This document shows positions 1-64,000 of a stretch of DNA of 64,000 bases, piece after piece. A program made the translations under genes and the position numbers. Source of the DNA: Proteus columbae (lineage in GTDB: Bacteria; Pseudomonadota; Gammaproteobacteria; Enterobacterales; Enterobacteriaceae); assembly GCF_009914335.1 (NCBI RefSeq), contig NZ_CP043925.1, positions 2,356,001 to 2,420,000 on the forward strand, written 5' to 3'. How positions within the stretch are numbered: the stretch's first letter is position 1; every line of letters begins with the position of its first letter. Under the pieces are notes generated by a model. That model saw nothing but the letters and a program-made list of their open reading frames with translations. It had not been told where the DNA came from and ran no database searches.

Positions 1-1
1 G

Positions 2-964
2 GCACTTATTGTTGATCACGATTTAAAAAAAGCCACTTTAATTAGCTATCACAATATTGATGAGCGCTTACAGTGGTTAGAAAGCCAAACTTCCACAGCT
101 CTTGATTCACGATTCACCTTAACAACAGATTGGCAATCAAACATCAGTAGTGATGAATATAACGAGAAAATTGCTAAAATTCATCAATACTTACTTTCGG
201 GTGACTGCTATCAAGTTAATTTAGCTCAACGTTTTTGTGCAAGCTATACAGGCAGTGAGTGGAACGCATTCTTAACATTGAATCAAGCTAATAAAGCACC
301 TTTTTCTTCTTTTATGTGTTTGCCAAATAACTTTGTGATTAGTGTTTCACCTGAACGTTTTATTCATTTAGTTGATAATAAAATTGAAACACGTCCTATA
401 AAAGGCACACTACCTCGTAAAGCATCGCCAAAAGAAGATGATGAACAAGCTCAATTATTAGCAAATTCACGTAAAGATCGCGCTGAAAACTTAATGATTG
501 TAGATTTGATGCGTAATGATATTGGCAAAGTTGCAGTAACAGGTTCTGTTAAGGTTCCTGAATTGTTTGTTGTCGAGCGTTTCCCAGCAGTACACCATTT
601 AGTCAGTACTATCACCGCAGCGCTTCCTGAGCATTTAAAAGCAACGGATCTATTAAGAGCGGCTTTCCCTGGTGGTTCAATTACCGGAGCGCCGAAGATC
701 AGAGCTATGGAGATCATTGAAGAATTAGAGCCTCATCGTCGCCATGGATATTGTGGTGCAATTGGTTATATCAGTTTTTGTGGCACAATGGACACCAATA
801 TCAGCATTCGCACTTTATTAACTGAAAAAAATAAAATTTACTGTTGGGCAGGTGGTGGTATTGTTGCTGATAGCGTTGCTGAAAAAGAGTACCAAGAAAC
901 ATTCGATAAACTTGGGCAAATATTAACTGTTTTAAGTGAGTCTACTATCGATGACACCCATTGA
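2..964 (+). CDS. pabB: Aminodeoxychorismate synthase component I (3' part; start lies before the window)
   Basis: Converts chorismate, with ammonia supplied by PabA, to 4-amino-4-deoxychorismate in the folate/p-aminobenzoate pathway; cytoplasmic. The frame is open from base 2, so about 320 C-terminal residues are present and the N-terminal part is missing. Family signatures of the chorismate-binding fold are visible: TRPIKGTLPR, then FPGGSITGAPKIRAMEII, then GYCGAIGYI and the final AGGGIVADS motif. Any ATG or TTG inside (for example the TTG at 278) is internal, because conserved PabB sequence such as LSGDCYQVNLAQRF precedes it. The stop overlaps the start of nudL by 14 bases, which suggests translational coupling. 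The order pabB-nudL-sdaA is the same as in E. coli as I recall it. Confidence 0.95.
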   Translation, partial: ALIVDHDLKKATLISYHNIDERLQWLESQTSTALDSRFTLTTDWQSNISSDEYNEKIAKIHQYLLSGDCYQVNLAQRFCASYTGSEWNAFLTLNQANKAPFSSFMCLPNNFVISVSPERFIHLVDNKIETRPIKGTLPRKASPKEDDEQAQLLANSRKDRAENLMIVDLMRNDIGKVAVTGSVKVPELFVVERFPAVHHLVSTITAALPEHLKATDLLRAAFPGGSITGAPKIRAMEIIEELEPHRRHGYCGAIGYISFCGTMDTNISIRTLLTEKNKIYCWAGGGIVADSVAEKEYQETFDKLGQILTVLSESTIDDTH

Positions 965-1514
965 TACTTTTATCAATCGTTTTCAACTCACATTACCTGA
1001 TGACAAGGTAAATCAGCCTCTTCATGCCCAAAAATCGGCAGCTGTCCTGCTGCCGATTATCAATAAACCTAACCCAACATTATTATTAACTGAGCGTGCA
1101 TCAACGTTACGCTCTCATGCAGGGCAAGTCGCTTTACCCGGCGGTAAACGCGATCCTGAAGATAACAACCTTATTGCAACAGCACTAAGGGAGGCGCATG
1201 AAGAAGTGGCTATTCCACCCCATGCCGTATCCGTTATTGGTCAATTAGCCCCTTTGCAAAGTTCTAGCGGATATTTAGTTACCCCTATTGTGGGTGTTAT
1301 TCCTGCGGGTTTACCTTTACGCCATAACCCTGCTGAAGTCGCCTCTATCTTTGAAATGCCACTAAGCCATGTACTTAATGCCCAACATTATCAACCACTA
1401 GATTTTCATCGTGCTGGTGAAAATCATCGTATCTACTTTTATCCCTATAATGGACATCTCGTCTGGGGATTAACCGCCGCTATTTTACATAGACTCGCTT
1501 TACATATTACTTAA
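951..1514 (+). CDS. nudL: CoA pyrophosphatase, Nudix hydrolase NudL
   Basis: Nudix hydrolase of the NudL (YeaB) group, 187 residues against about 192 in E. coli; the family hydrolyses CoA and related pyrophosphates. The Nudix box begins at the GGKRDPEDN segment and continues with ALREAHEEVAI, giving the expected REXXEE core. An upstream UPF0035-type element, LLLTERASTLRSHAGQVALPGG, is also conserved but quoted here only as the HAGQVALPGG core. I prefer the ATG at 951, which overlaps the pabB stop; a GTG at 936 in the same frame would add five residues. No terminator is evident between pabB and this gene, so the two are probably cotranscribed. Confidence 0.93.
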   Translation: MTPIDTFINRFQLTLPDDKVNQPLHAQKSAAVLLPIINKPNPTLLLTERASTLRSHAGQVALPGGKRDPEDNNLIATALREAHEEVAIPPHAVSVIGQLAPLQSSSGYLVTPIVGVIPAGLPLRHNPAEVASIFEMPLSHVLNAQHYQPLDFHRAGENHRIYFYPYNGHLVWGLTAAILHRLALHIT

Positions 1515-1698
1515 CACGCTATTTTATATCCAGCTTGTGCTTTTTATCATCGCCTCCACAACTCTACTTAGCTATTTTAAAAAAATGTTGTAAACTACAT
1601 TATTAACGGGACGATATAATCGTAAAAACGATCCCTTTACTATAAATAACTATATTTCATTCTTTTTAACCCTCTCTCTTATTATTAAGGAGTCTGAC

Positions 1699-3060
1699 GT
1701 GATTAGCGTTTTCGACATGTTTAAAGTGGGCATCGGACCATCTAGCTCTCACACCGTAGGGCCAATGAAAGCGGGTAAAGAATTTGTCGATGATTTAGTC
1801 AGCCAGGAATTGATTGCGTCTGTCACTCGCGTAGCTGTTGATGTTTACGGCTCCTTGTCTTTGACAGGCAAAGGTCACCATACTGATATCGCAATTATTA
1901 TGGGGTTAGCAGGTAATGCACCAGCTACTGTCGATATTGACAGCATTCCCGGTTTTATTCGTGAAGTTGAAGAAACTGGCAAGCTATCATTAGCAAACGG
2001 CTTAAAAGTGGTCGATTTCCCAGCAGAAAGTATGCATTTTAGCAATGACAACCTGTCATTACATGAAAATGGTATGACAATCCATGCTTTTGCTGGCGAC
2101 AAAGAAGTCTATAGAAAAACGTACTACTCTATTGGTGGTGGTTTTATCGTTGATGAAGAAAACTTCGGTAAATCAACATTAAACAGCAAGCCTGTTTCAT
2201 ACCCTTATGCTAGCGCAGAAGAGCTATTAAAACACTGTAAAGAAACGGGTTTATCCATTTCCAGCTTAATGATGAAAAATGAGCTGGATCTGCATACTCA
2301 AGCAGAAATTAATGCTTATTTCGCTGATGTTTATAAAACAATGCAAGAGTGTATTGAACACGGTTTAAATACAGAAGGCGTATTACCAGGGCCATTACGT
2401 GTACCTCGTCGTGCTGCTGCATTAAATCGCTTATTGACATCAAGCAACAGCCTGTCAAACGATCCAATGAAAGTCGTTGATCTGATCAATATGTTTGCAC
2501 TAGCGGTTAATGAAGAAAACGCAGCAGGTGGACGCGTTGTAACAGCACCAACAAATGGCGCATGTGGTATCGTTCCTGCTGTATTGGCTTACTACGATCG
2601 TTGCATCGAACCTGTTACACAAGAAATCTACTTACGCTATTTCTTAGCATCTGGCGCAATTGGTATTCTTTACAAAATGAATGCTTCTATTTCTGGTGCA
2701 GAAGTAGGTTGCCAAGGCGAAGTTGGCGTAGCTTGTTCAATGGCAGCTGCGGGTCTTGCTGAATTATTAGGCGGAAGTCCAGAACAAGTCTGTATCGCTG
2801 CTGAAATCGGTATGGAACACAACCTTGGTTTAACTTGTGACCCAGTTGCAGGCCAAGTCCAAGTTCCTTGTATTGAACGTAATGCCATTGCTTCTGTTAA
2901 AGCAGTCAATGCCGCGCGTATGGCAATTCGTCGTACCAGTGAACCTCGTGTTTCTCTCGATAAAGTCATTGAAACCATGTATGAAACGGGTAAAGACATG
3001 AATGCTAAATACCGCGAAACATCACGCGGTGGTCTTGCAATCAAAGTACAGTGTGACTAA
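1699..3060 (+). CDS. sdaA: L-serine dehydratase (deaminase), iron-sulfur type
   Basis: Deaminates L-serine to pyruvate and ammonia using a 4Fe-4S cluster; cytoplasmic. The 453-residue product is essentially the length of E. coli SdaA (454). It begins with the family signature MFKVGIGPSSSHTVGPMKAG, has the glycine-rich SIGGGFIVDEENFG segment, and carries conserved cysteines in TNGACGIVPA and GCQGEVGVACSMAAAG and GLTCDPVAGQVQVPC that fit cluster ligation. The start is GTG at 1699, behind a strong AAGGAG nine bases upstream. The 184-base leader separates it from nudL and contains a TATAAT at 1615. An IS3-family element now begins ten bases after the stop, cutting the gene off from its apparent terminator at 4375-4403. 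Confidence 0.97.
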   Translation: MISVFDMFKVGIGPSSSHTVGPMKAGKEFVDDLVSQELIASVTRVAVDVYGSLSLTGKGHHTDIAIIMGLAGNAPATVDIDSIPGFIREVEETGKLSLANGLKVVDFPAESMHFSNDNLSLHENGMTIHAFAGDKEVYRKTYYSIGGGFIVDEENFGKSTLNSKPVSYPYASAEELLKHCKETGLSISSLMMKNELDLHTQAEINAYFADVYKTMQECIEHGLNTEGVLPGPLRVPRRAAALNRLLTSSNSLSNDPMKVVDLINMFALAVNEENAAGGRVVTAPTNGACGIVPAVLAYYDRCIEPVTQEIYLRYFLASGAIGILYKMNASISGAEVGCQGEVGVACSMAAAGLAELLGGSPEQVCIAAEIGMEHNLGLTCDPVAGQVQVPCIERNAIASVKAVNAARMAIRRTSEPRVSLDKVIETMYETGKDMNAKYRETSRGGLAIKVQCD

Positions 3061-3099
3061 TTAACACTATGACTAGTCCTGATATAGGTTGACAACTTT

Positions 3100-3885
3100 T
3101 CAGGCATAAAACGCTCGATGTACTTCATCGGGCGTTTTATAGTTTAACGATAAGTGTGGCCGTTTTTCATTATAGAGTTGGATTGATTCTTCTACTAATT
3201 TTCTTGCTTGTTCCAGATTACTCGGTTTTATCAGTAGATACTCCATTTTTAATATTCCATTAATTCGTTCTGCTAAGGCATTTTGATAACAATCATACCC
3301 ATCAGTCATAGAACATTGAATATTATGCTCTTTATGTATCTCCTGATATTCCGAAGAACAATACTGTATCCCTCGATCTGAATGATGGATTAACGAAGTT
3401 GTCGAAGTCCGTTTTTTTAACGCCTGAACCAACGATTTCTTCACTGAACTTGTTTTCATATTGTTATCTAAATGATATCCCACGATTTTTCGTGAATACG
3501 CATCCGTAATTAAACTTAAATAAGTATCACCTTCATGCGTCGATAAATAGGTAATATCTGCTACCCAAAGCTGTTCTGGTTGTGTGGGGATAAACCCTGA
3601 CTTAATTAAATTTGGATGCCGATAAAAACGATGATGGCTTAAGGTTGTTCGATGATAAGCCCGTTTATTAGGCACCAGTAACTGATGTTCCTTCAATAAA
3701 GAAAATAGCCGATCACGACCAATAACCATCTGTTTTTGCTTTAAAATAAAATGTAATTTACGCCCACCCAGTCGAGGTTGTAAGACTCGTTCAGATTTAA
3801 CAGCATCAATGATGGCCGAATCGGCTTTCTTTCGTTCCTCAGTTCTATCCAGTCTCTTGTAATAAGCCTGTCGGCTGATCTGCAT
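3100..3885 (-). CDS. IS3-family transposase OrfB (DDE integrase domain)
   Basis: The 261-residue rve-type integrase supplies the catalytic part of the transposase. The DDE residues are visible: first Asp in LWVADITYL, second Asp in LIHHSDRGIQYCS, Glu in NALAERINGILKMEYL. An N-terminal HTH_21-like segment (SRQAYYKRLDRTEER) precedes it. The frame continues upstream of the ATG at 3885 without a stop into orfA's slip site (reading TVKNLTVTIACRF before the Met), so the active protein is probably an OrfAB fusion made by -1 frameshifting. No internal stops or deletions were seen. Confidence 0.92.
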   Translation of the reverse strand: MQISRQAYYKRLDRTEERKKADSAIIDAVKSERVLQPRLGGRKLHFILKQKQMVIGRDRLFSLLKEHQLLVPNKRAYHRTTLSHHRFYRHPNLIKSGFIPTQPEQLWVADITYLSTHEGDTYLSLITDAYSRKIVGYHLDNNMKTSSVKKSLVQALKKRTSTTSLIHHSDRGIQYCSSEYQEIHKEHNIQCSMTDGYDCYQNALAERINGILKMEYLLIKPSNLEQARKLVEESIQLYNEKRPHLSLNYKTPDEVHRAFYA

Positions 3886-3902
3886 AAAACGGCAAGCAAT
3901 TG

Positions 3903-4322
3903 TTACGGTGAGGTTTTTAACCGTTTTTTCTTTAATAACTCGGCTTTGCGCTTTTTTGACAAACGAACTCCAAAGTCTCTATCCATGACTTTAACCACTG
4001 CTTCGAAGAAATCGGATTTAAGCCGAGCCTCTTCAAGTTCCTTTTCAAGGATCTTAATGCGTTGTTCCGGCGTTTGTTGTTCAGAAGATTGGGTCATAGC
4101 TGAACCTCTATAAAAAGTATCAGGGGTACCGTTTGACCAATCTAACCTACCATGCTTACGAAGCCAAACTAAAACAGTAGAGCATCCTTGTATACCATAG
4201 CGATCTTGGGCTTGTTTATAGGTTATTTCGCCTTTTTCAACTTGGTCAACAAGCTGTAATTTAAAAGCGAGAGAATAATCGCGTTGAGTTCGTTTAGTGA
4301 TTGGTTTCATTACACTCTCCAA
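3903..4322 (-). CDS. IS3-family transposase OrfA
   Basis: The 139-residue product has an N-terminal helix-turn-helix of the IS3 OrfA type: RDYSLAFKLQLVDQVEKGEI, then YKQAQDRYGIQGCSTVLVWL, which recognises the terminal repeats. A C-terminal Leu/Lys-rich coiled coil (about residues 85-130, EQRIKILEKELEEARLK) would mediate multimerisation. The last codons include AAG AAA AAA CGG; slipping back one base on the A6 run brings translation into the frame leading to orfB. OrfA alone is expected to modulate transposition. Confidence 0.9.
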   Translation of the reverse strand: MESVMKPITKRTQRDYSLAFKLQLVDQVEKGEITYKQAQDRYGIQGCSTVLVWLRKHGRLDWSNGTPDTFYRGSAMTQSSEQQTPEQRIKILEKELEEARLKSDFFEAVVKVMDRDFGVRLSKKRKAELLKKKRLKTSP

Positions 4323-4374
4323 TTTCAGATTGGAAAAGTGTCAACCTTATTCAGGACGGGTCACTATTTAGACG

Positions 4375-4403
4375 AAAAGCCATTCATTTTGAATGGCTTT
4401 TTT
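4375..4403 (+). terminator. Rho-independent terminator, probably that of sdaA
   Basis: The stem AAAGCCATTC / GAATGGCTTT is followed by a T run. It lies immediately to the right of the IS element. Since no gene lies between sdaA and this hairpin other than the IS, it was probably the sdaA terminator before the insertion. Confidence 0.8.
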
Positions 4404-4858
4404 ATTTCAGCTACTTTATTTTTAATCATCGCTTAACCCTTAGATAACTAAAGAAAATAATTATTAAATATACATTTGAAATTAAGCAATCTATCTTTTT
4501 ATAATTTAAAACTTTTTATTTTTATATATTAAATTCCAGCACTAAATATACTTATTAAATATAGGCTCATTTAATATTTATTTAATTTTGTAGGAAATAG
4601 AGCTTATAATTTTTAGGTGTACTCATTTCTATAAAATATTAATTTCTTATTATAAAAATAATTAAAACCCATCATTTATTATATGGTTAATAATTCATCA
4701 TATTGAATTTTATCATTTTTTTAACATTTGAAGATCGTTTAAAATATATTTAAAACAACCTGATTTAATAATGATAATTATTATCAATATCATCTTTGAA
4801 ATATAATAAATAATATGTTGCCTTTCGAAAATAATATGTTATCTTCTGCACCAAGTCA
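4404..4858. other. AT-rich intergenic region, no gene seen
   Basis: There is no open frame with a credible start or ribosome binding site on either strand. The region is extremely AT-rich. The only element I can support is the Fur-like palindrome at 4772-4786 listed separately; the promoter of the riboswitch leader presumably lies within about 4,780-4,850. Confidence 0.6.
4772..4786. promoter_or_regulatory. Fur-box-like 7-1-7 palindrome upstream of mntP leader
   Basis: The sequence TGATAATTATTATCA is a perfect 7-1-7 inverted repeat matching the core of the Fur recognition pattern. It lies about 75 bases before the conserved riboswitch core. In E. coli, mntP is known to respond to Fur and MntR, so control by metal status is plausible here. 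The local AT-richness makes chance matches easier, hence moderate confidence. Confidence 0.5.
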
Positions 4859-5040
4859 TTGGGGAGTAGCCTGTCTTAAAATAAGAATAATTATTTTAAG
4901 AAATCTGTATCAACATACTCGCTTATTTTCATCTAGCGTGGTGCAGATGCCGTAATACGGTTGGCAAGACCATAGACACATAATTGTACTTCTTTGGTTG
5001 GGGGTCAATTGTGTGTATATGGAAATACCCCAACCGAGGC
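4855..5040 (+). ncRNA. yybP-ykoY manganese riboswitch in the mntP leader
   Basis: The leader contains the conserved aptamer pieces recalled from the E. coli mntP leader: GGGGAGTAGCC near 4861 and GGCAAGACCATA near 4963, separated by paired AT-rich arms. Downstream, GGTTGGGGG (4996-5004) pairs with CCCCAACC (5028-5035). That hairpin ends directly against the GAGG ribosome binding site at 5036-5039, eight bases before the mntP start. Manganese binding is expected to change access to this site and so raise MntP synthesis when Mn2+ is high. Confidence 0.85.
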
Positions 5041-5046
5041 TTTATT

Positions 5047-5634
5047 ATGAGTTTCTACGCTACTATCATTCTCGCCCTTGCCCTTTCTATGGACGCATTT
5101 GCTGTTGCTGTCTGTAAAGGAGCCACATTACACAAACCTCGTTTTCGCGAAGCACTCCGCACTGGATTTATATTCGGTATTATTGAAGCCAGCACACCCG
5201 TTATTGGTTGGGCGATAGGCTTATATACTAGCCAATATATTATTCAATGGGATCACTGGGTTGCCTTTGGATTACTGTTTGTTCTTGGTAGCCGGATGAT
5301 TTACCAAAGCTTAAAACGTGGCGATGATTGTCCTTGTGAAGAAGAAGCCCCACAACGCCACGGCTCACTATCTTTAATCGCCACAGGTATTGCTACAAGC
5401 CTTGATGCAATGGCAATTGGTGTCGGTTTAGCGTTTCTTCAAGTCAATATTGTTCATACCGCAATGACGATTGGTATGATGACCATGATCATGGCTACGC
5501 TGGGTATGCTAATTGGGCGCTACATTGGCCCAGTACTTGGAAAAAAAGCAGAAATTATTGGCGGGATCGTATTAATTGCTATCGGCTTTAATATTGTATT
5601 CGAACACTTAGAATTATTTATGTACGCCAAATAA
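5047..5634 (+). CDS. mntP: Manganese efflux pump MntP
   Basis: Inner-membrane exporter of Mn2+. The 195-residue protein has about six hydrophobic segments and the two repeated Asp-containing motifs of the family: [18 protein letters not shown] near the N-terminus and [20 protein letters not shown] near the middle, followed by [18 protein letters not shown] chose the ATG at 5047 because the preceding 21 codons lie inside the riboswitch expression platform and are not part of the family, while [18 protein letters not shown] aligns with known MntP starts. The ribosome binding site is GAGG at 5036. A terminator follows 18 bases after the stop. Confidence 0.96.
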
Positions 5635-5652
5635 TCACTAATAAAGCATATT

Positions 5653-5692
5653 AAAAAGCTTAGGTTTGAAATATCACGACCTAAGCTTTTTT
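5653..5692 (+). terminator. Terminator after mntP, possibly bidirectional
   Basis: The 13-bp stem AAAAAGCTTAGGT / ACCTAAGCTTTTT is followed by T residues on the plus strand and has an A run on the other side, so it could also serve the convergent rlmA transcript. Confidence 0.85.
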
Positions 5693-5725
5693 ATTAACTT
5701 AATAAAATATTATTATTTCACATTA

Positions 5726-6541
5726 TTAAGCATGACGTTGATAGACTCGAATTAAAAAGTCTGTTTCACATTCAAAGTTTTTACTTTCCGCTAATGTTTG
5801 TTTTACTTCTTCGCTTGCACGCCATGCAAACGGCGTCATTTGTAATAAATCAAAAGCCTGCTTACCGTTTAAATTCATCATATAAGCAACTTGATGTTCA
5901 GACACTTTATTAAACCCATCAAAATGTTCTTCTTTTAATGGGTGAAGATGTACTTCTGAATAAATCAGTGCTTTTAACTGATAAAGGTGACGAGGAGCTG
6001 GTGTAACAGTAATAATATAACCATTGTGCACAATGACTCTTGCTAATTCATCACTGTTACAAGGGGCGTAAATACGCACAACCGCATTTAAAGAAGCATC
6101 ACAAAAAGGTAAACGTTGACTTGAAGCTACACAAAAATGAATGGATGAATAGCGTTTAGCTGCATATTTAATTGCAACCTTAGAAACATCTAAGCCATAA
6201 ACTTGTGGATTATGTAATTTTAGATTTTGATAAAATTGATTGGTGTAATAACCTTCACCACAACCAATATCCAATACAACACTGTTATCTTCAGGCAATA
6301 ATGTTTGTATTAACTCAGCCACTTTATCTCGCATTGGCTGGTAAAAACCTGCATCTAAAAACTCACGGCGTGCATTAATCATTTCAGCACTATCACCAGG
6401 CTCTTTTGAGCGTTTAAATTGCACTGGCAACAAATTGACATACCCTTCTTTAGCACAATCAAATTGATGATTATTTTCACAGACCCAACTGTGAGCTTGA
6501 AGAGAAAGCGCCTGATAACATAATGGACATTGATAAGACAT
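5726..6541 (-). CDS. rlmA: 23S rRNA (guanine745-N1)-methyltransferase
   Basis: SAM-dependent methyltransferase acting on G745 of 23S rRNA. The 271-residue protein begins MSYQCPLCYQAL, giving two cysteines of the Zn site, with a further Cys and His in WVCENNHQFDCAKEGY. The SAM-binding motif I is VLDIGCGEGYYT, followed by GLDVSKVAIKYAAKRY and the family motif RIYAPCNSDELARV. I chose the ATG at 6541; an upstream in-frame start would add 20 residues absent from the family. The gene is convergent with mntP, and no close partner on its own strand suggests an operon. Confidence 0.95.
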   Translation of the reverse strand: MSYQCPLCYQALSLQAHSWVCENNHQFDCAKEGYVNLLPVQFKRSKEPGDSAEMINARREFLDAGFYQPMRDKVAELIQTLLPEDNSVVLDIGCGEGYYTNQFYQNLKLHNPQVYGLDVSKVAIKYAAKRYSSIHFCVASSQRLPFCDASLNAVVRIYAPCNSDELARVIVHNGYIITVTPAPRHLYQLKALIYSEVHLHPLKEEHFDGFNKVSEHQVAYMMNLNGKQAFDLLQMTPFAWRASEEVKQTLAESKNFECETDFLIRVYQRHA

Positions 6542-6687
6542 AGTAATATTTTTGTATAACCCAGAATAGAATTGGGAGAGATAATAACATACCTCTCCCA
6601 ATCTTGCGGAAAACCTTACTCTTTATTTTTAATCTTAAGTCATGCTTTCTATGCTAAGTAGCTTACTAAGCACAACTTATAGGCGAA

Positions 6688-7101
6688 TTAAGTTCGTTTT
6701 AGTTTTTCAGTGTTAGCGATAAATAACGCAATAACTAACAACAATATTGCACCTGATTGAATTAGCGTATCAACGGAGTCTTTATGCTCAACAATAATTA
6801 AACGCACTATTGCTGTTATTCCAATATAAATAAAATATCTCAGAGGGAAATGCCCACCAGATAAAAAATACTTAACAATAAGTGCAATAAACTCAAAATA
6901 AAGAAAGTAGATCAAAATGCCTTCTAATAATTGATAAGACGACTCTTCTGCACCTAAATTAAATAATAATGAAGCAATTACATATGTTTCTTTGATAAGA
7001 AAACTGACCAATACAATCGCTAAAATAAGTAACCCAATATTAAGCACCCACTGTAATATAGTGGCAATACATTTCAGTAAGTCTTCGCTTGATTTTCTCA
7101 T
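6688..7101 (-). CDS. psiE: Phosphate-starvation-inducible protein PsiE
   Basis: The 137-residue integral membrane protein has four predicted hydrophobic helices (about residues 12-38, 58-80, 86-105, 112-130). The family core [15 protein letters not shown] and [18 protein letters not shown] is nearly identical to E. coli PsiE as remembered. The function is unknown beyond phosphate-responsive expression; no Pho box was confidently seen upstream. It is monocistronic by spacing (146 bases from rlmA and divergent from the next gene). Confidence 0.93.
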
Positions 7102-7336
7102 ATAAACTATAACCTAGTGGGATCATTCCGTGATGTGTAAAAATAATAAAAGATCTATTAGACAATTTTACTAAATTTTAATGGATTTACGCATTCACCA
7201 CACCATTTTTTTATCTTTTAGAGCCAAAAAACCAAGAATAATGATGCAATAATCGCAATATTTACTTTTAAATTTCAACTTGTAAGCCGATTTACTTATA
7301 CTTAATTTAAGGGCTAATTTATTGAAAAGGCACACT

Positions 7337-7783
7337 ATGGCTAACAAATACCTCGTTGCAATTGATTTATTAGAAGATAGCAGAATTCAGCGCATGATCG
7401 AAGATATTCACTTCCTAGCTAGGAAACCAGAAAATTATTTCCATTTCATTACAGTTATGCCTAATTTGCGCTCTTTAGAAGCTTATGGGCTTAATTGTGA
7501 CAGCTCGTCGGTCATTGAGAAAAAGCAACAAGCTTTAGTTTTATTGACTGAAAAATTAGAGCAATGCGTAAAACAACAATTTAACTTACCCAAAGAGCAA
7601 TACCAATGCCATGCCGTTATTGGTACGCCTAATTATAATATTCTAGAGTTAACAGATGAAATTGATGCAGATACCATTATTATTGGTTCAAGTTCACGCA
7701 ATAAACGTAATATTTTACTGGGTTCGACAGCGGATTATATTGTAAACAATACGTCGCGTTCAGTAATGGTTATTCGCAAGTAA
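7337..7783 (+). CDS. Universal stress protein, UspF/UspG-like
   Basis: The 148-residue single Usp domain begins MANKYLVAIDLLEDS. The nucleotide-binding signature of ATP-binding Usp proteins is present near the C-terminus: GTPNYNILEL, then IIIGSSSRNKRNILLGSTAD, ending VMVIRK. The start at 7337 (ATG) is favoured over the TTG at 7322 because it matches the beta-1 strand position, with AAAGG upstream. It is a paralogue of the Usp gene at 9008-9442 on the opposite strand. The role is stress survival by analogy; the specific signal is unknown. Confidence 0.88.
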   Translation: MANKYLVAIDLLEDSRIQRMIEDIHFLARKPENYFHFITVMPNLRSLEAYGLNCDSSSVIEKKQQALVLLTEKLEQCVKQQFNLPKEQYQCHAVIGTPNYNILELTDEIDADTIIIGSSSRNKRNILLGSTADYIVNNTSRSVMVIRK

Positions 7784-7804
7784 AATCACCAATACACTTT
7801 TCTT

Positions 7805-7835
7805 TTGGCAATAAAGTTAGATCATTTATTGCCAA
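7805..7835. terminator. Strong hairpin downstream of the Usp gene
   Basis: The 11-bp perfect stem TTGGCAATAAA / TTTATTGCCAA lies 21 bases after the stop codon. It lacks a long T tract, so termination is likely but not certain. Confidence 0.5.
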
Positions 7836-7974
7836 TAACTATTCTACTATTCTCTTCATTATAAATAGCACTAAATGCACTTTAATTTTTTTGTTTCAAT
7901 AGCTTATTTTGTTAGAATGCAGACCAAAAAAACAAAAAATTCGCCTCTTTTAAGAGACTTCGTTCCATTAAATA

Positions 7975-8793
7975 CTACTCAAAAGATAAAGATTGTCCTG
8001 CATTGAAATCTTTTGCATTAAGATATTTTCGCCCTAATCCCCCTGTGCAATGGCATCCATACACATCAATATTTTCATCTATGGCTTTTTTAGCACGCTG
8101 TAAAGCAAATGGTGTTGCACAACGTAAATGCAATCCCCCGACAATCGCTTGAATTTGGTTATTTCCAGTTATTTTTTTCGCGTGCCCAATGATGGATTCA
8201 ATACCAGAATGACTACAACCAGTGATAATCACTAGGCCTTTTTTTCCTTGCCAAACAAGAAAACTATCATCAAGAACATAATCATCTTCTTCACCTGATT
8301 CATGAATAATAACACCATAGCGTTTATTCACTTGACGTTGAGTCACTTGTCCCGAATAGATAAAACTTTTTTCGATTACTAACGGTGCTTGTGTTAATTC
8401 AAAAGAAAACTGCGCTTCGAGTTTTGCTCGATCAAATAAAGGTGCTAAACGTTTAAATTTAATATTTTTATTACCTAAAAAAAGGGCTGAATAACGAACA
8501 GAAAATAAATGAGGATGGGCGATAATTCGTGGTTTATGGGTGAAAAAATCTACTGGCAAATGTGTAAGTCCACCAAAATGATCATAATGCCCATGAGACA
8601 CAACAATCGTTTTCAATGTGGTTAAATCAATACCCATTTTTTTTGCATTTGAAATAAAGGTAAGGTCTTTTCCAGTATCAAAGAGAATTTTAGCTTGGCA
8701 CTCATCATCTTCTAACAACAATGATAAACCAGGATAATGGTTAAGTTCAGGATTAATCGATTTGTTTTCTAGTAATGCGGTGATCGTTAACAT
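7975..8793 (-). CDS. MBL-fold metallo-hydrolase (Tflp / RFA-P synthase-like)
   Basis: The 272-residue metallo-beta-lactamase fold protein has the metal-binding motif SHGHYDHFGGL near residue 66, followed later by TGCSHSGIESIIGHAKK and GGLHLR, and a C-terminal YGCHCTGG. This pattern fits the subgroup often labelled 7,8-dihydropterin-6-methyl-4-(beta-D-ribofuranosyl)-aminobenzene-5'-phosphate synthase-like. That name comes from an archaeal pathway and need not be the function here. The start is ATG at 8793 with no in-frame alternative nearby. No signal peptide is seen, so it is cytoplasmic. It lies between two Usp genes but in no obvious operon. Confidence 0.85.
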   Translation of the reverse strand: MLTITALLENKSINPELNHYPGLSLLLEDDECQAKILFDTGKDLTFISNAKKMGIDLTTLKTIVVSHGHYDHFGGLTHLPVDFFTHKPRIIAHPHLFSVRYSALFLGNKNIKFKRLAPLFDRAKLEAQFSFELTQAPLVIEKSFIYSGQVTQRQVNKRYGVIIHESGEEDDYVLDDSFLVWQGKKGLVIITGCSHSGIESIIGHAKKITGNNQIQAIVGGLHLRCATPFALQRAKKAIDENIDVYGCHCTGGLGRKYLNAKDFNAGQSLSFE

Positions 8794-8905
8794 AGGGATT
8801 TTTTAATTATTATCAGAAGATAACGTAATAGTAATTAAAAAAAGAATTTGTTCCAAATATAAAAGCTGCTGATTTGTGCGATTGCTTTACCTTTTTAATC
8901 GCATA

Positions 8906-8940
8906 ATCGCTGTTACGTGCGAACAAAACATAACAGCGAT
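8906..8940. repeat. Inverted repeat between MBL hydrolase and Usp genes
   Basis: The 10-bp perfect arms ATCGCTGTTA and TAACAGCGAT are separated by 15 bases. There is no T run on either strand, so it may be an operator or RNA structure rather than a terminator. Confidence 0.4.
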
Positions 8941-9007
8941 ATCACTAAACTCTGCAAATATTCTTATTTTTCACTTATAAACACATTAGAGTTATCTTAC
9001 GGCTCTA

Positions 9008-9442
9008 TTATCTTACTACCATAACAGAACGTTTTGCATAACGTGTAATATCTGCGGCGGTTGAACCGATATGATAAGAGTCATCTTCAGGATTATGCGA
9101 ACCAATCACAATTAAATCCGCATTCACCTCATCAGCAATCTGCAATATTGCATCTCGTGGTGTACCAATACAAATGTGAGTTTGCATTCTGTCATCAGGT
9201 AAATCAAAACGTTCGATTATTTTTTTAAGCTCTTTTTCCGCTGACGTTTTTAAGCATCCTTGATCTAATTGATCGCCATTCATAACAAGTCGATAATAAG
9301 AAGATTGTGGAAGTTTAGGTAACACATACAAAAAGTGAACATAAGGATCTTCATTTTTTGCAATATTTTCCACTAACGGAATTGCTTTGTTCATCAGGTT
9401 ATCTTCATCAATATCAATGGGAACCAAAATATTCTTATACAT
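9008..9442 (-). CDS. uspF: Universal stress protein UspF-like
   Basis: The 144-residue Usp domain begins MYKNILVPIDIDED, with the ATP-binding signature GTPRDAILQIADEV, LIVIGSHNPEDDSYHIGSTA and terminal KRSVMVVR, closely following the UspF pattern. The chosen ATG at 9442 has an excellent GGAGA ribosome binding site; a longer frame reaching 9508 would add a non-homologous leader. UspF-type proteins bind nucleotides and affect adhesion and motility in E. coli; the role here is inferred only from the family. It is transcribed toward the MBL gene but 215 bases away. Confidence 0.88.
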   Translation of the reverse strand: MYKNILVPIDIDEDNLMNKAIPLVENIAKNEDPYVHFLYVLPKLPQSSYYRLVMNGDQLDQGCLKTSAEKELKKIIERFDLPDDRMQTHICIGTPRDAILQIADEVNADLIVIGSHNPEDDSYHIGSTAADITRYAKRSVMVVR

Positions 9443-9561
9443 ACCGTCTCCTTTTATTTTAATTGTAGGATAGTGTATTTTAAAAAAATTGCTGGATATA
9501 GTTAACATATTCTAAAAATATATTAACTCACTTGAATAACACCTAATTTTTAATCAAAAAA

Positions 9562-9590
9562 ATAGCCCTATCATCGATTGATAAGGCTAT
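9562..9590 (-). terminator. Terminator after cycA
   Basis: On the minus strand the stem ATAGCCTTATCA pairs with TGATAGGGCTAT and is followed by seven T residues. It lies about 35 bases beyond the cycA stop. Confidence 0.85.
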
Positions 9591-9625
9591 ACATTTAATA
9601 AAAAAAGAATGCGTAATTTATTTTT

Positions 9626-11029
9626 CTATTGCCATTTTTGTTTACGTTTTTTAACGTACTGATAGCCAATTGCTAATGCAATAAACCATAATGGAGTCAC
9701 ACTTAATGCTTGGCGGGTATCATGTTCAAAAGCGAGTAGCAACGTCATAAATGCAAAAAATGCAAGACACAGCCACGACATAATAATTCCCAAAGGCATT
9801 TTATAGATAGACTTTTCATGCAATTGTGGGCGTTTTTTACGATATGCCAAATAAGAGCATAAAATCATACTCCAAATAAACATAAATAATAACGCAGAGA
9901 CTGTTGTTACCAAGGTAAATACGTGCATAACATCAGGAATAAAGTAGATTAATATAATTCCACATGACAAACATAAGCTAGTAAATAACAGTCCATTGGC
10001 AGGTACTGCACGTTTAGATAATTGGCTAAACTGTTTTGGTGCTTCGCCTTCTTTAGATAAACCGAATAACATTCGGCTTGTGGAAAATATCCCACTATTT
10101 GCAGAAGAGGCTGCTGCCGTTAATACCACGAAGTTTACTAAACTTGCAGCTGCAGGTATTCCTATCATAACGAATAACTCAACAAATGGGCTTTTATCCG
10201 CCAAAATAGAACGCCATGGAGTTACCGACATGATAATTGCTAATGCTAGTACGTAAAAAGTAATAATACGGATAGGAATAGCATTGATAGCTTTCGGCAA
10301 GGATTTTTCTGGATCACGAGTTTCTGCAGCCGCAGTCCCGACTAATTCAATCCCAACAAACGCAAAAATAGCAATTTGGAATCCAGCAAAAAATCCACTT
10401 AACCCCTTAGGGAACATTCCCCCATCATTCCAAATATTCTCTAGTGCTGCTGTGTGTCCTGCTGGCGATTCAAACCCAATACTGATAAGAACAATACCAA
10501 CAATAATTAAAGAGACAATTGCGGTTATTTTTATCATGGAGAACCAAAATTCCATTTCTCCGAAGAGTTTGACTGTTGCTAAATTTAAAATAAGCAATGT
10601 CAGCACACAAATAAAGGATGTTCCCCATTCAGGAAAATTAGGAGCCCAATAACTAATATAGGACGTTATAGCGACGATATCGGCAATACCCGTAATGACC
10701 CAGCAAAACCAATATGTCCAGCCAACAAAAAAGCCAGCCCACGGCCCTAATAAATCACCAGCAAAATCACTAAATGACTTATATTCTAAATTTGATAACA
10801 ACAGCTCGCCCATCGCTCTCATCACAAAGAACAAGACAAAACCAATTATCATATAAACAAAAATAATTGATGGTCCAGCTAACGAAATGGTTTTCCCTGA
10901 TCCCATAAATAGACCAGTACCGATAGCACCACCAATAGCAATTAATTGAATATGACGATTTGTTAGCCCGCGCTGTAGAGTAGCATTTTTCACTCTAACG
11001 GGAGGAGAAATTTCTGTTTGATCTTCCAT
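9626..11029 (-). CDS. cycA: D-serine/D-alanine/glycine:H+ symporter
   Basis: Amino acid permease of the APC superfamily in the inner membrane, with 12 predicted helices in 467 residues. The N-terminal part, LTNRHIQLIAIGGAIGTGLF followed by MGSGKTISLAGPSIIFVYMI, and the FFAGFQIAIFAFVGIELVGT segment match E. coli CycA very closely as recalled; other APC paralogues (PheP, AroP) diverge there. CycA imports glycine, D-alanine, D-serine and D-cycloserine. The start is ATG at 11029. It appears monocistronic, with its own downstream terminator. Confidence 0.93.
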   Translation of the reverse strand: MEDQTEISPPVRVKNATLQRGLTNRHIQLIAIGGAIGTGLFMGSGKTISLAGPSIIFVYMIIGFVLFFVMRAMGELLLSNLEYKSFSDFAGDLLGPWAGFFVGWTYWFCWVITGIADIVAITSYISYWAPNFPEWGTSFICVLTLLILNLATVKLFGEMEFWFSMIKITAIVSLIIVGIVLISIGFESPAGHTAALENIWNDGGMFPKGLSGFFAGFQIAIFAFVGIELVGTAAAETRDPEKSLPKAINAIPIRIITFYVLALAIIMSVTPWRSILADKSPFVELFVMIGIPAAASLVNFVVLTAAASSANSGIFSTSRMLFGLSKEGEAPKQFSQLSKRAVPANGLLFTSLCLSCGIILIYFIPDVMHVFTLVTTVSALLFMFIWSMILCSYLAYRKKRPQLHEKSIYKMPLGIIMSWLCLAFFAFMTLLLAFEHDTRQALSVTPLWFIALAIGYQYVKKRKQKWQ

Positions 11030-11252
11030 ACAATACCTGAAGTGTTTTCATATTTTCGATGTTGTTTTTACCGCTATTTTATTTTTTAACGCGGTAATAT
11101 GTTTGCGAAATTATTGTGACACAAATCTCAGTATAAGTAATGAAAAGATCACTTTTAGTAAAATGAATGATGCTTTGATAACCAGATAAGATCCTTTCTT
11201 TAATTTAATCGGCGATATTTTATCCATTTGAAAAAAAAATCAAAATAAGCAC

Positions 11253-11281
11253 TTGACCATCGCATTTGAGAGGAGAATAAT
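11253..11281 (+). promoter_or_regulatory. Sigma-70 promoter of tRNA-Lys
   Basis: A TTGACC -35 and AATAAT -10 are separated by exactly 17 bases, ending nine bases before the mature tRNA. Position and spacing fit a tRNA promoter. Confidence 0.65.
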
Positions 11282-11290
11282 CAGTGCATC

Positions 11291-11366
11291 GGGTTGTTAG
11301 CTCAGTCGGTAGAGCAGTTGACTCTTAATCAATTGGTCGGGAGTTCGAGCCTCCCACGACCCACCA
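11291..11366 (+). tRNA. tRNA-Lys (anticodon CTT)
   Basis: A 76-nt cloverleaf including encoded CCA: acceptor GGGTTGT pairs with ACGACCC, the D stem is GCTC/GAGC, the anticodon stem GTTGA/TCAAT closes the loop CTCTTAA with anticodon CTT, and the T arm is GGGAG-TTCGAGC-CTCCC. It reads AAG codons. It is followed by a terminator. The sequence next to its 3' end shows no integrase or obvious duplicated tRNA end, so I see no sign that it is an integration site. Confidence 0.95.
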
Positions 11367-11394
11367 AATTTAAGCTGATAAATCAGACATTTAT

Positions 11395-11420
11395 GCCACT
11401 TAGCAATAAGTGGCTTTTTT
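11395..11420 (+). terminator. Terminator of tRNA-Lys transcript
   Basis: The stem GCCACTTA / TAAGTGGC is followed by six T residues, 29 bases after the tRNA 3' end. Confidence 0.9.
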
Positions 11421-11603
11421 GTATCTGGAAGAAAGTGGCGACAAAATGGCGCATTTATCTTAATCTAGAAACTCAAAATAATACGGTAATTAAAAAAATA
11501 ACATTGGCTTATATTTCATTCAATTTTTATAATTAATGAGACTAATTAAAACAAACAATTAGTCTAATTTAATTACATAATCCAATACAAACCACCAGCA
11601 AAT

Positions 11604-12293
11604 CTACTTTATCTCTTTTTTATCTTTAAATTCGCCACCAAAATCATCAATCAGAATATAGCTAATTTGGTTTATTTGACTGTTTTCTAATGTAACTTGT
11701 TGTTTTGAAAATGGCGCTATCATAGGAATGAGAATATTAGGATTATTTTCGCCAGATGCTGATTTAATAGTGACATAAAAAGGTGTCGGATTTTCAATTG
11801 TTAACTGTTTATCTGATCTCGTAAAAATAAGAGCGCTACTGACATCGGAAATCACCATAATTAAATCATCAGGGCGATAGAATACTTTTACTTGTAATCT
11901 GACAACGACATTAATTAAACCTTCATCATATTTTTTGTTCGCAGGCTTAGGCATGATTTCATATAAATTAAGCCAGTAAAGTGTCTCTTTCTCTTTATCT
12001 GTATTGGTAAATTTATTAATTACTCGTACTCGTTGTGATTCACTCGGTTTTAATTGTAATACTGGCGGTAATGATAAAGCGGAAACATCAGTTATGGTTT
12101 CTGGAGTATTTTCTGGATTGCCATCATCCACCCATGTTTGAACCACCACAGGAAACTCACCATCATTCTTTATATTTAAGGATGTTTCTTTGTCTGAGTG
12201 ATAAAGGATCACTCTTGACCCCTCTAATGCTAAATTCGCTTTGGCGATAAACGAAAAACACAGTAACAGAATAAAAATACTGATCCTTTTCAT
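11604..12293 (-). CDS. Fimbrial periplasmic chaperone (second of the operon)
   Basis: The 229-residue protein has a signal peptide (about MKRISIFILLLCFSFIAKA) and the two-domain Ig-like fold of PapD-type chaperones. Family features include EGSRVILYHSDKETSLNIKN at the start of the mature protein, LPPVLQLKPSESQRVRV, and the TLYWLNLYEIMPKP motif, which provides the donor strand region. It would hold fimbrial subunits in the periplasm by donor-strand complementation and hand them to the usher. It is the last gene of the leftward fimbrial operon, two bases after the adhesin stop. Having two chaperones suggests that one serves the tip adhesin. Confidence 0.9.
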   Translation of the reverse strand: MKRISIFILLLCFSFIAKANLALEGSRVILYHSDKETSLNIKNDGEFPVVVQTWVDDGNPENTPETITDVSALSLPPVLQLKPSESQRVRVINKFTNTDKEKETLYWLNLYEIMPKPANKKYDEGLINVVVRLQVKVFYRPDDLIMVISDVSSALIFTRSDKQLTIENPTPFYVTIKSASGENNPNILIPMIAPFSKQQVTLENSQINQISYILIDDFGGEFKDKKEIK

Positions 12294-12295
12294 AT

Positions 12296-13675
12296 TTATT
12301 GCACCTGTATAATTACTTGTAATGTCGCATTAAATTTACCAGCAGTTATTTTCTCTCTCGGTAACGCTTCTAATGAGGCATATAATGTTTTAGTTAAATC
12401 GGCAATACCATTATTATATGAGACTGAACTAGCATCATCATAAATAGGATACCAACCATAACCTTCACCTTGCCCTTCATTAGCTAATGTTGATAACAAG
12501 TTTAATGGCATACCTGATGGGCGATATATTCTTACACCAACCCCTTTTGCCATATTTGAGTCAGTACCATAACCGTCTGTCACTAAATGGGTAATTGCGG
12601 CACCATTAGGTACTGTTAATCCTAATTCAATTGCCTTGTTAACATTTGTAGGTCTAGGTAAAAATCCCATTGCGGTTTGCCCTGCTCCCGTTCCGCTGGA
12701 AATATTACTCATGCCATCGTTCGCAGGTGGTGCTAATTGACAATAAAAATCAATAGTAATAGGTAAAGTCACTTTTTTGCCACTTGCTAACTCATTAATA
12801 GTGACCAATGGGAATGAAACATAAGGCGTAACATTTCGCACAAAACAAGTGGACACATTACGAATATAAATACGACGAGACATATTTACAGCAGCAGGCC
12901 AATAAGCATAAAAGCCATGATAATTTGTAGCGTGATCTGTACCATCTTTTAATAAATAAGAGAAGTTAGAGCTTTGAAAAGCGATATAACCTGCTGGTTG
13001 GTTAATAAATGTAATTAGCCCGCTACTTGATTGTGCGGGTGGCATATCACTTGTTCTTTCATAGTTAATCTTAAATAACTCCACTTCCATATTAGAGAAG
13101 TCTTTTGCTTTTACTAAGATCCACCCTTGGCTATCTCTTTCTAAATTTGTTAATGGTCGCGATTTCCAATAGCGGCTATAATATTCACCCGTAATAGTAT
13201 TTTTAATACGGATACCTAATCCTCTTGCGAGACTAATATATGTTTCTTGTAATCCTAAAGCTGGATTAACTAAATTTTTGCCACCATAGTTATAGTCACC
13301 ATTCGTTGAATAGAACTCTCTTAATTTACCCTCTTCATCAGCTGTGCAACGAAATAATATTTGTTCAGGATCATAAACTTCATAACCCGCCTCAAAAAAA
13401 GAGACAAAGCCACTCGCCACTAATGTACCTGGAATTTGAAACTGATCGTTATTAACATTAATTACTTTAGGGGTACTTCCCATTGATCCTGAATCATCCC
13501 GTGCACCTTGCCAATTTTTCGCTGAACCTTTACCAGGCTCGGTATAAAGTACACTATTGGGATTCGTCGTGGTGATTGTTATTTTATAACATATTGCCGA
13601 AGCTAAAGAAGAAAATAGCATCAACGCCAATAAAATAGAGAACTGACAAGAAAGTAAACAGCGATTTAATTTCAT
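12296..13675 (-). CDS. Fimbrial tip adhesin, two-domain
   Basis: The 459-residue secreted protein has a signal peptide (MKLNRCLLSCQFSILLALML, cleaved near ASA-IC). Its length and layout (a long N-terminal receptor-binding region with cysteine pairs, then a C-terminal pilin-like domain ending ATLQVIIQVQ, the usual beta-strand tail) fit a tip adhesin of a chaperone-usher fimbria. I saw no recognisable sugar-binding motif, so the receptor is unknown. The start at 13675 gives an ATGA overlap with the usher stop; an ATG at 13681 is an alternative. Translation is probably coupled to the usher. Confidence 0.82.
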   Translation of the reverse strand: MKLNRCLLSCQFSILLALMLFSSLASAICYKITITTTNPNSVLYTEPGKGSAKNWQGARDDSGSMGSTPKVINVNNDQFQIPGTLVASGFVSFFEAGYEVYDPEQILFRCTADEEGKLREFYSTNGDYNYGGKNLVNPALGLQETYISLARGLGIRIKNTITGEYYSRYWKSRPLTNLERDSQGWILVKAKDFSNMEVELFKINYERTSDMPPAQSSSGLITFINQPAGYIAFQSSNFSYLLKDGTDHATNYHGFYAYWPAAVNMSRRIYIRNVSTCFVRNVTPYVSFPLVTINELASGKKVTLPITIDFYCQLAPPANDGMSNISSGTGAGQTAMGFLPRPTNVNKAIELGLTVPNGAAITHLVTDGYGTDSNMAKGVGVRIYRPSGMPLNLLSTLANEGQGEGYGWYPIYDDASSVSYNNGIADLTKTLYASLEALPREKITAGKFNATLQVIIQVQ

Positions 13676-16200
13676 AAGCATTGACCTGATAATAAAATGA
13701 GTTTATCGGCTTCTTTTTCTTCTGGTATTGAGTAATCGATTTGGCAGCTATCTTCATCTTTACCGACGGTCAGTGTCCCTTTTCTATTTTCAACCCTGAC
13801 ATAAATCTGGTTACTTTGTCCCACCATGCCAACAATATGCCTATCTTTATCATAAACATTTTCACCTAATACCAATGGACTTTCAGGCTTAACCGAAATC
13901 AATACAGGATATCCGACTTGGGTTTTAAAAACGATTTTGGTACTTGAACCTGAATACGGTGCTATTTGTTTAGTGTTTTCCAGTAGCTCAATATTATTAT
14001 TTCTAATATTTTTCCCATCCAAACTAACATTGTTATATTGATAAGGAACAAGGGAAGGCACAATAGCGTAACCAAAAGGATCAATGCGTGCACCCATACC
14101 ATTACTCACCCTCGCACCACTTGCACCTTTTGCTTCTACTAAAGCAAAAGAATCACTAATACGAGGTCCTAATGTTACCCCGCCACTGTGTGCAACTAAC
14201 GCACCTTGAATACCCACGCTACCTTGAGTGTAACGTTTACCATTAGAGATACTGCCTGATAACGTAGTAAAAGGAAGCTGTTTAATTAAATGCAAACCAC
14301 TGCCTACCGCTCTATTTTGTGTGTCGTAATCTGCATTTACACTATAAGAAAGTGTTTTATCTTCCCCTAAAAGTCCTGATAAATTCGTTTGGTAACTTGA
14401 ATCATCACTAGAATGACTAGAAGATAATGATAGCATTGGCGAATAATCAGAGCGTCCTAATGGCATAGAAACAGATAACATCACCATATCTTCTGATATC
14501 GGATCGGTTGTTATTGATGTAAAAGTATTATTTGCCGTCATTTGCCCCGTTTTTTGGCGGCTATAGGCGAGGCTATAAGCAATATCTTTATAGGTATTGG
14601 AATAACCGATTTGATACTGGGCATCATGTCCTTTATTACCATAATAATTACTGATAGAGCCTGAAATATAAAGTTGCCCCCACTTATCAAGAGACTGATT
14701 AACACTCAGTGTAAACTGGCTTTCTTGGTTATAACTGTTGGAATTCCATTCCATATCATTGCTTACACTTTTTCTCAATCCCAAGACATCATTATATTCG
14801 CGGAAATTCTCTGTTGAATATTTATAACCTGCGAGTGTAATAACGGTATTGGTTGGGCTAAAAGTACGGCTATAACTAATACCTAATCGTCCACCTTGAT
14901 AATTATTACCGCCGACTTCAGCATTTGAAAAGGCTGAATTAAAACCTATCGCCCCTAATTTTGTAGCAATAACAGAGCCGACAAATACTGCCTGATATTG
15001 ATGACCTACACGCATCCCTGTATTTAGCGTTACCGTATTATTCACACCATATTGCAAAGCAACATCTGAAAAATAACTATTTTCTGAACCAAAGTTATTC
15101 ACTTCACCCGCAGTAAAGTTATATTTAAAGCGACCAGCCCTTACTGACTCAGGTAATGCGGTAAATGGCACTGTAAAAGAAGAAACTTTGCCATTACTTT
15201 CGTTGATTTCGACTAATAAATCCCCTTCATAACTGGTTGGATAAAGGTCGTTTATTTCAAATTGTCCAGGTGATACCGTTGTTTGATAAATTTCAGTGCC
15301 GTTTTGTTTTATCACTACACGGGCGGTAGTCGTCGCAATACCACGAATAATAGGTGCATAACCTTTTTGAGAATCTGGCAACATTCTTTCATCAGACATT
15401 AATTGAATACCTTTAAATGCCAGACTAGAAAATTGTGCGCCTGTTGTATAAATATCGCCGACAACTAACATTGACTTTAATGTCAGTAATGGTTTTTGTA
15501 GATAAGTTCTTATCCAATTAAAGTCACTATTACTTCCCGATTTTGATGAATTATAAGAGTAAGATGCTTGTTGGCGAAATTGCCAAGTTCCCAGATTTAC
15601 GCCCATATTGACACTACCAAAACCATAGTCTGAAGTTTGTCCGTTCGATTTATTCTTATAGTAATTACCCGAATAATTGGTGAACAACATAGTGTTGCCC
15701 GCATCTAAATCGTCTTCATTGACATAGCCTTGTGGTCTTCGTTTTAATAAGATTTGAGGCACTGCAATCATTATTCTAAAGTTAGAAGCATCAAACGAAT
15801 CTACAATGTTTGTATTAATTTGGTTTAATACTAAACATTGACTATTATCTTGACTGATCTCGTTCTCCAGCAAGATCCCCATTTCATCAATTTGTTGTTG
15901 ATTAAAACAAGGTGTCACTTTGCCTTTATCATTTAGTTGAAAACGCACAGTTTTTCTTTCAAAAAAACGATTATTAATGTAAATGTCAACATCATAATCA
16001 CCAGGCTCTACATAATTACTATCATGAAGCTGATTAATGTTGATATTATTTTTGTTACCTAATAATAAAGAAGGATCAAATTCATAATCATCAGCAAATG
16101 CAGAAGTCATTGATTGAATAAATAGAGAAAATGAGCCGATTAAGAGTACGACTTTTATTCTCTTATTTAATTGTGCTGTACTTTTTTCTATGACTTTCAT
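13672..16200 (-). CDS. Fimbrial outer-membrane usher
   Basis: The 842-residue FimD/PapC-type usher assembles and exports the fimbria. Its signal peptide spans roughly residues 17-36. Mature features include the N-terminal chaperone-docking domain (FDPSLLLG..., YVEPGDYDVDIYINNRFFER), the 24-strand barrel with plug (NFTAGEVNN, YGVNNTVTLNTGMRVGHQYQ), and C-terminal domains with a disulfide pair in the SCQIDYSIP and SGQCL region. The length is typical. It sits between the first chaperone (16 bases upstream) and the adhesin (overlapping), in one operon. Confidence 0.95.
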   Translation of the reverse strand: MKVIEKSTAQLNKRIKVVLLIGSFSLFIQSMTSAFADDYEFDPSLLLGNKNNININQLHDSNYVEPGDYDVDIYINNRFFERKTVRFQLNDKGKVTPCFNQQQIDEMGILLENEISQDNSQCLVLNQINTNIVDSFDASNFRIMIAVPQILLKRRPQGYVNEDDLDAGNTMLFTNYSGNYYKNKSNGQTSDYGFGSVNMGVNLGTWQFRQQASYSYNSSKSGSNSDFNWIRTYLQKPLLTLKSMLVVGDIYTTGAQFSSLAFKGIQLMSDERMLPDSQKGYAPIIRGIATTTARVVIKQNGTEIYQTTVSPGQFEINDLYPTSYEGDLLVEINESNGKVSSFTVPFTALPESVRAGRFKYNFTAGEVNNFGSENSYFSDVALQYGVNNTVTLNTGMRVGHQYQAVFVGSVIATKLGAIGFNSAFSNAEVGGNNYQGGRLGISYSRTFSPTNTVITLAGYKYSTENFREYNDVLGLRKSVSNDMEWNSNSYNQESQFTLSVNQSLDKWGQLYISGSISNYYGNKGHDAQYQIGYSNTYKDIAYSLAYSRQKTGQMTANNTFTSITTDPISEDMVMLSVSMPLGRSDYSPMLSLSSSHSSDDSSYQTNLSGLLGEDKTLSYSVNADYDTQNRAVGSGLHLIKQLPFTTLSGSISNGKRYTQGSVGIQGALVAHSGGVTLGPRISDSFALVEAKGASGARVSNGMGARIDPFGYAIVPSLVPYQYNNVSLDGKNIRNNNIELLENTKQIAPYSGSSTKIVFKTQVGYPVLISVKPESPLVLGENVYDKDRHIVGMVGQSNQIYVRVENRKGTLTVGKDEDSCQIDYSIPEEKEADKLILLSGQCL

Positions 16201-16216
16201 TTCAATGCCATTTTTA

Positions 16217-16942
16217 TTAATGAATTAAATCTGTCACGCTGTTTTGTCCACCTAGATCGTTAAGGTATTTATAGGTTATTTTATCGGGTGAAAATGAAAG
16301 CTTTCCGCCATTTTCAGCGACTAATACTTCCGTTGATAACGGAGAAACCATAGTTGATTTAAATATAAATTTTTGTCCCGATGCATTAGTGGCCTCAAGT
16401 TGTGCAAATGACACAAAGAAAGGTGAATCATTTTTAACTTTTATATTGCCATTACTTTCTTTTGAGAAAGATATTTGTTTCTCGATATTATTTAACTGAG
16501 AGACAATCGCTGTTGGGCGATAAAATATTTTTAATCGATGATGCACAATAACCGTAAAGCTATTTCCTTCTTTTATATCTTTATTCAAATCTTTAGGTGG
16601 GATTTGTGCTACGTTTAAATAGAAAATAGATTCTTTATCTTGTGGCAAACCTTCACCAGTATAAATTAATCGTGCGTCTCTCCCTGTTTTAGGATCGATA
16701 CGAAACACGGGGGGCTGAATAACAAAAGGCGCATCTGCATTATCCGGGGTCGAATTAGGATTATTTTTATCCGCCCATATTTGCATAATGTAGGGAATTT
16801 CATCGTTATTCATAAACTTTAAAACTTCAAAGCGTGAATCCGATGAATAAACAATACGTGTTTTTAGCATAGTGACACTAGAATATGATGCTGTGCTATA
16901 ACTTAAGAAAAATACGACAATTAGCAGTATTATTTTTTTCAT
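16217..16942 (-). CDS. Fimbrial periplasmic chaperone (first of the operon)
   Basis: The 241-residue PapD-family protein has an N-terminal signal peptide (MKKIILLIVVFFLSYSTASY). Characteristic segments are LKTRIVYSSDSRFEVLKFMN, PPVFRIDPKTGRDARLIYTG, and IFYLNVAQIPPK with the alternating hydrophobic G1 strand. It stabilises pilin subunits for the usher. It lies between the major subunit and the usher, separated from the former by a perfect hairpin that should reduce its transcription relative to pilin. It is distinct in sequence from the distal chaperone at 11604-12293, so this is not a simple duplication. Confidence 0.92.
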   Translation of the reverse strand: MKKIILLIVVFFLSYSTASYSSVTMLKTRIVYSSDSRFEVLKFMNNDEIPYIMQIWADKNNPNSTPDNADAPFVIQPPVFRIDPKTGRDARLIYTGEGLPQDKESIFYLNVAQIPPKDLNKDIKEGNSFTVIVHHRLKIFYRPTAIVSQLNNIEKQISFSKESNGNIKVKNDSPFFVSFAQLEATNASGQKFIFKSTMVSPLSTEVLVAENGGKLSFSPDKITYKYLNDLGGQNSVTDLIH

Positions 16943-16972
16943 TACTTATCTTCCTCTTATATAAATAGAAAA

Positions 16973-16998
16973 ATGTCTCCTTTATATAAAGGAGACAT
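16973..16998 (-). terminator. Attenuator hairpin between major pilin and chaperone
   Basis: A perfect palindrome, ATGTCTCCTTTA followed by TA and its complement, is followed on the minus strand by five T residues. It comes directly after the pilin stop, so it should terminate most transcripts and give a high ratio of pilin to assembly proteins. Confidence 0.85.
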
Positions 16999-17005
16999 AT
17001 AAGCA

Positions 17006-17536
17006 TTATTGATAAGAGATAGAGTACTGCACACTACCTTCTACTTTACCTGCTGTTGCAACATCATCGGCATAATAACGTACAGCATAATCATAAGATG
17101 CTGCTTTTTCGTTTGCTTTTAATACTAAACCTTCGTTACCTACACCAGTTAAATCAATTTTGGTGCCTGTTTTCGCAGGATCAATAATTTCTAAGCTAAC
17201 ATTGTTATTTGCTGCTGTATTACCAATACGACCTTCTGTTGTCAGATTATTAGCAATAAAAATGGTTTTAATATTTGTATCTGTTGGTTTAGAACCAGTA
17301 CAACCACTCACTGCGATAGTAAATGGTGTTTGTCCTGCAGTTTTACCTGCTGTGTCTAATGCTGTAACAGGAACAGTAGGTAATAAAACAACAGGAAGTG
17401 CAGAATTACCATTCACAGTTACAGTACAAGTTTCATCAGAAACTTCACCTTGGAAACGAATGGTATTATCAGAAGCTGCAAAAGCGGTAGAAGAAAAAAT
17501 ACCTGCTATAACAGTAGCAAGAAGTATTTTATTCAT
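17006..17536 (-). CDS. Major fimbrial subunit (pilin)
   Basis: The 176-residue type-1-like pilin has a signal peptide ending SSTAFA-AS. The mature protein begins DNTIRFQGEVSDETCTVTVN, with the paired cysteine completed in IAVSGCTG, and ends with the classic penultimate-tyrosine tail QYSISYQ. It polymerises by donor-strand exchange. This resembles the major subunits of Proteus UCA-like fimbriae, but I do not assign a named operon. It is the first gene of the leftward operon; the strong GGAGAG ribosome binding site and the downstream attenuator suit high expression. Confidence 0.92.
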   Translation of the reverse strand: MNKILLATVIAGIFSSTAFAASDNTIRFQGEVSDETCTVTVNGNSALPVVLLPTVPVTALDTAGKTAGQTPFTIAVSGCTGSKPTDTNIKTIFIANNLTTEGRIGNTAANNNVSLEIIDPAKTGTKIDLTGVGNEGLVLKANEKAASYDYAVRYYADDVATAGKVEGSVQYSISYQ

Positions 17537-18159
17537 AATAAAACTCTCCGGTAATATATCAAAATAAGACTAGTTTATTGTATTGGTAATATAAAAAGGC
17601 GAACACGAAATAAGTTTATTAATAACCTTATTTCATGTTTATTACGTACTAATATTTAAGTATGTATAATTATCAGCTTATTTACTCATAAAATGCAACT
17701 AAATTCACCGAGTATAGAGGTTAATACGTATACATTTTTCTATTTTAAGTATATTCTTATAATCTAAATATGACTATTACGTATTTTTGGTAAGATATTT
17801 ATTAATTTTATTAGGATTAATATTAAAAATTATATTAATCCAGTTCAAATTGACATTTGTCATTTTTAATAAAACAAGAACAATAAATTGATTAATTAAA
17901 TTTAAAAAAATCTTTCCCATTCTTTATTTTATTATTGAAATATTATTTTTTCTTTTAGTGATATTTAAACCATATTAATAAATTAAAATTTAGTAAATTG
18001 ATTAACTTTATTTATAATCACCACATTCGTTATATTGTATTTAATATAACCATGCTTTTTAATCTACATTTATTAACTTATTAATAAAAAAACAAGAATA
18101 GCGCTTAAAATAATAGTATTTTCAAATTGTTACCATTACGTTATCATTTATATATTCCT
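17537..18159. other. Fimbrial operon upstream region, AT-rich, no gene seen
   Basis: About 620 bases have no credible reading frame. The region holds the presumed promoter of the fimbrial operon and the 28-bp palindrome at 17607-17634. I saw no matching pair of long inverted repeats that would mark an invertible promoter of the MR/P type, though short AT-rich repeats are hard to judge by eye. Confidence 0.5.
17607..17634. promoter_or_regulatory. 28-bp near-perfect palindrome upstream of pilin gene
   Basis: The arms GAAATAAG and CTTATTTC surround a TATTAATA core; only one base pair of the whole 28 bp breaks the symmetry. It lies about 70 bases before the pilin start, where an operator for a dimeric regulator would be expected. 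A role as an operator is inferred. Confidence 0.45.
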
Positions 18160-18606
18160 TTAATATAAACGTAAAACATTCTCAAATTTATTTATTCTCA
18201 CTTTACTGTAAATAATAGAAATAAAAAGTAGGCTGTTTACCTTTTTTAATGATACGTCATAATATCCTACTGGAAGAAAAATAATTTCCCCTGCACGATA
18301 TTGTGGATCATCTGGCTCTAAATTACCGCCAGTTGTATCCTCTCCCGCACCAATAAAGATTTCACCAGATGGACAATGTATGTTTATTTTTACATCTGGA
18401 TCTTCAATTTTATCGCATAGATTAATAGTGTAGAAACCATCATTACCCAAACCAATAAATGCGATATTACCTTTGTTCATTTCATCTAGCTCATCATCAG
18501 GTATGCTCCACCAATCTGCTGTATCTGATTTTCTATGCCGGATCGCTTTTAAATCAAAAATGGCTAGAGTTGCCGTATCAGTCATAAAAGAAAATGCGTT
18601 TAACAT
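18160..18606 (-). CDS. Hypothetical protein, DUF6386-like
   Basis: The roughly 148-residue protein begins MLNAFSFMTDTATLAIFDLK and continues with ADWWSIPDDELDEMNKGNIA and FIGLGNDGFYTINLCD. This TDTATLAIFD ... DWW ... GNI..IGLG pattern is what I remember of the DUF6386 family, whose role is unknown. The start at 18606 is preferred because GGGG lies seven bases upstream; an ATG at 18612 and a TTG at 18642 are in frame. The C-terminal ~25 residues (VNSLLFISIIYSKV...) are unusually hydrophobic and AT-rich, which could mean a frameshifted end. It is isolated, with no operon partners. Confidence 0.55.
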   Translation of the reverse strand: MLNAFSFMTDTATLAIFDLKAIRHRKSDTADWWSIPDDELDEMNKGNIAFIGLGNDGFYTINLCDKIEDPDVKINIHCPSGEIFIGAGEDTTGGNLEPDDPQYRAGEIIFLPVGYYDVSLKKVNSLLFISIIYSKVRINKFENVLRLY

Positions 18607-18762
18607 ATTCATGCCCCAAAAAACAATTTTGATCGTACCCAAATATATTTCTTACCTTTATGTATCGTTGAATTATATAGGATTTTATCTATACTAGACC
18701 TATATTTTATGTACTACTTATACTCTAAATAATTTGCAACAACTTGAATATATGCAAGCAAA

Positions 18763-18912
18763 TACTCTAAATAATTCAAGTTACAGCTAGGCGACAAGTG
18801 AATGAGTCACTAGGAGCATACATAAGTATGTGACTAGTGTGAATGAACGTAGGCAACAACGCTGTAGCTTGAAGTATGACGAGTAGCGCTGTAGCTTGAA
18901 ATATGACGAGTA
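18763..18912. repeat. MITE-like dispersed repeat with inverted ends
   Basis: The left arm, TACTCTAAATAATTCAAG plus TTACAGC (18763-18787), is matched in inverse orientation by 18861-18885 and again by a second copy of the right arm at 18888-18912. A partial left arm also occurs at 18721-18734. The interior has a shorter inverted repeat around GTCACTAGGAGCATAC / GTATGTGACTAG. A degenerate copy is at 30418-30485. There is no coding capacity. From memory, similar repeats are common in Proteus, Photorhabdus and relatives. The duplicated right arm suggests slippage or nested insertion. Confidence 0.75.
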
Positions 18913-18934
18913 TATAATATACATGGACGGTCTT

Positions 18935-19771
18935 ATGAAATTACAACAACTCCTTATCTCCCTTTCCCTTTATGCGGTATCCTCATTGCCAGCAACCGCT
19001 GCGACGACTCAATGTACTGATATTGAAAAGCAAACCAATATTGCCAATAGCAACATTATATTGCTCAGTTCTTACAACGGCCCTGTTAAATCAGTCACGA
19101 TGACAAGCACTATACCCCATGACGGGCGTTTTAAAGCACTAAAAGGTGAAATTTACTTTGATGAATGTGGAAAGTTATTGAAAGATAGCACATCAATGCA
19201 AGAGTACTTTGAAGGTAATGTAGAAACTAATTTAATAAGAACATTGCCTAATAATCCTTCTGTTATCCGATATCAATTTCAGATAAAAAATGCCTATGGT
19301 TCACACTCTATCTACATGCAAGAAACCTATCATAAAGATGGACAGAATCGGTTCAACAAAAAAATAATTCAATATTATGCAGATGATGGCACTTTACTGG
19401 ATACAATCACCAGCCAATTCGACTATAAAGATGGGCGCATTATTAAAGAAACAAGTAAATCATCTGATCCTACAACTGAGACTATCACAACAGAGTACAC
19501 CTATAATCCTCAAGGAAAACTACAATCCGTAATAGAAGACGGTAAAATAAACGTAGAGTATCAGTATGATCCAAAAGGAAAAGTCGTTACTCAATCAAAC
19601 TATATCAAAGGCGTTAATGGAGAAGATAAAGCCTTTATCACTACTTGCCTTGAATGGGACAAATTTGCTAATTGTTCAAAAGAGGAACTTGAAAGTACGA
19701 TTAAATTTAATGATGAAGTGATTAATTTCAGTAAAGCCATGCTTCATAACGAGTTTATTTACTACGAATAA
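18935..19771 (+). CDS. Secreted YnfC-like (UPF0257) protein, copy 1
   Basis: The 278-residue protein has an N-terminal signal peptide (MKLQQLLISLSLYAVSSLPA, likely cleavage ATA-ATTQC). It carries YD-type beta-hairpin repeats (EYTYNPQGKLQSVIEDG, VEYQYDPKGKVVTQSNY) and a conserved ending CLEWDKFANCSKEEL ... FIYYE that resembles the end of E. coli YnfC. Unlike YnfC it has no lipobox, so it is probably periplasmic. I chose the ATG at 18935, behind GGACGG; upstream in-frame codons lie in the MITE arm. It is followed by a paralogue. Function unknown. Confidence 0.7.
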   Translation: MKLQQLLISLSLYAVSSLPATAATTQCTDIEKQTNIANSNIILLSSYNGPVKSVTMTSTIPHDGRFKALKGEIYFDECGKLLKDSTSMQEYFEGNVETNLIRTLPNNPSVIRYQFQIKNAYGSHSIYMQETYHKDGQNRFNKKIIQYYADDGTLLDTITSQFDYKDGRIIKETSKSSDPTTETITTEYTYNPQGKLQSVIEDGKINVEYQYDPKGKVVTQSNYIKGVNGEDKAFITTCLEWDKFANCSKEELESTIKFNDEVINFSKAMLHNEFIYYE

Positions 19772-19997
19772 TATTTACATTATATTTTCGTATCAAATTT
19801 AAGTTAATAATATAAAAATCAGACTATCAAAAATAGACTGGTTTTTATATTTATTACATATCTTCTTATCTATGGTTAGATACTTCTTCTTGATACTTTC
19901 ATTAAAAAACAATTTATGTAAAACTACTTAAATCAATTAATGATGAATATGCTTTATAACATGTTCTCTTTTAATAAAATTTAAGATGACGCATTAT

Positions 19998-20828
19998 ATG
20001 AAATTATCACTTCTTTTTATTTTTTCTCTATACACACTTTTTATTTCACTCCCAGCATTTGCGACATCAACATCTTGTAAAGATCTACAAAAACAGGTGA
20101 ACCAGTCTAATAATATGCCCACTCTGTTAGAGTTTTATTATGGGCCTATAAAATCAATCATCATCACTAGTACATTACCTGAAAAAGGTCGATTTAAAGC
20201 CTATAAAGGTGAAATACAATTTGATGAATGTGGCTCTCTCACTAAATTTGATTCTTCTACGCAAGAATATATTCATGAGCGAATCGAAACAAATCTTGTA
20301 AGAATGTCAACACCTTATAATATCAAATATAAATACCAGCTGAAGAGCTTACACAAAGTCTACACTCTCTATCTTAATGAAATATATGGTAAAAATAGTC
20401 AAAACCAGCTAATAAATAAAACTTCTCATTTCTATGATGGAGATGGAACACTTATAGGAACCGATTTTTCAAAAATTGTTTATGATGACAGTAAGATTGC
20501 ATCAGAAACAATTATTGAATCTAGCGCTGAAAATCAAGGGAGTACAATTTATTATTCTTATGATAATAAAGGCCGCCTCTTAAAAGCAATTGATAATAAT
20601 GAAGTAATGTTAGAATTTAATTATGGCGAAGATGGTAAAATCTTACATCAAATACAAATATTTACGAGTTTGTATGACGATATAAGAGAGTATGATAGTA
20701 CTTGCCAAGAATGGGATAAATATAATAATTGCTTAACATGGAATATGGTAAGTGAAGTTAGAAAAGATGGCAAAATAATCGATACCAGCACAGCAATTTT
20801 ATATAATAAATTTGAATATTATGAATAA
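19998..20828 (+). CDS. Secreted YnfC-like (UPF0257) protein, copy 2
   Basis: The 276-residue paralogue of the preceding gene shares a signal peptide (MKLSLLFIFSLYTLFISLPA, then FATSTSC), the SxxSxLxEKGRFKAYKGEIQFDECG block, YD-like hairpins (IYYSYDNKGRLLKAIDNNE), and the ending CQEWDKYNNCLTWNM ... FEYYE. The two copies are clearly homologous but diverged, so the duplication is old or they were acquired as a pair. The ATG at 19998 places the signal peptide correctly; the TTG/ATG further upstream adds four residues. A 225-base AT-rich gap separates the copies. Function unknown; a periplasmic location is inferred. Confidence 0.7.
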   Translation: MKLSLLFIFSLYTLFISLPAFATSTSCKDLQKQVNQSNNMPTLLEFYYGPIKSIIITSTLPEKGRFKAYKGEIQFDECGSLTKFDSSTQEYIHERIETNLVRMSTPYNIKYKYQLKSLHKVYTLYLNEIYGKNSQNQLINKTSHFYDGDGTLIGTDFSKIVYDDSKIASETIIESSAENQGSTIYYSYDNKGRLLKAIDNNEVMLEFNYGEDGKILHQIQIFTSLYDDIREYDSTCQEWDKYNNCLTWNMVSEVRKDGKIIDTSTAILYNKFEYYE

Positions 20829-20883
20829 GTTACTAGTGTTATAAATTATACTCTCTTTTAAATTTATAATAAATTTACATAAC

Positions 20884-20915
20884 AAAGGCCATCTTATTAA
20901 ATAAAGTGGCCTTTT
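20884..20915. terminator. Bidirectional terminator between YnfC-like gene and putP
   Basis: The stem AAAGGCCA / TGGCCTTT has a T run on the plus side and an A run on the other. It lies between two convergent genes. Confidence 0.8.
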
Positions 20916-20939
20916 ATTGTTCTAATTTTCTATATTTTA

Positions 20940-22424
20940 TTATGTATTACGATATTGAGTTTCAGCTTCATCAAAGCGTTGTTGGTTTTCTTTACTCGGC
21001 TCTTTACCCATTAAACTGATGACAACGATAGCGATAGAGGCGAAGATAAAACCAGGAATTATTTCATATAACCCAAACCATTTATATTGCATCCACACTA
21101 ACACGGTTAAAGCACCAATCAACATTCCAGCAAATGCACCATTACGAGTCATACGTTTCCACATTACAGAAATGAGGATCACAGGACCAAAAGCGGCACC
21201 AAAACCTGCCCACGCGTTACTCACTAAATCAAGCACCTTATTGTTTGGATCACGCGCTAAGAAGATTGCGATTATCGCAACTAATAACACCATGCCACGC
21301 CCTACCCAAACTAACTCTTTTTGGCTTGCACTTTTACGAATAAATGGCTTGTATAAATCTTCAGTTAACGCACTTGCACAGACTAATAATTGACAGCTTA
21401 ATGTACTCATTACCGCAGCTAGAATTGCAGACAACAGAATACCCGCAATCCATGGATTAAAGAGCAGTGAAGCCAGCTCCATAAAAATACGTTCATTTTT
21501 AGCTGTTACAGCGCCCGCTTGTGCTGGATTCATTTCAAAGTAAGCAATACCAAAGAATCCAACCGCAACCGTGCCACCTAAACAGAGGATCATCCACGTC
21601 ATACCAATACGACGTGCTTTACGAATAGTTTGATTAGAATCGGCCGCCATAAAACGTGCAAGAATATGAGGTTGCCCAAAATAACCTAATCCCCATGCTA
21701 ATAACGAAACAATCGCAATAAAATCAAGCCCTTTGAACATATCCAAATAAGAGGGATCTTTTGCTTTAATGATAGCAACAGAAGTATCAATGCCGCCCAC
21801 TGAGAAAATAACAATAATAGGTGTTAGGATCAGAGCAAAGATCATTAAAGTCGCTTGAACGGTATCTGTCCAACTTACAGCAAGAAAGCCACCTAAAAAG
21901 GTATATGCGATAGTTGCAAGCGCACCATAAATCATCGCTTCGTGATAAGGAATATGAAACGTAGATTCAAACAGCATTCCACCAGCAACCACGCCTGATG
22001 CACAATAGATAGTAAAGAAGGTAAGAATAACTAACGCTGAAATGATACGTAGCATTTTGCTTTTATCATCAAAACGCGATGTCAAATAATCGGGCAACGT
22101 TAATGCATTATTATTTTTTTCAGTTTGCAAACGTAAACGCCCTGCAACTAAACGCCAGTTTAGCCACGCGCCTAAACAGAGTCCAATAGCTATCCAACTT
22201 TCTGAAATACCAGCGAAAAATACCACGCCAGGTAATCCCATTAATAACCAACCACTCATATCTGAAGCACCCGCTGACAACGCAGTGACTACACTGCCTA
22301 ATCGCCGACCGCCAAGAATATAATCATCAAAGTTTTTTGTTGAACGATAAGCAAGGTAGCCAATAAAAAGCATACCCAAGATATAGATCGTAAATGTAAT
22401 TAGCATTGGCGAAGTTAAAGCCAT
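20940..22424 (-). CDS. putP: Sodium/proline symporter
   Basis: Inner-membrane Na+/L-proline importer of the SSS family; 494 residues, 13 predicted helices. Nearly the entire sequence follows E. coli PutP as recalled: STKNFDDYILGGRRLGSVVT, ALSAGASDMSGWLLMGLPG (sodium and proline site), WGLGYFGQPHILARFMAAD and MSTLSCQLLVCASALTEDLY. It supplies proline to PutA. It is divergent from putA across a 469-base regulatory region containing PutA operator motifs, the standard arrangement for the regulon. Confidence 0.97.
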   Translation of the reverse strand: MALTSPMLITFTIYILGMLFIGYLAYRSTKNFDDYILGGRRLGSVVTALSAGASDMSGWLLMGLPGVVFFAGISESWIAIGLCLGAWLNWRLVAGRLRLQTEKNNNALTLPDYLTSRFDDKSKMLRIISALVILTFFTIYCASGVVAGGMLFESTFHIPYHEAMIYGALATIAYTFLGGFLAVSWTDTVQATLMIFALILTPIIVIFSVGGIDTSVAIIKAKDPSYLDMFKGLDFIAIVSLLAWGLGYFGQPHILARFMAADSNQTIRKARRIGMTWMILCLGGTVAVGFFGIAYFEMNPAQAGAVTAKNERIFMELASLLFNPWIAGILLSAILAAVMSTLSCQLLVCASALTEDLYKPFIRKSASQKELVWVGRGMVLLVAIIAIFLARDPNNKVLDLVSNAWAGFGAAFGPVILISVMWKRMTRNGAFAGMLIGALTVLVWMQYKWFGLYEIIPGFIFASIAIVVISLMGKEPSKENQQRFDEAETQYRNT

Positions 22425-22485
22425 AATTGCAGTTCTCCATAAATCTGTTTCCGATCATCGGTATGCTTTTGACTTGTACAGGAAC

Positions 22486-22501
22486 GTTGCACTTCGTTGC
22501 G
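22486..22501. promoter_or_regulatory. PutA operator motifs near putP
   Basis: Contains GTTGCA followed five bases later by GTTGCG. PutA of E. coli recognises GTTGCA-type repeats in the putP-putA intergenic region. It lies 62 bases from the putP start. Confidence 0.6.
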
Positions 22502-22805
22502 CATTAATGATCTTTTCAGTTTTTAATTAAAATAATTTCTTACAGCAACAGATAAAGCATTCACATCAATCCTAGAATAGGTTAACTGCATTTAACAAGA
22601 AATTAACGTCTAAATGTTTAAATTTTGTATATGACTTCACACTATTTGTCTTAATTCGAGGGTGTATTATAAATATAAACATCAACAAAATAAATATAAT
22701 TTATTGATTTATATATAAATATATAGAGAAAATAAATTAGATCACTTTTAATCACCCACAAAACCTGACTACTTTCACATTATTTATAAATAAATTGTTA
22801 ACAAT

Positions 22806-22823
22806 GTTGCACAAAGTTGCAAC
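22806..22823. promoter_or_regulatory. PutA operator motifs near putA
   Basis: Two direct GTTGCA copies (22806-22811, 22816-22821) are ten bases apart, one helical turn, with TGCAAC on the opposite strand overlapping the second. This spacing suits cooperative binding of the PutA ribbon-helix-helix dimer for autorepression. Between 22425 and 22893 I saw no gene; the rest is AT-rich promoter DNA. Confidence 0.65.
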
Positions 22824-22893
22824 ATGAATGATATTAATAAAAATAACGGGTAACTGTACTTGTGAATTAGAAATAGAATATGAGGAGCACTGC

Positions 22894-25800
22894 ATGAGTA
22901 GCACAACAATGGGTGTTAGACTTGATGAAGAAACCCGCAATAGATTAAAAGAAGCTGCACAGAAACTAGATAGAACATCGCATTGGTTAATTAAACAGGC
23001 TATTTTCAATTATCTAGAACAAGTTGAAAATGATCAGGTTAATCTTGGTAACTCAACATTTACAGAGCAAGATATTGATGAAAGCACTGAAACACCAACC
23101 GCTCATTATCAGCCTTTCTTGGAATTTGCTGAACATATTCACCCACAGTCTGTTTTACGCTCAGCAATTACTTCTGCCTATCGCACCCCTGAAATACAAG
23201 CAGTACCGATGCTATTACAACAAGCGACCTTACCTGAAAATGAGGCACAAGCAACGCATAAATTAGCCTATTCCATTGCCGAAAAATTACGTAAACAGAA
23301 AAATGGTATTGGACGATCAGGGTTAGTTCAAGGTCTATTGCAGGAATTCTCACTTTCTTCACAAGAAGGTGTTGCCCTTATGTGTTTAGCAGAAGCTTTA
23401 TTGCGTATTCCAGATAAAGCCACTCGTGATGCACTTATCCGCGATAAAATCAGTCATGGAAACTGGCGTTCACATTTAGGACAAAGTCAGTCTATGTTTG
23501 TGAATGCGGCTACATGGGGCTTATTATTCACAGGTAAATTAGTTTCTACACATAATGAAGAAAAACTGTCTAACTCTTTAAATCGCATTCTCACCAAAAG
23601 TGGCGAGCCATTAGTCCGTAAAGGTGTTGATATGGCGATGCGTTTAATGGGTGAGCAATTTGTGACCGGTGAGACTATTTCTCAAGCACTCGCGAATGCG
23701 CGTAAACTTGAAGAAAAAGGCTTTAGCTACTCTTATGACATGTTAGGGGAAGCAGCATTAACAGAAAAAGATGCTCAGGATTATTTAGTTTCTTATCAAC
23801 AAGCGATCCACGCAATTGGTAAAGCCTCTAATGGCAGAGGTATTTATGAAGGCCCGGGAATATCTATCAAGCTTTCAGCATTACATCCTCGTTATAGCCG
23901 TGCTCAATATGAGCGAGTTATGTCAGAGCTTTACCCTCGCCTACTCTCATTAACATTACAAGCAAAGCAATACGATATTGGTATTAATATTGATGCGGAA
24001 GAAGCAGATAGACTTGAGATTTCACTCGATTTACTTGAAAAACTCTGTTTTGAACCTGAATTAGCAGGTTGGAATGGTATTGGCTTTGTTATTCAGGCTT
24101 ACCAAAAACGTTGTCCATTAGTTATTGATTATGTGATTGATTTGGCACGCCGTAGTCGTCGTCGCTTAATGATCCGTTTAGTAAAAGGCGCCTATTGGGA
24201 TAGCGAAGTAAAACGCGCTCAAATTGACGGTCTTGAAGATTATCCAGTCTATACTCGCAAAGTGTATACCGATGTCTCTTATCTTGCCTGTGCGAAAAAA
24301 CTACTCGCATCACCTAATTTTATTTATCCGCAATTCGCGACACATAATGCACACACACTGTCAGCAATTTATCATTTAGCAGGTCAAAACTATTATCCTG
24401 GACAATATGAGTTCCAGTGTTTACACGGTATGGGTGAACCCCTTTATGCTCAAGTTGTCGGTAAAATAGCAGACGGAAAATTAGGTCGCCCTTGTCGTAT
24501 TTATGCACCAGTAGGGACTCATGAAACATTACTTGCTTATTTGGTACGTCGTTTACTCGAGAATGGCGCGAATACTTCATTTGTAAACCGAATTGCTGAT
24601 ACCACAATTTCTCTTGATGAATTGGTGGCAGATCCGGTCAAAGAAGTGAATAGAATGGCTCAAACAGAAGGCCAAATTGGGCTTTCTCATCCTAAAATTC
24701 CGCTTCCTAATAAACTGTATGGTGATGAACGCAAAAACTCACCGGGCATTGATATGTCAAACGAACATCGCTTGGCTTCGCTTTCTAGTGCCTTATTAAC
24801 ATCAGCAACCGAAAATATACATTGCGAACCTTTATTAGGTGATACGTTTAATTCTTCAGAAAAAATACAAGAACCTCAATCTGTATTAAACCCAGCCAAT
24901 CATGCGGATATTGTAGGTACAGTAAGAGAAGCCACAGAAGCCGAGGCAGATTTTGCCTTAACCATTGCTCAAGAAAACGGTGAGATCTGGTTTGCAACAC
25001 CACCAGCGCAAAGAGCTTCATTCTTGATCCGTGCTGCGGAATTAATGGAGCAGCAAATGGGATCACTTATGGGAATATTGGTGCGTGAAGCGGGTAAAAC
25101 TTATAGCAATGCGATTGCTGAAGTTCGTGAAGCCATTGATTTTCTCTATTATTATGCGGCTCAAGTCGCTCATGATTTTGATAACAACACACATCGTCCT
25201 TTAGGGCCTGTGGTTTGTATCAGCCCTTGGAACTTCCCATTAGCGATATTCAGCGGACAAATTGCGGCAGCTTTAGCAGCAGGTAATACCGTTCTTGCAA
25301 AACCCGCAGAGCAGACACCTTTAATTGCATCAAAAGCCGTTGAACTTTTCCATCAAGCAGGTATCCCTTCTTTTGCACTACAACTGCTACCAGGACAAGG
25401 AGAAACCATTGGTGCACGTTTAGTGGCTGATGAGCGTGTTCGTGGCGTGATGTTTACAGGTTCAACAGATGTGGCTCATATTTTACAAAAGACCTTAGCA
25501 GGTCGATTAGACAGTGAAGGTCACCCTGTACCTTTAGTGGCAGAAACTGGTGGCTTAAATGCTATGATTGTTGATTCATCTGCATTAACAGAGCAAGTGG
25601 TGACTGATGTTATGGCATCTGCTTACGATAGCGCGGGTCAGCGTTGCTCTGCTTTACGCCTATTATGTATTCAAGAAGAAGTGGCTGATCATACTATCGA
25701 GATGCTTAAAGGTGCGATGGCACAAGCCACAATCGGTGATCCAAGTTTGCTATCCACAGATATTGGCCCTGTTATCGATAAAGAAGCAAAATCAGGCATA

Positions 25801-26862
25801 GAGAAGCATATCCAATCAATGCGCACAACAGGCTTCGATATTTATCAAGCATCACACAATAGTCTGTCAAAACACATCGAGAATAACAGTACCTTTGTTC
25901 AACCGACTTTAATTGAATTAGATAAAGTCAGTTCATTGAAGAAAGAAATCTTTGGCCCTGTGTTACATGTTGTACGTTATGCAAGCCAAGATTTACCTGT
26001 ATTACTAGAAGAGATTAATGCAACAGGGTATGGGCTAACAATGGGCGTTCATACGCGTATTGATGAAACAATTGCTTATGTTGCCTCAAATGCCAAAGTG
26101 GGAAATTTATACGTAAACCGCAATATGGTTGGTGCAGTTGTGGGTGTTCAACCTTTTGGTGGTGAAGGATTATCTGGTACAGGACCAAAAGCAGGCGGTC
26201 CTGTTTATCTGTATCGCTTGTTATCTAAACGTCCTGAAAATGCCGCAACGCAAACACTAGCACGCCAAGATGAAACACTTCCTCTTGATACTTCTATGCG
26301 TAATTCGTTATTACAGACTTATCATAAGTATATGGAGTGGCTATCAAGCAGAGCGGATAAATCACATTATGAAGCTTTAGAAAAATATGCTCTTGCATCC
26401 CAAGCAGGAACATTACGCGTATTACCAGGCCCTACAGGTGAACGTAATACTTATCAATTAGTCCCTTGTGGTAACGTACTTTGTATTTCAGATAACGAAC
26501 AAGATGTATTCACTCAAATTGCCGCTGTTCTCGCTTCTGGTTGTCATGCCGTTGTCGTTAATAGCCTATTTTCACAAAAAACATATCGTGAATTGCCTGA
26601 TATTGTTAGAAAAGCCATTACGCTGACTGAAAATTGGAATGATGAGTCACTGAAAATAAATGCAGTGATTTACCATGGTGATGGTGATCAATTGCGTGAA
26701 ACTTGCCAGAAAATTGCTCAACGCAAAGGTGCGATAATTTCTGTTCAAGGATTTTCTCGTGGTGAGATAGGTCTATTGTTAGAGCGTTTATTACATGAAA
26801 GAGCATTGAGTATTAACACCGCTGCTGCGGGAGGTAATGCAAGCTTAATGACAATTAGTTAA
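22894..26862 (+). CDS. putA: Trifunctional proline dehydrogenase / L-glutamate-gamma-semialdehyde dehydrogenase / repressor PutA
   Basis: Oxidises proline to glutamate in two steps, and represses put genes when proline is absent. The 1,322 residues match the size of E. coli PutA (1,320). Domains: N-terminal ribbon-helix-helix (MSSTTMGVRLDEETRNRLKE), FAD-dependent proline dehydrogenase barrel (about 220-580; RLMIRLVKGAYWDSEVKRAQ), aldehyde dehydrogenase (about 640-1110) with GPVVCISPWNFPLAIFSGQ and catalytic Cys in SAGQRCSALRLL, and a C-terminal domain. I placed the start at 22894, behind GAGGAG, because the RHH domain begins there; 22 extra in-frame codons upstream are unlikely. It is membrane-associated when reduced. 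A strong terminator follows. Confidence 0.97.
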   Translation: MSSTTMGVRLDEETRNRLKEAAQKLDRTSHWLIKQAIFNYLEQVENDQVNLGNSTFTEQDIDESTETPTAHYQPFLEFAEHIHPQSVLRSAITSAYRTPEIQAVPMLLQQATLPENEAQATHKLAYSIAEKLRKQKNGIGRSGLVQGLLQEFSLSSQEGVALMCLAEALLRIPDKATRDALIRDKISHGNWRSHLGQSQSMFVNAATWGLLFTGKLVSTHNEEKLSNSLNRILTKSGEPLVRKGVDMAMRLMGEQFVTGETISQALANARKLEEKGFSYSYDMLGEAALTEKDAQDYLVSYQQAIHAIGKASNGRGIYEGPGISIKLSALHPRYSRAQYERVMSELYPRLLSLTLQAKQYDIGINIDAEEADRLEISLDLLEKLCFEPELAGWNGIGFVIQAYQKRCPLVIDYVIDLARRSRRRLMIRLVKGAYWDSEVKRAQIDGLEDYPVYTRKVYTDVSYLACAKKLLASPNFIYPQFATHNAHTLSAIYHLAGQNYYPGQYEFQCLHGMGEPLYAQVVGKIADGKLGRPCRIYAPVGTHETLLAYLVRRLLENGANTSFVNRIADTTISLDELVADPVKEVNRMAQTEGQIGLSHPKIPLPNKLYGDERKNSPGIDMSNEHRLASLSSALLTSATENIHCEPLLGDTFNSSEKIQEPQSVLNPANHADIVGTVREATEAEADFALTIAQENGEIWFATPPAQRASFLIRAAELMEQQMGSLMGILVREAGKTYSNAIAEVREAIDFLYYYAAQVAHDFDNNTHRPLGPVVCISPWNFPLAIFSGQIAAALAAGNTVLAKPAEQTPLIASKAVELFHQAGIPSFALQLLPGQGETIGARLVADERVRGVMFTGSTDVAHILQKTLAGRLDSEGHPVPLVAETGGLNAMIVDSSALTEQVVTDVMASAYDSAGQRCSALRLLCIQEEVADHTIEMLKGAMAQATIGDPSLLSTDIGPVIDKEAKSGIEKHIQSMRTTGFDIYQASHNSLSKHIENNSTFVQPTLIELDKVSSLKKEIFGPVLHVVRYASQDLPVLLEEINATGYGLTMGVHTRIDETIAYVASNAKVGNLYVNRNMVGAVVGVQPFGGEGLSGTGPKAGGPVYLYRLLSKRPENAATQTLARQDETLPLDTSMRNSLLQTYHKYMEWLSSRADKSHYEALEKYALASQAGTLRVLPGPTGERNTYQLVPCGNVLCISDNEQDVFTQIAAVLASGCHAVVVNSLFSQKTYRELPDIVRKAITLTENWNDESLKINAVIYHGDGDQLRETCQKIAQRKGAIISVQGFSRGEIGLLLERLLHERALSINTAAAGGNASLMTIS

Positions 26863-26894
26863 TTACTCCATCTCTTTCTCTCCTTGTCTTTGAG

Positions 26895-26932
26895 ACCACC
26901 TTTAAAGTTTGTTTTCTTAAAGGTGGTTTTTT
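26895..26932 (+). terminator. Terminator after putA
   Basis: The stem ACCACCTTTAA / TTAAAGGTGGT is followed by six T residues, 33 bases past the putA stop. Confidence 0.9.
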
Positions 26933-27108
26933 CTTTTGTTACTCCATTTTTCTAAAGAGATAGCCCAAAATATTATTTTTTTGAATGCTGTGACTACTCT
27001 CACTCTTTTTATATTTATTATTCGCGGCGAGTTATTTTCGTAAATATACTTACGCCCAAGTCAACCTAGAAGTTGATTTAATTATATCTTTATGAATACC
27101 TGAAACTT

Positions 27109-27134
27109 GCGCCCCACTGTGGGCGCTTTTTTTT
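27109..27134 (+). terminator. Orphan plus-strand terminator between putA and fliZ
   Basis: A compact GC-rich hairpin, GCGCCCACA-type stem (GCGCCC / GGGCGC), is followed by eight T residues. No gene on the plus strand ends here, as putA already has its own terminator 180 bases earlier, so it may end a small RNA starting around 26,990-27,050. No clear promoter was identified. The rest of 26,933-27,250 shows no gene. Confidence 0.75.
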
Positions 27135-27250
27135 ATCTAAAAATAGGTTATTAGTGCAAATATCCTTATTAAAGGATAAACAAAAAACTTTTTTAAGATA
27201 AGAGGAAAAGCAGAAAGGTAAATAAAGTGTGATTATCAGCGACAAAAGAA

Positions 27251-27277
27251 AAAGGAGTAGGCTAGGCTACTCCTTTT
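27251..27277 (-). terminator. Terminator after fliZ
   Basis: On the minus strand the stem AAAAGGAGTAG / CTACTCCTTTT runs into a T tract. It lies 20 bases beyond the fliZ stop. Confidence 0.85.
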
Positions 27278-27297
27278 AAGGTCTCTCTTGAGCGCAA

Positions 27298-27828
27298 TTA
27301 GTGACTGCTACTTATCGATGGTGGCTCTTGGCACCAATCGAGATATTGCTCATACTTACGTAGCGCAATGTTGTAGTTACTAAATGCAGAGGGAGTGAGC
27401 TTTTTACTCAGGTCTGACTGAATTTTCTCTGTCGTAAATTCTTGACGCGGAAAATTAGTTGAAGTCAGTAATTCATCGAGCCGACGTAAACGAACCACAT
27501 ACTCACGAACAGTACTGTGGCTCATCTCCGTTTGTTCAAACAAATACTGCTTAAAAGACATAATGTCAAAGTAGTCAGTTTCACTATTACAGTAAATCTC
27601 ACTACAGAAACGACATAGCGCAGAAAACTTCTCTTGTAACGATCCCCACGTTTCATCATCAACTAAATCTGTCATTTCAGAAATGGCTTCTTTATTGATG
27701 ACTTGGCGATTGAATACGAGAGAGATCCGATCAAGCGCCTTGTGGCAATGCAGACAATGAGTCTGGCTATGTTTATAGTCTTTAATGTAACGGCTTAGCG
27801 GCCGTTTCTTTTGTGTTGAAACAGACAT
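27298..27828 (-). CDS. fliZ: Flagellar regulator FliZ
   Basis: The 176-residue DNA-binding regulator related to core-binding domains of tyrosine recombinases. In enterics FliZ represses sigma-S promoters and favours flagellar expression. Landmarks are PLSRYIKDYKHSQTHCLHCHKALDRI, quoted here by its CLHCHK core, a second Cys pair ALCRFC, and FKQYLFEQTEMSHSTVREYV with VVRLRRL, closely following E. coli FliZ. The N-terminal cysteines may bind metal. It is transcribed after fliA, 58 bases away, in the usual fliAZ operon. The C-terminus is shorter than in E. coli. Confidence 0.94.
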   Translation of the reverse strand: MSVSTQKKRPLSRYIKDYKHSQTHCLHCHKALDRISLVFNRQVINKEAISEMTDLVDDETWGSLQEKFSALCRFCSEIYCNSETDYFDIMSFKQYLFEQTEMSHSTVREYVVRLRRLDELLTSTNFPRQEFTTEKIQSDLSKKLTPSAFSNYNIALRKYEQYLDWCQEPPSISSSH

Positions 27829-27886
27829 AAGAGATAAAGCCCTGTGTTGTAGTCTTAATAAACAAAAACAAAAATAAGCAAAACTT

Positions 27887-28609
27887 CTATTTCTCTGGGT
27901 TTAAGCGTGCTCGCAGCCTTTTTATGGCTTGGCTGTGTAGCTGGCTCACGCGGGATTCCCCGACATTAAGCACTGCGCCTATTTCTTTCAAATTAAGTTC
28001 TTCCTGATAATACAGAGTAAGAACCATTTTTTCCCTTTCGGGAAGCAATTCTATCGCGTCTATGACTCTTTGGCGAATATCACTTTCTAATAACATCTGT
28101 AATGGATTGTCATCATGATCTTCGTCTTGAGACGGTTCACAGCTTTCACCGTAAATTTCATGCCATTCGTCATAAGAGAACAATTGGCTGTTATTCGTAT
28201 CCAATAGGATCTGCCGGTATTCTGCTAACTCAATCTGCAAATGATCAGCAACTTCCTGTTCTAATGGGGGTCGTCCTAGATCCTGCTCTAATTGATGAAT
28301 AGAATGGGTAACTTCTCTTGCATTGCGACGCACACTGCGTGGTGCCCAATCTCGACTGCGTAGCTCATCTAACATGGAGCCACGGATACGTTGAACAGCA
28401 TAAGTGGTAAAGGCAGCGCCTTGCATTGAGTCATAACGCTCAACAGCGTTTAATAACCCAATTCCACCTGCTTGCAAAAGATCATCCAATTCAACACTCG
28501 CAGGTAACTTGACCTGTAATCGTAATGCTTCATGGCGAACCAACGGGACATATCGCTCCCAGAGGCTATTTTTGTCCATCACGCCTTCGGCGGTATACAA
28601 ATCACTCAC
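27887..28609 (-). CDS. fliA: Flagellar sigma factor FliA (sigma-28)
   Basis: Directs RNA polymerase to late flagellar promoters, including that of the flagellin gene just upstream. The 240 residues contain region 2 (VELDDLLQAGGIGLLNAVER, FTTYAVQRIRGSMLDELRSR), region 3, and region 4 (LPEREKMVLTLYYQEELNLK, VGESRVSQLHSQAIKRL). I prefer the GTG at 28609 (product MSDLYTAEGVMDKNSLWERY), which matches the E. coli N-terminus and has AAAGG upstream; ATG at 28567 would begin at MDKNSL. It forms an operon with fliZ. The upstream gap 28,610-29,048 contains the fliA promoter region and the flagellin terminator, with no further gene seen. Confidence 0.96.
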   Translation of the reverse strand: MSDLYTAEGVMDKNSLWERYVPLVRHEALRLQVKLPASVELDDLLQAGGIGLLNAVERYDSMQGAAFTTYAVQRIRGSMLDELRSRDWAPRSVRRNAREVTHSIHQLEQDLGRPPLEQEVADHLQIELAEYRQILLDTNNSQLFSYDEWHEIYGESCEPSQDEDHDDNPLQMLLESDIRQRVIDAIELLPEREKMVLTLYYQEELNLKEIGAVLNVGESRVSQLHSQAIKRLRARLNPEK

Positions 28610-28993
28610 AACAAAAGACACCTTTGGATAAAAGACCGGAAACCATTATCTGGCTAAATAAATTTAGCAATCGACTGAACAGTGAAGCAAAAGCGCCTCT
28701 TTTTCACCTATGCCAAATTTTCAGTAAAAATTGGGTTTTCATTGATAATAATTTGTCATTGCATTACGAGAACTACTTTACCTTAAATGATCGCCGACTA
28801 ATCCTTAGAAAAACCGTTAATTAAATTGATAATTTAGCTCATTAAAAGAAATCGACGTATTGAATATGCATTCTGTTCATAAAAAAATAACATATAAATC
28901 ATAGTATTTTATTTTGTGATATTTTAGCTTCTTGGGCGTAAGTTAAAATACTCATGAATGATTAATTAAAAAAACGATTGTTTTGATGATAAA

Positions 28994-29022
28994 ACACCCA
29001 CTGAAAAAATTGCAGTGGGTGT
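28994..29022 (-). terminator. Terminator after first flagellin gene
   Basis: The nine-base stem ACACCCACTG / CAGTGGGTGT is followed by TTTT on the minus strand, 26 bases beyond the flagellin stop. Confidence 0.85.
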
Positions 29023-29048
29023 GATTTGAGGATTATTTAAGATTGAAA

Positions 29049-30164
29049 TTAACGAAGTAGTGATAATACGTTTTGAGGAATTTGATTTGCTTGAGCAAGG
29101 ACAGAAGTACCCGCTTGTTGCAGTATTTGACCACGACTCATATTAGAGACTTCAGTTGCATAATCTGCATCTAAAATACGACCACGAGAAGCTGATAAAT
29201 TATTGACGGTATTATTTAAGTTAGTCACTGTTGATTCAAAACGATTTTGCACTGCACCTAATTTAGAACGTCCTTCATCAACTTTACTAATTGCAGAATC
29301 TAATGTTTTTAACGCATCATCATTTACTGTTAATACTTTAACATCAACACCCGCATTGGCGGTAAATTCGTTAGCCGCTATTTTTGATGACGCTTTGATA
29401 TTCAATTCATCTTTTGTTGTTGCACCAGTCAGTTCCAAATCTGATGCTGAAACTAAATAGCTTTTAGTACCATCAGTAAAGATATATTTCCCTTTAATTT
29501 CTTTACCGTCTTCCTTATAGGTAGATAAAGTCATACTACCTGACATTTTAGTTGCACCAGTTACCACCTTATCAAGATCAGCTGTTGGCACGATAGTTCC
29601 TTTTTCAGTCACCCCTTTTTTAACGGTTGACTCGGTATATAATTTATCGTTTTCAACACCTAAAGTGCCATTATCGATTTTATCTAATTTAAATTTGATC
29701 GCCTCTTTATCATTCGCACCGACTTGAATAGTCATTTCGGTATCACCGCTCAATACATGAACGCCATTAAACTGAGTTTGTTCAGAAATACGATTAATTT
29801 CTGCTAAACGTTCAGTAACTTCATTTTGAATAGAAGAAATATCAGACGTTGAATTAGTTCCATTTTTTGCTTGAACAGTTAATGTACGAATACGCTGTAA
29901 GTTATTAGTAATTTCATCCAATGCCCCTTCTGTGGTTTGAGCAACAGAGATACCGTCATTGGCATTACGAGAAGCTTGTGTTAACCCGTTAATATTTGAA
30001 GTGAAACGGTTTGCAATCGCTTGACCTGCCGCATCATCTTTTGCGCTATTAATGCGTAAACCAGAAGACAAACGTTCAATTGCTGTGCCTAAAGCGCCTT
30101 GAGATTTATTTAAATTATTTTGAGTCACTAAAGACAGATAATTTGTATTGATAACTTGTGCCAT
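29049..30164 (-). CDS. fliC: Flagellin (intact copy, nearest fliA)
   Basis: Structural subunit of the flagellar filament, secreted through the flagellar type III apparatus; 371 residues. The conserved D0/D1 N-terminus ([40 protein letters not shown]) and C-terminus ([20 protein letters not shown], ending NVLSLLR) are intact around a variable central region (about 175-290). The ATG at 30164 has AAGGA seven bases upstream. A sigma-28 promoter is at 30247-30273. By position next to fliA it corresponds to the copy called flaB in P. mirabilis, which as I recall is normally the silent one; here it is the only complete copy in view. Confidence 0.95.
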
Positions 30165-30246
30165 ACAATATTCCTTCAACTTGATTTTAAAATGTTTTTA
30201 ATGAATAGGTTTGTTATTACGTCACTGTAATAACGTTGCCTAAACA

Positions 30247-30273
30247 CTATCGTCATCAATTTTGAGAGTTTTA
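30247..30273 (-). promoter_or_regulatory. Sigma-28 (FliA) promoter of flagellin
   Basis: On the minus strand TAAAACTC and GACGATAG are separated by 11 bases, a close match to the FliA pattern TAAAGTTT-N11-GCCGATAA. It lies 83 bases before the flagellin start, typical for this gene. The surrounding gap 30,165-30,609 otherwise holds only a degenerate repeat and a terminator. Confidence 0.85.
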
Positions 30274-30417
30274 CGATTTTTGACGTCAAGAAAATAGCAA
30301 TAAAAGCCAGTTAGTTAATTTGTAAGGAATAATTGATTGCAAAAAAAAGAGGAAATGATCGAAAGAAAAAATAAAACTAAAAAAGAGTGGGGTTAAATAT
30401 AAAATACTGAGAGCCTA

Positions 30418-30485
30418 TATTCTAAATAATTCAACATGTAGTTAGGCAATAAATAAGTGAGTTGCTAAGACAATGGAACTATGGT
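30418..30485. repeat. Degenerate copy of the MITE-like repeat
   Basis: The string TATTCTAAATAATTCAA is followed by GTAGTTAGGCAATAAATAAG and GAGTTGCTAAGA, which aligns along its length to the left half of the repeat at 18763 with many substitutions. The right arm is missing or too diverged to recognise. Confidence 0.6.
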
Positions 30486-30550
30486 CAGTATATATCCCCT
30501 GCTTAGTGTTAGAAGAAAAGTATGAATATTTTTTAACGTAAAAAACAAAA

Positions 30551-30574
30551 AAAGACCCTCAGATGAGGGTCTTT
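30551..30574 (-). terminator. Terminator after second flagellin
   Basis: The stem AAAGACCCTCA / TGAGGGTCTTT is followed by a seven-base T run on the minus strand. It is intact even though the gene upstream has lost its 5' end. Confidence 0.9.
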
Positions 30575-30609
30575 GATATAGAAAGGTATCTTTTGTGTCA
30601 GAGTACGAA

Positions 30610-31461
30610 TTAACGTAACAGAGACAGAACAGTTTGTGGTACTTGGTTTGCTTGAGCAAGGACAGAAGTACCAGCTTGTTGCAGGATTTGACCACGGCTC
30701 ATGTTAGAAACTTCTGTTGCATAGTCAGCATCTAAGATACGGCTACGTGCAGCAGATAAGTTGTTAACAGTGTTGTTCAGGTTGTTGATAGTAGATTCAA
30801 AACGGTTTTGAATCGCACCTAAAGAAGAACGCATACCATCAACAGTGTTGATAGCTTCGTCTAACGTTTTCAGTTGAGTTTCTAATTTCTCAGCTTTTTT
30901 TGATTCATCAGCTGTTAAAGATTTAACTTGTTCGCCAACGTTATAAGAAATTTTACCAGCTTCACCAGCTTTATCTTCACCAGCACCTGTTGCAGTGGCT
31001 TTAAATGTTACTGTTTTACCATCAACGGTACCTTGAATATACTGTTGACCATCAGCATCTGCTGCTAATTTAGTCACAGTCATATCATGTTCTTTACCAT
31101 CTACAGTAACTTTAGCTGTACCACCAGCTGCTAATGTAGGAACATCACCAGCACCAACTTTTAATGTATCTAAATCAGTGTCTGTTAAACCAGCAATTAA
31201 TGCATCAAATTTGTCTTTAGACATACCTGAAATTTCTGCACCGACTTCTAATGAGTCTACTTTCAGCGTTTTGCTGTCAACTTTTTTCAGATCAAATTCA
31301 ATTTTTTCTTTGTCGTTAGTACCAACGTGAACGGTCATTTTTTCTTTTTCGCCGCTCAGTACTTTAACGCCGTTGAATTGAGTTTGTTCAGAAATACGGT
31401 CGATTTCTTTTAAACGCTCACCAACTTCTTCTTGGATTGATTTGATATCAGATGATGTGAA
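30610..31461 (-). pseudogene. Second flagellin gene, 5' truncated
   Basis: The frame encodes the C-terminal ~283 residues of a flagellin: [32 protein letters not shown], a central domain clearly different from the other copy, then the conserved D1/D0 end [20 protein letters not shown] and VLSLLR. Homology stops abruptly at about 31,458; upstream in the same frame come IIIF and, 20 bases on, a TAA stop. The first ~105 residues, the start and the promoter are therefore missing. The last ~85 residues are nearly identical to the intact copy, so it could still act as a recombination donor. By position it corresponds to flaA, the normally expressed copy in P. mirabilis (memory). Confidence 0.92.
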
Positions 31462-31653
31462 AATGATGATTAACGCTATTTAGCCTACAAAGCCACTATC
31501 CACGCCAGCCAGCAAATTTTAACTTTGCAGAATTTAGTCATTTTTCCTATCATTTTACATATATTATGTCACAATCTCGACACAACATGTAACACCTCCG
31601 CATTTTTAATTGCACCCCCCTGCTATACTCTCCAAAAACTAATCGGCTCCAAT

Positions 31654-31881
31654 ATAAATCTCGCAAACTTAACCCAAGAAGAAAAAGATAAAATTAATAT
31701 CGATTTAGCTGTGTCGGGAGTTGCATACAAAGAACGCCTCAATATGCCAGCTGTTGCGTCCGAAGTTGAACGACAACAACCCACACATTTGAGAGCGTAC
31801 TTTAATGAACGATTAGCATTTTATAGAGAGAGATGTAAGAAATTACCTGATAACAAGTCGGTGCAATATTTGAAAACATAA
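31654..31881 (+). CDS. DNA polymerase III theta subunit-like (HolE/HOT), start unclear
   Basis: About 75 codons closely resemble Hol[61 protein letters not shown]. Theta binds the epsilon proofreading subunit. No ATG, GTG or TTG lies near the expected start; the frame runs open back to a TTG at 31525 through sequence that does not look coding, and a TATACT -10-like hexamer sits at 31624. Either the N-terminus has been replaced (a pseudogene) or an unusual codon such as the ATA at 31654 is used. Its place beside a broken flagellin is not the usual one for holE; phage and plasmid HOT homologues are known, so it is probably mobile cargo. Confidence 0.65.
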
Positions 31882-32186
31882 TAGTGCCAATGCTCGATGG
31901 AACCGACTGACTTATATAATCAATCAGTTATCAATTTCAGGTGTCTTATTGCTGTCGTGATTTTTTCTCTTACACTTATTGATAAAGCATCATACTGACA
32001 GGATCACCCACCATACTCCCTCACCTCATGTGGCGTAGCATTATATATCGCGATGAGTTTTAACTATTTGTTTATTAAGATATATTCACCCTTCTCAGAC
32101 CTAAAAAATGATTATACCTTCTTATAATCAGTTGATTACAATAATACTTTTATTAGTTTTTATAACCACATATTAGAGCTGTAAAT
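31882..32186. other. Intergenic, no gene seen
   Basis: Roughly 300 bases are without a credible frame. A weak hairpin (ACTGA ... TCAGT, near 31,906-31,928) has no T run. It probably represents remnant sequence of the mobile element. Confidence 0.4.
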
Positions 32187-32375
32187 ATGATTCAGTCAGT
32201 ATTCAAAATATTAGCTGGGGAAATGGGAATAAGGTCTGAATTAAGAGATATGGTACAAAACCACAAAAGACTTGGAGTTTCACCGAAACATTATGATCGA
32301 TATGATTATTTGAGGGAAAAACGAGAAACGCTTGATGCATGGAGCAAAAAACTCTCATTACTTAAAAAATTATAA
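32187..32375 (+). pseudogene. C-terminal remnant of a tyrosine recombinase/integrase
   Basis: The 62-codon frame contains MGIRSELRDMVQNHKRLGVS followed by HYDRYDYLREKRETLDAWSK. This resembles the end of phage/island integrases, in which a NHK/GH motif is followed by the catalytic Tyr in a YDRY segment and a (E)(A)L..W...L tail. The catalytic R-H-x-x-R core lies upstream of what is present and is absent, so the fragment cannot be active. It reads toward the Slam cluster and is evidence that an integrating element once ended near here. Confidence 0.6.
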
Positions 32376-32413
32376 TTATTTTTATCCATATAAACCTAGA
32401 CTATGATTTTTTA

Positions 32414-32437
32414 AAAAGCCTCAGCTAAGAGGCTTTT
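32414..32437 (-). terminator. Terminator after the repeat lipoprotein gene
   Basis: The stem AAAAGCCTC / GAGGCTTTT has T residues on the minus strand. It lies 42 bases beyond the lipoprotein stop and could act in both directions. Confidence 0.8.
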
Positions 32438-32478
32438 GATAAATAAAACTAACTAAATATCTGTACATCACTCTAATA

Positions 32479-33783
32479 TTAATTCTGTTTTTCTGCTGCT
32501 AATACACCTACCCATGACTCCGCTTTTGTAGTTCCTAAAATATATTTATGATCATCTATATTTTCTGCAGAATTAACAAATTGAATATCCATTGCAGCTC
32601 TATCATTAGGAATAATACCATTTGATACATGCCGAGTAGGTGTTATTACTAAACTTTTAGTATTACCATCTATTTTAAATAATTCATTATTACCTATACG
32701 TGGGTCATTTTCAGTAATAACGCCTTTAACTATACCATTAGTATAATTCATTGTAATGTCTGCTGTTCTAACTACTGCGTTTATTTGGTCAGATCTGTGA
32801 TCTAAAGGGCCATATACAAAACCATCTTTTTTACTATACACAGCATTTAAATCATTAGGTACATTTTCAGCAATAAGGTCTTTTTCAATAGAATAAATAT
32901 AAGAAGCATAACTTGCTGTTCTATCAGCATCTAATTCAATTCGATACCCATAATATCCAACATCACCCAACAAACTAAATTGATGAGAATCGCCTTTATC
33001 AGTTACGAAAGTAATTATTTTTTCTTCACTAGATAAATAATTCTCATATGGATCTTTTGAACCTTCAATATTATAAACAGGAATATTTTCTTTCCCATAC
33101 TCCCAGTTAGATTGGTATATCTTATCTATCTTACTACCTGTATATACTTTTTCTTTATTCTTTGATAACAATTTTTCATCCACAGATATTTCTTTATCGT
33201 TTGAAATTTCCGCAGCATCTTCTTTTTCAATTTTATTATATATTCTATTTGTTTCTTTATTTACTATCTCATTCACTGCTTTATTTACTTCTTTATTTAC
33301 TACTTCATTTACTTCTTTATTTACTACTTCATTTACTTCTTTATTCACCACTTCATTTACTTCTTTATTCACCACTTCATTTACTTCTTTATTCACCACT
33401 TCATTTACTTCTTTATTCACCACTTCATTTACTTCTTTATTCACCATTTCATTTACTTCTTTATTTACTTCTTTATTTACTTCTTTATTTACTTCTTTAT
33501 TTACTTCTTTATTCACCATTTCATTTACTTCTTCATTTACTTCTTTATTTACTTCTTTATTTACTTCTTTATTTACTTCTTTATTTACTTCTTTATTTAC
33601 TTCTTTATTTAATGCTTCATTGACTCTTTTACCTCCCTCTTTATTTAAACTAGATGTAGGGTTGTTAGATATAACATCGACTTTCTTTTCCTGAATAACA
33701 TTATTATCATTGTTCTCACTACCACCACTAGAACATCCAGCAATAATAAGAGGCAAAACAACAAAAGGTATACTTTTTTTCAT
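32479..33783 (-). CDS. Surface lipoprotein with tetrapeptide repeats and TbpB-like barrel (probable Slam substrate)
   Basis: The 434-residue protein has a lipoprotein signal peptide with lipobox IIAGC (Cys17). Residues about 53-180 are ~31 tetrads of the type EVNK/EVNE/VVNK, including six copies of the octapeptide NKEVNEVV, predicted to form a long charged helix or stalk. The C-terminal ~215 residues look like a TbpB-type handle/barrel: YTGSKIDKIYQSNWEYG, ITMNYTNGIVKGVI, AAMDIQFVNSAE and the terminal ESWVGVLAAEKQN. Proteins of this build are exported to the cell surface by Slam (type XI secretion), and the gene directly upstream encodes a Slam-like protein, 20 bases away. The ligand is unknown; metal or host-protein binding is the family tendency. 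Confidence 0.75.
   Translation of the reverse strand: MKKSIPFVVLPLIIAGCSSGGSENNDNNVIQEKKVDVISNNPTSSLNKEGGKRVNEALNKEVNKEVNKEVNKEVNKEVNKEVNEEVNEMVNKEVNKEVNKEVNKEVNKEVNEMVNKEVNEVVNKEVNEVVNKEVNEVVNKEVNEVVNKEVNEVVNKEVNEVVNKEVNKAVNEIVNKETNRIYNKIEKEDAAEISNDKEISVDEKLLSKNKEKVYTGSKIDKIYQSNWEYGKENIPVYNIEGSKDPYENYLSSEEKIITFVTDKGDSHQFSLLGDVGYYGYRIELDADRTASYASYIYSIEKDLIAENVPNDLNAVYSKKDGFVYGPLDHRSDQINAVVRTADITMNYTNGIVKGVITENDPRIGNNELFKIDGNTKSLVITPTRHVSNGIIPNDRAAMDIQFVNSAENIDDHKYILGTTKAESWVGVLAAEKQN
33243..33627. repeat. 12-bp tandem repeats in the lipoprotein gene
   Basis: About 31 consecutive 12-bp units (plus-strand form TTTATTTACTTC with variants) include a 24-bp higher-order unit present six times between about 33,310 and 33,453. 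Units are nearly identical in DNA, so copy number should vary by slippage in 12-bp steps, which keep the frame. Confidence 0.9.
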
Positions 33784-33803
33784 AATATAACATCCAACTT
33801 TAA

Positions 33804-35207
33804 TTAAAAATATTTACTAAACTCAAGATAAAAATTATTTTTATCATAACTATAAAATAAATTACTACTATCTATTTTTTGATATACCCATGTTATTTTG
33901 GGTGTAATTCCATAAAAATAAAAATTTCGATTCCACAATGTTATATAAACACTATACTCATCATTTTTTTGTGGTTTTTTATAAAAATCAGGAACCCAAT
34001 AATTATTTTCTTCTGCTATTGCTCCTTGATAAATACGCTTAGCATAACCAACTTGAAAACGAGTGGAAATACCTTGTAACCATTCTTGCCCCCAACCTGT
34101 ACGGACACTGAATCGATCAAAAGCATTAGCTTTACTTTTAGCTTCTTTATGATAAAAATCTATTCCAGAAAACCAATATTGATTACTATTTGATATATAC
34201 AATAGTGTATCAGATACAGAATAAACATTACCATCCAATAGTTTTGTCTTATGATAACTTTGCCTTGATAACTCAACTGAGAGTGAATTCTTCCATTGTT
34301 TATTTAACCAATTATTTATTTCAACCTCTGTTCCAATTGCATTTGAATAACGATGAAATGTAGAACTATTTTGTTGATTTTTATTTGGATCCCATGAGTA
34401 CTCAACAAAAGGTAAAAATAATACTTCATTAGTTAAATCTTTATATCCAAATCCCACTTTCACTCTAGAAGATATTTCATTATATTTAGAGTTATCCCAA
34501 TAATATTTCCCCTTTCCTCGAAAATTCAATAAAGAAAAGTAATTTTTATATATCGATAACTTCTTTTCAGCTACACCTACATAAGAAAAACCCTCTGCAC
34601 TTTCAGGCTTTGATGTACTCTTCCAATTTGCAGTATTAACACCTAATTTAGGAGAATTATTAATATTTGACTCATTTAGATAAACAATGCCACCATTAAA
34701 TGACCAATCATTCTGATGATTGATTAATTCAGAATATTTATTAATAATATCAATTATATTATCATTCAAATTTTCGCTTTTCAGTTTATCAAATTGTTCT
34801 AATGCCGCCTCATTCTCTTTATTTTCAAATAATGCAATTGCTAACTGTAATCGAGCAAATACTAATTTAGGATTTCTAGAAACTAAACTTCTATATAATG
34901 ATATTGACTTATCTAATTGTTTATTCTTACGAGCAATAATAGCATTACCCCATATTAACAATTCATCATCTTCTTGCTTTTTCTGTTTTTCATAAATAGA
35001 AAGTAATAATCCAACACCTTCTACATCATTTCTTATTAATGCAGGAATAAATAATCGTAATAATAGAGTAGGATCCTCAACCAATTGAGCCTCAGTTATC
35101 AAATTGTTACTTTTTTTATTATAATCGTCATTCGCAATACTATGAAAACTCAAAAACAGAAAAAATAATAGACAAAACCTGAATTTAAAATTCAATATAA
35201 AATTCAT
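33804..35207 (-). CDS. Slam-like outer-membrane protein (DUF560, type XI secretion)
   Basis: The 467-residue protein has a signal peptide (MNFILNFKFRFCLLFFLFLS, cleaved near SIA-ND). Residues about 45-165 are TPR-like helices (LLIWGNAIIARKNKQLDKSI, LVFARLQLAIALFENKENEA). From about 190 to the end it is an amphipathic beta-barrel (FSYVGVAEKKLSIYKNYFSL, VKVGFGYKDLTNEVLFLPFV) ending YLEFSKYF with the terminal Phe used by the BAM machinery. This is the architecture of Slam proteins and of Xenorhabdus NilB, which place lipoproteins on the surface. It is first in a two-gene operon with its likely substrate. Codon use is strongly AT-biased, consistent with acquisition. Confidence 0.75.
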   Translation of the reverse strand: MNFILNFKFRFCLLFFLFLSFHSIANDDYNKKSNNLITEAQLVEDPTLLLRLFIPALIRNDVEGVGLLLSIYEKQKKQEDDELLIWGNAIIARKNKQLDKSISLYRSLVSRNPKLVFARLQLAIALFENKENEAALEQFDKLKSENLNDNIIDIINKYSELINHQNDWSFNGGIVYLNESNINNSPKLGVNTANWKSTSKPESAEGFSYVGVAEKKLSIYKNYFSLLNFRGKGKYYWDNSKYNEISSRVKVGFGYKDLTNEVLFLPFVEYSWDPNKNQQNSSTFHRYSNAIGTEVEINNWLNKQWKNSLSVELSRQSYHKTKLLDGNVYSVSDTLLYISNSNQYWFSGIDFYHKEAKSKANAFDRFSVRTGWGQEWLQGISTRFQVGYAKRIYQGAIAEENNYWVPDFYKKPQKNDEYSVYITLWNRNFYFYGITPKITWVYQKIDSSNLFYSYDKNNFYLEFSKYF

Positions 35208-36198
35208 AAATAAAGAAATAAACCCAATGAGTTATAACATTAAAGAAAGAAATGCTATATGATAAAATTCACAAAGTAAATATTCTTACATTAATTAAAT
35301 CTTATAATCTTTTAATAATGATATTAGTTATTTTTTAATTTTATTAAAATTATTTGATTTGCACAAAAAAACCAATTATTTAACTTAAGAAAGGATATAA
35401 TAACCCAATCATTTGATTAAATAATCAATATCAGCACTAAGCAATATACTTTATATCAGATATTTTTGTATTAATATCAGCCCACACTGTAATTAACTAA
35501 AATTTTAAAAATTATAATGTGATTATAATTCAATAGAAATTTCCACTAATTTTCTTAAATTTTTAGCTATATATTATAATTAAACTCGCAACAATATTAG
35601 TAAAAAACTGATATTCATAAAAAAAAGCCCGTATAAATACGGGCTAAATTTTAATAAACGTAATGTTAAGATTTTCAAATGAAAACCTGATAAACAAAAT
35701 ATTAATACAATACATTAAAGACATAATCAATAATAAAAAATGACATTCAAAAATTTCATTTTATTTTTAATATTAAAGTTAATTTTTATTATAATTGTAT
35801 ACCATAAATAGAAATAACCAGTATAAATATCTCTCAACAAAGCAGAACAAATAAACGACAATGAAAATCAATATCATTTACTGGTGGTTTATCATTTTAT
35901 AAATAGTAAAAAAGAGCAAGGTGTTCAATAAACAAGCAAAAAATTTATTAATTATATAATCTATAATTTCATTATTAACACAATATTGAAACATCGAATA
36001 AATAGCCCACAAAAACCACACAACCACTTAAAAAAAAACAAAAAAAACACACACCCATCACCTTCACAAGGTGAAATAAACAATATAAAAACCGTATTTT
36101 TTATAGCTAAAAAAATTTTTTTATTTAAACTAAATTAATCTTATAACTTTTTGCTCTATCCATTTTAGTTGCAGGATATTTATAATCGGGACAATATC
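35208..36198. other. Long AT-rich gap holding Slam promoter region and a minus-strand terminator
   Basis: Nearly 1 kb has no credible frame. It includes a weak Fur-like match at 35,314-35,332 (13 of 19 by eye), the terminator at 35,621-35,645, an A/C-only run around 36,009-36,057, and the palindrome TCACCTT-CAC-AAGGTGA at 36,058-36,074 before the MrpJ-like gene. The last may be an operator. Confidence 0.5.
35621..35645 (-). terminator. Minus-strand terminator upstream of slam
   Basis: The stem AGCCCGTAT / ATACGGGCT is followed by an eight-base T run on the minus strand. No annotated minus-strand gene ends here; the nearest is the prophage late operon, whose last gene stops at 36601 with no terminator of its own in view. 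Confidence 0.85.
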
Positions 36199-36477
36199 AT
36201 GAATACATTGAATTACATCATCAGTAAAAAAATAAAACAAAAAAGAAAAGAATTAAAATTAACCGGTATGCAAATGGGATACTTACTTGGAATAAGTCAA
36301 CAACATTTTTCTCGATTAGAAAATGGTCACATTAAATTCACCGTAGAGCATATATTTGCTATCGCCTCAATATTAGAAGTAAAACCCGAAAGTTTATTAC
36401 CAACCCACAATATAGCCAAAGCTGAGGCAATTTCATGGGCAAAAACAGTATTATCAGCCGAGACGACTTTACGATGA
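36199..36477 (+). CDS. MrpJ-like helix-turn-helix regulator
   Basis: The 92-residue XRE-type protein has an HTH at residues about 20-45 (GMQMGYLLGISQQHFSRLEN). The SQQ(H/Q)xSR recognition-helix motif is what I recall of the MrpJ family of Proteus, proteins encoded with fimbrial operons that repress flagellar genes through flhDC and affect other virulence genes. Here it is not in a fimbrial operon but between the Slam pair and the prophage tail genes. The ATG at 36199 has CGGGA upstream. It is the only plus-strand gene in this part of the element. Confidence 0.75.
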   Translation: MNTLNYIISKKIKQKRKELKLTGMQMGYLLGISQQHFSRLENGHIKFTVEHIFAIASILEVKPESLLPTHNIAKAEAISWAKTVLSAETTLR

Positions 36478-36600
36478 AATAAAATAGACTAACTATTTAT
36501 TACATATTAAATAAATAATACATCAACACATACCCATTTATAGTTATACAGAATAAAAACTTAGTACAACTTAAATATTTTATATCATTCATATTTTTGA

Positions 36601-37602
36601 CTAAAAATAATGTGAACCATTGAGGACATAAAAGGGGATACGTTGCTCTACATGATGTTGCCGATGAGCATCACGTATCCGTTCACTCACAAAAATCTGT
36701 TTTCCCCGAAAACGTATCCCTGTATTGCGCTTGGCCCAATCAATATTATCATCCTGATAAGACGCATTCACAAACTGACTGGTTGCACAGACTAAAGGCA
36801 AGCTATATGGAGTCTCTACACTCCCCTCCCGTAATAACAATGCCATTGATTGTCCTCGGGTAAAAGGCAGATAGTCCGTATTAAAGACCAGTGTTCCATC
36901 TTCACTGTACAGTGATAACCCCCAACGTCTCTTCGGGGTCAAAACCATTCCTGAAACGAAAACACACACATAAATGTCTGTTTGGGCTGAACTGTATAAT
37001 TGCTTTTTATGCGCTAAATAGCTCACTTCCGCTTGAAGGTTGGTGGCATGATAAAATACAACACACTTATCTAAATGCGGTAATGTTGTCGGCAAAGACC
37101 AATAGCGCCCGCCTTCAAGGTGGATTTTTTGTCGAAACACACAATAAGTCATTTGTGTATTACGTGTAATCGCACTTCGAAATCCCTGAAAGGCTCCATA
37201 CCACTCCACACCATACGTTGGTTTTGTATTATCCGGTAACGGGATACCATAAATATCGACCACCATATTGGCTCTTTTGGCCATCTGTGGGTCTTGAACC
37301 TGAACATTGTCATAAACATACTCATAACGTAATACAGGTCCTTCCATTCGGATATGCGTTATTCCCTGAAAATACGCATAATCATTCACCGCCATATACA
37401 CAGAAGCCACTCTTGGGATGGCGAACGCCTCATACCCCATGGCTTCATGAATGACTTTGCTCCGTGTTTTTTTCGGTTGTCGATAATGGGGCCAATCTTC
37501 TGGCCCTATCTGATAAGAGGTTAAATAACAGAGAATTTGCGTATCACGCGTTAAACGGTAAGGTTTACCGCCTTCAACAGGAAAAATTTCAAGACCATAC
37601 AT
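36601..37602 (-). CDS. Phage tail-tip protein, DUF6453-like
   Basis: The 333-residue protein begins MYGLEIFPVEGGKPYRLTRD, the start pattern of DUF6453 proteins, which follow J in many lambdoid prophages. Many short beta strands are predicted and there is no signal peptide. It begins three bases after the J stop, so it is translated with the tail module and is probably a distal tail or fibre component. It is the last late gene; no terminator is seen between it and the MrpJ-like gene on the other strand. Confidence 0.6.
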   Translation of the reverse strand: MYGLEIFPVEGGKPYRLTRDTQILCYLTSYQIGPEDWPHYRQPKKTRSKVIHEAMGYEAFAIPRVASVYMAVNDYAYFQGITHIRMEGPVLRYEYVYDNVQVQDPQMAKRANMVVDIYGIPLPDNTKPTYGVEWYGAFQGFRSAITRNTQMTYCVFRQKIHLEGGRYWSLPTTLPHLDKCVVFYHATNLQAEVSYLAHKKQLYSSAQTDIYVCVFVSGMVLTPKRRWGLSLYSEDGTLVFNTDYLPFTRGQSMALLLREGSVETPYSLPLVCATSQFVNASYQDDNIDWAKRNTGIRFRGKQIFVSERIRDAHRQHHVEQRIPFYVLNGSHYF

Positions 37603-37605
37603 AAA

Positions 37606-40600
37606 TCAATTCCCTAGGTAACCGATTTTCATCACAAGGCGTTTTTTCTCATCTTTGACGACCAATTGATTATTGGTGATATTTAATGCCCCATTACCAC
37701 CCGTAAAGCGGAAAATATTGTTTTTGGCATCCAATAAAAAGCCATTCCCTTTATCAAATCCCGATGATTTAAAATAATTGAGTACCACTAATTTCTGTAT
37801 CCACGCTTTATCCATTAAGGCTTCATTAATAACCACCTGTCCATTCTTCACGACAAACGGTGTCACCACTTTGCCATTTAATGACGATATCACCGCAAAG
37901 TTTTGGGCATTAACCAGAAATTGGCTATTTCCTTGCGCATTAAATCCTAAGCCAATGCCGGTAATGACTTTATTCCCTTTGCTATCCTGCTGGACTTTCA
38001 TTGTCCATGATGCGGAGATTTTGCCATTTAAATCAGTGACCACTTTAGACGTTTGTTCGATTTTGGCTGAACTTGTACCCACTTGGCTTTCTAAACGAGT
38101 GACTTGCTGAGCGGTAGAGGTCACTTTACCTGAAACCTCAGTCACTTTGGTTTCAAGTTGGCTTACCGCATTCGCCGTTGCATTGGCTTTCTGTTCGCTG
38201 GACTTAGGTACTTCATTCGCCACAAACCCCTTTGGTGCTACCGATTGCTTGTTGTTGGTATAAGTGCTGGTGATAATTTGATGGTTAACACTTTTATGCT
38301 TAGTGAGTTGGTATTTAGCGCCTCCTCGCAAATAAATAAATTCCACAGAGCTATTCGTTAATTGAGCCGGCCCCATCACAGGGGATTGATTTGTCCATCG
38401 CCAATCAAAATTATCAATGATGCGGTTTTCAGACTGTGTTCCCCATCCAGAACCACTGACTTGCCATTCCACAATCACGGCAAAGCCTTTGGTGCTGTTA
38501 GTCGCATAGCTGGGTTTATTGTCTGAATATTGCCCTAAGGTTCTAAAAACCTTAAAGGCATAACGTCGAGAAGTTACTAAAGGCAAAATCACCGGATAAT
38601 AGGTGTTTTCATTGAGTGTCGATAAATCTAAATCCACCACCACAGATCCCGTTAAATCGGCTTTCACTTTATCTAATTTGCTGGATAACGTTTGTACCTG
38701 AGAGGTTGCGGACGTCACTTTGCCATCAAGATTAGACACATGCGTACTTAACGCATTGACCACACTACTGTCGGTTTTTCCCTTCAGGGTTGAACTGAGG
38801 CCTGAAATATCTTTCGATTGTGCTTGCTGTTTCGAGGTAAGGGTTTCTAATGATTGATTAATCGCGGAAACATTCCCATTCATCCGTGTTTCCAATGACT
38901 GTCTGGCTTTGGCTTCCGCTTGGTCGCCTGTAACACGCGCTTGTTTCTCGGAGGAGATAAGTCCTGCGGTGACTTTCGATAAATCATTGCCGGTATAATC
39001 ACCACGAAGTTGAGTGGCTAAGGATTGCCGTTGTTGTGCTTCGGTTTGATCACCCTCAATACGTGCTTGTTGCTCTTGTTTGATTGCAGCGGCCTGTGCT
39101 TCTGTTGCCGTTGAAACTTGCTTCATCCTCTCAGCCAATAATTTTTCTGATCCCTCCCGTTTTTTTTCACTTTCTTCAATCGTTGCGCCTTGCCTCATTG
39201 ACTCCTCTAAAAGCTTGTCGTGATTTATCCTCATTAGCTCATGTAATTCTGTAATATCGATTTGGTTAGCTTTGCTGTTAATTTCACCCAATAAGTCTTG
39301 TGCGAGTTGATCTCGACTAATTTGCCCCGCTAATTCCTCAAGAATTAAATCGGTTTGAGAAGAGCAAACACCAGAAGCTTCCACAAACGGTGATTTACCA
39401 TAGCTGTTGATTGTTCGAACATAAAAATAATACGTATGCCCTGCTTGTAAGTTCTCTTGCGTCCAGAAATTCCCTTGGCCAACTTTATTTGTTTTGGTGA
39501 TCACTTCATTTTCAGAAAGATCAGCGAGCTTTTCCTCACTAAACCAAAATTCAAAGGTATAACCCAAGACAGCGCTATCGCCTTGTTTCGGTGCAATAGT
39601 CAGATTAAATAAGCCAGAGGTAACATCAATATGCTCTGGAGGCGGTGGTGCTTGAATGGCAAAATCACTGATAGCGGGTGCCGACATCGCACCGGCCACG
39701 TTTGTAGCTCTGATTTCAACACGATAAGTCCCTCGTGCTAATCCGTTAATATCAACACGCTCACCCGGTACCTGAATAGACTGTATAACCTTGCCATTAT
39801 GGAAAATATTGACCGTATTATAACGCACATCAGACGCCACATTCTGCCAAGAAAGTGTACCTTGCACGATGTCACTGACAGCAAGTGGAACAAAGGTAAG
39901 ATTAATGGGTGAAGCAACACCGCCAGTGGGCAAACTCACAAACGGCGGACGTTCGAAAGGCTTGCCAATCACATCTTCATATAAATAGGCACCATCCTCT
40001 TCCAACGTTAAAGCCACACCCTCTAAAGCATGAAATGCCCATTCGGCAATACGAAATTCCAGCCCACTAATCCCCAAAGAAGGTAATGCTAAAAGCACAA
40101 CTTCCCCCGGACGATAAGCATAGCCGTCTAAGTTCATCGTGAGTTGAACCCGTCTTCCTGCTTTCTTTTTACGGAGATATTGGCGAGCTAATCGTTGGGC
40201 TTGATAAGGGCTGGTGACAAAACGATAGTCGATATTCTCCCGAATTTCTAAGCCATCCTCTTTCACCCATTCGTCTACAATCACAGGCGTGAAATCCGTT
40301 TTTGTGTATAACTGTTCAGCATCAATAAACGTGCCATACACCGCATTGGTGGCGTCTTTTAAACCTGTTTCAGGGGTACATGTGACTGTGCCAATCAATT
40401 GTGATTCGGTAATGGTCTTTATTGCAGGCCCATAATAAGCACCAATTTGAATACCGTGTTTTCCTGCGGTGAATGTTGGTTCCGCGTTAATACATTTGTG
40501 CATCGCTTCCAAGACACTCGATGGACTCTCATTTAAGTCATAGGCACCATTAAGGGTATATCGCGACTCAAATCCGCCTTCTGGCAGACTCACTTTTTCA

Positions 40601-41382
40601 TCACATAAATCGGCTGCTTGTTTAAAGCTGTCAAAATCAATATCCGTATCAGGCACTTTTAAATAATGGCGGTAATAATCCAAAATGACTAAAGCCCCAT
40701 TATTACTCCATGCTGTTTGCCCAGTGCGAGGATCAAACAGATGTTTTCCCCAAACTTCACATTTCACATTGGGTAATCCATAAGGGAATTTTTCTTGGTC
40801 AAACGTGAGTGTCACACGTAACCACGCCAGACCTCGACCAATCATATCCTCTTTCCATGAAGGGCAATTTTTAAGCATAAAGGGATCGACATCTTCCCTG
40901 TCATTATGCAACTCCACTTCAACAACAGGTGCCGTGATTTTTAAACTCTTCAACCAAAGGTGTTTAACTTCATGGACGGTATATTCACCAAACGTCTCAA
41001 TTAAATCGTCCCCTAACCAAATCTTCCCGATTTTCTCTATGGGGTGCCCTGCTAACGCTAATGCCAGTGTGATTTTTTCGTTTTCATCTTGTTCACCCGC
41101 CTCTTCTTCGGCAAAGAAAAGCAAACCCGATATCACTGTTTTTCCGACAATTACGGTTTCAGGCGCAGACGATGAACGTAACATCTGTTTGCGTTCACTG
41201 GTATCTCGATAATTCATAGAGGGAAGTTTCGGCTTAAAGATAAGCGAACCCGCGACTTGAACCGCAACGCCTGCTGCCATCAGTGCCATGCCCATCGCCA
41301 AGGTGACACCTCCGGTAAACAGCCCCGCAATCATTAAGCCCGCACCCACGACTTTTGAAATTAATCCACCACTCCCACCCAT
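37606..41382 (-). CDS. Tail tip attachment / host specificity protein J
   Basis: The 1,258-residue central tail fibre protein contacts the receptor. The N-terminal tip-attachment region (residues ~1-480) includes a membrane-like stretch MIAGLFTGGVTLAMGMALMA. Two fibronectin-III-like domains follow (~490-680), then a long alpha-helical region (~690-1000; SLATQLRGDYTGNDLSKVTA repeats) and a DUF1983-like domain near the end (NGKISASWTMKVQQDSKGNK, ALMDKAWIQKL). ATG at 41382 overlaps the previous stop (TAATG) and has GGAG upstream; a GTG at 41397 is in frame. The variable receptor-binding part lies toward the C-terminus. Confidence 0.9.
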   Translation of the reverse strand: MGGSGGLISKVVGAGLMIAGLFTGGVTLAMGMALMAAGVAVQVAGSLIFKPKLPSMNYRDTSERKQMLRSSSAPETVIVGKTVISGLLFFAEEEAGEQDENEKITLALALAGHPIEKIGKIWLGDDLIETFGEYTVHEVKHLWLKSLKITAPVVEVELHNDREDVDPFMLKNCPSWKEDMIGRGLAWLRVTLTFDQEKFPYGLPNVKCEVWGKHLFDPRTGQTAWSNNGALVILDYYRHYLKVPDTDIDFDSFKQAADLCDEKVSLPEGGFESRYTLNGAYDLNESPSSVLEAMHKCINAEPTFTAGKHGIQIGAYYGPAIKTITESQLIGTVTCTPETGLKDATNAVYGTFIDAEQLYTKTDFTPVIVDEWVKEDGLEIRENIDYRFVTSPYQAQRLARQYLRKKKAGRRVQLTMNLDGYAYRPGEVVLLALPSLGISGLEFRIAEWAFHALEGVALTLEEDGAYLYEDVIGKPFERPPFVSLPTGGVASPINLTFVPLAVSDIVQGTLSWQNVASDVRYNTVNIFHNGKVIQSIQVPGERVDINGLARGTYRVEIRATNVAGAMSAPAISDFAIQAPPPPEHIDVTSGLFNLTIAPKQGDSAVLGYTFEFWFSEEKLADLSENEVITKTNKVGQGNFWTQENLQAGHTYYFYVRTINSYGKSPFVEASGVCSSQTDLILEELAGQISRDQLAQDLLGEINSKANQIDITELHELMRINHDKLLEESMRQGATIEESEKKREGSEKLLAERMKQVSTATEAQAAAIKQEQQARIEGDQTEAQQRQSLATQLRGDYTGNDLSKVTAGLISSEKQARVTGDQAEAKARQSLETRMNGNVSAINQSLETLTSKQQAQSKDISGLSSTLKGKTDSSVVNALSTHVSNLDGKVTSATSQVQTLSSKLDKVKADLTGSVVVDLDLSTLNENTYYPVILPLVTSRRYAFKVFRTLGQYSDNKPSYATNSTKGFAVIVEWQVSGSGWGTQSENRIIDNFDWRWTNQSPVMGPAQLTNSSVEFIYLRGGAKYQLTKHKSVNHQIITSTYTNNKQSVAPKGFVANEVPKSSEQKANATANAVSQLETKVTEVSGKVTSTAQQVTRLESQVGTSSAKIEQTSKVVTDLNGKISASWTMKVQQDSKGNKVITGIGLGFNAQGNSQFLVNAQNFAVISSLNGKVVTPFVVKNGQVVINEALMDKAWIQKLVVLNYFKSSGFDKGNGFLLDAKNNIFRFTGGNGALNITNNQLVVKDEKKRLVMKIGYLGN

Positions 41383-41780
41383 TATTCCACTCTCCACGCT
41401 TTGATTGACTTAATCTGCACTGGCTTCACGCCTTGTGGAGTTACGCCCCAATAATGCCCCGCCCAGACCACTGCTAGACTGTCACCGTCCTCACCTTTAA
41501 ACAGTACGAGGTCGCCACGCTGAACGCGCTCAATCTCAATGGATTTGAAATAGCGTGAAACGGCTTTCTCTAAAGAGCCAAATTTAGATTTGATCAGATT
41601 GAAGGCTTCGGCTTTAGTTTTATAGTGATTGAGATAAGGCTTTATTGGCGAGAAACCACATTGTGCGTCAATACATTCCGAGGCAAAAATACAACAATCA
41701 AATTCACCCCATGAAAAAGGGCGACTCATCGCCGCCCTGATGGTTTCAGGTAATTTAAGTGTCCAGTTAGGTTGTTTCAT
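41382..41780 (-). CDS. Tail assembly protein, DUF6950 (NlpC/P60-like)
   Basis: The 132-residue protein begins MKQPNWTLKLPETIRAAMSR and carries the papain-like pattern FSWGEFDCCIFASECIDAQC (Cys), RGDLVLFKGEDG and a His in WAGHYWGV. Such proteins replace lambda K in the tail tip and may cleave peptidoglycan during infection. The start at 41780 is preferred; the longer frame would begin in the moron's terminator. It overlaps the J start. Confidence 0.75.
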   Translation of the reverse strand: MKQPNWTLKLPETIRAAMSRPFSWGEFDCCIFASECIDAQCGFSPIKPYLNHYKTKAEAFNLIKSKFGSLEKAVSRYFKSIEIERVQRGDLVLFKGEDGDSLAVVWAGHYWGVTPQGVKPVQIKSIKAWRVE

Positions 41781-41800
41781 TATCAAAATACCTAAAAACA

Positions 41801-41826
41801 AAAAAGCCGGCATAATGCCGACTTTT
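41801..41826 (-). terminator. Terminator of the Lom/Ail-like moron
   Basis: On the minus strand GTCGGCAT-TATGCCGGC is followed by six T residues. It lies directly behind the outer-membrane protein gene, inside the tail operon. Confidence 0.85.
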
Positions 41827-41848
41827 ATATTCTCTGTTTATCTTTTAA

Positions 41849-42397
41849 CTAAAAACGATAGCCAAGACCAAGCATCCATGTGCCCACTTTAACATCATCT
41901 AATTTAGTGTATTCGTAAGAAGCATCAATCGCGATATTAGGATGGGGGTTAAATTGAAGACCCGCACCATAAGCGAACGCAGATTTACTTTGACTTTCTT
42001 TCTCATGATAACCGAAGCCTTTTAATTCTACTTCGGCTTTACCGTGAGCAACCCCCAATAAACCATAGGCACTAACATAATCATTAAAACGATAAACAGG
42101 CCCAGCAGTGAATGAATAATAGTCCAAATCTGCAGTTCCAACAGATTGAGAACCGAAACGATAATCATACCCTTGATGCGTATATGCAAAAGAGCCAATC
42201 ATTCCCCACTGATTATCGAATTCATAACGATATTTGACGTTAAAGCCTTTAGGATTTTCTTTTAGTTTATCGCCATCTGCTTTGACATGACTTTGTGCAT
42301 AACCTAATGAAAGTGTATTTTCACCTACGGCTTGTGCATTTGCCGCACATAGCGATAGACTGGTCATAACTAAAGTAACTAAAAGTTTTTTACTCAT
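41849..42397 (-). CDS. Lom/Ail/OmpX-family outer-membrane protein (moron)
   Basis: The 182-residue protein has a signal peptide (MSKKLLVTLVMTSLSLCAAN, cleaved AQA-VG) and an eight-stranded barrel of the Ail/OmpX/Lom type: NTLSLGYAQSHVKADGDK, YRYEFDNQWGMIGSFAYTHQ, PVYRFNDYVSAYGLLGVAHG, ending MLGLGYRF with the BAM-recognised Phe. In lambda, Lom is made by the lysogen and aids adhesion; Ail gives serum resistance. It has its own terminator, so it is likely expressed from the prophage state as lysogenic conversion. The start at 42397 matches the signal peptide. Confidence 0.88.
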   Translation of the reverse strand: MSKKLLVTLVMTSLSLCAANAQAVGENTLSLGYAQSHVKADGDKLKENPKGFNVKYRYEFDNQWGMIGSFAYTHQGYDYRFGSQSVGTADLDYYSFTAGPVYRFNDYVSAYGLLGVAHGKAEVELKGFGYHEKESQSKSAFAYGAGLQFNPHPNIAIDASYEYTKLDDVKVGTWMLGLGYRF

Positions 42398-42415
42398 TTT
42401 GTTTCTTCCAATCAA

Positions 42416-42997
42416 TTATTTATAAATAAATGATGGTGCATCTTTCTTGCTGCCCCAATAAATGGCCCGTTCAGCCATTTGAGCAACATAACGAAAGATA
42501 CGATCCCCTTGCCTTCTTGATGACCACGACTCATCAGTAAACCGATCAGGCAAACCAATTGACCATCGCTCAAATCGATTAGAAATATTAACACATACGG
42601 CATTCTCTTCACCAGATACCACATTAATCAATGTGATTTGTCCGACAAATAAGATTTCAGCAAGCAACGGTTTCCCCTCTTCGCCGATGGCGACCATCAT
42701 CAACCGGACTTCGCGTCCTCGACTTTGCTCATTCATCACCATTCCCACCAGCGATTTATCAAAACCGGCTAATTTAAGCTGTAATTGTGGGGGAGTGGTT
42801 GTCTTATTTTCTTTTAGCTGACTGATTTCGCCTAAACTACCCACACCCAAATAAGTTTCCCCCGCAATAATCAGTTGCCCAACACCGGTATGCGCACAGG
42901 TCACGCCTGATTTCAAATCGAGTCTGGCAGCTAAAACGATATAAGCCCCCTCATTAATCGCGTTGACCATGGCATCAGAAAATGGATGATATTGCAT
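42416..42997 (-). CDS. Tail-tip / baseplate-hub type tail protein
   Basis: The 193-residue protein begins MQYHPFSDAMVNAINEGAYI, followed by VLAARLDLKSGVTCAHTGVG, QLKLAGFDKSLVGMVMNEQS and a C-terminal SNRFERWSIGLPDRFTDESW segment. This pattern occurs in siphophage tail modules between tape measure and J; I recall it as similar to DUF2163-type hub proteins but am not certain. Its start touches the stop of the next upstream gene (42997), so the two are coupled. Position strongly supports a distal tail role. Confidence 0.65.
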   Translation of the reverse strand: MQYHPFSDAMVNAINEGAYIVLAARLDLKSGVTCAHTGVGQLIIAGETYLGVGSLGEISQLKENKTTTPPQLQLKLAGFDKSLVGMVMNEQSRGREVRLMMVAIGEEGKPLLAEILFVGQITLINVVSGEENAVCVNISNRFERWSIGLPDRFTDESWSSRRQGDRIFRYVAQMAERAIYWGSKKDAPSFIYK

Positions 42998-43593
42998 CAG
43001 TACAACACCTCCTCAAAAGATAACGTGATATGGGTATACCCCAAGCGACGATGCTGAAATTTACCCTGTTCATTATCAACAAGCCGAAAAACTCCAAAAG
43101 GACGCTCAACCTCGAGCACTTCATTAACAGTAGGCGACGTTCTTAACATCGGTGAAATAGGAATATTTGCACGCCCATTATTGTCACTGACCACATCTGC
43201 CACCACCATTTTGAGTTCATTGCCCACAGTTAAGCGATCCCCTTGCTGTAACACGCGCATATTGCGCTTCCAGTCCTTTGTTTCTAGCCGATGACCCAAT
43301 TGGCTGGATATTGCAATCCGAGGCAAACCATACCCATAACGCCCTTTTCTTATCCAACTGGCTATTTTGACTCGCCCCGACATGCCATCCAATGAAGCCA
43401 CCAGCGCTTCTAACTGACGCGATTTCTCTTCATTTAAATTATTGAATGTCAGCTCACAACGCCAACGGCTTCCTGGAAAGCGTACCGTTTGACTACTTCC
43501 ATTAAATGGCGAGGTAAACGTTTTGCTGTTACTCAATAATTGCCAGTTTTCCTGTGTGGGGATCACCTCTTTTGGCCATTCAAGAATAGACAT
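42997..43593 (-). CDS. Minor tail protein (distal tail type)
   Basis: The 198-residue protein begins MSILEWPKEVIPTQENWQLL, with FPGSRWRCELTFNNLNEEKS and VASLDGMSGRVKIASWIRKG. It has no signal peptide. It immediately follows the tape measure gene (start one base from its stop) and precedes the hub-type protein, the usual site of the distal tail protein. Function is inferred from position and general fold pattern rather than a recognised signature. Confidence 0.65.
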   Translation of the reverse strand: MSILEWPKEVIPTQENWQLLSNSKTFTSPFNGSSQTVRFPGSRWRCELTFNNLNEEKSRQLEALVASLDGMSGRVKIASWIRKGRYGYGLPRIAISSQLGHRLETKDWKRNMRVLQQGDRLTVGNELKMVVADVVSDNNGRANIPISPMLRTSPTVNEVLEVERPFGVFRLVDNEQGKFQHRRLGYTHITLSFEEVLY

Positions 43594-46500
43594 TTAGACT
43601 CCTAATGTTCTGCGTGCTGCGCCATTACTTTGAAAGTCTTGTAACATCATCGCGTGGGCTTTTTGTGCGCCGGCTTCTGTCCCTTGTTGTGCGGCTTCTT
43701 TCATTGCTTGAGCAAGTACAGCGTCACCATTTCCTGTCACTGTAATATGATTAACGACGGTCATTTGTACACCACCTGCATGGGCTAACGTCGGTTGCGG
43801 TGTAACGGGTATTCGCCCTGTGACCGCCCCCACAAAGCCCCCCGAAGCATAACCTTGCGCCGCATGCATTAAGCGATAGAGATTGCCGACACCCAATTTA
43901 GCCGTCGCTTCTTTGGTAAAAACAAACTCACCACCATGTACAATCCCTTTAGGTTCGAATTTCCCGCCATGCCCCGTATAGCCACCGTAAGCATGCCCTT
44001 TGCTCATCCATCCCATATCAAAACCCATTGCCTGCCCGCCTGCTTCAATGGCTTTGAAAACCAACATTTTCATTACCATTCGAGTGATATCGGAAATCAC
44101 CGCATTGGCAAAATCTTTAAAGCTTCCTTTGCCCGTTAAAGCAAAATCGGCTAATGCATCAGACATATTATTAAGGGCATTGGTAGTGACGTTTCTGACG
44201 TTCTCCATCACATCCATGGCTGACTCACTGAAATCCGATAAGCCTTGTTTTAATCCCGCCATCGGATCACCTTTCATAGCCTCTCGCTTTCTAAGCTCTT
44301 CCTCAATTTGCTGTTTAGTGAGTTCGACATTGCGTTGTAAGTTCGCCAGCTCTTTCTCGCCTAAATCCACACTGGCTTGCTGATACAGCACATCAATCTG
44401 ACGAAGGGCATTAAGCTTTTCTTGCTCTGCGCGCGATCTTCCTATCAAGGAAGTTTCAAATTGCATCTGCTCAATTTCTTTACCGCGATCATAAGCAAAT
44501 TGCGCGACCGAGTTGGCACGCGCCAGATCATCAATAGCTTTCGCTTTTTCTTTGATCGTCTCAATGGCGTTGGGATCGATTTTTAAGATGGCATCAAACT
44601 TATCTTTATTCTGTTTGATATCGGCTAATGCGGATGTGTATTCATTAAAGGAAGAGGTAGTGCCGTACAGCTGAATGCTTTGCCCATCCGCAATCAATGA
44701 GGCTTGTTTTTCCTCTAATTCCGTTAAGATTTTGGTGTACTGCTTGGCATAATCAATCGTTGATTTTGGTGTTTTTGGTGGCTTAATTTTTTTAGACTGT
44801 AAAGCAAGTTGGGCTTCAATTTCAGCTTGTAACGCTTTGTCATACCCCATCATGTCCGGTGTAATTTTTCTACTCGCCAATACATCTTCTGCATTGAGTT
44901 TAGCTAAAGCCTTACCTTCTGCTTTAGATTTTTCAATAGTACGAAGAGAAGCATCGATTGATTTTTGTGCATCATCAGAAACAACAATTAACGATTTTGC
45001 CGAAAACTGCTGTTGCTCTTGAGTGGCTGAACGAATGGATTGCGCTAAATTATCAAAAGCAGAACCTTGTAGATGGAGTTTACCAATCAATTCATCAGAT
45101 TTTACAGAAGCATCGTAAATACGGCTGGCATAAAGCGCATAGGCATTAGAGACCATCCCGTTTTTTTGAACTTCAGCATCAAGCAATAATGCCATTTTTT
45201 TACGTGTAACTTCTAATTCTCTATTCTTTGTTTCAAGATCAGCAGTTACTTGGAGTTCATCTTTTCTAGCTTTAACTACTTCCGCTGAAAATGACTCGTA
45301 ATCTCCTGTATAATAAAAAGAGATGCCTTTATTTGCCCCACCCAAATCCGATGATTTTTTTAAGTCCTCTTGCTTTCTCTTTAGCTCTTCTATTTTCTCA
45401 ATTTGTGCATCTAAACCTTCAGCCAGTTTTCCGATTGAAGCTTGACGCTCCACATCACTTAATTTGTTTAATGACTCCGTTGCAACGTCTAATGACTCTG
45501 CATACTCAAGAGCCTTTTGTCTTGATTGTTCTGCTTGTTGTTGCCACTCATAGTAAGCCATTGCCCCCGCAGTCAATAATCCTGTCGCAATCCCAAGAGG
45601 CCCACCAAGAAAGGCAAGTGCACCACCAAAACTTCGCCCTAATGTAGAACTGGCTCTTTGTGCCGCATTCAACCGTTGTATCGCTAATGTTTCTGCATTT
45701 GTGGCTGACACAATAATGGAAGACTGCGCTTTCATTTGCATTCGAATACTACTGCGTTGTGCTTCTGTCTGAGCGAGTTGAAGTTGCGCTTGTAAAGAAC
45801 GTATTTCAAAACGGGCTAGCTCTAATTCAGCCGTCATCTTGGCTTTTGTGGCTTTAGCGGCGATTAAATCTTGTTGAGCTTTTAATTTCGTTGCCGCGGC
45901 TTGTGCATAAGTGGCTTGAGTCCATTTGGCTATTTTTATTGCAATAGTCGTCATGGCTAAAGCTTCCGTTACTCTCATCACTTCAGAAAAATGATTCGAT
46001 AATGCAGAAAGCCCCGTTGTTAAAAGCTGAGTCGCACCTGTACCTTGATTCGCTTCACCGATAAATTTTGTTATCGCCGATTGAAGATTAGTAAAACCTT
46101 GGCTAACGGTTGTCACACTGGTAGCAAATTTTTTATCCACACTGTCAGCTACACGCTCTAAGGCTTGAATGACTTTTTCAATCGTCATTTCACCGTCTTG
46201 AGCTTTCTTCCTTAGTTCACCCACACTGACACCCATTCCGTCAGCAATAGCTTTCGCTAACGCAGGGGTTTGCTCCATCACTGAATTTAGCTCTTCGCCA
46301 CGTAACTGACCCGAGGCTAATGCTTGACCAAATTGAGTTAATGCCGCTTGGGCTGCGGTGGCACTCGCTCCCGAAATCGCCACGGCTTTTGAGACGGTTT
46401 CCGTGAGTTCTGCCACTTTTTGCTGACTTAAGCCTAAGCGATCGGCATTATCCGCAAAACGCTGATAAACCTGTGCTGTGGCATCCAATGATTGATAGGT

Positions 46501-46845
46501 TCTTTGGGCAATATCATAGACCGCTTGTGTGGCTTTATTTAACCCGACAGAACTTTCCGTCACCAGTTTTAATCGGTTCTGTAATTCCGTCCAACTATCA
46601 GCATAATTAATGACTTGATGAATGGATAATGCACTTGCGGTAACACTCGCAAAACGGGCAAAAAGCGCCGAAGATTTTGCGGTTTGCGATACCATTCGCT
46701 CTTGTTGTACGGTGATAGCTTGAAGACTGACGCGAATACTTTGCCCAAATTGTTCTGTTTGGCGCTGGCTACGGTTGATCGCATTGGTGAAATTTGCCGT
46801 ATTCAGCGTCAAATCAATATTTAATCGACCTAATGCGCCAGCCAT
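43594..46845 (-). CDS. Tail length tape measure protein
   Basis: The 1,083-residue protein has the tape_meas_nterm region (about 60-260; LQNRLKLVTESSVGLNKATQ, FGQALASGQLRGEELNSVME, then MEQTPALAKAIADGMGVS). It is followed by long coiled coils (about 320-640 and 690-900) and a hydrophobic stretch near 425-445 (GALAFLGGPLGIATGLLTAG). It sets tail length and may form a channel at DNA entry. The length is typical for a siphovirus with a ~150-nm class tail; exact length cannot be stated from sequence alone. It is preceded by an intrinsic terminator. Confidence 0.93.
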   Translation of the reverse strand: MAGALGRLNIDLTLNTANFTNAINRSQRQTEQFGQSIRVSLQAITVQQERMVSQTAKSSALFARFASVTASALSIHQVINYADSWTELQNRLKLVTESSVGLNKATQAVYDIAQRTYQSLDATAQVYQRFADNADRLGLSQQKVAELTETVSKAVAISGASATAAQAALTQFGQALASGQLRGEELNSVMEQTPALAKAIADGMGVSVGELRKKAQDGEMTIEKVIQALERVADSVDKKFATSVTTVSQGFTNLQSAITKFIGEANQGTGATQLLTTGLSALSNHFSEVMRVTEALAMTTIAIKIAKWTQATYAQAAATKLKAQQDLIAAKATKAKMTAELELARFEIRSLQAQLQLAQTEAQRSSIRMQMKAQSSIIVSATNAETLAIQRLNAAQRASSTLGRSFGGALAFLGGPLGIATGLLTAGAMAYYEWQQQAEQSRQKALEYAESLDVATESLNKLSDVERQASIGKLAEGLDAQIEKIEELKRKQEDLKKSSDLGGANKGISFYYTGDYESFSAEVVKARKDELQVTADLETKNRELEVTRKKMALLLDAEVQKNGMVSNAYALYASRIYDASVKSDELIGKLHLQGSAFDNLAQSIRSATQEQQQFSAKSLIVVSDDAQKSIDASLRTIEKSKAEGKALAKLNAEDVLASRKITPDMMGYDKALQAEIEAQLALQSKKIKPPKTPKSTIDYAKQYTKILTELEEKQASLIADGQSIQLYGTTSSFNEYTSALADIKQNKDKFDAILKIDPNAIETIKEKAKAIDDLARANSVAQFAYDRGKEIEQMQFETSLIGRSRAEQEKLNALRQIDVLYQQASVDLGEKELANLQRNVELTKQQIEEELRKREAMKGDPMAGLKQGLSDFSESAMDVMENVRNVTTNALNNMSDALADFALTGKGSFKDFANAVISDITRMVMKMLVFKAIEAGGQAMGFDMGWMSKGHAYGGYTGHGGKFEPKGIVHGGEFVFTKEATAKLGVGNLYRLMHAAQGYASGGFVGAVTGRIPVTPQPTLAHAGGVQMTVVNHITVTGNGDAVLAQAMKEAAQQGTEAGAQKAHAMMLQDFQSNGAARRTLGV

Positions 46846-46864
46846 AAAAACTCCTTAAAACAAT

Positions 46865-46887
46865 AAAAAAGCCCCAACAAAGGGGCT
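46865..46887 (-). terminator. Intrinsic terminator before the tape measure gene
   Basis: The minus-strand stem AGCCCCTTTGTTGGGGCT is followed by six T residues. It lies between the tail chaperone and tape measure genes, so late transcripts must be antiterminated or partly lost here. Confidence 0.85.
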
Positions 46888-47158
46888 ATCGATTAGCTAA
46901 TACACTCTCAGTGACATTATCCCACACCTCTTCTTCCGTGATTTTCTTCTTCCACATCGGCATAAAATCCATCAATTCAGGCGGAGACGTTTTCGGATCA
47001 CGATTTATCATCGCGAGAAGATGTGCCACTTGTGCCATCCGATAATCCTCTCGCCATAAACCAAAGGGTTGTTTGCGATAAAAAGCTTCATATTCACACA
47101 AGTGGCTTTCGGGCATTTGCTCGATTTCTGCGAGCGTTTTTCCAAGAGCCAGCGACAA
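46886..47158 (-). CDS. Tail assembly chaperone, T-frame (DUF4035)
   Basis: The 90-codon frame contains LALGKTLAEIEQMPESHLCE and YEAFYRKQPFGLWREDYRMA, characteristic of the DUF4035/T portion of lambda-like tail chaperones. The apparent TTG start is weak. The frame stays open upstream through the end of the preceding gene to the A AAA AAC slip site, which suggests it is mainly made as a fusion with the preceding frame (GT type). The fusion binds the tape measure and tail tube proteins during assembly. Confidence 0.8.
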   Translation of the reverse strand: MSLALGKTLAEIEQMPESHLCEYEAFYRKQPFGLWREDYRMAQVAHLLAMINRDPKTSPPELMDFMPMWKKKITEEEVWDNVTESVLANR

Positions 47159-47160
47159 TA

Positions 47161-47577
47161 TCAGTTGGAATTGTCGCCGTTCTCCAAGTTTTTTTCGCTG
47201 TTCCCCGCTTCGGCCGTAAACACCGCATTAGAGAACCCTTGTCCTAAACGATTAAGACCTTTTAAGTCTTCTTCATTTTCAGCATCAAAAAGCAGTTCCC
47301 CTTTTTCATCACACAACTTAAAGGCCAACATTCTGGCGACATCATATTCATCGTAGACACGATTTATCGCCTCATTAAATTGTTCGGGATCGTCTTCGTC
47401 TAAGTAAATGTCCTGTGCTTCGGCGAGCTTGATTTTAATTTGGCGAAGTTTACGCTGAATGTAATTCATGGTGCCAACATCCAGCTCTTTGACATAAAAG
47501 GTGTTGTCTAAATAGGTAAAAGGCGTCACTTTCAGTGCTTGGTTTAACACTAATTCACGCAATAACGCGTTAGACAT
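47161..47577 (-). CDS. Tail assembly chaperone, G-like, with -1 frameshift site
   Basis: The 138-residue protein begins MSNALLRELVLNQALKVTPF, with ITEL-type helices (KRLRQIKIKLAEAQDIYLDE-like region; here RKLRQIKIKLAEAQ) and an acidic C-terminus. The start at 47577 has AGGAG upstream. Near its end the mRNA reads GAA AAA AAC TTG, a perfect A AAA AAC heptamer at 47194-47188. A -1 slip leads into the open frame LGERRQFQLILSLALGK of the T gene. This is the lambda G/GT arrangement. Confidence 0.85.
   Translation of the reverse strand: MSNALLRELVLNQALKVTPFTYLDNTFYVKELDVGTMNYIQRKLRQIKIKLAEAQDIYLDEDDPEQFNEAINRVYDEYDVARMLAFKLCDEKGELLFDAENEEDLKGLNRLGQGFSNAVFTAEAGNSEKNLENGDNSN
47188..47194 (-). promoter_or_regulatory. 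Programmed -1 ribosomal frameshift heptamer
   Basis: A AAA AAC is read in the zero frame of the G-like gene 11 codons before its stop; the -1 frame is open and joins the T-like frame without a stop. Confidence 0.8.
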
Positions 47578-47640
47578 AATCACTCCTAAGATTTTTATCG
47601 AGAAGGGAGAAGAGAAATAATGAAAGAGGTGAATTAGGGA

Positions 47641-48306
47641 TTATTTCTTCGCATTCAAATAATCACGGCCAGACAATTTAATTGAGATCCCCGAATCCAT
47701 CATTTGCCCTACACTGCCATCAATGTTCATGCCCGTTTCGACGGAGCCGTAATAAAACATGGAGCCCTCATCTCGTGTTAAGACCATTTTCACCGCAAAT
47801 TTTTCTTTGCTGTTTTCATATTTACGTAAGAGTCGCTGCACCTCACTGGAGCTATACCGTAAGAAAAAGGTCAATTTAATTGAACCGTATTCCGTATCAC
47901 CGGATTCATATTCCTTGCCATCACTGCAAATGGTGGTGACATCAATTTGTTCGGTTGTCGAACCGTCTTTGCTGAAGCTTTTTACCGCACAAAAGTTATT
48001 AGACCATTGAATACGTTGTGCTTTGGTGTTTGCAAAATCCGTGGGTAACGTTTTATCACTCCAATCCACTTCGTCGCACAGGGTCACTTTGTTGCCATCA
48101 ACCTGTGCAACAGGAAAACGTCCATCTAACTCCCCGAATCCCGATAACATAATCATGTCATCGGCTTTCAGCTTATTATTGGCGATAGTAATAGTTGCGG
48201 GTGATAACGTCGCTTCCGTCACGGTCATCGCCTCCCCTAAGCCGGTTTGCACAAAGATCTTCGTGCCGAGGAAAGGCGTCGCTTTATGGTTTTTTGACTT
48301 TGCCAT
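47641..48306 (-). CDS. Major tail tube protein
   Basis: The 221-residue protein has a beta-rich composition (ATPFLGTKIFVQTGLGEAMT, ATITIANNKLKADDMIMLSG, SIKLTFFLRYSSSEVQRLLR) and lies directly upstream of the tail chaperones, the conserved place of the tube subunit. The start at 48306 has AAGGA six bases upstream; an ATG at 48312 is in frame but overlaps that site. It would polymerise around the tape measure. I recognise it by pattern and position, not by a named domain. Confidence 0.8.
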   Translation of the reverse strand: MAKSKNHKATPFLGTKIFVQTGLGEAMTVTEATLSPATITIANNKLKADDMIMLSGFGELDGRFPVAQVDGNKVTLCDEVDWSDKTLPTDFANTKAQRIQWSNNFCAVKSFSKDGSTTEQIDVTTICSDGKEYESGDTEYGSIKLTFFLRYSSSEVQRLLRKYENSKEKFAVKMVLTRDEGSMFYYGSVETGMNIDGSVGQMMDSGISIKLSGRDYLNAKK

Positions 48307-48315
48307 ATCCATTCC

Positions 48316-48657
48316 TTATTTATCTGATGAAATCATTAATTCAAGAACAAGCCGATGCAATTTGACATCCGCTTCATACCCAAAGACCGCATTTACCCGT
48401 TGTGCAAATGGGATCGCCTCGACAATCTTAGCCTCAATTTTTTTACGCAAGACCATAAGGGGTTGTGGCTGTGGCGCATACACATCAAGTTGCACGCGAT
48501 AGTTATCTAAATCCGTATCCTCCAGCGCACTGTTAGGCGTGATGCTGGCAAACTGGATCACAATGGCGGGATAATGCCCTTTGCCTTCGGGTAATACCTG
48601 AAAAAAAACCCTTCCATCGACCAGCGGTGAAAGGGTCTCTTTTAATTGCTGTATCAT
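48316..48657 (-). CDS. Tail terminator / completion protein, DUF3168
   Basis: The 113-residue protein begins MIQQLKETLSPLVDGRVFFQ and continues HYPAIVIQFASITPNSALED and YRVQLDVYAPQPQPLMVLRK, the DUF3168 pattern of tail-completion proteins (lambda U-like). It caps the tail tube where it joins the head. It starts five bases from the HK97 gp10-like gene stop and precedes the tube gene. Confidence 0.8.
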   Translation of the reverse strand: MIQQLKETLSPLVDGRVFFQVLPEGKGHYPAIVIQFASITPNSALEDTDLDNYRVQLDVYAPQPQPLMVLRKKIEAKIVEAIPFAQRVNAVFGYEADVKLHRLVLELMISSDK

Positions 48658-48662
48658 GAGCT

Positions 48663-49136
48663 CTACCTTACTTTTTCAATATCCTCTTTGAGTGTTTGAA
48701 CAATCACTTTAGCCGTCGCTTCCTTTTTCGCTTCAAAACTGGGGCGCATAAACGGTTGTGCGGGCATCTTGGCGGTACCAAATTCGACAAACCACCAATA
48801 AAACGGATCATTCGGGTTCAATGCTGCACTTTTTCCCGTTACTTGTTTAAAGGCAGACACCTTTTTACCTGATAATGATTTCACCCAAATGCGCGTTTTA
48901 ACTTGCCCATTGCGCTGCACTTTCGTTTTAGAACGAATATTGCGCTTGATGGTGCCTTTGCGTCGATGAGGCACTGTTTCCTTAAGGATAGGCACTCGAT
49001 GTTTGATTTCTTCTTTTAACGCCGAAGCCCCTGCATTCATCGCCTTACGCGCACTTTGATTTCTGGTTTTACGGGCAATGTCTTGCATTCGTTGAGCGAG
49101 TTCAGACAATCCACTGATTTTAATCTCCCCCATCAT
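48663..49136 (-). CDS. HK97 gp10-like neck/tail completion protein
   Basis: The 157-residue basic protein begins MMGEIKISGLSELAQRMQDI and has the family core RKAMNAGASALKEEIKHRVP with a C-terminal FVEFGTAKMPAQPFMRPSFE motif (FGT..MP..PF.RP), which is diagnostic for HK97 gp10 family members. It joins head and tail. It overlaps the upstream head-closure gene by 17 bases. Confidence 0.88.
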   Translation of the reverse strand: MMGEIKISGLSELAQRMQDIARKTRNQSARKAMNAGASALKEEIKHRVPILKETVPHRRKGTIKRNIRSKTKVQRNGQVKTRIWVKSLSGKKVSAFKQVTGKSAALNPNDPFYWWFVEFGTAKMPAQPFMRPSFEAKKEATAKVIVQTLKEDIEKVR

Positions 49137-49455
49137 TCACGCCCTCTTTGCACATCAATTGAAGCTCACGATGACGCTCATAAGGGTCAATAATCGAAAT
49201 AATATTAAATATTCGCTTACCCCATACTATACGCATCGAAGTATCAATATCCGCGATATAGCGAATAAGAATTCGCGTTGTGGCCTCACTTTGTACTTGC
49301 TGGGCTTGAAAATATTCTCGCCCTTGATAAGGCATGATCGCTGCACGTACTTTTGTCGCATGATCCGTCCAAATCACATCACTGCCACTGATGGCATCGG
49401 GCGCTAATACTGATTTTTGAATATTAATGGTGTGGCGTAATCGTCCTGCACGCAT
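49120..49455 (-). CDS. Head closure / head-tail joining protein
   Basis: The 111-residue protein begins MRAGRLRHTINIQKSVLAPD and carries KVRAAIMPYQGREYFQAQQV and RIVWGKRIFNIISIIDPYER, the pattern of the SPP1 gp16-like head-tail joining family. It seals the connector after packaging. It is nine bases downstream of the connector gene and overlaps the gp10-like gene. Confidence 0.85.
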   Translation of the reverse strand: MRAGRLRHTINIQKSVLAPDAISGSDVIWTDHATKVRAAIMPYQGREYFQAQQVQSEATTRILIRYIADIDTSMRIVWGKRIFNIISIIDPYERHRELQLMCKEGVNDGGD

Positions 49456-49463
49456 AAAACCTC

Positions 49464-49790
49464 CTACAACCCATAAATCCGGTAAGGTTGAAGTAGTGCG
49501 GTGACCGCAAAAGGTTGTGTAGAAAAAGCTTGCCCCGAAATCACCCCCTCACGATTTTCATACCATTGCGCAATTAATAAGAGCATTGCCGCAATCACAT
49601 CATCCGTTAAGAACAAGGCTTCAGGATCTTCTTGTGCTTTATCCATCTCCTGAGTTTTATGTAATGTTCGACGCGTGTAATTTTCAACATATTTCACGGC
49701 GGAACCGATATACAGCGTCAATAAATTATCGTCATCCGTAAAATCAGGATCGATATTGCAATGCTGCTTCACCAATTCGAGAGAAAGCAT
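49464..49790 (-). CDS. Head-tail connector protein, gp6-like
   Basis: The 108-residue protein begins MLSLELVKQHCNIDPDFTDD, with LLTLYIGSAVKYVENYTRRT and MLLLIAQWYENREGVISGQ, the pattern of HK97 gp6-type connector proteins that form a ring under the portal. Its ATG overlaps the preceding stop (TAATG). Confidence 0.88.
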   Translation of the reverse strand: MLSLELVKQHCNIDPDFTDDDNLLTLYIGSAVKYVENYTRRTLHKTQEMDKAQEDPEALFLTDDVIAAMLLLIAQWYENREGVISGQAFSTQPFAVTALLQPYRIYGL

Positions 49791-50050
49791 TATTTCTCCT
49801 TTTTCGCCTTAATATTTCTTTTCGGTTCAGGTTCGGGTTTGAGTTCGGGTTCGGGTTCGGGTTCGGGTTCGGGTTCGGGTTCGGGTTCGGGTTCGGGTTC
49901 GGGTTCAGTAACAAGATATGTTTCTTCCTGTTCTTTGGCATAGCCTTTTTGGATTAACTCCCGTCCATGTTGCTCTAAGGTATCAATCTGCTCGCCTTCA
50001 AGCACCACTCGTCCCTCAAAATAAATGGCTCGTAAGATGACTAATTTCAT
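49790..50050 (-). CDS. Small protein with (Glu-Pro)n tract between capsid and connector
   Basis: The 86-residue protein begins MKLVILRAIYFEGRVVLEGE and ends in a run of about 13 Glu-Pro dipeptides and a Lys-rich tail. The N-terminal half resembles small proteins of unknown role often found after HK97-type capsid genes. The EP tract is encoded by a 6-bp tandem repeat at about 49,825-49,907. An extended, acidic, proline-rich tail could be a linker or decoration. Start is ATG at 50050 with GGAGG upstream. Confidence 0.75.
   Translation of the reverse strand: MKLVILRAIYFEGRVVLEGEQIDTLEQHGRELIQKGYAKEQEETYLVTEPEPEPEPEPEPEPEPEPEPELKPEPEPKRNIKAKKEK
49825..49907. repeat. Hexanucleotide tandem repeat encoding Glu-Pro
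   Basis: About 11 consecutive perfect GGTTCG (plus strand) units are flanked by degenerate ones. Slippage changes length in whole dipeptides without a frame change. Confidence 0.9.
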
Positions 50051-50060
50051 ATCACCTCCA

Positions 50061-50086
50061 AAGAAAAAGCGGCCATAAAGACCGCC
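50061..50086 (-). terminator. Terminator after major capsid gene
   Basis: The minus-strand stem GGCGGTCTTTATGGCCGC is followed by TTTTTC. It lies just behind the capsid stop, inside the late operon. Confidence 0.75.
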
Positions 50087-50095
50087 TTAGTTACA

Positions 50096-51310
50096 TTAAT
50101 CACTTGACGTTGCTACCGTAAAATCACCGTAAACAAAGGCTTCTGGACGTTTGATCGCCAAAGCAAGACGCTCTTCACAACGAATAGAGATCATGTTTTT
50201 CTCAAAATCATCGGCGTTTTCCGTTGAAATCACCACATTCGTTTCTTCGCGATCAAAGAGCTGAGCCCCCGCATTAAATGCCCCTGTTAAGAACTTCCCT
50301 TTAAACGCGGGGGTTTCTGTTGCCACAACCGGTAATCCCCATAAAGTCGGCCCTGTTAATGCGGAAGGATTAGCCAAAATATAGCGCCCCAAAGAGTCTT
50401 TGGTTAGTTCAATTTTCGCCCAGTCAATAAAGTGTAAAACGTGACCAGAAGCAGGGAAACGCGCCAATTGAGCTTGAAGCATGGCAAGCCGTAAATCATC
50501 GATACCGTTTTGTTTTTCAACCGTAAAGGAGGCTTTATATTGAGTGGCTTGTGGGATAATGCCGTGCAAATGAGCCCCAGAGCCATCACCAAATAAAATT
50601 TCTTGCTCTTCAACAAATTTCAATCCATAACGCATTTCTGCATCAATCAACGACTGCAACTGAGAAAAATCATCTAAGATTTGTTTAGACGCTTTAAACA
50701 TATGAGCAATTGTCGTCACTGGCGTGATTTTGGTCGCAAAGGCAATGTCGCTATACGGCTTAGTGGTATTTTCAGGCGCAACCGCCGCCTTGTTGGTAAA
50801 CCCCGTTTGCTGAACCCAGAAAATGGCGGGAGATTGCGTTTTACCTGACGCAATTAAGTCACGAATAAAAAGTCGTTGTTTCGGTGCAACATCGATACCC
50901 GACAATCGTTGTGGTTCAACTACGCCTTCGGCAACCCCCGTAGATGTTAATGCTGCCTGAACAGGAATTGAAACACGCTTGCCCTCTTGAATGCTGGAAT
51001 TGATCTCTTTTAATACTTCAGCCGAGATCACTTGTTGACCAACACTTTTTACAACCTGCACCGCATTATTGAGTGGCATTTGCGCAACATGTTGTTCTAA
51101 ATCCCCTAATGCAGCTTTCAGTGTTTTTTCAGATTCGCGTAGCGCATTTAGCTCGGTTGCCATTTTGTCTACGGCATGTTTCGTTTCTTCATTTAATCCA
51201 CCCACTTTCTGCGCTTCTTTTAACGCTTCTTCAGCTTTAGCATTAAAATGCTGATTGGCTTCTTCAATTTTTGCCGATAGGTTTTTTAATAATTCATTTG
51301 TCTCTGACAT
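50096..51310 (-). CDS. HK97-type major capsid protein
   Basis: The 404-residue protein begins MSETNELLKNLSAKIEEANQ. Its first ~105 residues form a coiled coil, the delta/scaffold domain removed by the protease encoded just upstream. The mature HK97 fold follows with LFIRDLIASGKTQSPAIFWV, EEQEILFGDGSGAHLHGIIP and ISIRCEERLALAIKRPEAFV. The start at 51310 has GGAG seven bases upstream. The order portal-protease-capsid is the standard head module. Confidence 0.93.
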   Translation of the reverse strand: MSETNELLKNLSAKIEEANQHFNAKAEEALKEAQKVGGLNEETKHAVDKMATELNALRESEKTLKAALGDLEQHVAQMPLNNAVQVVKSVGQQVISAEVLKEINSSIQEGKRVSIPVQAALTSTGVAEGVVEPQRLSGIDVAPKQRLFIRDLIASGKTQSPAIFWVQQTGFTNKAAVAPENTTKPYSDIAFATKITPVTTIAHMFKASKQILDDFSQLQSLIDAEMRYGLKFVEEQEILFGDGSGAHLHGIIPQATQYKASFTVEKQNGIDDLRLAMLQAQLARFPASGHVLHFIDWAKIELTKDSLGRYILANPSALTGPTLWGLPVVATETPAFKGKFLTGAFNAGAQLFDREETNVVISTENADDFEKNMISIRCEERLALAIKRPEAFVYGDFTVATSSD

Positions 51311-51321
51311 AGTCACTCCAA

Positions 51322-52173
51322 TTACTTAACGCAGGCAAAGGCGGTCACCGCCTCCTCCAATTTTGACAGGATTTCAGGATTAATATCGCAGGTAGCGCTT
51401 GGCATACCATTAGATTGGGAAGTAGCTCTCGGCATACTTCGGGTCAATGCACTAATTAGTTTTCGTCGTTCAGCACGAGGTGTGTTGGTTTTGGCAAGTA
51501 GCGCATCCAGTTTTCGGATCGCGGCTTGGGGACTTTCATCACCTTCGTCAATCACATCGGCAGAAAGTAGGCTGTCCGCAAATCCCTTTTCTATCGCTTC
51601 ACTCGCACTGATATACGTTTCGTTGTCCATCATCTGACTCACCACGTCACTCGATTGCCCACTTCGTGCCACATAGATATCGGTCATCGAGGCATCAAAA
51701 GGGGCGAGATCATGAGCAAGTTTTGCAAAGTCGTGACGATTTCCTACCCCCATTGCCCAACAGTTATGGATCATTAAAAAGGCACCGCGCCCCATTTTTA
51801 TTTCATCCCCTGCCATCGCAATAATGGACGCAGCGGAAGCGGCAATGCCCAAAATATTGACCGTTACCTTGCCACTGTGAGCACGAAGCAAGTTATAAAT
51901 GGCCAACCCTTCAAACATATCGCCCCCTGGACTATTGAGGTTAACGACAATATCTTGCTCACCAATGGCACGAAGCGCGGCGGAAATCCGTTTAGCGGTG
52001 ACACCTTCCCCCCAATAATCTTCTCCAACGACGTCCAATATCGAAATCGAGTTATCCGCACTAGATGCCCGAATACGGCTATTCCATTTATCCAGTGCTT
52101 TGAGTTTCAGCTCATAGTGAATCGATGCGCAGGGGCGATCCTCCAGCGCGACTGGCAACTGATTTTTTTTCAT
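51322..52173 (-). CDS. ClpP-like head maturation protease
   Basis: The 283-residue serine protease has the ClpP/S14 pattern: VNLNSPGGDMFEGLAIYNLL, catalytic Ser in GIAASAASIIAMAGDEI, and catalytic His in FLMIHNCWAMGVG. It removes the scaffold domain of the capsid protein during prohead maturation. The C-terminal ~70 residues (ARAERRKLISALTRSMPRAT) are basic and may have a scaffolding role. It begins five bases from the portal stop. Confidence 0.92.
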   Translation of the reverse strand: MKKNQLPVALEDRPCASIHYELKLKALDKWNSRIRASSADNSISILDVVGEDYWGEGVTAKRISAALRAIGEQDIVVNLNSPGGDMFEGLAIYNLLRAHSGKVTVNILGIAASAASIIAMAGDEIKMGRGAFLMIHNCWAMGVGNRHDFAKLAHDLAPFDASMTDIYVARSGQSSDVVSQMMDNETYISASEAIEKGFADSLLSADVIDEGDESPQAAIRKLDALLAKTNTPRAERRKLISALTRSMPRATSQSNGMPSATCDINPEILSKLEEAVTAFACVK

Positions 52174-52178
52174 AACGA

Positions 52179-53501
52179 TTACTCCTCAGGACGAGGTGGA
52201 TTGGATTGAGATGGGGTTACAGGTTCACCTTCAGGAAATAACCAGTTAGTGATCTGTGCTTTGAGCTTTTCAGCTTCATTGTTCGTGATGTCTTTTCCGA
52301 GCTGATCCAGTGGCGTTAAATTAAGCTGAACCGTATAAATATCGCCCCCTTCAATAGGCGGTAAATTCTCTAACCGTCGAACATCATTTCGGCTCATCCA
52401 GCCATTTTGTAACGCTGTTGTGTAATAAGCTGAACGTCCTGCACTGTCTGCACGTAATAAGCCCTCAACAGAAAATTCCGCATAATAATCTTCATCACTG
52501 TCGAGTAAACAACGATTAATTTCTTGCTCAATATTGACCAATAAGGGACGTAGTGTATTAGTCAAAAACTGCATATTCATCCCTTCCACACTGGATGCCC
52601 AACTACTTTGCTTATCGGCATGCCCCACCATAAAAGGCGGAACGCGAAACCAACGGCAAATTTCCTCAATGCTAAATCCACGACTTTGTAATAATTGCGC
52701 AGTTTCAGGGTTCATGGTGACATTTTGATAAGACAAATCCGCTTCGAGGATCATCACCTTTCCAGCATTTTTTGAGCCGGTAAACGTCATTAAATGCTTT
52801 CTTAGGCGTTCTCGTTGATCGGCTTTCAAGGCATTCTTTGACGTCAATAATCCACTGGTTTGTAACCCATTTTCAAACACTTTCCCGGCCGCTTCATCCG
52901 TCGATAACGCAGTACCAATCACATCACGTCCAATCTGGATCGGTATCATTCCGCACACACCGTCCATACCAAACCCTCGAATATGCATCATATTTTTAAC
53001 GGGAATAACCCGTTTATTCGATTTAGGCGTGGTATAGGTATATTCCAACTGCCCATTTTCCAATCGTTTCACCGTCATGTTTTGAGGTAATAACGGTTGA
53101 AGTGAAACCAACTTTTTCCCGATATAACATTTTTCAATAAACGCATTTCCTCTTAAACATAAGCTGGCAACAACCATCAACATAAAACGAGAAGGCGTCA
53201 TTTCTGCATTGGGTTTTCGACATAAGACGGTGTAAGCGGGATGATGTTTCGCCAGTTCGCGCGAGCCATCCGCCTTCGTTTGATAGATTTTCAATGGCAA
53301 TGTCGAAATAGATTCACTGAGTAACCGAACGCAAGACCATACCGCAGACAGCTGTAATGCATTATCTGCGGTGACCACCTTGCCACTGCTACTCTTTCCA
53401 ATCCATTCTTCCCAAAAGGCGCCATCAGTTAAACTAATGGGTATCCCCATCCAATTGAGGATCGCCGATTTTATTCGGCTCTTTTTTTTCACGTTACGCA
53501 T
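52179..53501 (-). CDS. Portal protein, HK97 family
   Basis: The 440-residue portal forms the dodecameric DNA gate of the head. Signatures: VTADNALQLSAVWSCVRLLS, FMLMVVASLCLRGNAFIEKC, RGFSIEEICRWFRVPPFMVG and NGWMSRNDVRRLENLPPIEG. The ATG directly follows the terminase stop (TAA ATG). The C-terminal ~40 residues are Pro/Thr-rich. Confidence 0.94.
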   Translation of the reverse strand: MRNVKKKSRIKSAILNWMGIPISLTDGAFWEEWIGKSSSGKVVTADNALQLSAVWSCVRLLSESISTLPLKIYQTKADGSRELAKHHPAYTVLCRKPNAEMTPSRFMLMVVASLCLRGNAFIEKCYIGKKLVSLQPLLPQNMTVKRLENGQLEYTYTTPKSNKRVIPVKNMMHIRGFGMDGVCGMIPIQIGRDVIGTALSTDEAAGKVFENGLQTSGLLTSKNALKADQRERLRKHLMTFTGSKNAGKVMILEADLSYQNVTMNPETAQLLQSRGFSIEEICRWFRVPPFMVGHADKQSSWASSVEGMNMQFLTNTLRPLLVNIEQEINRCLLDSDEDYYAEFSVEGLLRADSAGRSAYYTTALQNGWMSRNDVRRLENLPPIEGGDIYTVQLNLTPLDQLGKDITNNEAEKLKAQITNWLFPEGEPVTPSQSNPPRPEE

Positions 53502-55244
53502 TTAGATCCCCACAATAATTGGGTTATCAAAGAAACCATCAATATCCCCTTCATCCTCGAATTCCCCTTCAGAAGCCCCAATCGCCATTGCAGAGGCCAC
53601 CACACCATCAATTCGACCCGTGCTTTTTTTCTTGGCAAAGACGCGGTTATCTTTTTGGTCCGCCTCAAGCACAGCGGATGCGGCATTCCATCTCAAACAA
53701 GGATTAGCGTGGATCTCAATCTTCTTGTCATCAATGAGCTGTTCAAACAGTTCGATAGAGTGTGGCATCCATAGCCCTGAGTCTTTGGCTCTGTAAAACC
53801 CTTGGCCATGTTGGATTAAGGGAACCGTCACCCCCACCTCATCAAGTTTGGGTACAAGGTATTTAATGCGATAAGGGTCAAAGGCAATGGCTCTCATGTT
53901 GACGCGCATTGCCATCTCGGCGATACGTTCTGCCACAAATTCATATCTCACCGCATTCCCTGGCGTGGTATGCATAAAACCTTGCCTTACCCATAAGTCG
54001 TAGGGCACTCGGTCGGTTTTCGCTCTATCCAATAAGGTGTCTTTGGGTGTCCAAAATTCAACATAAAGACGTTTGAGGTGAGGAAAATACAGGGCTAATG
54101 CGGTTAAATCTTTGGTTCCTGATAAGTCCAGTCCGCCATAACACTCTTCACCTTGAAGATCATCGAAGGTGAACGTGTTTTCACACTGCATCCATGTTTC
54201 ACTGTTAATCCACGGATTATCGGCATCCACCCACTGGCAAAAATTAAGCCGACGCACAATGCTTTCTTTTGCGGGCATACCTCGAGCTTGTGTCACTTGT
54301 TCACGTAAGTAGCGATCAGAAAAGGTGTAGCCCAATGACGGATTGGCTTTCCCCCAGCAAAACTCATCCTTAAAGGGATCATCGCCCTCATCCAGTGAGC
54401 AAATATAGGAAAAGAAGCTGTCGTCTTCGATAGTGCCTTCGGCAACTTTTCGTCCGTATTCATGATAGTCATAACACACACTGGTTTTATCATGCCCACT
54501 ATTGGTGATCATAAATATCAAGGCTTGTCGCCGACCTTTTGTGCCCGCTCGCATCATCTCAACGGCGGTATTATTTTTATGCTCATGAATTTCATCTATC
54601 AGCGCACAATGGGGACGAGGCCCTGATTGCCCATCATCTGAGCTAATCGGGCGAAAGAATGAACTCGTTTTCAAATAAGCCAAGTTCCACTCTTTGCCTG
54701 TTCCGCCTGATTTGGTGATCCGCTGACTTAATGCGGGAGATTGATCAACCATCGCCACCGCATCACGAAACAAAATCATGGCTTGGTCTTTTTTCGTGGC
54801 TGCCGCATACACTTCGGCACGCGGTTCACTGTCGGCGACTAAACAATACAACCCAACGCCACCTGCCATCGGTGATTTTCCTGAACCTTTACCTGATTCA
54901 ACGTACACCATGCGAAATCGGCGTGTTCCATCAGTCATTTTCCAGCCAAAAATAGAACCAATCACAAAGCATTGCCAAGGCAATAAAATAAACGGTTTGC
55001 CTTCATGCTCCCCGCCATTGAGCTTTAAGACTTTCGCAAAAAAATCGATCACTCTTTTGACGGCTTCGACATCCCAGACTAATCCCCGTTGCTCGGCTTC
55101 GTTTAAATCTTTGAGATGACGCGCACAAGCATGACGAATATCAGGTCCCGCTAAAATTTTGCCTTGATGCACGTCTTGCGCGTATTGCGTTGCGGGATCA
55201 ACCGAAATATTGGTTGAGCGGATCTTCCTCTTCTTCTCCACCAT
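53502..55244 (-). CDS. Terminase large subunit
   Basis: The 580-residue packaging motor has an N-terminal ATPase with Walker A in VESGKGSGKSPMAGG (about residue 125) and Walker B in CALIDEIHEH, and a C-terminal nuclease domain with Asp in GGLDLSGTKDLTALALYF and AFDPYRIK. It pairs with the P27-type small subunit, whose gene it overlaps by 47 bases. Together with HNH, portal and protease this is an HK97-like packaging module. Confidence 0.95.
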   Translation of the reverse strand: MVEKKRKIRSTNISVDPATQYAQDVHQGKILAGPDIRHACARHLKDLNEAEQRGLVWDVEAVKRVIDFFAKVLKLNGGEHEGKPFILLPWQCFVIGSIFGWKMTDGTRRFRMVYVESGKGSGKSPMAGGVGLYCLVADSEPRAEVYAAATKKDQAMILFRDAVAMVDQSPALSQRITKSGGTGKEWNLAYLKTSSFFRPISSDDGQSGPRPHCALIDEIHEHKNNTAVEMMRAGTKGRRQALIFMITNSGHDKTSVCYDYHEYGRKVAEGTIEDDSFFSYICSLDEGDDPFKDEFCWGKANPSLGYTFSDRYLREQVTQARGMPAKESIVRRLNFCQWVDADNPWINSETWMQCENTFTFDDLQGEECYGGLDLSGTKDLTALALYFPHLKRLYVEFWTPKDTLLDRAKTDRVPYDLWVRQGFMHTTPGNAVRYEFVAERIAEMAMRVNMRAIAFDPYRIKYLVPKLDEVGVTVPLIQHGQGFYRAKDSGLWMPHSIELFEQLIDDKKIEIHANPCLRWNAASAVLEADQKDNRVFAKKKSTGRIDGVVASAMAIGASEGEFEDEGDIDGFFDNPIIVGI

Positions 55245-55665
55245 CCATCTTCACCTTCGAACGAGCGGCGGGGGTTAAACCAAACTCGACTAAATAACTT
55301 TTAAAAAGACCGTCTTTTTTGTCCAACATGGCAACGGCTGGATTCGCTTTAATTAAAAAATCCCCTAATTGCGTTTTTGTGGTGTATGTCTTACCTTCAA
55401 TGGCAATGGTGTCTCGCAATTGAAGAATATCGGCGTAGATATCACACAGCCGTTCTAATGCCAGCGTGTCAGCCACGGTTAAAACGCCCATCCCATCGAG
55501 TATTAAGGTTAATTTTGCCCACGCCATTTTCCCCCAATCCGTTAAATGCTCGGGTGGGCTTGGAATTTCACGTTTGGGTTGGGGTTCTTTATCGTTGAGT
55601 TTTCGTTTTCCCGGATTACCGGTGACCACCTTCAAGTGGGTCGGTTTCGGGCGTCTTCCTGCCAT
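55198..55665 (-). CDS. Terminase small subunit, P27 family
   Basis: The 155-residue protein begins MAGRRPKPTHLKVVTGNPGK, the usual N-terminus of P27-family small terminases, followed by GVLTVADTLALERLCDIYAD and EFGLTPAARSKVKMDGGEEE. It recognises the packaging site on phage DNA. It overlaps the large subunit gene. Confidence 0.92.
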   Translation of the reverse strand: MAGRRPKPTHLKVVTGNPGKRKLNDKEPQPKREIPSPPEHLTDWGKMAWAKLTLILDGMGVLTVADTLALERLCDIYADILQLRDTIAIEGKTYTTKTQLGDFLIKANPAVAMLDKKDGLFKSYLVEFGLTPAARSKVKMDGGEEEEDPLNQYFG

Positions 55666-55689
55666 CGGAACCTCCCAGAAAAAAACTTT

Positions 55690-55783
55690 TCATTTCGCGG
55701 TTGTGCACACAAATGAGGGCGCTAGGTAATCAGGGCGAAAGTGTTTGAACTTTTACCCCGCCCCCACCCTGTATTTCATGGTG
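55690..55783. other. Candidate cos region
   Basis: In phages with an HNH gene next to P27-type terminase genes, the packaging site commonly lies between them. This 94-base non-coding stretch is much more GC-rich than its surroundings and contains the pyrimidine-rich ACCCCGCCCCCACCC (55,755-55,769). Proposed on position and composition only. Confidence 0.35.
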
Positions 55784-56122
55784 TTATTGATGCCAATGAG
55801 AATTGGGATCGAGTGGAATGCCATCCGCATTACAACCAATGACTTTGCCACTCTTTTCGATACGTTGTTTGGTTGAGTTATGATGCAGTTCGCATAAGCT
55901 TTGAAAGTTCTTTGTGTCCCAGAATAAGGCTTGAGCTTTTGCGATACGTTCTTTATCACCTGATTCAAGTGCCTCTTTAAGACGATGCGGAGTAATGTGG
56001 TCAACTACTGTGGCTGCAGTAATACGTCCTTGCTCTTGGCACATGACGCAAAGTGGATGTTCATTAAGAAATGCTAATCGCACCTTTGCCCACCGACCAC
56101 CATAGACATTGCATTTTTTCAT
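55784..56122 (-). CDS. HNH endonuclease (packaging associated)
   Basis: The 112-residue protein begins MKKCNVYGGRWAKVRLAFLN and has a Cys pair in HPLCVMCQEQG plus the HNH motif VVDHITPH ... NFQSLCELHHNSTKQ. Enzymes of this type (HK97 gp74-like) work with terminase at cos. It overlaps the stop of the previous gene by four bases. Confidence 0.9.
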   Translation of the reverse strand: MKKCNVYGGRWAKVRLAFLNEHPLCVMCQEQGRITAATVVDHITPHRLKEALESGDKERIAKAQALFWDTKNFQSLCELHHNSTKQRIEKSGKVIGCNADGIPLDPNSHWHQ

Positions 56123-56526
56123 GGTTTATTTCTGACGACATCAGCGTCTATTGATGATTGCTTATTGCAGGTAATAATTCCTTTGAATATAGCGTCACTA
56201 GACGTACTAAAACCTAAAGAATTATCGCTACTAATAACATAATGTTCATAATCAGCCTTATCCGCCCATTGATTATTAGTGGTTGCTAGTGTGATGATAG
56301 TTTGATTTATCTCATGTATTTTTTTTAGCAATTTAGCTGGCTTATCAATACTATTTAAATCGATGATTTTTGTGTTTCTTGGATCTGTATAAGGAAATTG
56401 CCCTGAATGACAAATCGCTATGAATTCTTTATATAGGTTGCTTCTCTCTTCAATTAGCTGCGATATTTCTTTTTGCAAGTAAACACAATGACCTATTGCC
56501 TCATAATTAATCTGTTTGTTTGACAT
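56119..56526 (-). CDS. Hypothetical phage protein
   Basis: The 135-residue protein begins MSNKQINYEAIGHCVYLQKE. I do not recognise it. It is mostly helical with an N-terminal coiled-coil tendency (CVYLQKEISQLIEERSNLYK) and no signal peptide. Start at 56526 has GGAG upstream. Its stop overlaps the HNH start (ATGA), so the two are probably translated together. Confidence 0.65.
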   Translation of the reverse strand: MSNKQINYEAIGHCVYLQKEISQLIEERSNLYKEFIAICHSGQFPYTDPRNTKIIDLNSIDKPAKLLKKIHEINQTIITLATTNNQWADKADYEHYVISSDNSLGFSTSSDAIFKGIITCNKQSSIDADVVRNKP

Positions 56527-56606
56527 AATAAACTCCAATAAAAAGCCATTAGGGCCTATTCATCGTTAGATATTAATTAAATCAACATCCTCAATTTTAA
56601 GGATCG

Positions 56607-57119
56607 CTATTCAATACCAGGAATATAGATTTGAGCTTCTTTAAGAATTCGTTCCCTCGCTGTTAGTAGTAACTGCTTTCTACCACCAACACCCCAGTTA
56701 GCCATCGTTCTCGCGCAGCTACTAACATTTTTTGTTTCGGTATTGATTACATGATCTAACTTGTTCAACTTAGCCATGATATCTAACCCTTTTCTCGTAG
56801 CATCCTTAAAGGTGTTATATACGAGAATTTCAAACTCAGGCTTTAGCCAAGCTGCGTATCTAATAACAACCAATTCTAATGCCCACACACCATGATTAAG
56901 CCCACCGTTAATGACTTTGACCGCAGTGCATTTTTGCATTGCGCTTAATTTTTCTACAAATGTCTTAACCTGTTTGCTTCTCAAAAATTGACTTGGCTTT
57001 TGATTCTCTCTGGCTTCGCCATTTGCCACGGCTGAGGCATGTAAATCATTTAGGTTATATCTTCCTTTGTCATCAACGCGAACAGATACACCATTAATAC
57101 TTACTCTTGGATATTGCAT
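56607..57119 (-). CDS. KilA-N domain protein
   Basis: The 170-residue protein has a KilA-N DNA-binding domain in residues about 1-110 (YNLNDLHASAVANGEARENQ, SQFLRSKQVKTFVEKLSAMQ, GVWALELVVIRYAAWLKPEF). The C-terminal part ends YIPGIE. KilA-N proteins are common in phages and some interfere with host growth; the role here is unknown. It lies apart from the structural genes, at the edge of the long gene-poor interval, and could be expressed separately. Confidence 0.8.
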   Translation of the reverse strand: MQYPRVSINGVSVRVDDKGRYNLNDLHASAVANGEARENQKPSQFLRSKQVKTFVEKLSAMQKCTAVKVINGGLNHGVWALELVVIRYAAWLKPEFEILVYNTFKDATRKGLDIMAKLNKLDHVINTETKNVSSCARTMANWGVGGRKQLLLTARERILKEAQIYIPGIE

Positions 57120-57274
57120 AACGTATTACCTTCATTTGAAATGAACCCTCGTTCACATAGAAAATCAGCCCGTCGAAGCTCGCCAGCTATAACTGACTTT
57201 CTCGAAGGCTCATATCAAAGTGATTGGATTCGACGTTTGTGAATTGCTCTGTGAATGAGCGATGTAATGCGTAT

Positions 57275-57305
57275 AAAAAAAGCCACCAGCGATTAACTGA
57301 TGGCT
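57275..57305 (-). terminator. Minus-strand terminator, copy A
   Basis: The stem AGCCATCAGTT / GCTGGTGGCT on the minus strand is followed by seven T residues. A related sequence occurs at 58,490-58,514 where the stem is broken. Confidence 0.75.
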
Positions 57306-57863
57306 ATCTGTATACACAACTCAATGAATGATGTTTGTAGATGATGTCTCTCCATCGTCACGCCCCTTCTTCTACCTACAGCTGACGTTGCTGATAATGA
57401 CCGAAAAATAACAAAACGGTGGTATTCGTTGTTTTTGATTTCTCTTATACACTCAATGTGAGGAGAACATGTCATCGTTAATGTAATAAGAACAGCGACA
57501 ACGCGACGCTACATATAAAATAGTAGCTAACTGCATACCCAATGTGCCTTGATACAATTCACCTTTATCAATGCACTTTTTCCACATAGCTTAATACCTT
57601 TATAAATCATGCCATCAACTAGCATTTTTAAAAATACGCACAATCTTTGTGATCCGGCTTCTTTTTCATTTAACTATTGATGCAACATGAAAATTGGTTA
57701 CGATAATACCTATCTTCATTATAAACCTAGACAGATATGATATTTTAGATATTGCACAAGGATTATACAAAAAATTATTTATAAATTAATAAGTTAAGTT
57801 TACGAATCAAAATTTATCAGTTAATATTTTTCTTGATGATATGTTAATTATAACGCCGTTTTT

Positions 57864-57888
57864 CGCCTCTCTCCCGAGGCGTTTTTTT
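57864..57888 (+). terminator. Plus-strand terminator 1
   Basis: CGCCTC / GAGGCG stem, then seven T residues. No plus-strand gene precedes it. A possible promoter TTTACG-N17-TAATAT lies upstream near 57,800-57,830. Confidence 0.85.
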
Positions 57889-58210
57889 ATTCATAAAGTA
57901 ACCTTTACATTCTATTCTCTGTTACCTGATATTTTTTGGCACTGAATCCACCCAATGAAAAAATAAACAAGTTATCACAGGTAATCCTTAACCATAAAAC
58001 CTCATAAATAACGATTTCTAACCCAATATTTTTAGTGTCCATTAAAAATCATAAGGTTACTTATCTAATCTTTGATCTAAACACTAGAAACATATTAAGC
58101 AAGTATATATGCTTAGCAACTTATACAACGTATAAGTTACTTCTATCTATGAGACTTAGTGTCTTCCTTTGGGCACACTGATTAGACTCTGTATTTTAGC
58201 TTTATTGTCA

Positions 58211-58246
58211 CCCCTGTAATTATCCTAGCTTACAGGGGATTTTTTT
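58211..58246 (+). terminator. Plus-strand terminator 2
   Basis: The nine-base stem CCCCTGTAA / TTACAGGGG is followed by A and seven T residues. Upstream sequence (ACTAGAAACATATTAAGCAA, near 58,082) resembles that before terminator 6. Confidence 0.85.
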
Positions 58247-58255
58247 CTAAACAAT

Positions 58256-58283
58256 TTGCTAAACTCAAATTAGTAATTATACT
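58256..58283 (+). promoter_or_regulatory. Plus-strand sigma-70-like promoter of unit 3
   Basis: TTGCTA and TATACT are separated by 16 bases, starting ten bases after terminator 2 and leading to terminator 3. Confidence 0.5.
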
Positions 58284-58345
58284 TAAAAAAGTTATGCATA
58301 ATAGTATCGCTATATTTATCATTAAATTGATATTTTGTTCTACTT

Positions 58346-58378
58346 AGCCTTTCGTTCATATAGATATGAAGGGCTTTT
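58346..58378 (+). terminator. Plus-strand terminator 3
   Basis: AGCCTTTCGTTCATA pairs imperfectly with TATGAAGGGCT, followed by TTTT. Confidence 0.7.
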
Positions 58379-58653
58379 CTTATTAAAAGTAGCACTAAAT
58401 ATCAAATTCAACAATAATATTAGTATCCCCTCATTTACTAATCAGCAGCTATAAAGATAAAGCTTGTTTATAATATCTTTCAATTAAAAAGCCACCAGCA
58501 ATCAAAACTGATGGAGATTATGTTGGATATTTCTTATCTTCCTTTCTCTATAACTAGCATTGCTTGTTATGCCCCAAATAGCAACGTAGTGATATTCGTA
58601 GAGAATATCTGATAACAACTGTATGTTAAACAATCAAAATACAATATTTTTCT

Positions 58654-58682
58654 TGGCATCATGCAGAAATAACAGTATAATT
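58654..58682 (+). promoter_or_regulatory. Plus-strand sigma-70 promoter of unit 4
   Basis: TTGGCA and a consensus TATAAT are separated by exactly 17 bases. The expected start is near 58,689, about 60 bases before terminator 4. No coding frame follows. Confidence 0.65.
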
Positions 58683-58709
58683 GACACATGTTTATTGTTG
58701 CTTCATTTC

Positions 58710-58747
58710 AGCCGCTCTATGAACTCAAACTCATGGGGCTTTTTTTA
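58710..58747 (+). terminator. Plus-strand terminator 4
   Basis: An imperfect stem AGCCGCTCTATGA / TCATGGGGCT is followed by seven T residues. Confidence 0.7.
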
Positions 58748-58931
58748 TTCCATATCTAACTTTCTAAAGACAACTAATCAAAAATAAGGTTGATATGTTT
58801 ATCTGAGTTATACTTTATTAACATCACTATACTTATAGTGATTAGTAATTTGAGTATTTCAGTCCATTTTATATAACTCAATTTCAGACATTTATATCCA
58901 ATATAATTTATAAAATACTAAAATATTCTTT

Positions 58932-59354
58932 CTATTTTAATAAAGATAACACAACATCCTCATATTTTTTACCCATAGGTGAATATTCTCCCATATCACA
59001 AACATCAAACTCCTCTTTCAAAGAATCATAAATAATGCTTGCAAACATATCACAATCCACCATTCTCTCATCTTTTGTAAGTTCATAAATTAAATGATAA
59101 TGTTGAAGTAACTCAGTATCAAACCTAGGGTTAAAAGATAATGGTATTTGATCACCTTCACTGTTTACTTTATTTCTATTGTTATGCATTAAAAGATAAA
59201 CATTATCAAACGCTATATCCTCTTTCGCTGCAACACATGCAACATAAGATTCATATGTTGCCGTTGTAACTAGAGTTCTTTCCATTAATGCCTGAGTATT
59301 AATTGATAAGGATAACAGAGTAATAATAATTAATATTTTATTTATCATTTTCAT
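58932..59354 (-). CDS. Hypothetical secreted protein
   Basis: The 140-residue protein has a signal peptide (MKMINKILIIITLLSLSINT, cleaved near QA-LM), then a soluble domain with cysteines in YESYVACVAA, MVDCDMFASI and EFDVCDMGE. I do not recognise the family. The gene is strongly AT-biased and lies alone in the interval between terminase and lysis modules, so it may be a moron expressed in the lysogen. The ribosome binding site is poor; a start at the second Met (59348) is possible. Confidence 0.6.
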   Translation of the reverse strand: MKMINKILIIITLLSLSINTQALMERTLVTTATYESYVACVAAKEDIAFDNVYLLMHNNRNKVNSEGDQIPLSFNPRFDTELLQHYHLIYELTKDERMVDCDMFASIIYDSLKEEFDVCDMGEYSPMGKKYEDVVLSLLK

Positions 59355-59661
59355 AAAAATAATTTATAGTATTTTCTATTACTTTTAGGATAACATCATT
59401 ATTAAATAATCCAAATATTTCTCAATGAAATTATAATCCCTATCATTTCATCATATAAAATTCATTTTAATCATAATATCAATGTATAAAAATTTATATT
59501 TTTAAAACTCGATCACCGCATATAACATTAATCTTCATAACCAAATTAAATAAAAATAATTTTATCTTACTTCCAATCATACAGAGATATCCCATTTAAT
59601 TTTTTAATAATTTAACCTTTTATTGTGGTAATTTAGATTAATTCGTTTATTTATATGACAA

Positions 59662-59690
59662 TTGATGATATCTTAAGAGAAGATCATAAT
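59662..59690 (+). promoter_or_regulatory. Plus-strand sigma-70-like promoter of unit 5
   Basis: TTGATG and CATAAT are separated by 17 bases, about 25 bases before terminator 5. The TTGATGATAT string also occurs before terminator 1. Confidence 0.5.
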
Positions 59691-59714
59691 ATTGATTAAT
59701 ATCCTTTCCTGTTT

Positions 59715-59741
59715 AGCCCATTTCTTATATTGGGCTTTTTT
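59715..59741 (+). terminator. Plus-strand terminator 5
   Basis: AGCCCA / TGGGCT stem followed by six T residues. No plus-strand gene precedes it. Confidence 0.85.
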
Positions 59742-59860
59742 CTTGAATGCCTTCATTCCTCTTAATTTTTCCTTAACAATTCACACTAGATACTAGAAAT
59801 TTATTAAACAGATAAATATACTACATATCGTCATAATTCATTTTTTATAACTTTTTATTC

Positions 59861-59888
59861 GCGCTCTATACCATGAGCGCATTTTTTT
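59861..59888 (+). terminator. Plus-strand terminator 6
   Basis: GCGCTC / GAGCGC stem, then seven T residues that overlap the last bases of the Rz stop codon on the other strand. Confidence 0.85.
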
Positions 59889-60348
59889 ATTCTAAGCATT
59901 CATGTTTGATATAATCCTGTAACCCAAGAATCACTCGTTCTGACTCTGCAATTCGCTCTCTGAGTAACCAATAATTTCGGATAGCGGTGTCTGTAGGTCG
60001 GGCGGTGGTTGCATAAGCCAAGCTGGTGGAGGGAGTGGTTTTGACTTTGGGACACTCGGCTTTGATGTACACCCGCTCAGGATGATGCTCGCTAATATCA
60101 CGCAAGCGACTAATTTCATTCTTAGCATTCGCTAGCTCCTGCGTATATTGAATATCCAACTGATTTAATCGCATTATGCGTGCTTGATAATCAGTATTAA
60201 TAGACTTCTGTTCTTCAAGAGCAATCGTTAGTTCTTTGTTTGTTTCTACTAACAGATTAATTCTGTTACCTTGCCTGTTAATCACCCAATAGCCACCAAC
60301 AATAATACCTGTCATCGCGATGACGGCATAGAGTTTTTCGTATTTCAT
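59887..60348 (-). CDS. Rz: Rz-type inner-membrane spanin
   Basis: The 153-residue protein has one N-terminal transmembrane segment (residues ~6-24, LYAVIAMTGIIVGGYWVI) and a long coiled coil. Its C-terminal pattern is ELANAKNEISRLRD ... RVYIKAECP ... PTDTAIRNYWLLRERI, the signature of Rz proteins. With Rz1 it spans the periplasm and disrupts the outer membrane at the end of lysis. The start at 60348 places the transmembrane segment correctly. Rz1 is encoded within it in another frame. Confidence 0.9.
   Translation of the reverse strand: MKYEKLYAVIAMTGIIVGGYWVINRQGNRINLLVETNKELTIALEEQKSINTDYQARIMRLNQLDIQYTQELANAKNEISRLRDISEHHPERVYIKAECPKVKTTPSTSLAYATTARPTDTAIRNYWLLRERIAESERVILGLQDYIKHECLE
59931..60128 (-). 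CDS. Rz1: Rz1-type outer-membrane spanin lipoprotein
   Basis: The 65-residue lipoprotein is encoded entirely inside Rz in a different frame. The lipobox ILSGC is followed by a proline-rich stretch (KPLPPPAWLMQPPPDL), exactly the Rz1 pattern. It complexes with Rz. Confidence 0.9.
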   Translation of the reverse strand: MLRMKLVACVILASIILSGCTSKPSVPKSKPLPPPAWLMQPPPDLQTPLSEIIGYSESELQSQNE

Positions 60349-60350
60349 GA

Positions 60351-60509
60351 TTAGTACCGATGATGTGAGAGTGCAATCTGACAACGTTTTTCTAAACTCT
60401 CTTGGTCTTTAGTACATGAGTTATCAATCAAGAGATAAATGCCACCAGCGACTGTAATGAGTAATGCAAGGATAAAGCTGATAATGATGATTAAAGGTTT
60501 CCATGACAT
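60351..60509 (-). CDS. Small inner-membrane protein of the lysis cassette
   Basis: The 52-residue protein begins MSWKPLIIIISFILALLITV, with one transmembrane segment and a short Cys-containing tail. Family unknown; its position between endolysin and Rz suggests a lysis-related or regulatory role. GGCGGAG lies upstream of the ATG at 60509, inside the endolysin gene's end. Confidence 0.65.
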   Translation of the reverse strand: MSWKPLIIIISFILALLITVAGGIYLLIDNSCTKDQESLEKRCQIALSHHRY

Positions 60510-60961
60510 AGTGCTGACTCCGCCTCTCGACGACTGACAAGCCCTCGCCAAACCTTTCCACCCGCATATACCCAGCGTTTAATTTCTTCACAGGCACCCA
60601 TTCTATCACCTGCATTTAGTTTCTTGAGTAATGTTGAGCGAGCAAATGCGGTAGCACCCACATTAAAAGCAAAGGAATATAAAGCGGCTTTGGTGTGCTC
60701 ATCGAGTGGAACTTTGATTAATGCATCGACTAGTTGTTTTGTCTTAATAAAATCGTTTTGTAATAACGCATCACATTCTTGTTGTGTGTATCTCTTACCT
60801 TGAATAATGTCTTTGCCTGTATGCCCATAACAAACCGTCAAAACGCCTGCCACATCACGATAAGGTTCATAACGCACACCTTCAAAATGGGCTATCACTA
60901 CTAATGCGATTGCTGTGGCTACTGCTGTTGTTAGCGCCGCTATTTTCTGTTTGAGAGACAT
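60491..60961 (-). CDS. Endolysin, GH24 lysozyme (SAR type)
   Basis: The 156-residue muramidase has an N-terminal hydrophobic segment (residues ~8-25, ALTTAVATAIALVVIAHFEG) that fits a signal-anchor-release sequence. The catalytic triad of T4-type lysozymes is E-x8-D-x5-T in FEGVRYEPYRDVAGVLTVCY. The cysteine after the Thr is common in RrrD-like SAR enzymes. Holin precedes it directly (stop and start share one base region at 60961). Confidence 0.92.
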   Translation of the reverse strand: MSLKQKIAALTTAVATAIALVVIAHFEGVRYEPYRDVAGVLTVCYGHTGKDIIQGKRYTQQECDALLQNDFIKTKQLVDALIKVPLDEHTKAALYSFAFNVGATAFARSTLLKKLNAGDRMGACEEIKRWVYAGGKVWRGLVSRREAESALCHGNL

Positions 60962-61230
60962 TAAATATCCTTTGGTGCTTTCACCATTAATTCAGCAAGC
61001 CTTTTTAACGTTTCAGTCGGGTTTTGTGGGTCAATATGTTGAACAAGCTCTTCAAATAATTGAGTGCGTTTTCGCTGTTCTCGACGAGTCATAAAATAAG
61101 TGGCTAAACCCAGAACCATGCTAAACGCCATCCCAATAACAAATCCCCATTCATATAATGAGAGGCTGGCAAAAAAGGCCGTTAGGCCTGCTGTTCCATA
61201 GGTTACATTGGTTAATTTTTCCATACGCAT
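60961..61230 (-). CDS. Holin (phage HP1-type or similar)
   Basis: The 89-residue protein begins MRMEKLTNVTYGTAGLTAFF with two hydrophobic segments (about 14-31 and 34-52) and a charged C-terminal tail (TRREQRKRTQLFEELVQHID), typical of class II holins. It controls lysis timing. The start at 61230 has a GGGGGTG ribosome binding site. Confidence 0.8.
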   Translation of the reverse strand: MRMEKLTNVTYGTAGLTAFFASLSLYEWGFVIGMAFSMVLGLATYFMTRREQRKRTQLFEELVQHIDPQNPTETLKRLAELMVKAPKDI

Positions 61231-61295
61231 AGTCACCCCCAAAGGAGTGTCCGTTGATGATGAGTGTGAGAGAGTTAAAAGTGAAACGATAAAAA

Positions 61296-61718
61296 TTAGG
61301 CGGGCATTGATACTTTAAGTGCCTTTAATAAACCTTCAGGCAACTGTTCTTCCAGTGACGCATTAGAAACAATCACAAGACCATACATAGATATCCATGT
61401 ATTCGTTTGTTGTAAGTGTCCCTGAATAAATTGCTTCGCTTTCTCTAACAAATAAACACAACTCTCTTGTGTGTTTTTACGCCAATAGGATTCAATCGCC
61501 ACCAGCAATGGAGCACCAGCATTACCAATTTTTTGCAAGCCGATTCGATATTGCTTTTTACCTGCGGGAGACGTTGTGCAAATTAATTGTGTCAGTTGTT
61601 GAGTTTCACCATCAGCCGTATGGATATTCGCCGTTAAAATGATAGAGGTGTTCTTTTCACTGTCTGTTTCTGAAGCATAGTGAAGACTAAACTGTAATTC
61701 GTTTATCTCTTTTGGCAT
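61296..61718 (-). CDS. Hypothetical phage protein upstream of holin
   Basis: The 140-residue protein begins MPKEINELQFSLHYASETDS. It is not recognised. It has an alpha/beta pattern with IILTANIHTADGETQQLTQL and a C-terminal helical part, and no membrane segment or signal peptide. AAGGTG precedes the ATG at 61718. It is part of the late operon by orientation and spacing. Confidence 0.65.
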   Translation of the reverse strand: MPKEINELQFSLHYASETDSEKNTSIILTANIHTADGETQQLTQLICTTSPAGKKQYRIGLQKIGNAGAPLLVAIESYWRKNTQESCVYLLEKAKQFIQGHLQQTNTWISMYGLVIVSNASLEEQLPEGLLKALKVSMPA

Positions 61719-61787
61719 GATGAGCACCTTTTATTGATATATGTCATATTTAGACAAGAAAAAAACCACTGTTGTGGATTCATATAA

Positions 61788-61815
61788 TTGATATTTTAAT
61801 GATAATAATTATCAT
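61788..61815 (+). promoter_or_regulatory. Plus-strand promoter overlapped by a Fur-box core
   Basis: TTGATA and TATCAT are separated by 16 bases. The spacer and -10 are covered by AATGATAATAATTATCATT (61,798-61,816), whose centre TGATAAT-A-ATTATCA is a perfect 7-1-7 Fur core. The predicted start is near 61,822. Confidence 0.6.
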
Positions 61816-61821
61816 TACAGC

Positions 61822-61937
61822 ACATATCTGGTTTTCCCTGATATTGATACATTGTTTTATTGATAATTTATCTCGTTATTAACACTATTCCCGAGAGTTT
61901 ATGCCGACATAACTCCTAGCGTGTCGGCTTTTTTTTT
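61822..61937 (+). ncRNA. Candidate Fur-controlled small RNA (unit 7)
   Basis: About 115 bases from the predicted start to the end of a strong terminator contain no open frame of note. Promoter with Fur core, short transcript and terminator form the same layout as ryhB. I do not see the RyhB core sequence, so homology is not claimed. The transcript would run opposite to the late operon, between two small phage genes. Confidence 0.45.
61903..61937 (+). terminator. Plus-strand terminator 7
   Basis: GCCGACA / TGTCGGC stem followed by nine T residues. The only protein gene nearby is on the other strand and ends at 61951. Confidence 0.9.
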
Positions 61938-61950
61938 GCTCAAATTTAAG

Positions 61951-62184
61951 CTAGCCTCGGCAAATAACACGAACAGTATCTCCAGTCACTGTTGTAATGT
62001 AGGCTTGGTCTGTACGCTTAATATCAAACGATGGAATAGAGTCTTTTTTTGTGTGTTCGACTCGCGCTACGATATCTTTATTTCCAGGCTCAGGATAAAA
62101 CTCTAAGCGATACATTTCGCCTAAGTGGTGAACCTCCTCTACTTTACGGCCTTCACGTTCAGTAATTAATTTAAGTGCGTACAT
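61951..62184 (-). CDS. Hypothetical small phage protein
   Basis: The 77-residue protein begins MYALKLITEREGRKVEEVHH and is beta-rich, ending GDTVRVICRG. Not recognised; similar short MYALKLI proteins occur beside lysis genes in enterobacterial prophages as I recall. AAGGAA lies upstream of the ATG. Confidence 0.65.
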   Translation of the reverse strand: MYALKLITEREGRKVEEVHHLGEMYRLEFYPEPGNKDIVARVEHTKKDSIPSFDIKRTDQAYITTVTGDTVRVICRG

Positions 62185-62212
62185 ACATTCGTTCCTTATT
62201 TTAGATAATAAA

Positions 62213-62234
62213 AAAGACCGCCTAAGCGATCTTT
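62213..62234 (-). terminator. Minus-strand terminator between two small late genes
   Basis: AAAGATCGC / GCGGTCTTT stem with a T run on the minus strand. It follows the Cys-rich protein gene. Confidence 0.7.
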
Positions 62235-62256
62235 GATTAATTCACACATTTTTTAT

Positions 62257-62469
62257 TTATGATGTATGGCATTCACTACAGCACCAATAACAACCATCAG
62301 CAGTTCTATAACCATTAACCTTTGCTTGAGAAACAGCCTGAGCACAACTGGTAAAATAACCTAAATATTGCCGGTTTGACGCATTAGGCATATGGTCGCA
62401 ACCATCTTGATGAACCTCATAATCACCATGATTATCAGTAGATGTATGAACATAGTAATGATGATACAT
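62257..62469 (-). CDS. Small Cys/His-rich phage protein
   Basis: The 70-residue protein has histidines near the N-terminus and the pattern HGDYEVHQDGCDHMPNASNR, FTSCAQAVSQAK, and a terminal DGCYWCCSECHTS. The cysteines suggest metal binding. I remember a widespread family with the same HEVH..GC ... GCYWCC.ECH ending but no known function. AGGTAT lies before the ATG. Confidence 0.7.
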   Translation of the reverse strand: MYHHYYVHTSTDNHGDYEVHQDGCDHMPNASNRQYLGYFTSCAQAVSQAKVNGYRTADGCYWCCSECHTS

Positions 62470-62678
62470 AAATACCTCTTATTGTTGTGTACACAAAGAG
62501 ATAATATGTTAAATAGTTAAGTTGTTCTTACCCTTAGCTCACATATCAAAGATCTATCTGGTAATTTTGGATAAATAAACTTGCAAGGATTACTTACAGG
62601 TTGAAATAACGTCATTGGAACTCATCAAGATAATATCAATAAATTAACCTATGATCCCCCATCTATGAAGGTAATGCC

Positions 62679-62813
62679 TTAGAACTCAGGAGAATTAAAG
62701 CTTCTGCTCCTCTCTTTGCGCTCTTCTTCTGACAACTTATCGTGCTCGGTGTAAAGTTTAGCTTTAACTAAATCAGCTATAGCTGGATATTTAGAATCCA
62801 TCGAATTCTTCAT
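62679..62813 (-). CDS. Small 44-residue phage protein
   Basis: The frame starts with ATG at 62813, behind CTGGAG, and reads MKNSMDSKYPAIADLVKAKL then a charged helical part (SEEERKERSRSF) ending NSPEF. Good ribosome binding site, clean codon pattern and position between the tR'-like terminator and the next late gene support it. No known family. Confidence 0.6.
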   Translation of the reverse strand: MKNSMDSKYPAIADLVKAKLYTEHDKLSEEERKERSRSFNSPEF

Positions 62814-62832
62814 ACATATAAACTCCAGATAA

Positions 62833-62857
62833 CAAAAAACCCCGCCGAAGCGAGGTT
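62833..62857 (-). terminator. tR'-like terminator downstream of the Q-like gene
   Basis: The GC-rich stem AACCTCGCTTCGGCGGGGTT is followed by a T run on the minus strand, 50 bases after the antiterminator gene. This is where lambdoid phages place the terminator that Q overrides. Confidence 0.8.
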
Positions 62858-62905
62858 CATAAGTTGGTTGACCTTGATGTCAGTCTTATCACAATATCAA
62901 TTATC

Positions 62906-63307
62906 TTACGATCGTAAAGTCTTAAAACGATTTTTTTCTACATATCGATCCATTTCTAATGGAACCTCAAGCATCATCAACATTCCTTCAATGATACCTT
63001 CCGCTTTTTGTAGTTTTTTTCCAATATAAGTATCAGAACAATGATGTTTTTCTGCTAACTGAATGAAGGTCATTCCAAACAAATAATAATCGACCAATAG
63101 ATCATGCATATCACTACTTTTTTTATTTAATTGAGCCATACAACTGGAAATTATCATTGCATCATCTTCACTGCACTGAGGACGGGATTTCACTTTATTA
63201 GGTATTAATCCTTTAAAACCTGCAGCGATAGAATACCATTGAACTGATTCAGTATTATCAGCACACCACGCTCCCCAACGTGATAAAACTTCCTGTATAT
63301 CTCTCAT
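62906..63307 (-). CDS. Antiterminator Q-like protein
   Basis: The 133-residue protein begins [20 protein letters not shown] and has [20 protein letters not shown] followed by [19 protein letters not shown], a sigma-region-4-like helix-turn-helix; this is the pattern of the short Q family (Phage_antitermQ). It would allow late transcription through the terminator just downstream. The start at 63307 has GGGAG upstream. Confidence 0.82.
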
Positions 63308-63334
63308 GCTAATACTCCCAGCTCTGTACACACG

Positions 63335-64000
63335 TTAAACCAATGCCCTCATTCCTAATGAGCGGTTTAGAAAAGAAAATAATAATTCGAGTTGATTACC
63401 ATAAGTGGCTTCCCACAACTTGGGATCACGATGTAACTCATCATGATGTTGCCGACATAATGGAATAGTGAATAAGTCATGAACTTTCGTTCCCATACCT
63501 CCCATACCATGGCCGATAATGTGATGTGGATCGTCAGCTTGTTGTCCGCAAACACAACAAGGCTGTGTTTTCACCCATTGAAGCCATTGGGAATTCTCCC
63601 AACGTTGTATTTTAGGTTTCAAAAGGAATGACGCTAGTGGCTCAGGATCGATAGCAACTTTTATGACTGGTCTTATCGTGTCTAATCGTTCATTCATTGT
63701 TGATAGTGCTGTTACATTGCTTGGAATAATATCTGCTTCAGGAAAACCACCATGTACCCTGCGCTCTTTAGGTTTTTCAGACCAATCCAAAATTTGACGT
63801 AATATCGCATCAGGTAATTCATCAACCAAGTTATGCATCACAGCAAATGAGAAAAAATCGGGTATTGTCAGCTGGTGGCCACTATCTAATCTCAAACGAC
63901 TACGAATAGTGTCTACCATCCAAGCAATACGATTTTTATGAGCCAATTCAGCAACCCACTCAGCTGATGAATGGCGAATATGATTATCATGGTACCAACA
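63335..64000 (-). CDS. DUF968 protein with HNH-like zinc motif (5' end beyond window)
   Basis: The frame is open to the last base, so the N-terminus is missing; 221 residues are present. The C-terminal part has QPCCVCGQQADDPHHIIGHG, MGTKVHDLFTIPLCRQHHDE and LHRDPKLWEATYGNQLELLF, the DUF968 pattern, with a CxxC...H...H arrangement like HNH nucleases. In lambdoid phages DUF968 genes stand in the nin region just before Q; a recombination or repair role is proposed for relatives. Confidence 0.85.
   Translation of the reverse strand, partial: CWYHDNHIRHSSAEWVAELAHKNRIAWMVDTIRSRLRLDSGHQLTIPDFFSFAVMHNLVDELPDAILRQILDWSEKPKERRVHGGFPEADIIPSNVTALSTMNERLDTIRPVIKVAIDPEPLASFLLKPKIQRWENSQWLQWVKTQPCCVCGQQADDPHHIIGHGMGGMGTKVHDLFTIPLCRQHHDELHRDPKLWEATYGNQLELLFSFLNRSLGMRALV

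Follow-up and report, generated by a model that had tools for sequence, protein, structure and literature searches.

RyhB is a small RNA that Fur releases under iron starvation and that acts with Hfq to repress genes whose products use iron. RfrB of Salmonella (also named IsrE or RyhB-2) is a diverged, island-borne sibling of RyhB under Fur control (PMC4211561). PrrF1 and PrrF2 of Pseudomonas, which according to the excerpted account have no sequence homology to RyhB, combine a Fur box with a terminator and form tandem pairs (PMC4211561). Prophages also carry small RNAs, among them Pas, whose PasD genes lie at most 10 kb from a Q gene (PMC13192938), and svsR (PMC12803456). The non-coding RNAs of prophage BTP1, including STnc6030, are antisense to phage lytic genes and expressed in the lysogen (PMC7067206).

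We analysed a stretch of 64,000 nucleotides from Proteus columbae, hereafter the window, in which one element, unit 7, looks like an RNA that a prophage took from host RyhB and rewrote, the iron switch being kept. It resembles RyhB (Rfam RF00057) in its Fur box over the promoter, its U-tract terminator and a core that is recognisable though altered in its commonest relatives (type A); it differs in scoring below the Rfam cut-off, in the altered core and in being prophage-borne, opposite the late genes. Unlike unit 7, RfrB shares most of its conservation with RfrA in nucleotides 37-69, and its account, as excerpted, gives no prophage late-operon position (PMC4211561). The PrrF layout is similar, and its tandem pairs recall types A and D here (PMC4211561). 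For Pas and svsR, the excerpted texts describe neither RyhB descent nor Fur control (PMC13192938, PMC12803456), while STnc6030 exceeds 700 nt, acts in superinfection exclusion and is presented, in the part of the article concerned, with no mention of a Fur box (PMC7067206). Among the matches listed in the open-access literature, with subscription papers mostly outside it, there was no prophage-borne, Fur-controlled relative of RyhB.

Results

Plus-strand terminators in the Rz-terminase gap

The first-pass annotation of the window had read seven plus-strand terminators, at least four with promoters, as one family of diverged small-RNA units antisense to the prophage late operon. A terminator scan recovered all seven, at most 4 bases from where they had been placed (57864, 58211, 58346, 58714, 59715, 59861 and 61901, plus strand), and gave a minus-strand call for none of the seven; a stricter scan listed 3 of them. 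The protein genes, all said to lie on the minus strand, do so where they can be named (KilA-N, Terminase_4, Phage_lysozyme, Rz, holin and antitermination Q). The elements other than unit 7 are as follows.

Unit 1 terminator: 57864-57888, plus strand; promoter not above chance
Unit 2 terminator: 58211-58247, plus strand; promoter not above chance
Unit 3: 58256-58385, plus strand; promoter-like site and terminator (58346-58375)
Unit 4: 58653-58748, plus strand; promoter 58653-58681, RNA about 58687-58748, terminator 58714-58739
Unit 5: 59662-59745, plus strand; promoter-like site and terminator (59715-59736)
Unit 6: 59794-59888, plus strand; promoter-like site and terminator (59861-59880), beside the 3' end of Rz
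M1: 57276-57510, minus strand; conserved element with its own terminator (57307-57279)
M2: 58480-58650, minus strand; second such element, terminator 58514-58492, beside unit 4

The two minus-strand elements of the gap with their own terminators, like the Fur box and the RyhB link described below, come in addition to the first-pass annotation.

In the Rz-terminase gap (57121-59886) the plus strand carries 6 terminators, whereas 500 dinucleotide shuffles averaged 0.46 and never exceeded 4 (0.45 and 2 in a smaller run of 60); as a class they are far above chance. These 6 comprise units 1-5 and a weaker terminator at 57544, absent from the earlier list; the end of the interval cuts through unit 6, whose terminator is not in the count. 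Across 24 comparable gaps, both strands were enriched (58 terminators against 14.2 expected on the strand opposite the late genes, 48 against 8.1 on the late strand). The four sigma-70-like promoter sequences were found exactly as written, and promoters as a class showed no enrichment in 55000-64000 (33 sites, against 37.9 ± 5.4 in shuffles). Equal density in shuffled sequence, which the annotation had named as speaking against its reading, is therefore what we observe for promoters, whereas terminators are denser. The best upstream consensus promoter of units 1, 2, 3, 5, 6 and 7 was equalled or beaten in 195, 157, 73, 60, 73 and 43 of 200 shuffles, respectively, and unit 4 alone had an outstanding score (3 of 200 shuffles as good).

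The short motifs said to be shared between units were located, AATATTTTTCTTG at 57823 and 58643, TTGATGATAT at 57833 and 59662, and ACTAGAAA at 58083 and 59792. Exact 13-mer repeats number 4, against 0.48 expected (3 of 200 shuffles equally high), and exact 14-mer repeats number 1 (25 of 200). Since such sharing is only mildly above chance, it does not establish a single family; the proposed family divides into unit 7, which is probably RyhB-related, unit 4, which belongs to another family, and the rest, found only here and in one near-identical prophage. Of the proposed small RNAs running against the late genes, comparison with other loci supports unit 7 well and unit 4 reasonably.

Units 1, 2, 3, 5 and 6 are, by prediction, real terminators of local transcripts. 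They recur elsewhere in L038 only, a prophage fragment that is 98-100% identical; beyond it, a search of 40 loci at E 0.01 returned nothing but unit 1 fragments of 22-38 nt (in L044 and L062), and a search of L073-L182 at E 1e-4 gave no match. We considered unit 6 as a conserved RNA facing Rz and rejected it, as similar hairpins occur in a few loci but with unrelated upstream sequence. Unit 4 appears to be a separate conserved small-RNA unit of about 60 nt between an M element and Rz, a reasonably supported assignment given its 15 other, partly redundant loci. A narrow pattern search for it returned one viral stretch, and the plasmid collection gave two weak matches near unit 4, in 4-Mb Proteus records. 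As a RyhB relative unit 4 was rejected (16.6 bits, E 0.6).

Unit 7 carries a Fur box and is probably related to RyhB

The annotation had placed its units between the terminase and lysis genes; this does not hold for unit 7, which lies between Q and the lysis genes.

Unit 7: 61788-61938, plus strand; promoter, Fur box, RNA and terminator
Promoter: 61788-61815, plus strand; TTGATA, 16-base spacer, TATCAT; score by itself unremarkable (43 of 200 shuffles)
Fur box: 61800-61814, plus strand; perfect 7-1-7, TGATAATAATTATCA, overlapping the -10
RNA (predicted): 61822-61937, plus strand; about 116 nt, start deduced from the promoter
Block 1: 61840-61859, plus strand; probable remnant of the RyhB core, recognised through type C
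Block 2: 61871-61894, plus strand; proposed new pairing region of 24 nt
Terminator: 61901-61938, plus strand; loop CTCCTAGCG

We take TGATAATAATTATCA to be a Fur box on the basis of the known 7-1-7 motif. Because the consensus score of the promoter is not unusual, its assignment rests on this box and on conservation. The box overlaps the promoter and the terminator has a long T run, as in RyhB; the RyhB core CGACATTGCTCACATTGCTTC is not preserved. The loop CTCCTAGCG also occurs in types A and C and in the chromosomal RyhB L184.

A model built from 12 type A sequences (R2) matches unit 7 at 45.0 bits and the four RyhB genes of the same genome at 45.9, 37.5, 33.5 and 25.9 bits; R1, a model that includes unit 7, whereas R2 excludes it, scores unit 7 at 125.7 bits. 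In the alignment of R2 to the window the score comes mainly from the two ends, Fur box and terminator, and the middle aligns poorly. Against the Rfam RyhB model the window reaches 15.8 bits and the type A copies of its own genome 30.1, both below the gathering cut-off of 55, and type C was not among the matches. Of 21 chromosomal copies, 20 have the exact core, whereas none of 45 distinct type A sequences does. Counted over its 21 letters, chromosomal copies match at 20-21 and type A at 12-19 (most of the 45 at 18, with the core deleted in some), while the 13 of the window are not above chance, shuffles reaching 14. Type C can still be aligned to the core, 2 of 2000 shuffles scoring as well; for block 1 of the window, 260 of 2000 did so. 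Block 2 is common to the window type and type C; types B and C differ at a single one of its 24 positions. Since type C both shares block 2 with the window and aligns to the core, the window type is linked to RyhB through it. On sequence comparison, unit 7 is related to type A and, by way of it, probably to RyhB.

A family of unit 7 relatives in Proteus prophages

Relatives of unit 7 occupy 75 sites in Proteus prophages; in all 71 of these with late genes in reach they lie at the same place, between Q and the lysis genes, on the strand opposite the late genes. They fall into four types (A-D), three of which occur together in one stretch. All 55 distinct family sequences have a Fur box with at most 2 mismatches, as do 14 of 1000 shuffled stretches, and the window type has kept both Fur box and terminator. 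Mean identity within type A is 0.967 over the Fur box, 0.987 over the linker from core to terminator and 0.965 over the terminator; it is 0.984 in the near upstream DNA and drops to 0.472 downstream. Types B and C were found in few genomes, R1 matching among 392 the genome of the window and one other weakly; an R1 match of 29 bits to a genome of 0.6 Mb was taken as chance. The closest relative of the gap, L038, contains Q and the gene that precedes the holin, and no family member. INPHARED phages gave no match to unit 7; when type A with its flank served as query, six phage records matched over 23-33% of its length. From the set collected by hairpin pattern, 8 of 17 genome-contig matches, from organisms other than Proteus, were left out because they had neither Fur box nor body, as was L121 among 55 IMG/VR stretches.

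Searches for targets of unit 7 found none. In its own genome, sequence complementary to block 2 turned up, at 3 mismatches or fewer, only at block 2 itself; with wobble pairs allowed there were 7 sites (one being itself), against 5 for a reversed control. Duplex energies with two superoxide dismutase starts, one of them set too far upstream, were uninformative. Against the complement of the sodB start, four host RyhB reach an exact match of 8 nt at most; for type A, 38 of 46 distinct sequences reach 7 nt (ACATTGC), as do 4 of 8 of type B/C. This was not taken as evidence, shuffles reaching at least 7 in 68 of 500.

Discussion

We consider it probable that unit 7 is a prophage small RNA descended from RyhB, unit 4 a separate unit, and units 1, 2, 3, 5 and 6 terminators. 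Fur bound at 61800-61814 should then silence unit 7 while iron is plentiful; once iron runs short, an RNA of roughly 115 nt should be made that carries a uridine tract at its 3' end and would probably bind Hfq and pair with other RNAs. Pairing may have shifted out of the RyhB core into the segment that separates it from the terminator, in which case the targets of unit 7 would differ from those of RyhB.

Fur control might have arisen with no descent from RyhB, Fur box and terminator being acquired separately as in PrrF, whose layout is the same (the window scores 26.8 bits against the Rfam PrrF model, RF00444, under its gathering cut-off of 90). That the core of the window is by itself not recognisable, and that the R2 match is carried by the two ends, would suit such an origin; we nevertheless judge it unlikely, since unit 7 shares its place with type A and its loop with both type A and the chromosomal RyhB L184, and type C bridges the window type and the RyhB core. 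An RyhB copy that is functionless and decaying would account for the core being changed in all 45 type A sequences and deleted in some, but it is hard to reconcile with the conservation of Fur box, linker and terminator in type A next to downstream DNA at 0.472, or with block 2 being kept between types B and C, and we regard it as quite improbable.

The terminators could instead serve mainly to insulate the late operon from antisense transcription, the RNAs themselves being inert: enrichment on both strands of the 24 gaps agrees with this, as does the finding that most units have neither conserved bodies nor promoters above chance. It does not explain the Fur box or why units 7 and 4 have conserved bodies, and as the main account it seems to us an unlikely one, though it may hold for units 1, 2, 3, 5 and 6. 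For unit 4, a two-RNA module with the M element, for instance of the toxin-antitoxin kind, is suggested by their adjoining on opposite strands in all 15 other unit 4 loci (partly redundant). The unit 4 RNA as predicted does not overlap M, so unit 4 would not be its antisense, and a by-eye look at the open reading frames recognised no known toxin; such a module appears very doubtful.

Returning to descent from RyhB, we propose more tentatively, at somewhat short of even chances, that types A-D are radiating small RNAs of Proteus prophages, with the RyhB switch and terminator, a broken core and new pairing regions beside it; under iron starvation they would let the prophage redirect host or phage messages outside the RyhB regulon, from a site facing its own late genes. 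The RyhB core is near-frozen on chromosomes (exact in 20 of the 21 copies examined) and altered in prophage copies that keep the Fur switch. For this reason two questions become testable: how a small RNA freed from its old targets may gain new ones, and whether prophages read the iron status of their host.

Terminators and promoters opposite the late genes

The window lies at positions 2356001-2420000 of its own genome, a single contig of 4,114,477 bases. In its prophage late region we placed the following features:

62906-63331, minus: antitermination protein Q (PF06530)
60961-61230, minus: holin (PHROG 1350)
60491-60961, minus: phage lysozyme (PF00959)
59887-60348, minus: Rz (PF03245)
58480-58650, minus: M2 element, own terminator of the GCCATCAGTTAATCGCTGGTGGC type
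57276-57510, minus: M1 element, own terminator of the GCCATCAGTTAATCGCTGGTGGC type
56607-57119, minus: KilA-N (PF04383)
55198-55665, minus: terminase small subunit (PF05119)

The minus strand also encodes, at 58932-59354, a 140-aa protein whose start resembles a signal peptide; Pfam and PHROG searches gave no match for it, and a relative with 75% DNA identity is present in a genome of the same genus (G012). A conserved minus-strand stretch (57120-57236) lies immediately 5' of the KilA-N gene; Salmonella phage Emek likewise carries it 5' of KilA-N, and in Klebsiella phage RothC it precedes a gene annotated as a homing endonuclease.

The first-pass annotation had described seven plus-strand terminators (units 1-7) and at least four promoters opposite these genes, an observation that proved largely correct, and had proposed that they form a family of small-RNA units. 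A terminator scan found all seven terminators on the plus strand and called none of them on the minus strand; a stricter scan recovered three of the seven. Between 57121 and 59886 the plus strand holds six terminators (at 57544 and in units 1-5); 500 shuffles gave a mean of 0.46 and never more than 4. By consensus score the promoter of unit 4 alone is unusual, and sigma-70-like sites are not enriched (33 versus 37.9 ± 5.4 in shuffles). The reading of the seven units as one family of small RNAs is not supported. Related prophages supplied 24 non-redundant Rz-terminase gaps (10 shuffles per gap), in which there were 58 terminators opposing the late genes where 14.2 were expected and 48 on the late strand where 8.1 were expected; 21/24 gaps have one or more of the opposing kind, and 21/24 one or more of the late-strand kind. 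Such gaps generally hold many short transcription units.

Units 1 to 6

In a Blast comparison with 40 loci (L033-L072, mostly chosen for matching the Rz-terminase gap), units 1, 2, 3, 5 and 6 matched only L038, a prophage fragment with 98-100% identity in this region, except for 22-38-nt pieces of unit 1 in L044 and L062; nothing was found for them among L073-L182 at E 1e-4. Unit 4 (58653-58748) has relatives in six further loci of the first set and nine more in L073-L182, several being near-copies of one another, and in 15/15 it adjoins an opposite-strand M element and opposes the late genes. Among ten aligned sequences (eight distinct), TAT..T of the -10 is kept in all and the -35 TTGGCA is present in five. 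All 48 cells of the terminator stem are paired (9/500 shuffles reach as high); one pair is changed on both sides (AU in four, GC in four), as also occurs in 363/500 shuffles. The support from these comparisons is modest.

M1 matches 30/40 loci at E 0.01, several over the terminator end only, in a set partly selected for M1; it also matches Providencia phage PSTCR3, between Rz and terminase. A terminator of the unit 4 type ends a different conserved RNA-like stretch (TTGATTATTAACAGATTGG...) in L040, L053, L055, L057, L064, L065, L066 and L187. RNA bodies seem to be swapped over common terminators.

Unit 7 and its relatives

The promoter of unit 7 (61788-61938, plus), TTGATA-16-TATCAT, is overlapped by TGATAATAATTATCA, a perfect 7-1-7 Fur motif and one of two in the 64-kb window. 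Motifs with at most two mismatches number 10 against 1.31 expected, and none of 100 shuffles is as high. At 4772-4987 (plus), the other perfect Fur box lies directly before a yybP-ykoY manganese riboswitch.

The terminator hairpin pattern was found in 55 IMG/VR and 17 species-genome stretches, of which 54 and nine (all Proteus), respectively, hold family members, the rest lacking the body. These prophage RNAs, probably RyhB-related, are of four types, A being the commonest. Unit 7 is of type B, and its two blocks also occur in type C; in type A the RyhB core is altered, the own-genome copy reading ACGACATGACTTACATTGCTTCTTGCG where 3/4 chromosomal RyhB copies read ACGACATTGCTCACATTGCTTCCAGT. 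Type D comes directly after type A in L115, L139 and L159 and, read by eye, in L039.

1389878-1390027 and 1636326-1636474: type A copies in other prophages of the own genome
L115:5560-5699, L139:10527-10666 and L159:710-849: type D, a Fur-boxed RNA with a RyhB-like CACATTGCTC stretch

A model from 12 type A sequences, unit 7 excluded (R2), gave 76 matches on 96 loci at E 0.001, of which 56 are type A, 11 type B, 6 type C and 3 type D; 55 of the sequences are distinct. Two or three members occur together in six loci, and in L115 types C, A and D lie inside 2.4 kb. A late gene lies within 6.5 kb of 71/75 family sites, and in 71/71 the RNA is opposite every such gene, the sites not being independent since many loci share a contig or strain; the other four have no late gene in reach. 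Most sites are just upstream of the gene preceding holin and are flanked on their other side by Q, cspA or hsp20; some cargo genes, one XRE-type and one HchA-like (named by eye from sequence) among them, are co-directional with the RNA. No member was found in L038, despite the presence of Q and the gene preceding holin. In L036 (3099-4273) and other prophage loci, cspA and an Hsp20-like gene are cargo between Q and the lysis genes, the cargo cspA having the Rfam cspA thermoregulator leader in 6/7 loci scanned.

A model from types B and C including unit 7 (R1) found, among 392 genomes, the own genome and one weak match (29 bits). Block 2 (61871-61894) occurs in 16 viral stretches, each already in the family locus set.

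Probable descent from RyhB

R2 scored unit 7 at 45.0 bits; its scores for the RyhB genes of the own genome were 45.9, 37.5, 33.5 and 25.9 bits. The unit 7 match is carried by Fur box and terminator, and the middle aligns poorly. R2 matches 31/392 genomes of the bacterial family, five of them Proteus. The 15 non-Proteus loci inspected (L201-L204, L207-L217) have the ordinary core, 14 exactly and one at 20/21, and no match to the prophage proteins was found in their 1.5-kb flanks. Chromosomal copies keep 21/21 core letters in 20 of 21 cases and 20/21 in one; 45 type A sequences keep 12-19, and types B, C and D 13, 14 and 13; for shuffles the mean is 11.2 and the maximum 14. In gapped alignment to the core, type C is matched by 2/2000 shuffles and unit 7 by 260/2000. 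The terminator loop CTCCTAGCG is common to unit 7, types A and C, and chromosomal RyhB L184. With the Rfam RyhB model (cut-off 55), unit 7 (15.8 bits) and type A (30.1 bits) fall below threshold, and type C is absent from the matches. We conclude that the family descends from a RyhB gene, firmly for type A; types B to D would descend from such a gene through the chain of types.

The canonical RyhB core is present in nine viral stretches (L234 and L228 were inspected singly), and since it lies within about 350 bases of the stretch end in eight, it is perhaps host flank there. In L226-L233 it lies 110-350 bases from an end, at exactly position 225 in three, and ryhB may thus adjoin an attachment site for phages.

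Within type A, conservation is highest between core and terminator (0.987; core 0.906, with deletions), drops to 0.472 in downstream DNA and is high in near upstream DNA (0.984). The 24-nt block 2 occupies the position between core and terminator in types B and C, with one change between them. From this conservation and the placing of block 2, we infer that the pairing region has shifted to the stretch between core and terminator. Complement searches of the own genome found no targets of block 2.

The accessible parts of the literature searched yielded prophage small RNAs and RyhB siblings, and no prophage-borne Fur-controlled RyhB relative. By its sequence, unit 7 is a Fur-boxed, putative prophage small RNA of probable RyhB descent whose body has been rewritten, and it is the important part of the observation.
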